Shown here one piece after another: positions 1 through 36,219 of a stretch of DNA of 36,219 bases. The notes beneath the pieces are model-generated. The model was not told where the DNA came from. It did not search any database and saw only the letters and a program-made list of their open reading frames with translations. A program made the translations under genes and the position numbers. The DNA is from Gammaproteobacteria bacterium (lineage in GTDB: Bacteria; Pseudomonadota; Gammaproteobacteria; Pseudomonadales; Azotimanducaceae): contig JAAXKB010000008.1 of the NCBI GenBank assembly GCA_012269545.1, forward strand, positions 76,348 to 112,566, given 5' to 3'. The first letter of the stretch is position 1. Each line of letters opens with the position of its first letter.

Positions 1-758
1 TAAAGGCCCGGATCGAAAGGACCACCGTAGTCCGAGATCTCAAACGCTTCGGCGAATTCAATCGACACACCAGCCGGGTTCAGGGCCCGGTAAGTTTCTG
101 CCACCTTGGCGGGCTTGCGCTGATAAAACCGTTTCAGCCAGGCGGTATCGTACGGACCGCTAGCATCGGGTAAAAGGGAGGGCAGCCAATCAAAAACTTG
201 GCTGGCATGACAAGACAAAAGCTCGATGACATCGTCCTGCACAAGACCTGTATTGATAACCCAGTCGAAGCGAAATGGCCGCGGATCTTGGAATCGATCG
301 TAGGTCAGCACGATGCTCGGCATGTGAGACAGTGCAACATGGTCCGGCGCAATAGCCGGAACCTGCAGCAAGTAAGCACTGTCTTTTACAAGCTGCGCGG
401 CAGCGCGGTGATCTGGGTGATAGTCCGCCGTGCGATGGGTCACGATAACATTCGGTGCAAAATCTCGTATTGCGCCGATGAGTTTTTCTCTCAGTTCAAT
501 TGATGGTGTAAGGCGACCATCGTCTACCGGCCAAATCTCTAATTCGGCACCAACTAAGTCCGCTGCCTGCCGCGCTTCCCCAAGTCTTCGGGCAGCAAGC
601 TCGTTTCTACTCAAAGTGTGGTGCCCTGCGTTCCCGTTTGTCAGGCAAAGGATTTTGATTCGGTGGCCCGCCTTGTGCCACAGGGTCATAAGTCCCCCGG
701 CGCTGAATTCGGCGTCATCGGGGTGAGCCATGACCAGTAAGAGTTTTTTGTAAGTCAT
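1..758 (-). CDS. PIG-L (LmbE-like) zinc deacetylase, 3' end outside window
   Basis: The reading frame starts at an ATG at 758 and is still open at the left edge after 252 residues, so the C-terminus is missing. Near the N-terminus is the PIG-L motif AHPDDAE (residues 11-17); H12 and D15 are the expected zinc ligands, and a later HPDH (114-117) gives the third, H117. PIG-L enzymes remove N-acetyl groups from GlcNAc-type substrates (GlcNAc-PI, mycothiol and bacillithiol precursors, lipoglycopeptides); nothing here fixes the substrate. The gene starts 18 bases after the amidase stop (777) on the same strand, so it is probably the third gene of a hydrolase operon. The ribosome binding site is weak (GTGGAA). 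The family call is firm; the exact role is unknown. Confidence 0.88.
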   Translation of the reverse strand, partial: MTYKKLLLVMAHPDDAEFSAGGLMTLWHKAGHRIKILCLTNGNAGHHTLSRNELAARRLGEARQAADLVGAELEIWPVDDGRLTPSIELREKLIGAIRDFAPNVIVTHRTADYHPDHRAAAQLVKDSAYLLQVPAIAPDHVALSHMPSIVLTYDRFQDPRPFRFDWVINTGLVQDDVIELLSCHASQVFDWLPSLLPDASGPYDTAWLKRFYQRKPAKVAETYRALNPAGVSIEFAEAFEISDYGGPFDPGL

Positions 759-776
759 TTCCACGCAAGGCCCTGA

Positions 777-2225
777 TTAGCGAATGGTGTCCAAGTTCGG
801 ACTGCGCAGACCATGCTCAGTCGCGGTCTCAAAAGCACGCGCGATGCGTAACAGCTCAAGATCACCCCGAGGTTTGCCCACAATTTGCACGCCAATGGGC
901 AGGCCACTTTCGCTAAAGCCCCCAGGCACCGATATGGCCGGCAGTCCCGTGACGGAAATCATGCAGCACACGGCCATCCAGTCGATATAGGTGGGCATGT
1001 TGACCCCGTTGATCTCGCTGACCCAATCAAGATTGGCGTCGAAAGGAGGCACCTGGGCAGCTGGAATAATCAGCGCGTCGTAGTCCTCAAAAAATCGGGA
1101 CACACGCTGATAGATCACGGTTCGCTGCAGTTCGGATTGGGTGAGTTCGTCAGCGCTCAGCGCAAGACCTTTTTCTATATTCCAGCGCGCCGTGTCTTTG
1201 ATTTTGTCTCGCCAATCCGCGTCAGTAGAATCCAGCCGCGCGGCCAATAATCTAAGGCCCGCTGCACGTTGTACCTGAAAGACATCCATCGCACCCTCCA
1301 GATCAGGCGCAGCTTCTGCTACGTGCATACCTAAGCTCTTCATGCTCTTGGCAGCTTCGCGCACTGTCTGCGCGACTTCGGGATCGATGGCCAGTGAGCC
1401 CAAATCAGTGCTGAAAGCAACGCGCAGCCCCTGAATTTCCTGATCATTCAGCGGGGTTAACGCATCCAAAAAGGTGATGCCCGGGTCTGGCAAGGTGAGA
1501 GGGTCTCCTCTGTCAGGCCCGGCAATGACAGAAAACATGAATGCTGTATCACAGACATTTTTGGCCATCGGGCCGGTTGTGACCATGCGCCCAAACCATC
1601 CGAATCCCCGATTAAACGGCATTCTTCCCATGGACGGCCGGAAACCCACGACGTTACAGAAACTGGCGGGGTTGCGCAGCGAGCCGCCTAAATCGCTGCC
1701 ATCTGCCAGAGGCAGCAAGTCAGCGGCCAAGGCAACTGCAGCGCCGCCGCTGCTGCCTCCGGGGGTTTTGCTTAAATCAAAGGGGTTGAAGGTGCCGCCG
1801 TAGAGTTCGTTGAACGTATGAGAACCCAACCCGAATTCCGGCATGTTGGAGTGACCGATAAAAATTGCGCCAGCCTCGCGCATGCGTCGAGCCAATTCGT
1901 CATCCTTAGATTCGACCTTGCCGGCAAAACCGGGAAACCCCCACGTCGTGGCGAAGCCTTTCACAGCGACGGCATCCTTGGGTGCCATGGGTAGGCCGTG
2001 CAAGGGGCCTCGAACCGAGACTGGTACGGCATCTGCCTCTGCGGCGAGCGCCATGGCTTGGTCCTCTGGCAGCAAGTCGACCAGAGCGTTGAGTGCGGGG
2101 TTCAGTGTGTTGATGCGCGCGTAGATGTTTGCCATCAAGGTCTGCGCCGAAAGGTTTCCGCATTGCAGATCGCGGCAAAGGCTTAGAGCGTCCTGCCAGA
2201 TAGGTGCCGGTAACGGATCAGACAT
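777..2225 (-). CDS. Amidase-signature family amidase (GatA/AmiC-like)
   Basis: 482-residue amidase-signature (AS) hydrolase. The Ser-cisSer-Lys triad is visible: K83 in LPMAPKDAV, S158 in TPGGSSGGAA and nucleophile S182 in GSDLGGSLRNPA, with the usual 24-residue spacing between the serines. AS enzymes hydrolyse amide bonds of small amides, acyl amides or aryl amides in the cytoplasm; sequence alone does not give the substrate. It is not likely to be GatA of the tRNA amidotransferase, because no gatB or gatC is adjacent and two further AS paralogues lie in the window. The start overlaps the end of the upstream alpha/beta hydrolase by 8 bases, indicating translational coupling. Confidence 0.92.
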   Translation of the reverse strand: MSDPLPAPIWQDALSLCRDLQCGNLSAQTLMANIYARINTLNPALNALVDLLPEDQAMALAAEADAVPVSVRGPLHGLPMAPKDAVAVKGFATTWGFPGFAGKVESKDDELARRMREAGAIFIGHSNMPEFGLGSHTFNELYGGTFNPFDLSKTPGGSSGGAAVALAADLLPLADGSDLGGSLRNPASFCNVVGFRPSMGRMPFNRGFGWFGRMVTTGPMAKNVCDTAFMFSVIAGPDRGDPLTLPDPGITFLDALTPLNDQEIQGLRVAFSTDLGSLAIDPEVAQTVREAAKSMKSLGMHVAEAAPDLEGAMDVFQVQRAAGLRLLAARLDSTDADWRDKIKDTARWNIEKGLALSADELTQSELQRTVIYQRVSRFFEDYDALIIPAAQVPPFDANLDWVSEINGVNMPTYIDWMAVCCMISVTGLPAISVPGGFSESGLPIGVQIVGKPRGDLELLRIARAFETATEHGLRSPNLDTIR

Positions 2226-3165
2226 TGCCGTTCTCGGTGAGCCAGCGCAAAAGATCCTCAGTCACGGCTTCACGATTGAGCTCGTTGAGCATTTCGTGTC
2301 TGCCCGCAGGGTATATTTTGAGGTCAGCGTTCAGCCCGGCTTCGCGGTAGCGTTTTTGCAGCGCCGAGAGGCTTTTGCCTTGGTTGTTCAGGGGATCATC
2401 GCTGCCCGCAAAGAGGTAGATGCGTAAATTCTTGTTGATGCCTCGCACTTTGCGCCGCGACGAGCTTTGCGCTTGTGATCTAAACATACCCGCGAGCCCC
2501 CCAGCACTCAGCGTAGCTCCGCAAAGCGGATCAGCGCGATAGCCGGCGACTCGTTCCTTATCGCGACTGAGCCAAGCGAAGCCACCATCCCCATCCCCGT
2601 CACGCTCAAATTTTCTGTTGTTGTTGCGAAAGAGGTTTTTGCTGATTAATGGGCTGGGTGATGCCGGTGTCAGTCGCCAGCTGTCAAAACGAGCAAGGGC
2701 CGAAAGCAAGAGGGCGGGGATCTTCGGGAAAACGCCGGGTGATCCGCTGAGAATCATGGCGTGCAGCCGATGGCCCAGAGTGTAAGCGTATTCTTGAGCC
2801 AGCATCGCTCCCATGCTGTGGCCAAATAAAATGACCGGCCGGTCGTGCGCTTGAGTCATCCGGTACTCCAAGAAAGCGAGATCTGCCAGTGTTTCCTGCC
2901 AACCATTCCAACCCATATCACCGGGCTGGATGAGTGCGTCGAGGCTACGTCCGTGACCTCGAAGGTCGGGGGCCAAAACATTGAATCCTGCGTCGTTAAG
3001 CGCTTGGGCCAGTTCACGATAGCGTGCGCTATGTTCCCCCATGCCGTGGGCGATCAAGACATTTGCGCGCGCTTTGGCGGGTTCACTGCACAGCCACAGG
3101 CGGCAAAAGATCCGATGGCCGTCCCGCGACACATAGTGCTCCTCTCCAAGATTATCCAAGGTCAT
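2218..3165 (-). CDS. Alpha/beta hydrolase, lysophospholipase / monoacylglycerol lipase type
   Basis: 315-residue serine hydrolase of the Hydrolase_4 type (PldB or monoglyceride lipase). The oxyanion region reads HGMGEHSARY (40-49), typical of this subfamily, and the nucleophile elbow is GHSMG with S117. The probable acid is D257 (AGSDDPLN) and the His is H290 (AGRHEML), so the triad is complete. No signal peptide or lipobox is seen, suggesting a cytoplasmic enzyme. It is first of a three-gene minus-strand cluster (hydrolase, AS amidase, PIG-L deacetylase), which may act together on an acylated or amidated lipid or sugar substrate; that is inference. The chosen ATG lies right behind GAGAG, an unusually short spacing, so the start is slightly uncertain. 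Confidence 0.9.
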   Translation of the reverse strand: MTLDNLGEEHYVSRDGHRIFCRLWLCSEPAKARANVLIAHGMGEHSARYRELAQALNDAGFNVLAPDLRGHGRSLDALIQPGDMGWNGWQETLADLAFLEYRMTQAHDRPVILFGHSMGAMLAQEYAYTLGHRLHAMILSGSPGVFPKIPALLLSALARFDSWRLTPASPSPLISKNLFRNNNRKFERDGDGDGGFAWLSRDKERVAGYRADPLCGATLSAGGLAGMFRSQAQSSSRRKVRGINKNLRIYLFAGSDDPLNNQGKSLSALQKRYREAGLNADLKIYPAGRHEMLNELNREAVTEDLLRWLTENGNV

Positions 3166-3190
3166 CTCTCGTGTTGTTCGTCTCGCCGAA

Positions 3191-3196
3191 AATATA
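3191..3196 (-). promoter_or_regulatory. Candidate -10 element for the hydrolase/amidase/PIG-L operon
   Basis: On the minus strand a TATATT hexamer lies about 26 bases upstream of the ATG at 3165, in an AT-rich patch of the 172-base gap before the BCCT gene. No good -35 box is at the right distance, so this is only a composition-based guess. Confidence 0.3.
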
Positions 3197-3337
3197 GCCT
3201 ACCTGTGTATAAAAAAACTCACCGGTTACCTAACCATCAAAAGCGGTGTGTGCCGCGCAGGAGGAATCCGGGGATAGCCTTGCATTTGCATGAAGGTGCT
3301 CTAGGGTGGTGGATTGATCAGTTAATAACGGAGCGGT

Positions 3338-4897
3338 ATGCAGTCTTCTAAGAGCGGCGCAAGCGGGGATCTGGATCATTTGATTTTTTTTGGCAGTGTG
3401 TTGGGGATTGTTTCCCTGTGCGTGCCATTGGCGCTCTACCCTGAGGAAGGTGGCGTTATTCTCGGGCGGGCCTTTGATTTTCTGACCCAGAATTTCGGTG
3501 TGTTCTACGTTGCCGGTGCCACGCTTACCTTCGCTTTTTTACTCTATCTTGCGTTCAGCCGTCATGGCGACATTCGACTGGGCAATCAGCAGCCTGAATT
3601 TTCGACCCTGAGCTGGGCCGCCATGCTCTTTTGCGGGGGCATTGGCACCAGCGTTTTGTACTGGGGCGTGGTGGAGTGGGCTTATTATTTTCAGGCACCG
3701 CCCTTTGGGGTGACTCCGGCAACACCGGAAGCGAAGCTCTGGTCGGTCAGCTATCCGTTGTTTCACTGGGGTTTAATGGGTTGGTCGCTCTACGTGCTGC
3801 CCGGCGTCGCTATCGCGTACAGCTACTACGTCCGCGGTGCTAAATCACTGCGATTGAGTGACGCCTGCGAGCCCGTAATCGGACGTCACGCAAAGGGCGC
3901 GTTGGGACGCGCTATCGATTTGCTCTTCGTGGTGGGCTTGGTTGGAGCGTGTAGCATCGGTATTGGCTTGGCAGTTCCGCTTATTGGCGCTTGTGTCGCG
4001 CACCTGCTTCAGGTTGATCGCGAATCCCTTGGATTTGCGCTTGATGTCGTGGTGATCCTCGTTGTGACCAGCATTTTTGCTGGCAGTGTCTGGATGGGTC
4101 TGGAGCGAGGCATCAAGCGGCTGAGCGACTTAAACGTGTTGCTGGCATTGATGTTGCTGGCCTTTATTTTAGTCGCGGGTCCCACGCTGTTTATTGTAGA
4201 ACTTGGTCTTGAGGGTGTCGGCCATATGCTGCAAAACTTTGTTCGCATGAGCACATACACTGATGCTGCAGGCACCACAAACTTTGTCGAAGCATGGACT
4301 GTTTTCTATTGGGCTTGGTGGCTGGCATTGGGGCCGTACATGGGTGTTTTCATCACTAAAATCTCTCGAGGCAGGACGTTGCGCGAACTGATCTTGGGCG
4401 GTATCGGCTACGGTACGCTCGGCTGCGTCGTATTTTTTGCCATCTTGGGTAACTACGCGTTGTATTTGGAAGTAAATCAACTCTTTCCGGTGATCGAAAC
4501 GCTAAATGCCTCCGGCGCGCCTGCGGCCATTGTCGGCGTGCTTGGAACCCTACCGCTGTCCGCTTTTGCGATTTTGATATTCACCCTCGTATGCATCATC
4601 TTTGCGGCCACTAGCTACGACTCTGCGTCCTATACTCTCGCCGCATCTGCCACCCGGTCCTTGGCGCCTGAGGATCATCCAGCCCGTGGTCATCGTGTTT
4701 TTTGGGCCTTTCTGCTGGGTTTGTTGCCGATTACTTTGGTCTATATGGGTGGCCTCAAACCGCTGCAGTCGGCGGTAACGCTGGCCTCTGTGCCGCTTTA
4801 TGCAGTCACCGTGATTCTTACGATGTCACTTTGGCGATCCATACATGCAACAGAACAAGAATCGCCGGATACTGAGGCGGTTTCGAACCCATCTTGA
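3338..4897 (+). CDS. BCCT family transporter (betaine/carnitine/choline type)
   Basis: 519-residue multi-pass membrane protein with about 12 hydrophobic segments. The BCCT signature is clear: a Trp-rich helix reading YWAWWLALGPYMGVF followed by ITKISRGRTLREL, and early a GTSVLYWGVVEW stretch. BCCT carriers move quaternary ammonium compounds or related zwitterions across the inner membrane by Na+ or H+ symport, or by exchange. The C-terminal tail is short, without the long osmosensing extension of BetP, so substrate supply rather than osmosensing is the likelier role. The start is set by GGAG five bases ahead of the ATG. An AS amidase and a DUF2147 protein follow on the same strand after 30 bases, so the imported compound may be an amide substrate of the next gene (inference). 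Confidence 0.93.
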   Translation: MQSSKSGASGDLDHLIFFGSVLGIVSLCVPLALYPEEGGVILGRAFDFLTQNFGVFYVAGATLTFAFLLYLAFSRHGDIRLGNQQPEFSTLSWAAMLFCGGIGTSVLYWGVVEWAYYFQAPPFGVTPATPEAKLWSVSYPLFHWGLMGWSLYVLPGVAIAYSYYVRGAKSLRLSDACEPVIGRHAKGALGRAIDLLFVVGLVGACSIGIGLAVPLIGACVAHLLQVDRESLGFALDVVVILVVTSIFAGSVWMGLERGIKRLSDLNVLLALMLLAFILVAGPTLFIVELGLEGVGHMLQNFVRMSTYTDAAGTTNFVEAWTVFYWAWWLALGPYMGVFITKISRGRTLRELILGGIGYGTLGCVVFFAILGNYALYLEVNQLFPVIETLNASGAPAAIVGVLGTLPLSAFAILIFTLVCIIFAATSYDSASYTLAASATRSLAPEDHPARGHRVFWAFLLGLLPITLVYMGGLKPLQSAVTLASVPLYAVTVILTMSLWRSIHATEQESPDTEAVSNPS

Positions 4898-4927
4898 GGG
4901 AGCTGCACAAAAGGGAAGGGAGCTTTT

Positions 4928-6352
4928 ATGAGTGAACTGGACTGGCACTGGCTGACGTTGTCGCAAGCCTGTCAGCGTCTGAAAAGCGGGCAGGCTAGTG
5001 CGCTGGAGTTAACGCGGGAGACGTTGAGACGCGCAAACGCCTTGGCGGACCAAACACATTGCTATGTGCACGTGCTCGAAGAAGACGCCTTGGCGACGGC
5101 CCAGCAGTTGGACGATAAACAGGCCGCTGGCGAACCCTTGGGGTTGCTGCACGGCATACCCATCGGTATTAAGGATCTACTGTTTACTCGCGGTTTGCCT
5201 ACCGCGTCCGGCACGACGGTTATGAAAGATTTTTGCCCTGCCTTTGACGCAACGGTGGTCACGCGCTTGCGCGATGCAGGCGCGGTTCTCATTGGTAAAA
5301 CCCAGCTCACAGAGGGAGCGTTTGGAGCACATCATCCGGCGGTCGTGCCGCCGTTAAACCCTTGGGACGCGGAGGCGTGGACCGGTGTATCCTCCTCCGG
5401 CTCCGGGGTAGCTGTGGCCGCTGGGGTGGCTTTCGCAGCCATTGGTTCTGACACCGGTGGCAGCATCCGCTTTCCGTCAGCCAGTTGCGGCTTGGTGGGT
5501 CTAAAACCCACCTATGGGCGGGTTAGTCTGCACGGCGCATTCCCTCTGGCCAACAGTTTGGATCACATAGGCCCCATGACTCGCAGCGTCGAGGACGCCG
5601 CGCGCATGCTCTGCGTTATGGCTGGTTTCGATGCCCAAGACCCGAACTCCCTGAATGCGCCAGTGCCCAATTACCTGCAGTATTTGTGTGTGAGCGATGA
5701 CGGACCCGAACCTTTGGCAGGTAAGCGAATAGGCATTGATTGGTCCTATGTTAGCGATGGGGTTGAGGCTTCGGTGGTCGACGTTACGCGCCGCGCTCTT
5801 AAGAAGTTTGCTGGGCTGGGCGCCGAAATTGTTGAAATTAAAGTTCCCCAAAGCGCTGGAGTGCTGGCACAAGCCTGGGGTACTACCTGCGCAGTTGAAT
5901 GCGCTCGTGCGCATACAGAGTATTTTCCGGCACGCCAGGATGAGTATGGGCCCGTGCTGGCCGGATTGATCGCGCTCGGTATGCGAACGTCTGAGCAGGA
6001 TTATCAAGCTCTGCAGGAGTTGCGTACTGCTTTTGCCCATCAGCTGGATCAGGTGCTTGAGGGTGTTGACGCGATTCTTTCGCCCTGCATGCCGTTGGCG
6101 ACGCCGTCAGTGCAGTTGATGGAAAACGGCGCACCGGCCGCAGAGGGTCAGGCTGATTTTTTGATGTTTACCGCGCCCTTCGACTACTCCGGCCACCCAA
6201 CGCTGACGCTGCCAGTGGCCTCTCAGGGCGGCGGATTGCCGGGGTCATTCCAGCTCATTGGCAGAAAATTAGACGAGCAAACCCTGATCCGGCTGGGCTC
6301 AGCATTCGAGCAAACGGAAGAACCCATCATGTATCCGGAACTGCAATCATGA
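4928..6352 (+). CDS. Amidase-signature family amidase
   Basis: 474-residue AS hydrolase. Triad residues are K82 (IPIGIKDLL), cis-Ser S155 (GVSSSGSGVA) and nucleophile S179 (SDTGGSIRFPSA). The usual GGSSGG around the cis-Ser is changed to GVSSSGSG, seen also in some glutamyl-tRNA amidotransferase-like and allophanate hydrolase-like branches. A strong ribosome binding site (AAGGGAGC) precedes the ATG. The gene follows a BCCT transporter by 30 bases and overlaps the next gene by an ATGA, so it sits in a three-gene operon. A role in breaking down an imported amide or carbamoyl compound fits, but the substrate is unknown. Confidence 0.92.
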   Translation: MSELDWHWLTLSQACQRLKSGQASALELTRETLRRANALADQTHCYVHVLEEDALATAQQLDDKQAAGEPLGLLHGIPIGIKDLLFTRGLPTASGTTVMKDFCPAFDATVVTRLRDAGAVLIGKTQLTEGAFGAHHPAVVPPLNPWDAEAWTGVSSSGSGVAVAAGVAFAAIGSDTGGSIRFPSASCGLVGLKPTYGRVSLHGAFPLANSLDHIGPMTRSVEDAARMLCVMAGFDAQDPNSLNAPVPNYLQYLCVSDDGPEPLAGKRIGIDWSYVSDGVEASVVDVTRRALKKFAGLGAEIVEIKVPQSAGVLAQAWGTTCAVECARAHTEYFPARQDEYGPVLAGLIALGMRTSEQDYQALQELRTAFAHQLDQVLEGVDAILSPCMPLATPSVQLMENGAPAAEGQADFLMFTAPFDYSGHPTLTLPVASQGGGLPGSFQLIGRKLDEQTLIRLGSAFEQTEEPIMYPELQS

Positions 6353-6888
6353 GTGTATTCGTAGAGCAACTGCTCAAAGTGACGAGGCGGATTAGAAGAG
6401 GCGTGCTGGCTTTGGTGCTGCTCGGGATGTCGGGTCAAGTCGCCGCCGCCGTCGAAGGCTGGTGGCAATCTTGGGATTCCCTGCTGTATGTGGCAGTGGA
6501 GAACGGCGAGGCAAGGGTGTTTGCCGCAGGTATCTTAAACCCAGCCTTGGTTAAGGGTGATTTGGTGAACTGGGGCCCCGAGGCCCCGCTACTGGATTTG
6601 GAAAACCCGGATCCTAAGCTGCGCGATCGTCCCTTGTTGGGTATGGAGTTGACGGAAGATTACCGCAAAAAGGGTAAGCAGTGGCGAGGCCGGCTGTATG
6701 ATCCCCGCTCTGGAGCTTGGTATAAATCTCATCTGTCTGTCGTGGACGGAGTGCTAAATATCCGAGGCTATATCGGCATGCCGATGCTAGGCCAAACCCG
6801 CACTTTTGAGCGGTATGATCCCTGTAAAGTTTATGAAGATGCCGTCATGGTAGTCTGGTCGAAGGTGCAGCCGCCGGCTTGTCGGTAG
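6349..6888 (+). CDS. DUF2147 family secreted protein
   Basis: 179 residues with an N-terminal signal peptide: basic stretch at 11-17, hydrophobic core about 19-27, likely cleavage after VAAA (31-34). The mature part matches DUF2147: a GWWQSWD start, a Leu-Glu-Asn-Pro-Asp-Pro-Lys stretch followed by RDRPLLGMEL, WRGRLYDPRSGAWY, and IRGYIGMPMLGQTRTFERY. DUF2147 proteins are small periplasmic lipocalin-like beta proteins of unknown function. Its ATG overlaps the amidase stop (ATGA), showing coupling to the upstream transporter-amidase pair. The two Cys residues near the C-terminus (CKVY and PACR) could form a disulfide. Confidence 0.85.
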   Translation: MSVFVEQLLKVTRRIRRGVLALVLLGMSGQVAAAVEGWWQSWDSLLYVAVENGEARVFAAGILNPALVKGDLVNWGPEAPLLDLENPDPKLRDRPLLGMELTEDYRKKGKQWRGRLYDPRSGAWYKSHLSVVDGVLNIRGYIGMPMLGQTRTFERYDPCKVYEDAVMVVWSKVQPPACR

Positions 6889-6938
6889 TTTTTCTCATAC
6901 GTGAGACGCAAGTCAGTCCGCTTTGCAGGCGCCTTGTG

Positions 6939-7613
6939 TTAATGAATGAGGGCGTAGCCCAAACCGCGAACGGATCGTATCCGATTACCCTTGGTTGGAT
7001 GGGGCCCCAATTTCTTCCGAAGATTGCTCACATGGACGTCCAGACTTCGGTCCAGAGGTGATTCGTTCCGCAACAGACCTTCTCGGTAAAGTGTGTGTCT
7101 GGGCAGTGGGTTGTTCTTTGTCGTCATAAGCAGCCGCAACAGTCTGCATTCTGCGGGGGTCAGTTCTATTCTGGAATCACCAATTCGGGCCTGAAACCGC
7201 CCGGGCAACAGGCACAGGTCATCCAATGAATAGACGGGCTGTCGGCCCCTGTCGTCAGAGCTTCGGCGTTTGATAGCGTTGAGACGAGCAGCCAGCGCCT
7301 CGGGTTGAAACGGTTTGGCGATGTAGTCGTCTGCGCCAACTTCGAGACCCTTGATGCACTGGCTTTCAAGCCCCTGGCTGGCGAGCAGAATCACAGGGGT
7401 GTTGGCCGTTAATCTCAGTTTGGTCAGACAGCTGAAATTGCTTCGTTTGAGGAGCTCGACGTTGAGCAAAATCACATCGAATTGGAGATTCGCGGTGATG
7501 GATTCCGCAGTGACCACGTCGTGAACGATCAATGCTTCAATACTTTGCGGCTCAAGAACCTGTGCAAGCTCAAAAGCAGACAAGCGATCTTCTTCAATCA
7601 GTAAGACTTTCAT
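6939..7613 (-). CDS. Atypical OmpR/PhoB-type response regulator lacking the phospho-acceptor Asp
   Basis: 224 residues: receiver domain about 1-115 and C-terminal winged-helix DNA-binding domain about 130-224, with SLDVHVSNLRKKLG and a terminal RSVRGLGYAL that are typical of OmpR/PhoB regulators. The receiver keeps an acidic pocket (E8, D9) and the conserved Lys (AKPF, K100). The residue aligned with the phosphorylated Asp (D51 in CpxR) is Asn51 in DVILLNVEL, and the usual Thr/Ser after the fourth strand is Ala78. The codon for position 51 reads AAC on the minus strand. It is therefore probably not switched by normal Asp phosphorylation. No sensor kinase is adjacent. I chose the ATG at 7613, where receiver homology begins; an in-frame extension to 7748 carries no domain. 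It is divergent from the lipoprotein/beta-barrel operon, a possible target. Confidence 0.9.
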   Translation of the reverse strand: MKVLLIEEDRLSAFELAQVLEPQSIEALIVHDVVTAESITANLQFDVILLNVELLKRSNFSCLTKLRLTANTPVILLASQGLESQCIKGLEVGADDYIAKPFQPEALAARLNAIKRRSSDDRGRQPVYSLDDLCLLPGRFQARIGDSRIELTPAECRLLRLLMTTKNNPLPRHTLYREGLLRNESPLDRSLDVHVSNLRKKLGPHPTKGNRIRSVRGLGYALIH

Positions 7614-7647
7614 GCTGAGGCATCGACCCCTGAGACGGACCTGCTGA

Positions 7648-7653
7648 AATATA
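7648..7653 (-). promoter_or_regulatory. Candidate -10 element of the orphan regulator gene
   Basis: TATATT on the minus strand, about 34 bases upstream of the regulator ATG at 7613. There is no good -35 hexamer 17 bases further up; instead a TAAAGTGT repeat (7668-7675) lies there, which would fit an activator-dependent or autoregulated promoter. Confidence 0.4.
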
Positions 7654-7667
7654 TTGGGGTTGGCGGT

Positions 7668-7706
7668 TAAAGTGTACGGAGGTTGTGCGGAACAGGCATA
7701 AAGTGT
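7668..7706. promoter_or_regulatory. Pair of TAAAGTGT direct repeats in the divergent promoter region
   Basis: Identical octamers occupy 7668-7675 and 7699-7706, 31 bases apart start to start (close to three helical turns), between the regulator gene and the divergent lipoprotein gene. OmpR-family regulators bind direct repeats, so these could be binding sites for the neighbouring regulator. Two octamers can also occur by chance. Confidence 0.35.
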
Positions 7707-7797
7707 GGACTTAGTCGCAAGTTTTGTGGTGCTAATGTCTGGGCGCAAACGCCTGCCGGTCTTAACATAGCTTTACAAATCTTGCTGTTTCTTAGCC

Positions 7798-7825
7798 TTA
7801 GCCAAGTTGTTTGCTGTGCTCTAAT
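7798..7825 (+). promoter_or_regulatory. Candidate promoter of the lipoprotein/beta-barrel operon
   Basis: TTAGCC (7798-7803), 16 bases, then TCTAAT (7820-7825), ending 29 bases before the ATG at 7855. The -35 match is poor and the -10 match fair. Other AT-rich hexamers are nearby. Confidence 0.3.
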
Positions 7826-7854
7826 CCCCGAGTTTTCACCAAGGACTTGAGGGT

Positions 7855-9291
7855 ATGTTTCATTCAATCGCCCGATTATCGCTTCGATATTCGAGCCGCC
7901 TGTTTTTCTCTATCGGCCTGTTAGTCGCAGTAATTGGCTGTGGCAGCAGTGACGACAGCAGCAACCCGGAAAGCGGCTATTTGCAGGTAATTAACGGTCT
8001 CAACGATTCGCCGGACCTTAAGCTCGAGCTTCGCGATGATGGCGATGACTTAGTGGTCAGTTCGGAGTCTTTTGGATTTCAGAGGGCATCGGCGTTACTG
8101 GCGCTGAATGAAGGCGTCTACCAGCTGGAGATCAACAGTGAGGACCCCGAAAGCGGTTTTGAAGACCTTTTGCCGGAAAGAGAAATCGACATCCACGCAG
8201 ACGTCATCCAGACCCTCGTTCTTGAAGGGGCCCTGGCAACCAGTACCTTTCGCTTGATTGAAAAAGACGCAGGCGACATATCCGAGGTACGGGAGGACGG
8301 CGAGGATGACCGTTTGCAGTTGCAGGTGATTAACCTGTCAGCCAGCACCGTCTCGGTATACGTCGCGGACGAAGTAGACCGACCGGATCAGGAAAATCTT
8401 GTCGGCACTGTTGCATCAGGTGCTCATTCCGACGCGATTGAGTTTGTGTTTGACGAGGAGGCAGACTACCGGATCAGACTGACTGCCGATGCAAGCGATG
8501 AGCTGTTGTTTGAATCGAACGAAGTGGATTTTGCGCCCAACACCCGCGCAACCATCGTCGTTAATGACAACGTGGGTCCAGACCCAGACAGTCGAAACGT
8601 TTGGCTGGTGCGCGATGACGGCACCGCGCCCCAACAAAACCGATTGGCGAGGAGCGGTTTTCGCGTTGTCAACTTAGTACAGGATGTCGCCGATGCGGCG
8701 ATTAGCATCACCAACGATGTGGGTGATGCAGATCTGTTCACCGCGACCATGTTACCGATGGATATCGGTTCCTTCACGCGAACTAACCCCGGTTTTGTGA
8801 GAATCGAGGCACGGGCTCCGAGTGGAGCTACTGCGCTTGAAACCGCCAGTGTGTCGTTGGATCCGGACACCGCCTATTCCTTACTCGTCACCGGGTCTGG
8901 GGGGCAGGCGGACGGCGGCCTGCTGATGCGGGCCAATGAAATGGATCTTCGTCCGGTAGGCAACGCGATCAATGTCCATTTCCTCAATGCGCTTGCGGAA
9001 ACAGATCAAAATGACGTCACTGAGGTCGATTTTTATGCGCTGGGTGACGATGACTCGCTGTCCGGGTCGAGCCCGGTTTTGAGTAGCGTGGGGTATTTGC
9101 AAGGCGGCTCAATCGTGCTCGCTGCTAAGAGCTACCGCTTTCTTGTCACGACGGCAAATTCGCACTCAATCTTGGCCGGGCCGGAACCGCTCGCCGCACC
9201 CCAAGGCCGGGGGCAATACATTGTCTCTGCCAGCGAAGCTCTCGGTGGGGGAACCCCGAATATATTGTCAGTAGCGCTTCAAGATGAATGA
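7855..9291 (+). CDS. Acidic lipoprotein with DUF4397-like repeats
   Basis: 478 residues. The N-terminus has a lipoprotein signal: Arg-rich region (7-15), hydrophobic core, and a lipobox VIGC with the lipidated Cys at C29, followed by GSSDDSS, a Ser/Asp linker. The mature part is rich in Asp and Glu and appears to consist of repeated beta-sandwich units, each opening with a phrase such as LQVINGLNDSPDL (about 43), LQLQVINLSAST (about 153) and FRVVNLVQDVADAA (about 270). This pattern resembles DUF4397-type proteins of unknown function. It is probably anchored in the outer membrane or periplasm. GAGGGT four bases before the ATG fixes the start. The last 8 bases overlap the next gene, so the lipoprotein and beta-barrel are probably made together. 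Confidence 0.78.
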   Translation: MFHSIARLSLRYSSRLFFSIGLLVAVIGCGSSDDSSNPESGYLQVINGLNDSPDLKLELRDDGDDLVVSSESFGFQRASALLALNEGVYQLEINSEDPESGFEDLLPEREIDIHADVIQTLVLEGALATSTFRLIEKDAGDISEVREDGEDDRLQLQVINLSASTVSVYVADEVDRPDQENLVGTVASGAHSDAIEFVFDEEADYRIRLTADASDELLFESNEVDFAPNTRATIVVNDNVGPDPDSRNVWLVRDDGTAPQQNRLARSGFRVVNLVQDVADAAISITNDVGDADLFTATMLPMDIGSFTRTNPGFVRIEARAPSGATALETASVSLDPDTAYSLLVTGSGGQADGGLLMRANEMDLRPVGNAINVHFLNALAETDQNDVTEVDFYALGDDDSLSGSSPVLSSVGYLQGGSIVLAAKSYRFLVTTANSHSILAGPEPLAAPQGRGQYIVSASEALGGGTPNILSVALQDE

Positions 9292-9832
9292 TGTGGGAGC
9301 CTTGGCCTTGGTCTTGTTGCTCGCCTGCTGTCCCTACAGTCTTGTGCAGGCAGAGGCTTCGGAACCCAAGGCCAAAAAATTTTTCACCTTGGGCGCAGCA
9401 GTGGGTTATCACGATGTGGACTCTGACGATTCAGCGGATCCCCATGTAAACGGCTATACCTACGCCTTGTTGGTCGGCTACGACTGGTCCAGATACGTTG
9501 GCGTCGATGCTGAACTGATGCGCATGAACAGGGGATCTGATGTGAATGTTTTCGGCAGGCGGCTATCCTTTGGCGCAGATGCGGTCGGTCTCTCGGCACG
9601 TATCCAATGGCCCCTAGACGACAGTTTTAGCGCCTATCTGCGACTCGGCGCCGCGGCTTTGGAGCTGGATAGCCCAGAGGTTCCCGAGGGCACGCTGGAC
9701 GAATCGTGGGTTCGCCCAATGTACGGCGGTGGCGTCCGCGGTGATTACTGGTTTGCCGACTTTGTTTCCTACGGCAAGCTGGATGATCTGTACCTTGATC
9801 AAGTTCGGGCGGGGCTCATGATGCGGTTTTAG
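9284..9832 (+). CDS. Small outer-membrane beta-barrel protein
   Basis: 182 residues. The signal sequence spans about 1-23 with probable cleavage after VQA; a LLAC (12-15) also resembles a lipobox, so the processing route is not certain. The mature chain shows alternating hydrophobic strands (FTLGAAVGYHDV, YALLVGYDWSRYVGVDAELMR, FSAYLRLGAAALEL, YGGGVRGDYWF) and ends in VRAGLMMRF; the terminal Phe is the usual signal for the BAM complex. Size and pattern suggest an 8-stranded OmpA/OmpW-like barrel. It overlaps the upstream lipoprotein gene by 8 bases. Its 3' end overlaps the convergent GTPase gene by 17 bases. No specific function can be given. Confidence 0.78.
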   Translation: MNDVGALALVLLLACCPYSLVQAEASEPKAKKFFTLGAAVGYHDVDSDDSADPHVNGYTYALLVGYDWSRYVGVDAELMRMNRGSDVNVFGRRLSFGADAVGLSARIQWPLDDSFSAYLRLGAAALELDSPEVPEGTLDESWVRPMYGGGVRGDYWFADFVSYGKLDDLYLDQVRAGLMMRF

Positions 9833-10727
9833 TCCACTCCCAGTCAGTGAGGGGATTGCCTTGCGTTCTGGAGTTTTGATCGACGTAGAAAATAAACACC
9901 AATCCTAAAATGTTTGGCTTGGCGTCCTGTTCTAGGCGTTTAATCGCGACATTGGCGCCTACTTTGTCCACCTGCAGTACGCCTGCATCGGTCTCGACCC
10001 AGCCCTTAACGCGCTGCACGGAGGCGTCCAAAGCTCTTAAGGCGGTGTCGATATCTCGCTGCGACACAGCCTCTTCTTGATACCAAGTCTGTGCAGAAAA
10101 CCTCGGTAATTTGGTTGTTTCGCTTGCCAAAGCTGCATGTGCGCCAGCGCGTTGCCAGCCCAATATCGTCTCAATCAGCTTGGTGTCCCTGCTCGTCAGC
10201 TGGGGGGTTAAGTTATTGAGCTGAAAGTGCGGGTTGAGTTCGGTTTTACTTAAAACCAGCATATCGGCTTGGGCGATCTGAGCTTTCACCAGTGCCCCCA
10301 CGTATTTGTCTTTGCTGCGTTGCTCGAAGTTGACCGCATCAACGACCACGACGGCTGCTTTTGGTAAAAATCCGGGGTAGTGACAGTGCTGCCATACTCG
10401 GGCAGGTTCGGCTACCCCGCTGGTTTCCAATATCACCTGCGTGATCGGCAGGGTATTGAGCTGGTCAAGCGCCTGACTCAAGTCATCGCTGATGCTGCAG
10501 CAAATGCAGCCATTGCTTAATCCAATAACGTTGCCGTTGTTGGATTCGCTGCGGATCAGCGACTCATCAACGTTGATGTCGCCAAAGTCGTTCACCAGCA
10601 CGGCTGTTCCTGAGGGCAGTTCAGGCTGGTTGAGCAGACGATTGATTAATGTTGTCTTGCCCGCACCAAGGTACCCACCGATCAGGGTTACGGGCTTGAT
10701 GTGAGAACTGGAGGCTGGCTCGCTCAC
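9816..10727 (-). CDS. COG0523 (CobW/YjiA-type) metal-handling GTPase
   Basis: 303-residue P-loop GTPase of the COG0523 family. Walker A reads GGYLGAGKTT (17-26), and the family's metal-binding motif CxCC appears as NGCICC (C74, C76, C77). VLSKTEL replaces the NKxD guanine-specificity motif, as in many members. The C-terminal half has a CobW_C-like domain. COG0523 proteins bind Zn, Co or other divalent metals and are thought to deliver them to client enzymes using GTP hydrolysis. It overlaps by 4 bases the gene for a metal-dependent amidohydrolase, so that enzyme is a candidate client (inference). It is unlikely to be cobalamin CobW because no cobalamin genes are near. Confidence 0.9.
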   Translation of the reverse strand: MSEPASSSHIKPVTLIGGYLGAGKTTLINRLLNQPELPSGTAVLVNDFGDINVDESLIRSESNNGNVIGLSNGCICCSISDDLSQALDQLNTLPITQVILETSGVAEPARVWQHCHYPGFLPKAAVVVVDAVNFEQRSKDKYVGALVKAQIAQADMLVLSKTELNPHFQLNNLTPQLTSRDTKLIETILGWQRAGAHAALASETTKLPRFSAQTWYQEEAVSQRDIDTALRALDASVQRVKGWVETDAGVLQVDKVGANVAIKRLEQDAKPNILGLVFIFYVDQNSRTQGNPLTDWEWTKTAS

Positions 10728-12361
10728 TCGATGGGGAACACGTTGCCCTCAAACACCGTTGCGGCGATGTTTATGTCTCGCAGCGCGTCGGGTTCGCAGG
10801 TCAGCGGGTCTTGATCCAGTACAGTGAAGTCGGCTCTTTTGCCCGCTCGCAGGCTGCCAGTGATGTCTGCCAGCCCGATTGTGTGGGCGGCATTAATCGT
10901 AATGGCCTCAAGGGCTTGTTGTTGGCTCAATCGCTCCTCTGGGCACATCACGTTGCCGGCATGATTTTGTCGCGTCACGGCAACCCACATGCTGTTCAGC
11001 GGTTCGGCCGGCGCCATGGTGAAATCGGAGTGTATCGTGGTATTGATGCCCGCTTTAAGACAGCTACCTAAGCGCGCCATTTGGCTCGCGCGCTCGTAGC
11101 CGATGCCGCTTTTGGCATAGCTATCCGATAGTTCGTGCAGGTAATACACATTTGCCGATACCTGTGCCCCCAGCGCCTTAATCCGGCGAATCTGTTCCGG
11201 CGTGCTGAAGCCGAAGTGCTCAAAGGTAAAGCCGTGGTTAAAGCGCGGCTTTTCATCCTGCATTTTTTGCAGAATATCCAGCGTCAGCTCCAGGCCCAAA
11301 TCGCCGGTAACGTGCACGTGTATCTGATAGCCAGCCTGCCAGTAGGCGCGGATATGCCGCTCCAATTCTTCTGGTGCAGCCAGCCATTCGCCGTGATGGC
11401 CGTCGATGTACCCCGGCTCCTGCATCTGTGCCAATTGGCTGAAGAAGGCTCCGTCGCTAAAAAGCTTGATGTGTCGGGCGAAACTCAGCCGATGGGTGTT
11501 GTGTGACAATAAGGCTTCTGCCATGGCAGGACCTTCTTCGGGTTTACGGCCACCCTGCGTAAGTCGAGTGCCGTGAACGACAAGGCGAGTGCGGAATGGT
11601 ACATCGTCACCCTCCAGTTGCTCGGCCAAGGCTTGGGCTTCGGTATCGAAATTAAACAATCCTGTGGCCAGGTCACCGATGCTGGTATGACCGCCGTGAT
11701 GGACTACCTGCTTCAATCGCTGCAGCCCCTCTGCGTATTTCTCAGGTGCGAGAATCCAAGGGTTTAGCCGGTTTATGGCAAATCCAAGGCCCAGCTCAAA
11801 AAAGTGACCCTGTTCAATGTCAATTTGCATGCCCGGTTTGATTTGAGCCGGATCAATGCCCGCCATGCTCATGGCGGCATCGTTCATATAAAGCTCGTGA
11901 AAGGAGCGATGCCATACGATAATCGGACGCTCATCGCTCACTTGCTTAATGCGTGCTTTATCCATGCTGCCGTGCCAGAGCTGGTGATAACCCCAAATAA
12001 ACAGCGGCTCGTTAGCTTCCTTTGACGCATGCAGTGCCTGCATACGCAGATCGAACCCGTCTGCGGTGGTTACCGGGTCGATATCTCCCCAAGGCAGCTT
12101 CCAGCGCATGGCAGTGATGAATTCCATGGGCAACAGCACTGCTGCCATACTGGGATGCAGATGCGGGTCGATAAAACCCGGGCAGATGACCTTGTCAGCG
12201 AACTGCTCGTCGACCTTATATTCCTGACCTTCAAGCCAAGGCTGCATCTGCTCAGGCTCGCCGACCTCCAAAATCATGCCGTCTCGCACCAGAACTGCAG
12301 AGGCTCTGGGCATGGCAGTATTCATGGTGATGACCGAGCGGGCTTTGAATAGGGTGAGCAC
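10724..12361 (-). CDS. YtcJ-like metal-dependent amidohydrolase (Amidohydro_3)
   Basis: 545 residues. I chose a GTG start at 12361, preceded at good distance by AAGGA and 10 bases after the upstream stop; a longer in-frame ATG at 12433 would run into the oxidoreductase gene and adds no homologous sequence. The beta-sandwich lead (KARSVITMN, RDGMILEVGE) precedes GFIDPHLHP with the metal-ligand pair H67 and H69. Further His residues lie in HGGHTSIGDL and HVHVTGDLGLEL, and TIHSDFTMAP carries a probable catalytic Asp. YtcJ-like proteins hydrolyse amide or imide bonds of often unknown substrates in the cytoplasm. The gene sits between a GMC oxidoreductase and a COG0523 GTPase, in an operon consistent with oxidation followed by hydrolysis of a small molecule. 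Confidence 0.88.
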   Translation of the reverse strand: MLTLFKARSVITMNTAMPRASAVLVRDGMILEVGEPEQMQPWLEGQEYKVDEQFADKVICPGFIDPHLHPSMAAVLLPMEFITAMRWKLPWGDIDPVTTADGFDLRMQALHASKEANEPLFIWGYHQLWHGSMDKARIKQVSDERPIIVWHRSFHELYMNDAAMSMAGIDPAQIKPGMQIDIEQGHFFELGLGFAINRLNPWILAPEKYAEGLQRLKQVVHHGGHTSIGDLATGLFNFDTEAQALAEQLEGDDVPFRTRLVVHGTRLTQGGRKPEEGPAMAEALLSHNTHRLSFARHIKLFSDGAFFSQLAQMQEPGYIDGHHGEWLAAPEELERHIRAYWQAGYQIHVHVTGDLGLELTLDILQKMQDEKPRFNHGFTFEHFGFSTPEQIRRIKALGAQVSANVYYLHELSDSYAKSGIGYERASQMARLGSCLKAGINTTIHSDFTMAPAEPLNSMWVAVTRQNHAGNVMCPEERLSQQQALEAITINAAHTIGLADITGSLRAGKRADFTVLDQDPLTCEPDALRDINIAATVFEGNVFPIE

Positions 12362-12371
12362 GGCGTGTTCC

Positions 12372-13964
12372 TTAATGGCGCGCGGCAAGCAGGTGATCGG
12401 CACCTTTTTCCGCCAGCATAATGGTAGCTGCATTGGTATTGCCGCTAACGACGTAAGGCATTACCGAGGCGTCAATCACGGACAGACCCTCGACGCCCAC
12501 AACCTGAAGGTTCTCGTCAACGACTTTACCAATGCTGCAGGTGCTCGTGGGGTGGTAAACCGTACTGGCTTCGCGACGAATATAGGCCATGAGCGCCTCG
12601 TCATCGTTGAGGTCTGTTTCGATTTCCGGCGAGAGGCGACCGCACAGATAAGGTCGAAGCTCGGGTTGATCGAATATGTTGAGTAACATACGCACGCCGC
12701 GTAGCAGAGTGTCGCGGTCCAGCTGAGTACTGAGGTAGTTGGCGGCAATGACCGGTGCTTGTGCAATGTCCTTGCTCTTGGCGTGAATGGACCCGCGTGA
12801 TTCCGGGCGTGACTGGTTAACGACAGCGGTCACAGCGGGCTGTTTTAGCGCTCGTATTTTGCCTGCGTCATTGTAAAGCGTGCCGCCGGAGGCGAAGTGA
12901 ATCTGTACATCTGGTGCTTCCAGCCCGTCTCGGGTATGGCAAAAAGCGCCCACGGGCGCCGACCCTGTTGTAAGCGGGCCTTCGCGCAAAAAGAACCAGC
13001 GCAGCGCCGCTGGAATCAAGCGCAGACCCTGTACCTCTCGGTTAATCGAGTTTTCCGGTTGGGTGGCGTAAACCACTTTGCACAAAATGTGATCCTGCAG
13101 ATGTTCGCCCACATCCGGCGCGTGGTGCACCACATCGACGCCGATGGCTTGCAGACGCTCACCATCTCCAACGCCGGATACTTCCAGTAGCTGTGGCGAT
13201 GCGACGGCGCCGCCGGACAGAATCACGTGTGCACCTTGGATGACCTGTTTCTGGCCGCGGCGGCTAATCTCGACACCGGCAGCCTTTTTGCCTTCGAACA
13301 AAATACGCTGTGCGATTGCATGGGTAATGATGGTGAGATTGGTGCGCGAGCGCGCCGGGGTCAGGTAGGCGCTGGCTGTGCTCCAGCGTCTGCCGTTGTT
13401 TTGGGTGAATTGGTAGTAACCGCAGCCTGTTTGATCAACGCCGTTGAAATCAGGGTTGCTGGGGATGCCTGCCTGATTCATCGCCTTGAGAAAGACGTCA
13501 TCCATGGGGCGTTTGTCGCGTACCTCTTGTACATGCAGTGGGCCATCCGTCCCGTGCATCTCGTTTTCGTGGATTTGCTGGCGCTCTGCTTTTTTGTAGT
13601 AAGGCAGTACATCTTCCCAAGACCAGCCTTTCGCGCCTGCTTGTTCCCAAGCCGCAAAGTCCACGGGTACGCCGCGCACGTAAATCATGCCGTTGATTGC
13701 GCTTGAACCACCCAGCGACTTACCGCGAGGCCAATACACCTGCCGATTATCCAGTTCGGGTTCCGGCTCGGTTTCAAAGCCCCAGTCGAATTTGGGGTTT
13801 CTAAACGTTGCTGCCCAGCCTGACGGGACATGCAATAAAGGCGAGCGATTGCTGCCGCCGGCTTCCAGCAAACAGACGCGAACCGCCGGGTCCGCGCTTA
13901 GCCGATTGGCCAACACACAGCCGGCTGAGCCAGCGCCCACAATGATGTAATCGTAATTGCTCAT
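12372..13964 (-). CDS. GMC family FAD-dependent oxidoreductase (choline/alcohol dehydrogenase-like)
   Basis: 530 residues starting at MSNYDYIIVGAG; the ATG at 13964 has a strong GGGAGGG site 3-4 bases upstream, whereas an in-frame ATG at 14021 gives a meaningless leader. The FAD dinucleotide-binding motif is GAGSAG (10-15), with the acidic ribose-binding E35 in CLLEAGG. The GMC signature region reads YWPRGKSLGGSSAINGMIYVRG. The C-terminal catalytic pair is H471 (STVYHPTST) and N509 (VSGNTNAA). Such enzymes oxidise primary alcohols, including choline, polyethylene glycol and terpene or alkane alcohols, passing electrons to O2 or quinone. No betaine aldehyde dehydrogenase or betI is adjacent, so choline dehydrogenase (betA) is not supported. 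Confidence 0.92.
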   Translation of the reverse strand: MSNYDYIIVGAGSAGCVLANRLSADPAVRVCLLEAGGSNRSPLLHVPSGWAATFRNPKFDWGFETEPEPELDNRQVYWPRGKSLGGSSAINGMIYVRGVPVDFAAWEQAGAKGWSWEDVLPYYKKAERQQIHENEMHGTDGPLHVQEVRDKRPMDDVFLKAMNQAGIPSNPDFNGVDQTGCGYYQFTQNNGRRWSTASAYLTPARSRTNLTIITHAIAQRILFEGKKAAGVEISRRGQKQVIQGAHVILSGGAVASPQLLEVSGVGDGERLQAIGVDVVHHAPDVGEHLQDHILCKVVYATQPENSINREVQGLRLIPAALRWFFLREGPLTTGSAPVGAFCHTRDGLEAPDVQIHFASGGTLYNDAGKIRALKQPAVTAVVNQSRPESRGSIHAKSKDIAQAPVIAANYLSTQLDRDTLLRGVRMLLNIFDQPELRPYLCGRLSPEIETDLNDDEALMAYIRREASTVYHPTSTCSIGKVVDENLQVVGVEGLSVIDASVMPYVVSGNTNAATIMLAEKGADHLLAARH

Positions 13965-14105
13965 GATCCCTCCCCAAAAACCTAGAATGCCACAACTGTG
14001 GGTGAAGCTCTGCCACTCCAAGGAGACTTTTGTATCGCCTATAAACTCGTTATGGTGCCGCGGCAGCGCAAGAATGCTCGCGGTCGCTCAATTATCGAGG
14101 AAGTT

Positions 14106-15146
14106 ATGGATCCAGTCAGTCAGGGCGTCGTTGGAGCCGCTTTTGCCCAAGCAGCAGCGAAGCGCACGACGCTTGCCACGGTGGCGTGGTACGGGGCGCT
14201 GGGCGGCATGGCGCCAGATTTGGACGTGCTGTTTCAGTCGCCGACTGACCCCATTTTATTTTTGGAGTTCCACCGGCAATTCACTCACTCCTTGGTGTTT
14301 ATCCCGATAGGCGCACTGTTGGTCTTTGCGGTTTTGCGATCAATCGCCAATCGTGTTCGCATGCTTCAAGGCCTCAGTGCTGGACAAGCTTATTTGGCGT
14401 GTCTGATGGGTTATGCCACCCACGGCTTGCTGGACGCCTGCACGTCCTACGGCACGCAACTGCTGTGGCCGTTTTCCAACGCCCGTATCGCTTGGGACAC
14501 CATGTCCATTGTCGATCCTTTGTTTACCGTTCCCTTGGTGGTATTGGTTGTTGCAGCAAGCCGCAGCAAACGCGTTTGGCTTTCTTGGCTAGCATGCGCC
14601 TGGATGCTCAGCTTCTTTGCTTTTGGCTGGCTGCAGCAGGAGCGTGCTTTGCAGGCGGCGAGTCAGGTGGCGCAGATCCGCGGGCACGAACCGCTTAGAT
14701 TGTCTGTTAAGCCATCTTTCGCAAATTTGCTGGTATGGAAGGCGATCTACGAATTTGATGGTTACTACTACGTTGATGCGGTTCGCGTGGGTACTCGTGC
14801 ACATTGGTATCCCGGTGCGCGAGTGCGAAAACTCGATTTGGCCAGAGATTTTCCCGGTTTAGGACCGGCAACTCGGCAGGCCCAAGATATTGAACGTTTT
14901 CGATGGTTTTCAGACGATTACTTATCTGTCATGGAAGAGTCGCCGCGTATCGTCGATATGCGCTACAGCCTGGTGCCCAACGAGATCGACCCCATGTGGG
15001 GAATTGACATTGATGCCACGGACCCAGACTCTCACGTTGCATGGTGGTCCAGTCGCGAACTCACCGAGATAAAACAGGGAGCGTTTTTCGGTATGGTTTT
15101 GGGTTTGGGCGGAGTGCCGTTAATCGAATCGGAGGTTTCTCGGTGA
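14106..15146 (+). CDS. YdjM-like (DUF457) metal-dependent membrane hydrolase
   Basis: 346 residues. I use the ATG at 14106, where homology begins (DPVSQGVVGAAFA) and GAGGAA sits upstream; an in-frame start at 13998 only adds an unrelated leader. Family features are an early DPVSQG, the acidic APDLDVL (36-42), FHRQFTHSL with H56 and H61, and YATHGLLDACTSYG, together forming a likely metal site next to four or five membrane segments (about 28-45, 63-80, 95-110, 140-155, 160-175). The C-terminal half is soluble and probably periplasmic. YdjM-like proteins are predicted inner-membrane hydrolases, one of which is a LexA-regulated protein in E. coli; function is otherwise unknown. The stop overlaps the next GTG start (GTGA). 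Confidence 0.82.
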   Translation: MDPVSQGVVGAAFAQAAAKRTTLATVAWYGALGGMAPDLDVLFQSPTDPILFLEFHRQFTHSLVFIPIGALLVFAVLRSIANRVRMLQGLSAGQAYLACLMGYATHGLLDACTSYGTQLLWPFSNARIAWDTMSIVDPLFTVPLVVLVVAASRSKRVWLSWLACAWMLSFFAFGWLQQERALQAASQVAQIRGHEPLRLSVKPSFANLLVWKAIYEFDGYYYVDAVRVGTRAHWYPGARVRKLDLARDFPGLGPATRQAQDIERFRWFSDDYLSVMEESPRIVDMRYSLVPNEIDPMWGIDIDATDPDSHVAWWSSRELTEIKQGAFFGMVLGLGGVPLIESEVSR

Positions 15147-15634
15147 CGCGTCTCACACAGATGGCAGAACAGGTTGCGCATTTACTTCGCCAGCGAGGCG
15201 ATACCGTTGTCGTGGCGGAAACATCCACAGGTGGGTTGCTGTCATCGGCTCTGCTGGCCGTGCCCGGTGCTTCTGCCTATTACAAGGGCGGTAGCGTGCT
15301 GTACACCTACGAGTCGAGGAAGCTGTTGCTAGGCATGACGAGGGCGGATGTGGAGGGGTTAACCCCTATGAGTGAAGCCATGGTCATGGCCTTCGCGAAT
15401 AAAGCGCGAGCTCAGTTTGATGCCACTTGGGCCATAGCAGAATTAGGCATCGCTGGGCCAAGCGGCGTCGTTTACGGCGAAGCGGGCACAAGTGTTATCG
15501 GCATCGCCGGACCTCATCCGGTGTCGGCGCTGCTTGCAACCGGATCTGCCGAACGTGAAGGCAACATGTGGCAGTTCGCCGAACACGGGCTTGATCTGTT
15601 TTGTCGAGCCCTGTCAGAGGTAGATGCGGTCTAA
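15143..15634 (+). CDS. CinA C-terminal domain protein (PncC-like NMN amidohydrolase)
   Basis: 163 residues, stand-alone CinA-C domain. GTG start at 15143 with GGAGG seven bases upstream, overlapping the preceding stop as GTGA. The active-site loop reads AETSTGGLLSSALLAVPGAS where classical PncC has AESCTGG, so the Ser and Cys of that motif are Thr and Ser here; downstream YKGGSVLYTYESRK and LGIAGPSG match the family. PncC removes the amide of nicotinamide mononucleotide in NAD salvage. Because the loop is altered, activity on NMN is likely but not assured. The 3' end overlaps the convergent dehydrogenase gene by 4 bases. Confidence 0.85.
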   Translation: MTRLTQMAEQVAHLLRQRGDTVVVAETSTGGLLSSALLAVPGASAYYKGGSVLYTYESRKLLLGMTRADVEGLTPMSEAMVMAFANKARAQFDATWAIAELGIAGPSGVVYGEAGTSVIGIAGPHPVSALLATGSAEREGNMWQFAEHGLDLFCRALSEVDAV

Positions 15635-16722
15635 AACTCCAAAATGGCTCGGCCGGCAATCTTGCCGTTGGCCAATGCATCGGTGGCTTCGTTGATTTGA
15701 TCAATGCTGAAGCGTTCGGTGACCATCTTCTCCAGTCCGAGATCGCCGTTGTCTTCCCATTCCAAAAAGCGCGGGAAGTCACGGTCCGGCGCACAAGAGC
15801 CGCCAATGCTGCCGATAAACTGCTTTTCGTTGACCAATAAATCCACGGCGTTGATTTCAGCTGTGGTTGTCGGAACGCCCACCAAGACCGCTTTGCCGCC
15901 ATCCTGTGCGCCAAAGTGGCCGCTGCGGCAAGCAGGTAAAATTTGTTCCATGGTTTGTTTGATGCCAATGCAGTCAAAGGCGTAGTCCGCGCCAGACACG
16001 GGGACCCGTGCAAAGGTAAAGCGATCATCGCGCGTGGTCAGCGCATGAATGGCGGCTACGGGGTCTTCCCGACTGGCATTCACCACATGGGTCGCGCCAA
16101 AACCTTTAGCGAAGGCCAGCTTATCGTCATCCAGATCCACGGCAATAATGGGATGCGCGCCGGCCATTCGGGCCCCGACAACCGCGGAGAGCCCGACACC
16201 CCCGACACCAAAAATCGCCACGCTTTCGTTGGCCTGTACTTTGGCGGTGTTGATCACTGCACCCGCACCGGTCATAACGGCGCAGCCGATAATGGCCGTT
16301 ACGTCGGTTTTGATGTTGGGATCAACTTTTACCACATACTGTTGGTCGGCGATGGTGTGGTCTGCCCAGGTAAAGACGTTTTGGGATCTGGCCACGCCGT
16401 CCATAACAGTCAGTGAGGCAGCTACGGGCGGGATTGACTCTGCAGCGGCTTGGCGCGGCACCCAAGTGACCATGACGGTGTCGCCCGGCGTGACATGAGT
16501 AACGTCGCTGCCGACGTGCAGGACCACGCCGGTAGATTCATGACCCAAAATGACGGGTGTTTTTCGTGGCCCGTGCATTTGATGCAGCTGGGAGTGGCAG
16601 ATGCCAGACGCAAACTGCTTAACCACCACCTGATGAGGAGCCGGATCAGGCAGCTCTAACGATTCAACTCGAAGTTTTGCTGTGTCAGCAGGTAGTACGA
16701 CAACGCGTGCAGGTGTTCCCAT
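15631..16722 (-). CDS. Zinc-dependent alcohol dehydrogenase (MDR family), structural-zinc cysteines missing
   Basis: 363 residues. Of two adjacent ATGs I prefer 16722, which is 6 bases from GGAG; 16725 would be only 3 away. Catalytic zinc ligands are C42 (SGICHSQL), H61-E62 (GHES) and C147 (IIGCAVMTG). The Rossmann motif is FGVGGVG (171-177), with D196 in IIAVDLDD favouring NAD. Overall order resembles class III and NDMA-dependent alcohol dehydrogenases. The lobe that normally carries four structural-zinc Cys residues reads TWVPRQAAAESIPPVAAS (87-104) with no Cys, so the structural zinc is probably absent. Substrate unknown. It converges with the cinA-like gene and is divergent from a glutathione transferase gene. 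Confidence 0.9.
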   Translation of the reverse strand: MGTPARVVVLPADTAKLRVESLELPDPAPHQVVVKQFASGICHSQLHQMHGPRKTPVILGHESTGVVLHVGSDVTHVTPGDTVMVTWVPRQAAAESIPPVAASLTVMDGVARSQNVFTWADHTIADQQYVVKVDPNIKTDVTAIIGCAVMTGAGAVINTAKVQANESVAIFGVGGVGLSAVVGARMAGAHPIIAVDLDDDKLAFAKGFGATHVVNASREDPVAAIHALTTRDDRFTFARVPVSGADYAFDCIGIKQTMEQILPACRSGHFGAQDGGKAVLVGVPTTTAEINAVDLLVNEKQFIGSIGGSCAPDRDFPRFLEWEDNGDLGLEKMVTERFSIDQINEATDALANGKIAGRAILEF

Positions 16723-16848
16723 CATGATCTCCTCAAATCCAGTCTGGCGAAGCAACTAAGACCTTGAGCATGGTCTGAACAGGCGCTAAGTTCAATCAGG
16801 GATCTCTGCATCGGTCAGAGCATTGATATATTGAAGAGGGGTATCCAA

Positions 16849-17457
16849 ATGAAATTACACGAATCGCCATCGCCCAACGCTCGCCGCGTCCACATCGCTA
16901 TGGCTGAAAAGAGTATTGAGATAGAACGCGTTGCCGTTGACATTCGAGCTGGCGAAAACATCAGTGCGGAGTATCTGGCAAAAAACCCAGGTGGCCGCGT
17001 TCCCATGCTGGAACTGGACGACGGCACGTTCATCGGTGAGTCGGTGTCAATTACCCGATACTTGGACGCCATTGGTGAAGGCCCCTCATTGTTTGGAGAC
17101 AGCCCGCTCGCTCAGGCGCAAATAGACATGTGGCAGCGGCGCGCTGAATTCAACTTCTTGCTGGAGGTCGCCGGTGCTTTTCGCAATATCACCGGATTTT
17201 TTAAAGACCGTGAAACCTGCGTAGAAGCGTGGGGTGTGGTTTGCGCAGAGAAAGCGCCCAAGGCCCTGACCATGTTTGACGACCAATTGGCGCAGACTGA
17301 GTTTCTTGCCGGAGATCAATTCTCAGTCGCGGATATTACCCTTGGGGTGGCTCTGGACTTTGCTCGTTCGGTGAAGGTGGTCGAGCTGCCGGAACTTGCC
17401 AACATCAAGCGTTGGCAGGACAAGTTGAAAGCACGACCGAGTTTTTCGGCGAATTAA
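16849..17457 (+). CDS. Glutathione S-transferase family protein
   Basis: 202 residues; the ATG at 16849 follows GAAGAGGGG by 8 bases and is preferred to an in-frame TTG at 16831. The N-terminal thioredoxin-fold domain has ESPSPNARRV (candidate catalytic Ser), GGRVPMLEL with the cis-Pro, and the GSH-binding GESVSITRYL. The C-terminal helical domain has the N-capping box FSVADITLGVAL. Family members conjugate, reduce or isomerise with glutathione; the substrate is unknown. It is divergent from the alcohol dehydrogenase gene and converges on the mevalonate cluster, with 25 bases between stops and no clear terminator between them. Confidence 0.9.
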   Translation: MKLHESPSPNARRVHIAMAEKSIEIERVAVDIRAGENISAEYLAKNPGGRVPMLELDDGTFIGESVSITRYLDAIGEGPSLFGDSPLAQAQIDMWQRRAEFNFLLEVAGAFRNITGFFKDRETCVEAWGVVCAEKAPKALTMFDDQLAQTEFLAGDQFSVADITLGVALDFARSVKVVELPELANIKRWQDKLKARPSFSAN

Positions 17458-17482
17458 CGAGTTAGGATGATTTGGTTGTGCC

Positions 17483-19771
17483 CTATTCCAGCGTAATCGG
17501 AATTGCCTTATATCCAGCGGCTTCAAATGCCTTTTGTACTGAGTGAGTCGCGTCTGGACACAGGGCGATCATGGACCCGCCACCGCCGCCACCCGTGAGC
17601 TTGGCGCCAATAGCGCCGTGCCTGCGAGCGATATGAACCAGCTCTTCCAGTTCCGGTGTGGAGAGCTGTAGGGCATTCAAGTAGCCGTGACATAGGTTCA
17701 TCAACTCTCCCAGCTCGTCCAGACGACCTTCTTGCAAAGCACTCTGCCCGACACTGGTGAGCTGGCCGATTTGATCAAACAGGCTTTCATAACGATCCGG
17801 ATACTGCTGCCAAGACGCCCGGACTCTGGCGACGGTGTCTGCGGTCAGGCTCTCTTTACCTGTGACGCCAATCACTATTTCCAGCGGTTGGCCTAGGGTG
17901 ATATTGGTGAAGCGAGCCTGTTGCTGTGCTTCGTCTTGCTGACGTTGATACAGCAGGGGTGCTCCATAGGTTGCCACGGTGTTGTCGATGCCCGAAGGCG
18001 TGCCGTGAGCTGTTTTTTCGCATTCGAAGGCCAGCTCGTTAATGCGGCCATCGCTGAGCTGCAAGCCGTAGGCCTCATCAGCAGCGCGCAGAATAGCGAC
18101 GGCCAAAGCAGATGAACCGCCTAGTCCCATGGCTCTTGGAATGTGCGGGAAGACCTCAATGGTCATGTTTTCGCTGGCCAAGCCGATCTGGCTCATCAGC
18201 GTGGCGATGATACCGGCGAAGCCCGGCGCAGAGGGTCTTACCTTTTGCTCAATGCCCCAGCGGGGTATTAGCACGTTGATGCCGTCGCCTTCTTTGCGTA
18301 CGGCGGCTTCCACCGCAAGAGGTATGGGCAGTGCGATTGCCGGACGGCCGTAAACGACGGCATGCTCGCCTAACAAAATGATTTTGCCGTAAGCCGATTG
18401 TCGGTCTGCTGTTTCCGGCATGATCACTTTGCGTGACAAATTTTTCGCGATTTCCTGTGCTTTCCACACTTTGATTTCGCCGGATTCGATCAGCGTTTCG
18501 ACCACAGTTTCAAAAAATTCTTCCGCTACACCCGCAGTGCTGGCCACGCTGCGAGCGTGGAGGTTCATGTGATTTTGCTGAATGCCATCCGTTGACAATG
18601 CTCGCAGGGCCGCAAAGTTTTGCGCCAGCCCGACGACGCCCATCACGCCCGCAAGCTCCGATGCGCTCGGCGAGCCTAAGAGGCGGTGATTGATGCGTAC
18701 GCTGGGATTGGTTTCCAAGGAGCCGCCGACGGTACCGACTTTCATCGGGATGGCGATCTCGCCGACTAAGTAGCCTTCTTCGCGCTTATGCCAACGGGTC
18801 AGTGCCTGATAGCGGCCGTTGCGAGAGGCGTAGGCGTGTGCTGCGGCCTCGATAGCGCGCCAGTCGTTGCCAGTGGCTAAGGCGAGTGCATCGACGCCAT
18901 TCATGATGCCTTTGTTGTGCGTGGCGGCCCGGTAGGGGTCCGCCAACGCCAGGTCGTTAGCGAGTACGATGCCATCGCGCACCTGCTCACCTGTGTAGCC
19001 TTTGCCTTCGAGATTCTTCAGGGGAATGCGTACCTTAGCCCGGGCGATAGCCCGGTCGGTAAGGTTGGAGAGGATACGCAAAAAGACTTTGCCGCCGGTT
19101 AGGCCCTCAACATAGGCGGCAACACCTTCGCACATGGTGTTGACCAGATTGGCCCCCATCGCGTCTCGGGTGTCGACCAGAAGGTGCATGACGACCATCA
19201 GCCGTCCGTCTTCCTCGGCACGATAGTCGAACACTTCAATATCCAAGGCACCGCCACCGCGAGCCACCATCTTTGGATGCAGGCTGTTAGCCAGAGCGAC
19301 GATGTCATCTCGATGTTCGAGCAATGTTTGTTTTGCCAGTTCGGGATTCGAATCGATGACCACTTGAACCTGACCGATCAAGATAGGGTCAACGGGATCG
19401 ACGGTGAAGCCGCCACCCAATCGAGCCATGCGCGCTGCGCCGGACAGGCCCGCTACAATCGATGGTTCTTCAACGACGAGCGGCACAACATAGTCACGGT
19501 TGTTGATGAGAAAGTTCAGGGCAACGCCCATGGGCAGGCCAAATACCCCGACCACGTTTTCGATCATTTTGTCGGCAACGTTGAGTTGCACCTGATGGTT
19601 GCCGCTGGTCAGCAGCTGCACGTCTTCATTGCTGATCAAGCCGCGCTGGTGCAGGGCGCTGATGCGCTCTGCGATGGGCATGCGAAAAAAATTGGGGATT
19701 CGCGAAGAGCCGGTTAGATCAGTTTCGCCCGCAGCGTCGGAATCACTGTCGGTGCTGGAATGCGACACCAT
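17483..19771 (-). CDS. HMG-CoA reductase (class II) - mevalonate kinase fusion protein
   Basis: One uninterrupted 762-residue frame with two enzymes. Residues about 22-445 are class II HMG-CoA reductase: SRIPNFFRM start, ENVVGVFGLPMGVALNF (71-87), catalytic Glu in VVEEPS (E101/E102), nucleotide motif DAMGAN (203-208), K287 in HNKGIMNG, D303 in TGNDW and H405 in HMNLHARSV. Residues about 455-762 are a GHMP-type mevalonate kinase: YGKIILLGEHAVVYG (K463), ATP loop PRAMGLGGSSALA (545-557), E584 and catalytic D596 in HGTPSGIDN, and Gly-rich motif 3 (AKLTGGGGGGS, 723-733). The product would convert HMG-CoA to mevalonate and phosphorylate it. No ribosome binding site precedes the internal Met451, so a hidden separate kinase start is unlikely. 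The start lies inside the phosphomevalonate kinase gene (29-base overlap). Both active sites look intact. Confidence 0.93.
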   Translation of the reverse strand: MVSHSSTDSDSDAAGETDLTGSSRIPNFFRMPIAERISALHQRGLISNEDVQLLTSGNHQVQLNVADKMIENVVGVFGLPMGVALNFLINNRDYVVPLVVEEPSIVAGLSGAARMARLGGGFTVDPVDPILIGQVQVVIDSNPELAKQTLLEHRDDIVALANSLHPKMVARGGGALDIEVFDYRAEEDGRLMVVMHLLVDTRDAMGANLVNTMCEGVAAYVEGLTGGKVFLRILSNLTDRAIARAKVRIPLKNLEGKGYTGEQVRDGIVLANDLALADPYRAATHNKGIMNGVDALALATGNDWRAIEAAAHAYASRNGRYQALTRWHKREEGYLVGEIAIPMKVGTVGGSLETNPSVRINHRLLGSPSASELAGVMGVVGLAQNFAALRALSTDGIQQNHMNLHARSVASTAGVAEEFFETVVETLIESGEIKVWKAQEIAKNLSRKVIMPETADRQSAYGKIILLGEHAVVYGRPAIALPIPLAVEAAVRKEGDGINVLIPRWGIEQKVRPSAPGFAGIIATLMSQIGLASENMTIEVFPHIPRAMGLGGSSALAVAILRAADEAYGLQLSDGRINELAFECEKTAHGTPSGIDNTVATYGAPLLYQRQQDEAQQQARFTNITLGQPLEIVIGVTGKESLTADTVARVRASWQQYPDRYESLFDQIGQLTSVGQSALQEGRLDELGELMNLCHGYLNALQLSTPELEELVHIARRHGAIGAKLTGGGGGGSMIALCPDATHSVQKAFEAAGYKAIPITLE

Positions 19772-20702
19772 TTGTAGCCATCTCCAAATCTAGTGGTAAG
19801 AAGCCGTTTACTTCGGCTTGTTGTCGAAAAACTGCTAGGTCGTGCTGACTTTCGGAGAACGCAATGCCGATATCGCCACCACCTGCGCCACAGGGCTTAT
19901 AGAGCACCCCGGAAGCGGCGGCAAGTTTACCCAACCTTGCGTGTTCTTGGGTGAAAATATTGAGAATTGCTGACTTATCAAGGGCTCTGAGCGTTTCGCA
20001 GTAGTCGGCTAGCAATGCAAGGCTCGGGCCCAGCTTGCAGATCGCGTCGCTTATCGTCGCAAGTGCCTCCAAGGGTGCGTTGTCGGCTTGTTGCCGCCAT
20101 CGGTCGAAGCGCGCGATGTGATCGCCTGTCTTGGCGCTTTTGCCGCTCCACACGACCTGCCAAAAGAGATCTGCTGGCCAATCTGCCGGTGTCGCACGGC
20201 CCTGTTGAAAGTGGATTAGACCGCCATGCCAAGCACTTGCGACATCCAGTCCACTGCCTTTGCCGCCCTGCCAGAGGCGGTGCAATGCCATAACTTCGCT
20301 GATTTCGGGGTTGCGCTGGGTAAGCTCGCACAGAATGCGGTACGTTGCAGTGCAAACTGCCGCTGATGAACCCAGCCCAAGTTTTTGCTCTGCTGCGTAG
20401 AATGCGGAACTGTCGGTTGTCATGCTCAGCGGCGTGGAACAGTCTGCCAAGGTTCTGTAGCCCCAATGAGCCAAAATCAAACGCAGAAACGCACTTTGCG
20501 GGTCATCGGGGAGTTGATCACCTGGGCAGCTGGCTGGTGCCGTGGCAAATCCCTCGCTGCGGAAATGCCAGTTGTTATCAGGGGAGGGATCCGTCCAGAC
20601 TGTGGCTCTGCTGCTTAGCGCCATCACCCCAGCGGGCGCGCCAGTCAATACGGCGTATTCACCCCAAACGACGATTTTGCCCGGCGCCGATGCATAGGTC
20701 AT
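19743..20702 (-). CDS. Phosphomevalonate kinase (GHMP family, ERG8-like)
   Basis: 319 residues with GHMP kinase features: APGKIVVWGEYAVLTG (6-21), ATP loop QKLGLGSSAAVC, GGKGSGLDVASAWHGG and the C-terminal PCGAGGGDIGIAF. The KGSGLDVA signature and the position between mvaD and the reductase-mevalonate kinase fusion support phosphomevalonate kinase, which forms mevalonate diphosphate. The protein is shorter than fungal Erg8 but close to bacterial forms. It overlaps mvaD by an ATGA and overlaps the next gene by 29 bases, so the three genes are tightly coupled. The alternative, another mevalonate-phosphate kinase type, is less likely because a classical decarboxylase is encoded next door. Confidence 0.82.
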   Translation of the reverse strand: MTYASAPGKIVVWGEYAVLTGAPAGVMALSSRATVWTDPSPDNNWHFRSEGFATAPASCPGDQLPDDPQSAFLRLILAHWGYRTLADCSTPLSMTTDSSAFYAAEQKLGLGSSAAVCTATYRILCELTQRNPEISEVMALHRLWQGGKGSGLDVASAWHGGLIHFQQGRATPADWPADLFWQVVWSGKSAKTGDHIARFDRWRQQADNAPLEALATISDAICKLGPSLALLADYCETLRALDKSAILNIFTQEHARLGKLAAASGVLYKPCGAGGGDIGIAFSESQHDLAVFRQQAEVNGFLPLDLEMATNGVAFQHRQ

Positions 20703-21634
20703 GTGATGACTCGAGCACCTTCGCCAAGAGAGCTGCGGAGCACGTCGACCACCCCGGGCGTTTCGGCCAGTGCGCTGGCAACAGCCGTGGCGCTCGCTGG
20801 TAGGCAGACAGCCTTGATTTGCGGCCCGGCGTCCACGGTAAAGAACACATCGTGTCCTTCTTCACGCAGACTGCGAATCCGATCCATGCAGGCGATGCTG
20901 GCTGGAGTCCAGTAGCTTAGGGCTGGCTGGCTGGTAAGCATGGCCGAATGCATTTTCAGACAGTTAAATTCGGCTACGTCGGCTAGCTTGGGAAAGTCTC
21001 TGTTTTCAATAGCCTCAGACGCGGAGGCAAAGTCGGTTGTCGCATCGCGCACCCAGACGTTGTAGTAAGGCGACGTCAGTCTGGACCGCTCCATACCCTC
21101 GCCGGAGCTGACGCTTTTTGGCTCGTTGCTGGTGACGGCAACCACCACTTCCAGCGGCCAATGATCACGTTTCGCCATGGGGATTGCTTGCCATTGGGGC
21201 GGCACTAAGGCCACAAAGCCGCCGAAAATCGAGCGTGCGGCACTGGCGGAACCCACACGCGCCCACTCGGAACACATTTCCTGATTCAACCCCAGATCGC
21301 AGTGAGCGTTGATGGCCGTGATCAGGGCGGCAAAGCCCGATGCCGAGGACGCCAAACCTGCACTGGTAGGAAAATCATTGCTACTTTCAATTTGCAGCGG
21401 AGGCACATCGAAGGTGCTGCGCAGGGTTTCTAGCCAGCGAACCAGTTTCGGGTCGCTGTTCGCTTCGCCGTTGAGAATGAAGATGTCTGACGGTGCGTCG
21501 CTGACTTGGGTGACGGTAGTCAAACCTGCCAAGGTGATGGACAGATTCGGGGTTGCCGGCAAGTTTCCCGGTTTTTCCTGTTTGCCCCAATATTTCACCA
21601 AGGCAATGTTGGGATGGGCATGGGCTGTTGTCAT
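20699..21634 (-). CDS. mvaD: Diphosphomevalonate decarboxylase
   Basis: 311 residues. ALVKYWGKQ (11-19) is the decarboxylase N-terminal signature, the phosphate loop region is FPTSAGLASSASGFAAL (88-104), and the catalytic Asp is D268 in FFTVDAGP, matching Asp293-type residues of eukaryotic enzymes. It performs the ATP-driven decarboxylation of mevalonate diphosphate to isopentenyl diphosphate, the last step of the pathway encoded here. It starts 17 bases after the stop of an AS amidase on the same strand and ends in an ATGA overlap with the kinase gene. Confidence 0.94.
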   Translation of the reverse strand: MTTAHAHPNIALVKYWGKQEKPGNLPATPNLSITLAGLTTVTQVSDAPSDIFILNGEANSDPKLVRWLETLRSTFDVPPLQIESSNDFPTSAGLASSASGFAALITAINAHCDLGLNQEMCSEWARVGSASAARSIFGGFVALVPPQWQAIPMAKRDHWPLEVVVAVTSNEPKSVSSGEGMERSRLTSPYYNVWVRDATTDFASASEAIENRDFPKLADVAEFNCLKMHSAMLTSQPALSYWTPASIACMDRIRSLREEGHDVFFTVDAGPQIKAVCLPASATAVASALAETPGVVDVLRSSLGEGARVIT

Positions 21635-21651
21635 GGAGACCCCAGTTGGCT

Positions 21652-23121
21652 CTAGCGGTATGCCGCAGGCGGCGTAAAATCAAAGCCCAAACGCTCAAGC
21701 TCTTGAGCAACGCCAATGGTGACAAGGTCGCCAAACTCTGGTCCGACAATTTGTATGCCAATGGGTAGGCCGTCTTTGTTTAAACCTGTGGGGATGACGG
21801 TAGACGGCAGGAACGCGACGCCGGTTAAGCCAGCCCAAAAGACTTGTTCAAAGTAGGGGCGTTCCGCGTTGTCCACCATAATGGTGCGCTCGCCGAAGGG
21901 GCGATGATCGTGTTTGAACGCCGGCGTCGCCATGATCGGCATCACCAAGGCATCAAATTCACTGAAGTAATCGTGCCAGGCCCAGCGCAGCTTGTTGCGT
22001 GCTTCGTTGGCTGAGGCCCAATCTCTGAACGAAGTGACTTGGCTACGGAAGGTTTTGGCAGCATCGCTTTGATCGGCTGGATCAAGCGTGCGGACATGTT
22101 CCGCCAAGGAGTGGTAGTCGGCATCGGTCATGCGTGATGCCATGGTGGCCTGCAGTAAGTGCCCGTATATGCTGTGGGATTCGGACGGTTCGAAGGCCGG
22201 GCGCGCCTCTTCATTGAGCTGTGCACCTGCGTCGCGCAGCGCATTGGCCACGCTGTTAACCCGATCTTCCACCTCTGAGGCCACGGGTGCCTGTTCTTCA
22301 CCGCGCCAAATGCCGATGCGCAGATCCTTCAGGCTGCGACCGCTCAGATCCGGCAGGTCCAGCCTGTAGCCTCGGGCTACAATGGGGTCAGGTCCGGCTA
22401 GCACGTCAATAGAGGTTCGCAGGTCAGTGGCGGAGCGCGCCAACGGACCGATCACTGAAATGTCAGGAGTGGAGCGCATATTTGGCGCGGCTGCGTGGCC
22501 TTTCATCCACAACAGACCGTGGGTCGGTTTATGGCCAAAGACGCCGCAAAAGTGCGCCGGATTGCGAATCGATCCGCCGATGTCCGAGCCAATTTCCAGA
22601 CCGGTCAGTCCTGCAGCGAGGGCTGCAGCTGATCCTCCCGATGAGCCGCCGGGTCCTCGGCTGTGGTCATAGGGGTTGTTAGTGGTGCCGTACACGTCGT
22701 TGTAGCTTTGAAAGTCGGCTAATGAGATTGGGATATTGGTTTTACCGAAGACATTGGCGCCTGCGGCTTTGAGCTTTTTGACAGCTTCAGCGTCCTCATC
22801 GAAGACATTATCTCTTAGCGCAGGGTTGCCCCATGTCGATGCGGTACCGGCAAGATGAAAGGATTCCTTTACCGTCATGGGAACGCCGTGCAGCGGGCCT
22901 TGGAGTCTGCCCTTGGCCATGTCCTCGTCTGCTTTTTTGGCGTCTTTCAGGGCTTGTTCTCGCGTATCGACCACCACTGCATTGAGATCGCCATCGTACT
23001 GGTCGACCCGACTTAAATAATAGTTGAGCAGTTCGACTGCGGATATTTCTTTGTTTTGAATTTTTGCAGCCAGTTCGGTAGCAGAATTAAAGGCGAGTTC
23101 GGTCACAGTTGTTTCTCCCAT
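21652..23121 (-). CDS. Amidase-signature family amidase, upstream of the mevalonate genes
   Basis: 489 residues from the ATG at 23121, behind an AGAGAA-type site; the longer in-frame start at 23157 adds no conserved sequence. AS triad residues are the Lys in GVPMTVKESFH, cis-Ser in GPGGSSGGSAAALAAG and nucleophile Ser in GSDIGGSIRNPAHFC. It resembles the amidase at 777-2225 more than the one at 4928-6352 around the active site. It lies only 17 bases ahead of mvaD and is probably co-transcribed with the mevalonate genes, though no amide step exists in that pathway. The substrate is unknown. Confidence 0.92.
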   Translation of the reverse strand: MGETTVTELAFNSATELAAKIQNKEISAVELLNYYLSRVDQYDGDLNAVVVDTREQALKDAKKADEDMAKGRLQGPLHGVPMTVKESFHLAGTASTWGNPALRDNVFDEDAEAVKKLKAAGANVFGKTNIPISLADFQSYNDVYGTTNNPYDHSRGPGGSSGGSAAALAAGLTGLEIGSDIGGSIRNPAHFCGVFGHKPTHGLLWMKGHAAAPNMRSTPDISVIGPLARSATDLRTSIDVLAGPDPIVARGYRLDLPDLSGRSLKDLRIGIWRGEEQAPVASEVEDRVNSVANALRDAGAQLNEEARPAFEPSESHSIYGHLLQATMASRMTDADYHSLAEHVRTLDPADQSDAAKTFRSQVTSFRDWASANEARNKLRWAWHDYFSEFDALVMPIMATPAFKHDHRPFGERTIMVDNAERPYFEQVFWAGLTGVAFLPSTVIPTGLNKDGLPIGIQIVGPEFGDLVTIGVAQELERLGFDFTPPAAYR

Positions 23122-23227
23122 CCATTCTCTTCGAAAAGTTGCCTCGGAGCCTGCCAACTCATGCGGTTAATGACAACTGCAGACTGCGAGTCGCGCATTC
23201 GGCAGAGCCCCGTGCCATGTTGCTTTA

Positions 23228-23482
23228 TCAGTCGACTTTGAGTTTTTCCATCCAGCGTTCAATGGATTTACGCAGAGGGGGGAAATCCAGAGCAATTAGG
23301 GCTAAACCCAAGGGCAGCATCCAGAAACCAAGGACGGGTAAAAAACCGAAGATGCCGCCGATCATGAACAGTATGCCGACGAAGCTGCGAACAATGGGCG
23401 GCAGTCTGTCTTTGGCCCACGTCAAAACCCGATAGGAGAAGGAACGAACTTTGCGCTGCAGGGGCGTGGGTTGTTCCGTCAC
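23228..23482 (-). CDS. Small membrane protein, PGPGW-like
   Basis: 84 residues with a basic N-terminal segment, then a hydrophobic hairpin (about 33-68) reading SFVGILFMIGGIFGFLPVLG and continuing FWMLPLGLALIALDFPPLRK, and a charged C-terminal helix. The layout matches small two-helix inner-membrane proteins of the PGPGW type, whose function is unknown. It lies 30 bases after the MBL-fold gene and 106 bases before the amidase gene, all on the minus strand. Confidence 0.7.
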   Translation of the reverse strand: MTEQPTPLQRKVRSFSYRVLTWAKDRLPPIVRSFVGILFMIGGIFGFLPVLGFWMLPLGLALIALDFPPLRKSIERWMEKLKVD

Positions 23483-23512
23483 GTTTCGCCTGAGTGCTTT
23501 GCGGGATGGAAT

Positions 23513-24643
23513 TTAGACATAGGTTGGTTGCTCATCAGGCGCCTCGTGGCTGTCTGGGTGAGCGCGGCGCGACAGCGACGGATCAACAGAGCGATAGCGG
23601 GTTACGCCGTCTTCACCTTCAGAGCGTTGCAGTCGATTGCGATGCAGGAGCAGATGAATGTGCGCAATGGCTTCTCCCAGAGCCATCATCATCTGCCTGC
23701 TGTCCAGTTTTCGAGCGAATAGGACCGGCAGGAGGTCTTTCGCAATCTGCGGTTCTACGCAGGCTTCCTCAATGGCCAGCATCCGGTCTTCATGATGGTT
23801 GATCAGGTCGCGCAGCCGAGGACGCACACCAAAAAACGGCAGGTTATGGGCGGGCAGAACGAACGTGTCTTCAGGAATTACCTCGAGAAAGTGATCGTGA
23901 GATTCCATCCAGTTTTTTAGTGGATTGGCGTTGGGCTCCGTCGGGTGGACGCTCACGTTAGAGGTGATGATGGGTAAAATCTGGTCGCCGGAGATTAGGA
24001 CTTTGAGTGCTGAACTGTACAAACAGGCATGTTCCGGCGAGTGGCCGGAGCCAACGACGATTTGCCAGTCGTTGTCGCCAATGTGCAGGATTTGGCCGTC
24101 CTGTAAACGCTCATACCCCTGAACCATTGTTGGCATGCTCATGCCTTCGGATGCCCGCGATTCCCACATTTTTGCCAGCTGCTGCAGGTAGTCTTTAGGC
24201 ATACCCGCCTTGGTGTAAAACTGCTCGCCAATCCAGCCAGAGCGGGAGTTTCCGCCGCCATTGGCGAACGCTCGCGCTTGGAAGTACTCGCTCTGGGTCA
24301 TGTGTAACGGACAGTGAAATCGATCGGTGATCTGCTTGGCCTGACCGATATGGTCAGGATGCATATGGGTGCATATCACGCCGACCACAGGTTTACCGCC
24401 AAGCTCGTTGGTGAACACCTCCTCCCAGACCGCAGTGGTTTCCGCATTGGCCAGGCCCGTATCCACGACCCACCAGCCGTCGCGATCCTCTAGCAGATAC
24501 AGGTTGATGTAGGCCAGCGATCCGCTCATAGGCATAGCTAACCAGCGGACTCCAGGGGCTACGACTTGGAGTTTGCCGCGGGCAGGTCGCTCATCAAATG
24601 GGTAGGTTATTTCGTCGAAAGACGTCGGTTTTGTAATGCTCAT
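23513..24643 (-). CDS. MBL-fold metallo-hydrolase
   Basis: 376 residues from the ATG at 24643 (start of the conserved region; an in-frame ATG at 24721 adds only a low-complexity leader). The metal site is THMHPDHIG with H93, H95, D97 and H98; further ligands are likely in VGSGHSPEHACLY and LISGDQILP. The family covers glyoxalase II-like, lactonase-like and other hydrolases. A C-terminal extension of about 100 residues, including NLPFFGVRPRLRDLINHH, is a helical arrangement seen in larger MBL hydrolases acting on acyl thioesters or lactones. Divergent from the fatty acid desaturase gene across 194 bases. Substrate unknown. Confidence 0.88.
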   Translation of the reverse strand: MSITKPTSFDEITYPFDERPARGKLQVVAPGVRWLAMPMSGSLAYINLYLLEDRDGWWVVDTGLANAETTAVWEEVFTNELGGKPVVGVICTHMHPDHIGQAKQITDRFHCPLHMTQSEYFQARAFANGGGNSRSGWIGEQFYTKAGMPKDYLQQLAKMWESRASEGMSMPTMVQGYERLQDGQILHIGDNDWQIVVGSGHSPEHACLYSSALKVLISGDQILPIITSNVSVHPTEPNANPLKNWMESHDHFLEVIPEDTFVLPAHNLPFFGVRPRLRDLINHHEDRMLAIEEACVEPQIAKDLLPVLFARKLDSRQMMMALGEAIAHIHLLLHRNRLQRSEGEDGVTRYRSVDPSLSRRAHPDSHEAPDEQPTYV

Positions 24644-24837
24644 CCCGACCAGTATAGCAACTTGTTCTATTTGCGCTGCTTGTGTTTTTGAATCAGCTGC
24701 GGCAGGGAGGACAGCTGGCAATGGAGTGATAGAGTACCTGCATTGTCTCTTGGCTAAGCACGAGTCTGGTCAACATTGGTCCTGAGGCGTTATCATGAGG
24801 GCCAATGTGCGCTACACGAGTAGCGGGAGCGAAAGCC

Positions 24838-25797
24838 ATGAGCGAGCATCAAACGCCAACAGTCCAGTCAGACAAGCTTTTACAGCGCCCGACGGATTTT
24901 TTTACCGAAGAAGAAATTGCCTACCTGCGTGAGGTGAATCCCTGGCGCAGCGCGCTGGCGATTGCCCACTGCTGGGCGGTCATTATCGGCACATGGGTAA
25001 TCGTGTCGCTGTTTCCAAATCCGCTGACCATCACGCTGGGCGTAATGATTATTGGTACGCGGCAGCTGGGCTTATTTGTGCTCACCCACGATGGTGCCCA
25101 CGGTGCGCTGTTCAAGAATCGCAAGGTCAACGACTGGGTTTGCGAGTGGCTGCTCAACCGCGCGTTTACCGACGAAAAAATCGACAGCTATCGCAAATAT
25201 CATGTGGTGCACCACGCTAACACCCAGCAAGAGGATGATCCGGATTTAGAGCTTTCTAAGCCTTTTCCCATTACCAAGAGTTCTTTTCGCCGCAAGGTGA
25301 TTCGTGACCTAACGGGGCAAACTGGATGGGATCAATACGGGCGGATCGTGAAGGCTGCGTTTAAGGGCGACAGCCTGCAAGAAAAGCTGCAGCGAGCGTG
25401 GCCGCGCCTTGGGCCAAATGTGTTGATCAATCTGGCTTTTCTTGCTGCATTCAGTGCTGCTGGCGTGTGGTACATGTACTTCGTCTTATGGATTCTACCG
25501 GCGTTTACTTGGAACCGTTTCGTGGTTCGATTGCGCAACATCGGCGAACATGCGGTGGTGCCGGACAACGATGACCGGTTGCGTAATACGCGCACCACGC
25601 TAGCCAGCTGGTGGGAGCGGGCGCTGATCGCGCCCTATCATGTTTACTATCATCTGGAGCACCATTTGGTGGTGAACTGCCCGCACTACAAGCTTCGGGA
25701 AGCCCACGACATGCTGATGGCCAAAGGCTACGGAGATCAAATGGAAATTCAGCCCGGCTATAAAGCCGTGCTGAATTTGGCCCTGCGCCCCGGATAG
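24838..25797 (+). CDS. Fatty acid desaturase family protein
   Basis: 319 residues from the ATG at 24838 behind GGGAGC; an in-frame start at 24805 is less likely. The three His boxes of membrane di-iron desaturases and hydroxylases are HDGAH (84-88), HVVHH (122-126) and HLEHH (272-276), with a further conserved H238 in RNIGEHAV. Hydrophobic segments lie about 38-60, 65-82 and 198-222. It would insert a double bond or hydroxyl group into an acyl or isoprenoid chain at the inner membrane with O2 and a reductant. Carotenoid-modifying enzymes share these boxes, so the acyl substrate is not proven. It converges on the peroxiredoxin gene with a 22-base gap. Confidence 0.88.
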   Translation: MSEHQTPTVQSDKLLQRPTDFFTEEEIAYLREVNPWRSALAIAHCWAVIIGTWVIVSLFPNPLTITLGVMIIGTRQLGLFVLTHDGAHGALFKNRKVNDWVCEWLLNRAFTDEKIDSYRKYHVVHHANTQQEDDPDLELSKPFPITKSSFRRKVIRDLTGQTGWDQYGRIVKAAFKGDSLQEKLQRAWPRLGPNVLINLAFLAAFSAAGVWYMYFVLWILPAFTWNRFVVRLRNIGEHAVVPDNDDRLRNTRTTLASWWERALIAPYHVYYHLEHHLVVNCPHYKLREAHDMLMAKGYGDQMEIQPGYKAVLNLALRPG

Positions 25798-25819
25798 CCT
25801 ATCGTTGAATCTGAAGTGG

Positions 25820-26293
25820 CTACCGCTTAAGGCTGTTCAAGTACTTGATCAGCGTCAGCGTTTCCTCAGGATCCATACGTCCTACCGGCGCGTTGCTGTA
25901 GGCGGAAAACATGACCTTACCCTGTGCGTTCAGCACGAACTCGCTGGGTTGAATGAAATCTCGTCGCTCGTCCCACCAGGAACCAAGCGCGTTGCCAATC
26001 TCGCGGGTCACACCATAGGCAACGGGGAAGTTCAAGGGCCCAGCGACTTTTTGGGTGTCTTCTAAAGAATCCACCGTCCCGGCGATGATGCTAACCCCTT
26101 CTGCTGCGAACGCATCACGGCGCTCTTCGTAGCCGGCTAAAAGCCGCCGGCAATAGGGTCACCAATGGCCCCGGTAAAACAGCACGACGGTGTAGGGCGT
26201 CGTGAGATCCGAAGGCAACACAATCGTTGCGCCATCGGTGCTGGTTAACGTGATCTCCGGAAATGGATCTCCGGACGTAAGCATGGCGGTCAT
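25820..26293 (-). CDS. Peroxiredoxin (AhpC/TSA family) with in-frame TGA at the catalytic Cys: probable selenoprotein
   Basis: Reading TGA at 26161-26159 as selenocysteine gives one 157-residue peroxiredoxin: residues 1-44 end in VVLFYRGHW, residue 45 is the TGA, then PYCRRLLAGYEERR, continuing to NSLKR and a TAG stop. In this family the segment is FYRGHWCPYC, so TGA falls exactly on the peroxidatic Cys and leaves a Sec-x-x-Cys pair (U45, C48). Both sides are conserved and in one frame, with GGGAG six bases before the ATG. A GC-rich hairpin follows the TGA (see 26132-26151). Sec peroxiredoxins reduce peroxides, often with thioredoxin or glutathione-type donors. The gene follows the aminotransferase gene by 23 bases. 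Plain gene calling would give only fragments. Alternatives are a point-mutated pseudogene or a base error; no selA, selB, selC or selD is in the window. Confidence 0.8.
26132..26151 (-). promoter_or_regulatory. Candidate bacterial SECIS hairpin downstream of the TGA codon
   Basis: In the mRNA, 7 bases after the TGA, six G-C pairs form between GCCGGC (26151-26146) and GCCGGC (26137-26132) around an 8-base loop GGCUUUUA. A loop opening with G is typical of bacterial SECIS elements. The loop begins 13 bases after the TGA (16 if the TGA is counted), at or just below the short end of the usual range. A self-complementary GCCGGC pair can arise by chance in this GC content, so the hairpin is supporting rather than decisive. 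Confidence 0.55.
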
Positions 26294-26316
26294 AACTGTC
26301 TCCCTTCCTGTTTTGT

Positions 26317-27474
26317 TTAACTGAACAAGGTATCAAAGTTCCGCGCTTCATTGCTGCCTCTGCAGCTCTGAATACAGCGCGCTAAAATCGGTAATCCGTC
26401 ACTGATTTGCTGCAGCGTCAGGTGTCCGAAGGCCAGCCGCAGGTAAGGCACGTTATCGCGCTGATAGTGAAAGCTCTGCCCGGGCAGAAAATTTACCCCT
26501 TGCTCCAAAGCCATGGGGCGTAGGGCCTTGGTATCGACGTCGTCGGGTAAGCGTACCCAAATGAATAAACCGCCAACTGGCTCTGACCATACGCAGATGT
26601 CGCCCAGCTCCGCCTCCAACCCTTGCAGGGTAAGGTCACGCTTGGTTTTCAGTACCGGATTTGTCGCCTTGGCGTGCTTTTGAATGCCGTCCTGATAGAA
26701 CTCTGCGGCGATTGCTGCGGCGAGGTAGTTGCTGCCGGCGTCGTGCCGGCGCCCGAGAATTTTTTCCAGCATGGGCGGACGCGCGTAGATGTAGCCCAGT
26801 CTCAATCCCGGCGCTAAAATCTTGGACAGCGAACACAGATAGATTTGATTCGGGTCGTCGTCCAAGGCGTAGAACGCCGGCTCCAGCGGTCCGTCGTAGT
26901 GAACATCCGCGTAGCAATTGTCCTCCACAATGGGCACACCATAGTGCTTGGCCATCTCAATAATCTGTAGCCTGCGCTTTCTGGGCATCACAAAGCCCGT
27001 CGGATTTTGATAGGTGGAAATGGTGTAAATGAACTTGGGTAAGCGTTTTTCTTTGTTAAGACGATCCAACTCACGTTCTACGGCATCGGGGCACATGCCG
27101 CCTTCGTCCAGCGGAATACCGACCATGTCGTATTTCAGTGATCGGTAGGCACTCAATGTGCCGGGATAGCAGTACTCCTCAACCAGCACCGTATCGCCGT
27201 GATTTTCCTGCAGCGCCTCGGCAGTCAAGGTGACCCCTTGCATGGAGCCGTTGGTGAGCAGCAAGTGATTGGGGTCAATAGCCACGCCCTCGCGGTCCTC
27301 TTCACGCTGTGCCATGGCTGCGCGCATACCCGCGTGGCCCAAATCACCGGGATACTGAGTCAACGCCTCGGCCTGCTCCTCTATAACTTTACTCGCCGCT
27401 GCCTGCAGCGCCGCAACGGGGAATGTTTCCGGGTCCGATCGACCGCTGCCGAAGTCGTATTTGATTTTTGTCAT
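26317..27474 (-). CDS. PLP-dependent aminotransferase, class I/II (2-aminoadipate aminotransferase-like)
   Basis: 385 residues behind GAGAGGA. PLP-site residues are N157-P158 in YQNPTG, D185 in VEDNCYAD, Schiff-base K218 in CSLSKILAPGLRLGYI and R225. The sequence resembles the aminotransferase half of MocR regulators and LysN-type 2-aminoadipate or aromatic aminotransferases; it lacks the N-terminal winged helix, so it is an enzyme rather than a regulator. Substrate unknown. It is first of a probable two-gene unit with the selenocysteine peroxiredoxin gene (23-base gap). Confidence 0.9.
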   Translation of the reverse strand: MTKIKYDFGSGRSDPETFPVAALQAAASKVIEEQAEALTQYPGDLGHAGMRAAMAQREEDREGVAIDPNHLLLTNGSMQGVTLTAEALQENHGDTVLVEEYCYPGTLSAYRSLKYDMVGIPLDEGGMCPDAVERELDRLNKEKRLPKFIYTISTYQNPTGFVMPRKRRLQIIEMAKHYGVPIVEDNCYADVHYDGPLEPAFYALDDDPNQIYLCSLSKILAPGLRLGYIYARPPMLEKILGRRHDAGSNYLAAAIAAEFYQDGIQKHAKATNPVLKTKRDLTLQGLEAELGDICVWSEPVGGLFIWVRLPDDVDTKALRPMALEQGVNFLPGQSFHYQRDNVPYLRLAFGHLTLQQISDGLPILARCIQSCRGSNEARNFDTLFS

Positions 27475-27669
27475 GGTGTTCCTCTCCCTGATGTTCGGCC
27501 CCAGCAGTGGTAGCGGCGAACGGTTTCCACGTGATCAACCATAACGGATTCGATGGCAGGCGTAACACGTTTTGATGCAGAGAAAATACGGGTGAGCGCG
27601 CTGAGAGTGGTTTAGGTGTCTAAAAAGAGACGAGTTGATGTGCCTTCGTTGAGCCATCTTGTTGACGGC

Positions 27670-29453
27670 TTACAGCTGCTCCTCTCGCGCAAATTCCAAC
27701 GCTTCGGTCGGTTTTTGTTTCGCAGATGCTTGGGCGAAATCTTGCCCATAAAGTCTGCGAGCTACCCTGACCAGATTCCTTCCGAGCCGCTTCAGAGCAG
27801 CGCTGGAACTGATGAGGTGGGCGCCCATCTCAGGGGTGATTTTCTGGTCGCCTACGAGAATGTCGACCTCGGCAATTAGGCGGCGGTCGTTTTTTTTGAC
27901 ATCGCGAAAGAGAGCATCCAGTGCGCTGAGTCGCTGTTCGATTCCCGCCATCCTCATGATTCCCGCTAACCTGCGAATCATTTCTACCAGCAGTACGCGC
28001 AGCCGGTTGTATTCGCGCCGGATAGTCTCGTTGTTGCTGCGCAAATAACGCATCAGGTCGTGATTCAGATAACCGATATTGGTCACGATGATCAGGGTGT
28101 CGCGGTTTGCGTGTTTGAGGTCGGTGAGCATGTCCTGTTGAGCGAGCGTTAGCGTCGCTTGCTGTTGCAGTTGATTGCTGTAGTCAATGATGGCGGTATA
28201 GATGGGCTGAACTTTTTCTTCTACAAAGCCACGGAAATCCAGCTTTGTGATATCGCGAGATCTGGCGACCACCTGTTCGGCGGGTAGCTCCGACCTGATG
28301 TGATGCCGATGTAAATACGTGCCATGGGCAATGACCTCGAAAATGGCGTTGGTATAAAGGTGTTTGGATTCATTCACCAACGCGTCAATCCCGGTTTCTG
28401 GGTACTTCAAATAGTTCTTTTGTAAATAGTGCGGCTGGCTTTCTTCAGATATCGGCGCCGGTTTTTCGGGTAACAGCCTCTCAACGAATCTTGCTATTGC
28501 CCCAACAAAGCCTAGCAGCAGAAGCATGTTCGCGATGTTGAAAAAGCTGTGAAAAATTGCCAAACCGATGGGATCGCGGCCACTTCGGTAAGCGGATGGC
28601 CTCCTTGCGACGCCGCAATTTGATCGACAGCTGCGAGCACTGGATTGAACAAAACCAGTATCCAGATAACCCCGAATAGGTTGAACAGCAAATGTGCGAG
28701 GGCCGCGCGGCGGGCGTTAACGTTGGCGACTAGGGCGGCCATATTGGCTGTGATAGTGGTGCCGATGTTTTCCCCCAAGACCATGGCCGCAGCAGCGGAG
28801 AAGGGCAGCCAGCCCTGACTGGCAGCAACCAGGGTGATGGCCATGGTGGCGCTGGATGATTGCAGTATCAGCGTGAGCAGGGTGCCGATACCGATGAAAA
28901 TCAGCGTAGAGGTAAAGCCCATTCCGCTCCAGTGACGAATGATGTCATAGAGTTCTGGATTGTTTTGCAGATCGGGGACGGCATCCTTCATAAATTCCAG
29001 CCCGATAAACAGCAGCGCGAAGCCGGCAATGAATCGTCCCCAGCGGTTAAACAAAGGCCGGCTTTGCAGGTACAAAATCACGGCAAAGAGCATCAAAGGC
29101 AAAGCGATGCTGCTCATATTTACCTTGAATCCTAGGATCGTAATGAGCCAGGCGGTGAAGGTCGTGCCGATATTGGCGCCCATGATGACGCTAATGGCCT
29201 CGGTCAAGCGCAGCAAACCAGCGTTCGTGAAGGTGACCACCATTAAGGTGGTGGCTGATGAGGATTGGATCAGGCCGGTGATAACGACACCAGTGGCTAT
29301 GCCCGAGACGCGGTTGGATGTGAGCCTCGCCATAAAGCCGCGCATCTTTTGGCCCGCCAGCTCTATCAAAGCGTCACTCATGACCTTCATGCCGTAGAGG
29401 AATAACCCTAGGGCACCCAATAGGCTTAGCAGGTCAGAGAATTGGATGTTCAT
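27670..29453 (-). pseudogene. Na/Pi cotransporter family protein with PhoU-like tail, interrupted by a one-base frameshift
   Basis: Two overlapping frames together make one protein. The first (29453-28512) carries the NptA/YjbB-type repeats with both QSSSAT signatures (QSSSATT at 63-69, QSSSATM at 198-204) and GANIGTT / GENIGTT motifs. It reads ...HPLTEVAAIP then leaves the homologous frame near 28570-28572. The second frame (open from 28563 to 27670) resumes with LAIFHSFFNIANMLLLLGFV, the last membrane segments, then a helical PhoU-like domain. Adding one base in the CCC run (28570-28572, minus) restores AIPIGLAIFHS, so a one-base deletion or a read error is the simplest cause. No classical slippery heptamer is at the junction, but CCA slipping to CCC cannot be ruled out. 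An intact product would import or export phosphate with Na+. Both halves are otherwise undamaged. Confidence 0.8.
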
Positions 29454-29792
29454 TTTGCGTAGGTTTCAGGTCCTGTGGTTTTAGACCTCATGTTCTTGGA
29501 GGGTAGTATGATTTCACCGCCTCTTTCTATTTATCGGCAGGCACCTTGTTCTCAATTGAGAGCTTGTGCACAAATTTCGGGCAAATAAGTGACGCAGAGA
29601 GGTCGCAACTTTTGCGAGCGAGTTTGATTGTCGAGGTTTTCTCGATATTAGGTCGAGTCAAAAGAGCCCGAGTGGCATCGGCACTGTCGAGCCTGACGAT
29701 CTGTTTTTATTGCAGTGTTTGCGCATGTTGAGATTTCTTGATCTGTCGATGATCAAAAAATCTCATCCATCTTACGGGGCTAATAACGGCGA
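29454..29792. other. Intergenic stretch of 339 bases with no gene recognised
   Basis: The stretch lies between the Na/Pi gene start and the fbiC stop. A 61-codon frame on the plus strand (29546-29731) lacks a ribosome binding site and any recognisable similarity. The only clear structure is the inverted repeat at 29730-29764. The promoter of the Na/Pi gene must lie in the part near 29454-29530. Confidence 0.6.
29730..29764. repeat. 14-base inverted repeat downstream of fbiC
   Basis: GAGATTTCTTGATC (29730-29743), 7-base loop, GATCAAAAAATCTC (29751-29764): 13 of 14 positions pair. It begins 29 bases past the fbiC stop and may end that transcript, but neither strand has a T-run after the stem, so it is not a textbook intrinsic terminator. 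It could also be a protein-binding palindrome. Confidence 0.55.
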
Positions 29793-32288
29793 TTAGTTTG
29801 CATCGTGTTTTTTCGAGCGTTCGGCAAACACGGTCCGCGCTGGCGCCGGGTTGCGGATCAGCTGAGAGGCTGGGGTTTTGCGTTCGTATTTCTCTGCCGG
29901 CGTGTTGATGATTTCCAGCAGTTCCCCTTGAGCCTGGCCGGCCTTAATGCGTTCGTCGCTCACGGTTCCGTAGACGGTTGAGCGTTGCAGCGGATCTCGG
30001 TTCAAGCGACGCACCAAATTCGCCATTTGCCTTGGGCTGGTTTCCTGACCGTGCTGCGTACCTGCAGCGCGACTGATGGATTCGTTCATCAGCGTACCGC
30101 CCAAGTCGTTGCAGCCGGCATTCAGACAGGCTTTGACGCCTTCGTGGCCCATTTTTACCCAGCTGGTTTGGATGTTGGATATTTGACCGTGCAATGCCAG
30201 CCGTGCCACCGAGTGCATCAAAATCGCCTCCCGGAATGTGGGCCCCTTGCGGGCCTTGCCCTTGAGGTACATGGGCGCTTCCATATGCACGAAGGGCAGG
30301 GGAACAAATTCGGTGAAACCGCCGGTACGCTCCTGCAGAGCGCGCACCCGCATGATGTGTCTGGCCCAGTGCTCTAGCTTCTCGACGTGGCCATACATGA
30401 TTGTCGCCGTAGTCTTGAAACCGACCCCGTGGGCCGCTTCCATGACCTGCAGCCATTGCTCGGTATTGATCTTGTCAGCGCAGATCATGTCTCTGACATC
30501 GTCGTCCAATATTTCCGCGGCGGTACCGGGCAGAGTATTCAGGCCCACGTCCTTGAGTTGCTGCAAATAGTCGCCCACCTCAAGCCCCAAGGTGGCCGCA
30601 CCTTGCCAAACTTCCAGCGGCGAGAACGCGTGAACGTGCATGTTGGGCTCGGCGGCCTTAACGGTGCGCACGATGTTGAGGTAGGTCTCGCCGGTATACT
30701 CCGGGTGGATACCGCCTTGCATGCAGACTTCTGTGGCGCCGCGCTCCCAAGCTTCCTGAGTGCGTCGGGTGAGTTCTTCATCGGACAAATCGTAGGGTCT
30801 GCCGCGCAGGTTTTCCGACAGCTTGCCCTTGGAAAACGCGCAGAACTGGCACTTGAAGTAGCAAATGTTGGTGTAGTTTATGTTCCGGTTGACGACAAAG
30901 CTGACGCTGTTGCCGTTGGTTTGTGCCCGCAGAGCGTCTGCACATTGAACGACCGCGGTGAAGTCATCGCCCCGGCTCCGGAAGAGGCGCACTATTTCGG
31001 ATTCGGTCAGTGCATTGCCCGTCTTGGCTTTGTCTAGAATGGCCAAGATGTCATCGCTGACATGCTTGGGCGAATTCACAATGGCGTTCATGACTTCTGA
31101 TGGCGGGGCAATTTCAACATCGCCGGGGCACCAGTCATCTGTACGCGGAAACCCTTCGGCGTCGATCATCTCCAGCACGCGGACGTGTAAGTCTGGATGC
31201 GCCCATCGATCCAAGTCCGTGGCGTAGTCGGGATAAATGGTCAGGCGCTCGGTCAGGTATTTGCCCGCAGAGGCCGTCTCTCGCATCAGGTCATCCAGAT
31301 GTGGCCATGGGGCTTCGGGATTGACGAAGTCGGGTGTGACCGGTGATACGCCACCCCAATCGTTGATGCCTGCGTGCACAATTTGCGGCAGTACGCCCGG
31401 GCTCAAATTCGGTGGAGCTTGCACGCTCATAGTCGGGCCAAAAATCAGCCGAGCTATAGCGATGGTCCAGAGCAATTCGTTCAGATCCGGCTCGGGCGCG
31501 TTAACCATTTTGGTTTCAGCCTTGGCACGGAAATTTTGCACGATGATTTCCTGCACATGCCCGTATTGCTCGTGAATGTTGCGAATGGCCAGCAGGCTCT
31601 CGATACGCTCCAGCCGGGTTTCGCCGATACCGATTAAAATGCCGGTGGTAAAGGGCACGGCGGCAATGCCCGCGTTGGCTAGGGTCTGCAGTCGCACGGC
31701 TGGGATCTTGTCCGGTGAGCCATAGTGCGGCATGCCTTTCTCGCACAGACGTTCCGATGCAGACTCCAGCATGATGCCCATGGACGGCGAAACAGTCTTC
31801 AGTCTGGCCAACTCCTCTGGCTCAAGGTTGCCGGGATTCAAATGTGGGAGTAGCCCGGTTTCCTCAAACACGGCTTTTGCCGCCGCAAAGAGATAGTCGG
31901 TAGTGGTCTCATAACCCATCTCTGCCAATGCATCCCGAGCGGCCTTGTAACGCAGCTCGGGTTTTTCGCCCAAGGTAAATAGGGCTTCCTTGCAGCCCAT
32001 GGCTGCGCCGTGGCGCGCCACTTCCAGCACTTCTTCAATGCTCATGTAGGGCGCCATAACCTTGCGCGGTACCTGAGCAAACGTGCAGTAATGGCAAACA
32101 TCCCGACACAGGTGGGTCAAAGGTATAAAAACCTTGCGCGAGTAGGTCACCGTGTTGCGGAATCCTTGGTCGCGTAGCACGGAGGCCACATCAGCCAGCG
32201 CCCGGGTATTCGAGAAATCCGCTAAGGCCAAGGCTTCAGCATCAGCCAGCCGCTCGCCTCGCAGAACGTTCTGAAGAGCAGCGTTCAT
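29793..32288 (-). CDS. fbiC: FO synthase, fused CofG-CofH radical SAM protein
   Basis: 831 residues with two radical SAM domains. The N-terminal CofG-like domain has CRDVCHYC (C61, C65, C68) and the C-terminal CofH-like domain has CYFKCQFC (C476, C480, C483), each holding a 4Fe-4S cluster. Together they join tyrosine and 5-amino-6-ribitylamino-uracil to form 7,8-didemethyl-8-hydroxy-5-deazariboflavin (FO), the chromophore of F420. The fused form is typical of actinobacteria and other F420-making aerobes; archaea usually have two genes. The ATG overlaps the end of cofC by 4 bases. All other F420 genes lie just upstream, so a photolyase-only FO role is unlikely. Confidence 0.96.
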   Translation of the reverse strand: MNAALQNVLRGERLADAEALALADFSNTRALADVASVLRDQGFRNTVTYSRKVFIPLTHLCRDVCHYCTFAQVPRKVMAPYMSIEEVLEVARHGAAMGCKEALFTLGEKPELRYKAARDALAEMGYETTTDYLFAAAKAVFEETGLLPHLNPGNLEPEELARLKTVSPSMGIMLESASERLCEKGMPHYGSPDKIPAVRLQTLANAGIAAVPFTTGILIGIGETRLERIESLLAIRNIHEQYGHVQEIIVQNFRAKAETKMVNAPEPDLNELLWTIAIARLIFGPTMSVQAPPNLSPGVLPQIVHAGINDWGGVSPVTPDFVNPEAPWPHLDDLMRETASAGKYLTERLTIYPDYATDLDRWAHPDLHVRVLEMIDAEGFPRTDDWCPGDVEIAPPSEVMNAIVNSPKHVSDDILAILDKAKTGNALTESEIVRLFRSRGDDFTAVVQCADALRAQTNGNSVSFVVNRNINYTNICYFKCQFCAFSKGKLSENLRGRPYDLSDEELTRRTQEAWERGATEVCMQGGIHPEYTGETYLNIVRTVKAAEPNMHVHAFSPLEVWQGAATLGLEVGDYLQQLKDVGLNTLPGTAAEILDDDVRDMICADKINTEQWLQVMEAAHGVGFKTTATIMYGHVEKLEHWARHIMRVRALQERTGGFTEFVPLPFVHMEAPMYLKGKARKGPTFREAILMHSVARLALHGQISNIQTSWVKMGHEGVKACLNAGCNDLGGTLMNESISRAAGTQHGQETSPRQMANLVRRLNRDPLQRSTVYGTVSDERIKAGQAQGELLEIINTPAEKYERKTPASQLIRNPAPARTVFAERSKKHDAN

Positions 32289-32956
32289 GACTGATTCTCC
32301 GGTCGATTCCGTCGTGATGCCAGGCGATCCACGATGCCGGAACGATTGAGGTAGCTGGCCGTTTGGCTGCGTGGCTGTTTCGCAAGCAAGGTTTGCAAAT
32401 CGCTTGGCGTATCAATATCCAGAGCAAAACAGCTGCCAGGGATTATGCGCGGCGTTATGTCGCGGGCGAATGCCGCATCTGCATGAGGCTTAAAACTTTT
32501 GCCGTCAAAGATAAAGGGCACGGCCTTCGGTGGGCTGCAGATCATACCGTTTGTTCCAACGTGTTCTGCATCGGGAAGCAGGGTTACAGCTGTATTGGCG
32601 GTAATCAACTCGTCCACCTGTTCGGTCGTGATGCCGGGGACGTCGGCTGGCACGATAAAAACGCCCTTGGCGTCAAAGTGCTTAATCAGATAATCCGTCG
32701 CTTGAGTCAAGGCACCGGCCAGATTGGTATGCGGACTCTCGGCAAAGCGTTCGGTGGAGAATGCCGAAGCAAGCACATCGGCCTCAGCTGCGCGAGACAC
32801 AATTAAGATGCCGTCGAGATGTTTAGCTTTGGACAAACAGGTCAGCACGTCGCGCGCCATGGCCAGCATCAGCGATCGTCGTTCCTCCTCGTTTAAGACG
32901 TTAGCCAGTCGTTGCTTCGCTCGCTCGAACGTCTTGATGGGAACAATCGCCCACAT
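32285..32956 (-). CDS. cofC: 2-phospho-L-lactate (or PEP / 3-phosphoglycerate) guanylyltransferase
   Basis: 223 residues from the ATG at 32956, 6 bases after AGGAG; the ATG two codons earlier (32962) directly abuts that site. The CofC/FbiD start WAIVPIKTFERAKQRL (2-17) contains the nucleotide-binding Lys-rich loop; VPADVPGIT, SPPKAVPFIFD and CFALDIDTPSDLQ match the family. The enzyme activates a three-carbon phospho-acid with GTP to give the guanylylated donor used by CofD. Which acid is used (phospholactate, PEP or 3-phosphoglycerate) cannot be read from sequence by eye. It overlaps fbiC by 4 bases, and 282 bases without a gene separate it from the cofD stop. Confidence 0.93.
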   Translation of the reverse strand: MWAIVPIKTFERAKQRLANVLNEEERRSLMLAMARDVLTCLSKAKHLDGILIVSRAAEADVLASAFSTERFAESPHTNLAGALTQATDYLIKHFDAKGVFIVPADVPGITTEQVDELITANTAVTLLPDAEHVGTNGMICSPPKAVPFIFDGKSFKPHADAAFARDITPRIIPGSCFALDIDTPSDLQTLLAKQPRSQTASYLNRSGIVDRLASRRNRPENQS

Positions 32957-33238
32957 TGGCATCTCCTATTTGTTAATCGGACGCTAGCGACCCCTATTCG
33001 CACTCCTTTGATTTGTGCAACTGAGTTGTCGTCAACGTATATGTGTCTCAATCGTCTCGAACCAGGCCACCATTGAGCAGCCATTGGTTACCAAACGTTA
33101 CAAACCTATCATGCCAAGGACAGTGGCGATAGCGGGGATTTTAATCTGTGGTGCTCAAGCAATCTCCGAATGTGACCGTGGAGCGGGAATTTGATCGCAG
33201 GGGAGGGGACCGGCAAAAGCGTTTTTGCGGGATTATCG

Positions 33239-34186
33239 TTAGGTTGGCAGCTCGCTAAAAAATGCCAGACATCGCTCTGCCAGAGCAATTCTATCTTTCA
33301 GGCTCTTCATCACGGATTGGGTCGCTACAGTAGGCAAGGCGATGGCGTCGAGGCTCTCGCCGTCGGATTCATCAATGACAAAGCCATTGAGCAGGCCGGG
33401 ATAGTGGCGTTGATAGTGTTCTGCGACGGCAACAGCGCTAGCAGGAATGTTCAATTCTTGCATCATCTTGGCGGCCGGTCCTTTGATGGCCGTGCCCGCC
33501 ACAATGGGTGACACTGCAACGGTGGGAATGTGGGACGCAGCCTCGAGAAAACCGTGCACCTCAATCACCGGGGCGACCGAAACGAAGGGATTTGATGGAC
33601 AGATGATGATGCCGTCGCAGTCGGTCAGCCATGCGGCGATGACTGGATTTAAGGTGGCACTATGCACGCCGTCAAAACGAAAACCGCTGACTGCAGGTGC
33701 GCACTGTTCTCGAACAAAGTAATGCTGGAACGCCAACTCGCCAATGTCGCTTTGTACGACGGTACGAATAGGATCGTCGCTGACTGGCGCAACGGTGTGT
33801 TTGATACCCATGCGCTGAATAATTTCCGCGGTCGCTTCGGTCAGCGTCGCGCCTTGGCCCAGCAGCTGGCTCCGTCGGGTATGCAGGGCCATGTCTTTGT
33901 CGCCCAGTCGGAACCAGTCCTCGCCGCCCAGACTGCCCAAGGTGTCGATGAACTGCCACGTTTCACCAGCGCGTCCCCACCCCAGTTCTTGATTGTTTTC
34001 TTGTGCCAACGCGTAGGTCAGGCTGTCGATATCAGGACTGATGTGCAGCCCCAAATGGGTGAAGTCATCGGCTACGTTGACGGCAAACAGCACCTGCTCA
34101 GGGCCCAGAATTTTGGATAACCCCAAGGCCAGTTTGGCGCCGCCAACACCACCGGTAATCGCCAGTATTTTTTGCGGCCTTGGCAT
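33239..34186 (-). CDS. cofD: 2-phospho-L-lactate transferase
   Basis: 315 residues. The CofD/FbiA signature is at the N-terminus: ITGGVGGAKLALGL (10-23), with NVADDFTHLGLHISPD, WFRLGDKD and CPSNPFVSVAPVIEV further on, and SPIVAGTAIKGPA near the C-terminal third. It transfers the guanylylated three-carbon unit from the CofC product to FO, giving F420-0 or dehydro-F420-0. The ATG shares one base with the cofE stop, indicating tight coupling. Confidence 0.95.
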   Translation of the reverse strand: MPRPQKILAITGGVGGAKLALGLSKILGPEQVLFAVNVADDFTHLGLHISPDIDSLTYALAQENNQELGWGRAGETWQFIDTLGSLGGEDWFRLGDKDMALHTRRSQLLGQGATLTEATAEIIQRMGIKHTVAPVSDDPIRTVVQSDIGELAFQHYFVREQCAPAVSGFRFDGVHSATLNPVIAAWLTDCDGIIICPSNPFVSVAPVIEVHGFLEAASHIPTVAVSPIVAGTAIKGPAAKMMQELNIPASAVAVAEHYQRHYPGLLNGFVIDESDGESLDAIALPTVATQSVMKSLKDRIALAERCLAFFSELPT

Positions 34187-34983
34187 CAGCGGAACATGTC
34201 TTCGTCGAGTGGCCGGTTAATCAGCTGAGCAGTCTGGTTTGGGTCATCGCTGAGGGTTTGTTCTGGCGGCAGACCGCGCAAAATCACCACCGGCAGTTTT
34301 TCTGTGGTTTCGCCCATCATGAGCGTGGCCGCTCCTGCCAAGGCGTCTGCACGACTGACTAAGGTTGCCTGTAAGGTGCGACCGTAGATGTCTTCGCCGC
34401 CTCGGGAATCGTCCAGCACAGTAACGCCAGCGCAGCCGATGGCACTGCCGATGGTGCCCATACGCCAAGCGCGGTTGTGCGAGTCGGTGATAATTACCCC
34501 CAGATCGGCGCCATAGTGCTGCTGCAAAGCGTCGCGCAGGGCTGCGGCAGACGCGTCCGGATCTTTCGGCAGCAACAGGGCCATCTCCCCATCTCCGTGA
34601 TCAACGTTGGACTGATCAATGCCTGCATGGGCCCCAACGAAGCCGAGGTTGTGTCGGACCACTAAGACATTGGGTTTGTGCCGCATGACTTCGCTGGATT
34701 CGTCTAGGATGAGCTGCACCATGCGCGGATCTTTGTGAGTCGCCTCCGCCAATACTGTGGCTTGTTCTGTGGGTTCGACGTCGTTTAGAGATACCAGACA
34801 GCCTTCGGCTTTGGAAATGATCTTTTGTGCAACGCAAACCACATCGCCGTGCTCCAGCGTCAGTCCGTTCTGCTCGAGCGCTTGCACTATGACGGCAACA
34901 AGGTCGTCGCCCCGCTCAATCATGCCGATGCCGGGCAGACCGATCACGCGAAATTGCGGTGTCTCGGTCTGTTCGGTACCCAT
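34186..34983 (-). CDS. cofE: F420-0:gamma-glutamyl ligase
   Basis: 265 residues of single-domain CofE type. Features are an LPGIGMIERGDDL start, DVVCVAQKIISKAEG, RHNLGFVGAHAGIDQSNVD and SHNRAWRMGTIGSAIGCAGV with the metal-binding residues. It adds glutamate to F420-0 with GTP to build the poly-gamma-glutamate tail. The C-terminal FMN-dependent dehydro-F420-0 reductase domain of mycobacterial FbiB is absent. It is 5 bases after the fno gene and 1-base overlapped with cofD. Confidence 0.95.
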   Translation of the reverse strand: MGTEQTETPQFRVIGLPGIGMIERGDDLVAVIVQALEQNGLTLEHGDVVCVAQKIISKAEGCLVSLNDVEPTEQATVLAEATHKDPRMVQLILDESSEVMRHKPNVLVVRHNLGFVGAHAGIDQSNVDHGDGEMALLLPKDPDASAAALRDALQQHYGADLGVIITDSHNRAWRMGTIGSAIGCAGVTVLDDSRGGEDIYGRTLQATLVSRADALAGAATLMMGETTEKLPVVILRGLPPEQTLSDDPNQTAQLINRPLDEDMFR

Positions 34984-34988
34984 CGAGC

Positions 34989-35651
34989 TTAGTGTTCCTG
35001 ACCGATGATCTTAATGCCCGAATGCGACAAGATACCGCTGCGATTAATCTGAATCAGAATGGATGTTAGTGCTTCAGCGGCTGCGGCATTGGCAATTGGG
35101 CCCGCATGCCAACCGGTCATATCCGCCTCTTGGATCATTTCAATGACTTTCGTCCGAGCGTCTTTGCTGTTGCCGGCCACTAACACATCACATTCGATTT
35201 TTACGTCTTGCTGCAACAGATGGGCGGCGATATTTTGGAATGCGCTAACCACGTGAACGTCTTCACCGAGGAAGTCTTGGGCGCGCTTACCGGCGCTGCC
35301 CTCTTCTGGCATCTGCACCGTGCCGACCTTGGGTGGCACCAAGGGAACCGTGACGTCGATCAAGATCTTACCCTTGAGGTCATCCTTGACCGCGTCAAGA
35401 GTCGAAATCTGGTGTGCGGCAGGCACCGTCAACACGACAACATCCCCGGCTTTTGCAGCAGCATCATTCTCCATCGCTTCGGCAGGTGTGTCCGGGCTGA
35501 TTGCCTTTAATGCGGCAACGGCTTCGTCAGCCTTTTCCTGAGTGCGCGAACCAATAACGATTTTGTAGCCGGCCTTGGACCAGCGAATTGCCAAACCTGT
35601 GCCAAGGTCTCCAGTGCCGCCCAAAATAGCGACGGTTTCTTTTGTTGACAT
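34989..35651 (-). CDS. fno: NADPH-dependent F420 reductase (NADPH:F420 oxidoreductase)
   Basis: 220 residues from the ATG at 35651, where the Rossmann fold begins; a longer in-frame start at 35705 has no homology. The nucleotide site is AILGGTGDLGTGLA (8-21), followed by VIGSRTQEKA (32-41), whose Ser/Arg pair binds the NADP phosphate. Later VLTVPAAHQ, ILIDVTVPLV and VVSAFQNIAAHLL match Fno/NpdG. It moves hydride between NADPH and F420, linking the cofactor to cell NADPH. It is first of the fno-cofE-cofD group, with 158 bases between it and the divergent LLM-family gene. Confidence 0.92.
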   Translation of the reverse strand: MSTKETVAILGGTGDLGTGLAIRWSKAGYKIVIGSRTQEKADEAVAALKAISPDTPAEAMENDAAAKAGDVVVLTVPAAHQISTLDAVKDDLKGKILIDVTVPLVPPKVGTVQMPEEGSAGKRAQDFLGEDVHVVSAFQNIAAHLLQQDVKIECDVLVAGNSKDARTKVIEMIQEADMTGWHAGPIANAAAAEALTSILIQINRSGILSHSGIKIIGQEH

Positions 35652-35682
35652 GAATTGTCCAAATATCTGAGTGAGGCCGCCG

Positions 35683-35688
35683 ATTATG
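35683..35688 (-). promoter_or_regulatory. Candidate -10 element for the fno-cofE-cofD operon
   Basis: CATAAT on the minus strand about 32 bases upstream of the fno ATG, behind a T-rich tract near where a -35 box would be. No good TTGACA match. Confidence 0.3.
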
Positions 35689-35809
35689 CCGGTAAGGATG
35701 TGCAAAAAAAATGAAAGCCTTGGCCGCGAAAGAACGGTTGGTTCGGTTGCGTCGCTGTGCGATTTGGGTAAGCCTTCCTGACTGTTTTACACAACCAGAG
35801 GAATAGAGG

Positions 35810-36219
35810 ATGCGTATCGGAGCAATGATCGGAGCTGACGGCACCAAGGAATCCATTGATGCCGTGGTGCAATTGGGTAAGGAGATTGAGGCAGCGGGTC
35901 TGGACCATGTCTGGATCGCGAACATTTTTTCCTACGATGCCATCACGACCTTGGCGCTGATTGGCCGCGAGACCTCCCGCGTTCGGCTTGGTACGGCGGT
36001 GACCCCAACCTATCCGCGGCATCCCGGTGCACTTGCCCAGCAGGCGCTGACCACTGCTGCGGCCAGTAACAATCGCTTTACCCTCGGTATCGGACTGTCG
36101 CATCAGGTGGTGATCGAAAACATGTTTGGTATGAGTTACGACAAACCTGCAAAACACATGCGGGAATACCTCAATGTATTGATGCCGCTGTTGCGCGGTG
36201 AAACCGCCAGCTATCAGGG
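35810..36219 (+). CDS. LLM-class flavin/F420-dependent oxidoreductase, 3' end outside window
   Basis: 136 residues visible before the right edge. The start ATG follows GAGGAATAGAGG closely. The beginning MRIGAMIGADG, LGKEIEAAGLDHVWIANIFSYD, RVRLGTAVTPTYPRHP and FTLGIGLSH match the luciferase-like monooxygenase fold of F420-dependent reductases and dehydrogenases. Residue patterns and the divergent placement next to fno and the F420 genes favour F420 over FMN as cofactor. Members reduce or oxidise alcohols, sugar phosphates, enoates or nitro compounds; the substrate is unknown. Confidence 0.88.
   Translation, partial: MRIGAMIGADGTKESIDAVVQLGKEIEAAGLDHVWIANIFSYDAITTLALIGRETSRVRLGTAVTPTYPRHPGALAQQALTTAAASNNRFTLGIGLSHQVVIENMFGMSYDKPAKHMREYLNVLMPLLRGETASYQ

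Follow-up and report, generated by a model that had tools for sequence, protein, structure and literature searches.

A gammaproteobacterial Prx-like UxxC gene, very probably a selenoprotein gene, with a nearly frozen distal hairpin after its UGA codon

The window analysed here, a stretch of 36,219 nucleotides from a gammaproteobacterial genome (contig JAAXKB010000008.1 of assembly GCA_012269545.1), contains a 157-codon frame whose sole internal stop is a TGA at codon 45 (Table 1). This locus raises the question of whether the TGA ends a short protein or is translated as selenocysteine (Sec) and, if it is translated, which RNA element guides the decoding and what kind of enzyme is made. When the TGA is taken as a residue, the product matches the Pfam family AhpC-TSA (PF00578) with 70.6 bits (cut-off 26) over residues 8–128, so that one domain covers both sides of the TGA, in line with the original prediction that conserved sequence flanks the TGA in a single frame. 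U45 and C48 are the only Sec or Cys residues of the protein, which is probably cytosolic, with no leader peptide seen by eye.

Table 1. Positions of the selenoprotein gene and its elements in the window, and of the sibling genes on other contigs of the same genome
Feature	Position	Strand	Details or basis
Prx-like UxxC selenoprotein gene (very probable)	25820..26293	minus	157 codons, ATG 26293-26291 to TAG 25822-25820
In-frame TGA, codon 45, very probably read as Sec	26159..26161 (26161-26159)	minus	TGA/Cys alignment of homologous loci
TGC, Cys48, UxxC partner of Sec45	26150..26152	minus	corresponds to the peroxiredoxin peroxidatic Cys
Probable ribosome binding site AGGAAGGGAG, purine-rich, just 5′ of the ATG	26300..26309 (26309-26300)	minus	read from sequence
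Proximal hairpin HP1, nt 14-30 (U of UGA = nt 1), codons +4 to +9	26132..26148	minus	covariation, synonymous redraws
Distal hairpin HP2, GAGCGC[CGUGAU]GCGUUC, nt 37-54, loop 43-48, candidate SECIS	26108..26125	minus	constraint, pairing, redraws
Sibling AhpC/TSA gene L109, single in-frame TGA	C55:4103-4492		
Sibling AhpC/TSA gene L110, single in-frame TGA	C71:6008-6388		
Sibling AhpC/TSA gene L112, single in-frame TGA	C48:120318-120701		
Sibling AhpC/TSA gene L117, single in-frame TGA	C66:4943-5161		

A scan of contigs found 145 relatives of the gene, and the best 80 loci were kept for codon comparison. Among these, the codon aligned to the window TGA is TGA in 34 (L025–L058) and TGC or TGT in 46 (L059–L104), so the TGA does stand where the family has Cys, as had been proposed from the window alone. 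The 34 TGA loci are also the 34 top-scoring of the best 80, and the second Cys of the motif (C48) is encoded by TGC or TGT in all 80. Best-segment identity between the TGA loci and the window gene ranges from 87 down to 54%, and none of the 34 has a further in-frame stop in the matched frame. When the window gene is compared with its seven nearest relatives (L025–L031), dN 3′ of the UGA is 0.03–0.14 and dS 0.55 to >2, giving dN/dS of roughly 0.03–0.08; this part therefore evolves as a translated protein under purifying selection. A tree of 45 sequences, with 18 of its 42 inner branches well supported, needs two Sec/Cys label changes and is also compatible with one.

The source genome (2.85 Mb, 88 contigs, 99.13% complete) carries selA (518 bits, cut-off 267.9), selB (406 bits, cut-off 242.25) and a tRNA-Sec gene (72.4 bits, gathering score 47; ARAGORN concurs, anticodon TCA), all within about 6.5 kb of contig C50, together with selD on contig C34 (260 bits, cut-off 125). 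The original prediction had named these four genes as a check to be made, and a lack of selB and tRNA-Sec as evidence against it; all four are present. PF00578 has 11 matches in this genome, five of which, the window gene included, carry one TGA each, placed in all five within a UxxC motif, and the genome seems rich in Prx-like selenoproteins. The selD gene (G000 C34:734-1639, L105) shares one open frame with an upstream, putatively NADH-dehydrogenase-like part, and this frame resembles the fusions that PMC2398784 reports from the GOS data under the name Ndh-SelD.

Among the 34 genomes with UGA homologues, selB scores over its cut-off in 27, one of which (G262) has an internal TAA in it, and tRNA-Sec does so in 24; 28 genomes have one or both. 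Neither was found in six (G244, G246, G249, G260, G266 and G271, all MAGs of unstated completeness). In five of these six, the part of the selB model that covers the elongation factor finds no match at E ≤ 1e-40; since some selB-positive genomes also have no such match besides selB itself, this absence at most hints that sequence is missing. Of 16 Cys-form genomes examined, selB is over cut-off in eight of the ten nearest (L059–L068), so that selB alone does not separate Sec from Cys forms, and in none of the other six (L074, L075, L077, L085, L098 and L100). The genome of L074 (G288), in which the gene relative carries Cys, has a selB-like match at C5:63571-64500 that scores 238 bits, just below the cut-off, and is interrupted by four TGA and one TAG; it is possibly a decayed selB. 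Sampling of 244 genomes from the order gave selB in 33, against 27 of the 34 UGA-form genomes, the two sets having been chosen differently. The gene itself was found at E ≤ 1e-30 in three of the 244, the window's genome among them; all three have TGA and selB, and all belong to the window's genus.

Could the TGA nevertheless be a nonsense mutation or a sequencing error, leaving a pseudogene and a protein truncated after 44 residues? The mechanical ORF list shows just one short ORF after the TGA (25820-26074, GTG start), as such a lesion would produce, but the same TGA recurs at 34 other loci of 54–87% identity (best 80 of 145 relatives), the frame has no other stop, and purifying selection continues beyond the TGA, which makes this explanation extremely improbable. 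That the UGA is translated without selenium, as Trp or some other standard residue, is just as hard to credit. A frame that is open under an altered code does not prove Sec, but Cys occupies the site in all 46 homologues that lack TGA (best 80 of 145), the Sec machinery is present, and TGA is an ordinary stop in the source genome, terminating 10 of the 25 window ORFs counted (hand-picked). The conserved UGA, the Sec machinery, the sibling UGA genes and the purifying selection after the UGA all argue, at the level of sequence, that UGA codon 45 is very probably read as Sec and that the gene is a selenoprotein gene, as originally predicted. SelA, SelB, SelD and tRNA-Sec of the same genome would decode the codon, and an RNA hairpin 3′ of it, most likely the distal one with loop CGUGNN, would guide them.

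The family is not new, and on this point too the original prediction agrees with the literature. In the Sargasso Sea study of 2005 (PMC1088965), a Prx-like family with 22 selenoprotein sequences has UXXC replacing TXXU; the GOS study (PMC2398784) gives 225 'Prx-like 1' selenoproteins (pfam00578, UxxC), and a table in PMC13188914 includes a 'Prx-like thiol:disulfide oxidoreductase' with PF00578 and UxxC. The window protein likewise combines the AhpC-TSA domain with a thioredoxin-like UxxC in the place of TxxU and, matched by domain and motif, fits this family known since 2005. With the Sec-containing peroxiredoxin (TxxU, PF00578), as a table in PMC13188914 presents it, it shares fold and Pfam domain, but its Sec stands three residues earlier and it retains neither the Thr nor the Arg position. 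With the AhpC/TSA selenoprotein cd02970 (UxxS), compared by its description in the same table, it shares the peroxiredoxin-like label and a Sec that comes first in the motif, which is UxxC instead of UxxS. A text search of the open-licence literature for the letters of its active-site motif found no paper. The window gene is a well-supported Sec member added to a known family and placed in genomes with a Sec system, and ordinary annotation may truncate its 34 UGA relatives in public contigs.

In the predicted model of the protein (from an alignment of 33 sequences; pLDDT 95), U45 lies directly before helix 46–57. The top solved-structure match is Sulfolobus Bcp4 (3hjp, TM 0.88), and peroxiredoxins make up nearly all of the 50 matches shown, a single DsbE-type protein standing at rank 43. 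The peroxiredoxin active site has a Pro, a Thr and an Arg with catalytic roles. When the window protein is aligned with the solved peroxiredoxin-2 chain 5ijt_A, C48 corresponds to the peroxidatic Cys, U45 to the catalytic Thr, R41 to the Pro and P116 to the catalytic Arg. The original prediction had equated the UGA with the peroxidatic cysteine and was thus off by three residues. Each of R41, U45, C48 and P116 is invariant in the 35 UGA sequences, and among the Cys homologues in the same alignment (n = 10) R41, C45 and C48 are kept in all ten and P116 in four. In place of the classical peroxiredoxin site, PxxxTxxC/U with a catalytic Arg, the protein has R41, U45 and P116 (PMC13188914 quotes the motif as PxxxTxxU). 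Aligned with ResA, a thiol-disulfide oxidoreductase, U45 matches the first Cys of CxxC and P116 falls on a Pro. As modelled, the protein combines a peroxiredoxin fold with a UxxC site of the thioredoxin type.

We consider a thioredoxin-like oxidoreductase, with a presumed substrate and reductant, to be somewhat more probable than a classical peroxidase. Sec45, at the helix start, would attack a disulfide or a peroxide, and Cys48 would resolve the adduct as an internal Se–S bond, which fits U45 and C48 being the only Sec/Cys residues; a cellular thiol reductant would then recycle this bond. Genuine peroxidase activity in vivo, either with C48 as the peroxidatic residue and Sec45 resolving or by direct reduction of peroxide by Sec45, is in our judgement unlikely. 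It would suit the peroxiredoxin fold, with Bcp4 and other true peroxiredoxins as the top matches, the position of C48 on the peroxidatic Cys, and the conservation of Pro116 in just four of the ten Cys homologues, but the replacement of the peroxiredoxin Pro, Thr and Arg by R41, U45 and P116 holds in every one of the UGA sequences.

Synonymous constraint was calculated for the 35 UGA genes (UGA as codon 0; 1000 draws from pooled codon use) at positions with at least 20 copies of one amino acid. Synonymous variation is zero at codons +13 (CGC for 33 of 33 Arg), +14 (CGT for 32 of 32 Arg) and +16 (GCG for 33 of 33 Ala), and there is little of it at +1, +4, +5, +7, +8 and +9 (each p < 0.001); codons −8, −3, +17 and +47 have p under 0.01, and most other listed codons vary freely. 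The sequence CGCCGTGNNGCG occurs at the place of HP2 in 32 of the 35 UGA genes and, among the 46 Cys homologues, in none of the 10 examined. Codons +13, +14 and +16 form part of HP2, the sequence of which hardly varies, a constraint that goes further than the protein demands. The three exceptions, L046 with a different distal hairpin, placed at 42 nt, L047 without the frozen sequence, and L057 with the stem kept and the loop changed, mean that HP2 is not universal.

Pairing was assessed on an alignment of 34 distinct rows, in which 93.4% of the cells of HP1 and HP2 pair; sliding the pairing partners lowers this to 28–41%. Two-sided changes occur in five pairs, a value reached by 3 of 500 shuffles, and the other four measures were reached by 0 of 500, in a test where related sequences can exceed shuffles without any structure. 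Without prompting, RNAalifold predicted the core of each hairpin. A three-way junction that adds a basal helix (91.2% of cells paired) was rejected, its columns being largely conserved Pro/Gly codons. Hairpins were also counted against 300 synonymous-codon redraws, with thresholds chosen after the alignment had been inspected. A hairpin of at least 5 bp with G in loop positions 1–2 and a spacing of 39–42 is present in 32 of 35 UGA genes (redraws: mean 8.0, maximum 15), and one of at least 5 bp with any loop and a spacing of 16–18 in 29 of 35 (mean 9.9, maximum 17); among ten Cys genes, neither type was found. Energy z-scores over the 51 nt from the UGA, a stretch that cuts off HP2, gave no excess stability (mean −0.16 for the 35 UGA genes and −0.43 for ten Cys genes), and for sliding 48-nt windows on the UGA genes the lowest mean was −1.03 (offset −15), with no clear peak after the UGA.

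The published bSECIS model (PMC13188914) has a stem of 4–16 bp, a loop of 3–9 nt with G in its first two positions, a UGA-to-loop spacing of 16–37 nt and a minimum free energy of at most −7.5 kcal/mol; the same source reports bSECIS elements that fail this model, and the mere existence of an exception is therefore no novelty. A hairpin within the model is present in 29 of 41 UGA genes scanned (the 35 plus six others). In the window gene, a scan of uninterrupted stems of at least 4 bp found no hairpin with both the loop-G rule and a spacing of 16–37 nt. HP2 resembles the bSECIS consensus in its 6-bp stem and its 6-nt loop with G then U at positions 2–3, but differs in its spacing of 39 nt, 2 nt beyond the range, and in having a second conserved hairpin between it and the UGA. 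Judging from its sequence, HP2 is most likely the best SECIS candidate and would be the element bound by SelB; if so, prediction tools should permit longer, structured spacers. Such an architecture outside the spacing rule is testable, and it was noticed through synonymous-site constraint, not folding energy. A text search of the open-licence literature found no published account of a SECIS with a second hairpin.

HP1 could itself be the SECIS, with another role for the frozen distal sequence. Its loop begins 16–18 nt after the UGA, within the published range, and its pairs covary, but a stem of at least 5 bp that also satisfies the loop-G rule is found in just 13 of the 35 genes. The window copy fails, having an uninterrupted 5 bp and the loop UUU with no G, and RNAfold favours a different pairing for this stretch. 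Moreover, L055 and L056 keep HP2 with most of HP1 disrupted, and this counts against a need for HP1; we think it improbable that HP1 is the SECIS.

With HP2 as the preferred candidate, HP1 may still contribute. We put forward, tentatively and with some doubt, a bipartite SECIS in this marine gammaproteobacterial Prx-like lineage, in which HP1 would fold away 17 nt of spacer and HP2 would be presented to SelB at about 22 nt. This effective distance would be close to the 20–21 nt spacing of the CGUG-loop hairpins in two of the sibling UGA genes (L109 and L112), and scanners bound to the published spacing would miss the window gene. A third sibling, L110, has a hairpin at 39–40 nt with the loop CGGUCG or GGUC, as does its relative L148; this distal hairpin is absent in L147 and L149–L151, where folds give a proximal hairpin. 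The presumed SECIS thus lies far from the UGA (about 40 nt) in L110 and L148 and near it (about 17 nt) in L147 and L149–L151, as if it had moved. L149, L150 and L151, from three other genomes of the order, each show two different UxxC frames with in-frame TGA, close together on opposite strands.

As for the surroundings of the gene, homologues of its desaturase and aminotransferase neighbours flank 10 of the 34 UGA loci (L025–L032, L034 and L035). A shared operon or partner was considered and set aside; no functional partner was inferred. Elsewhere in the window, positions 17483-21634 hold a cluster for the mevalonate pathway, which encodes a 762-aa fusion of HMG-CoA reductase and GHMP kinase as well as a protein resembling diphosphomevalonate decarboxylase. 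Positions 29793-34186 encode a radical SAM protein with a CofH C-terminal domain (831 aa) together with CofD, a combination that resembles coenzyme F420 biosynthesis, here in a gammaproteobacterium.
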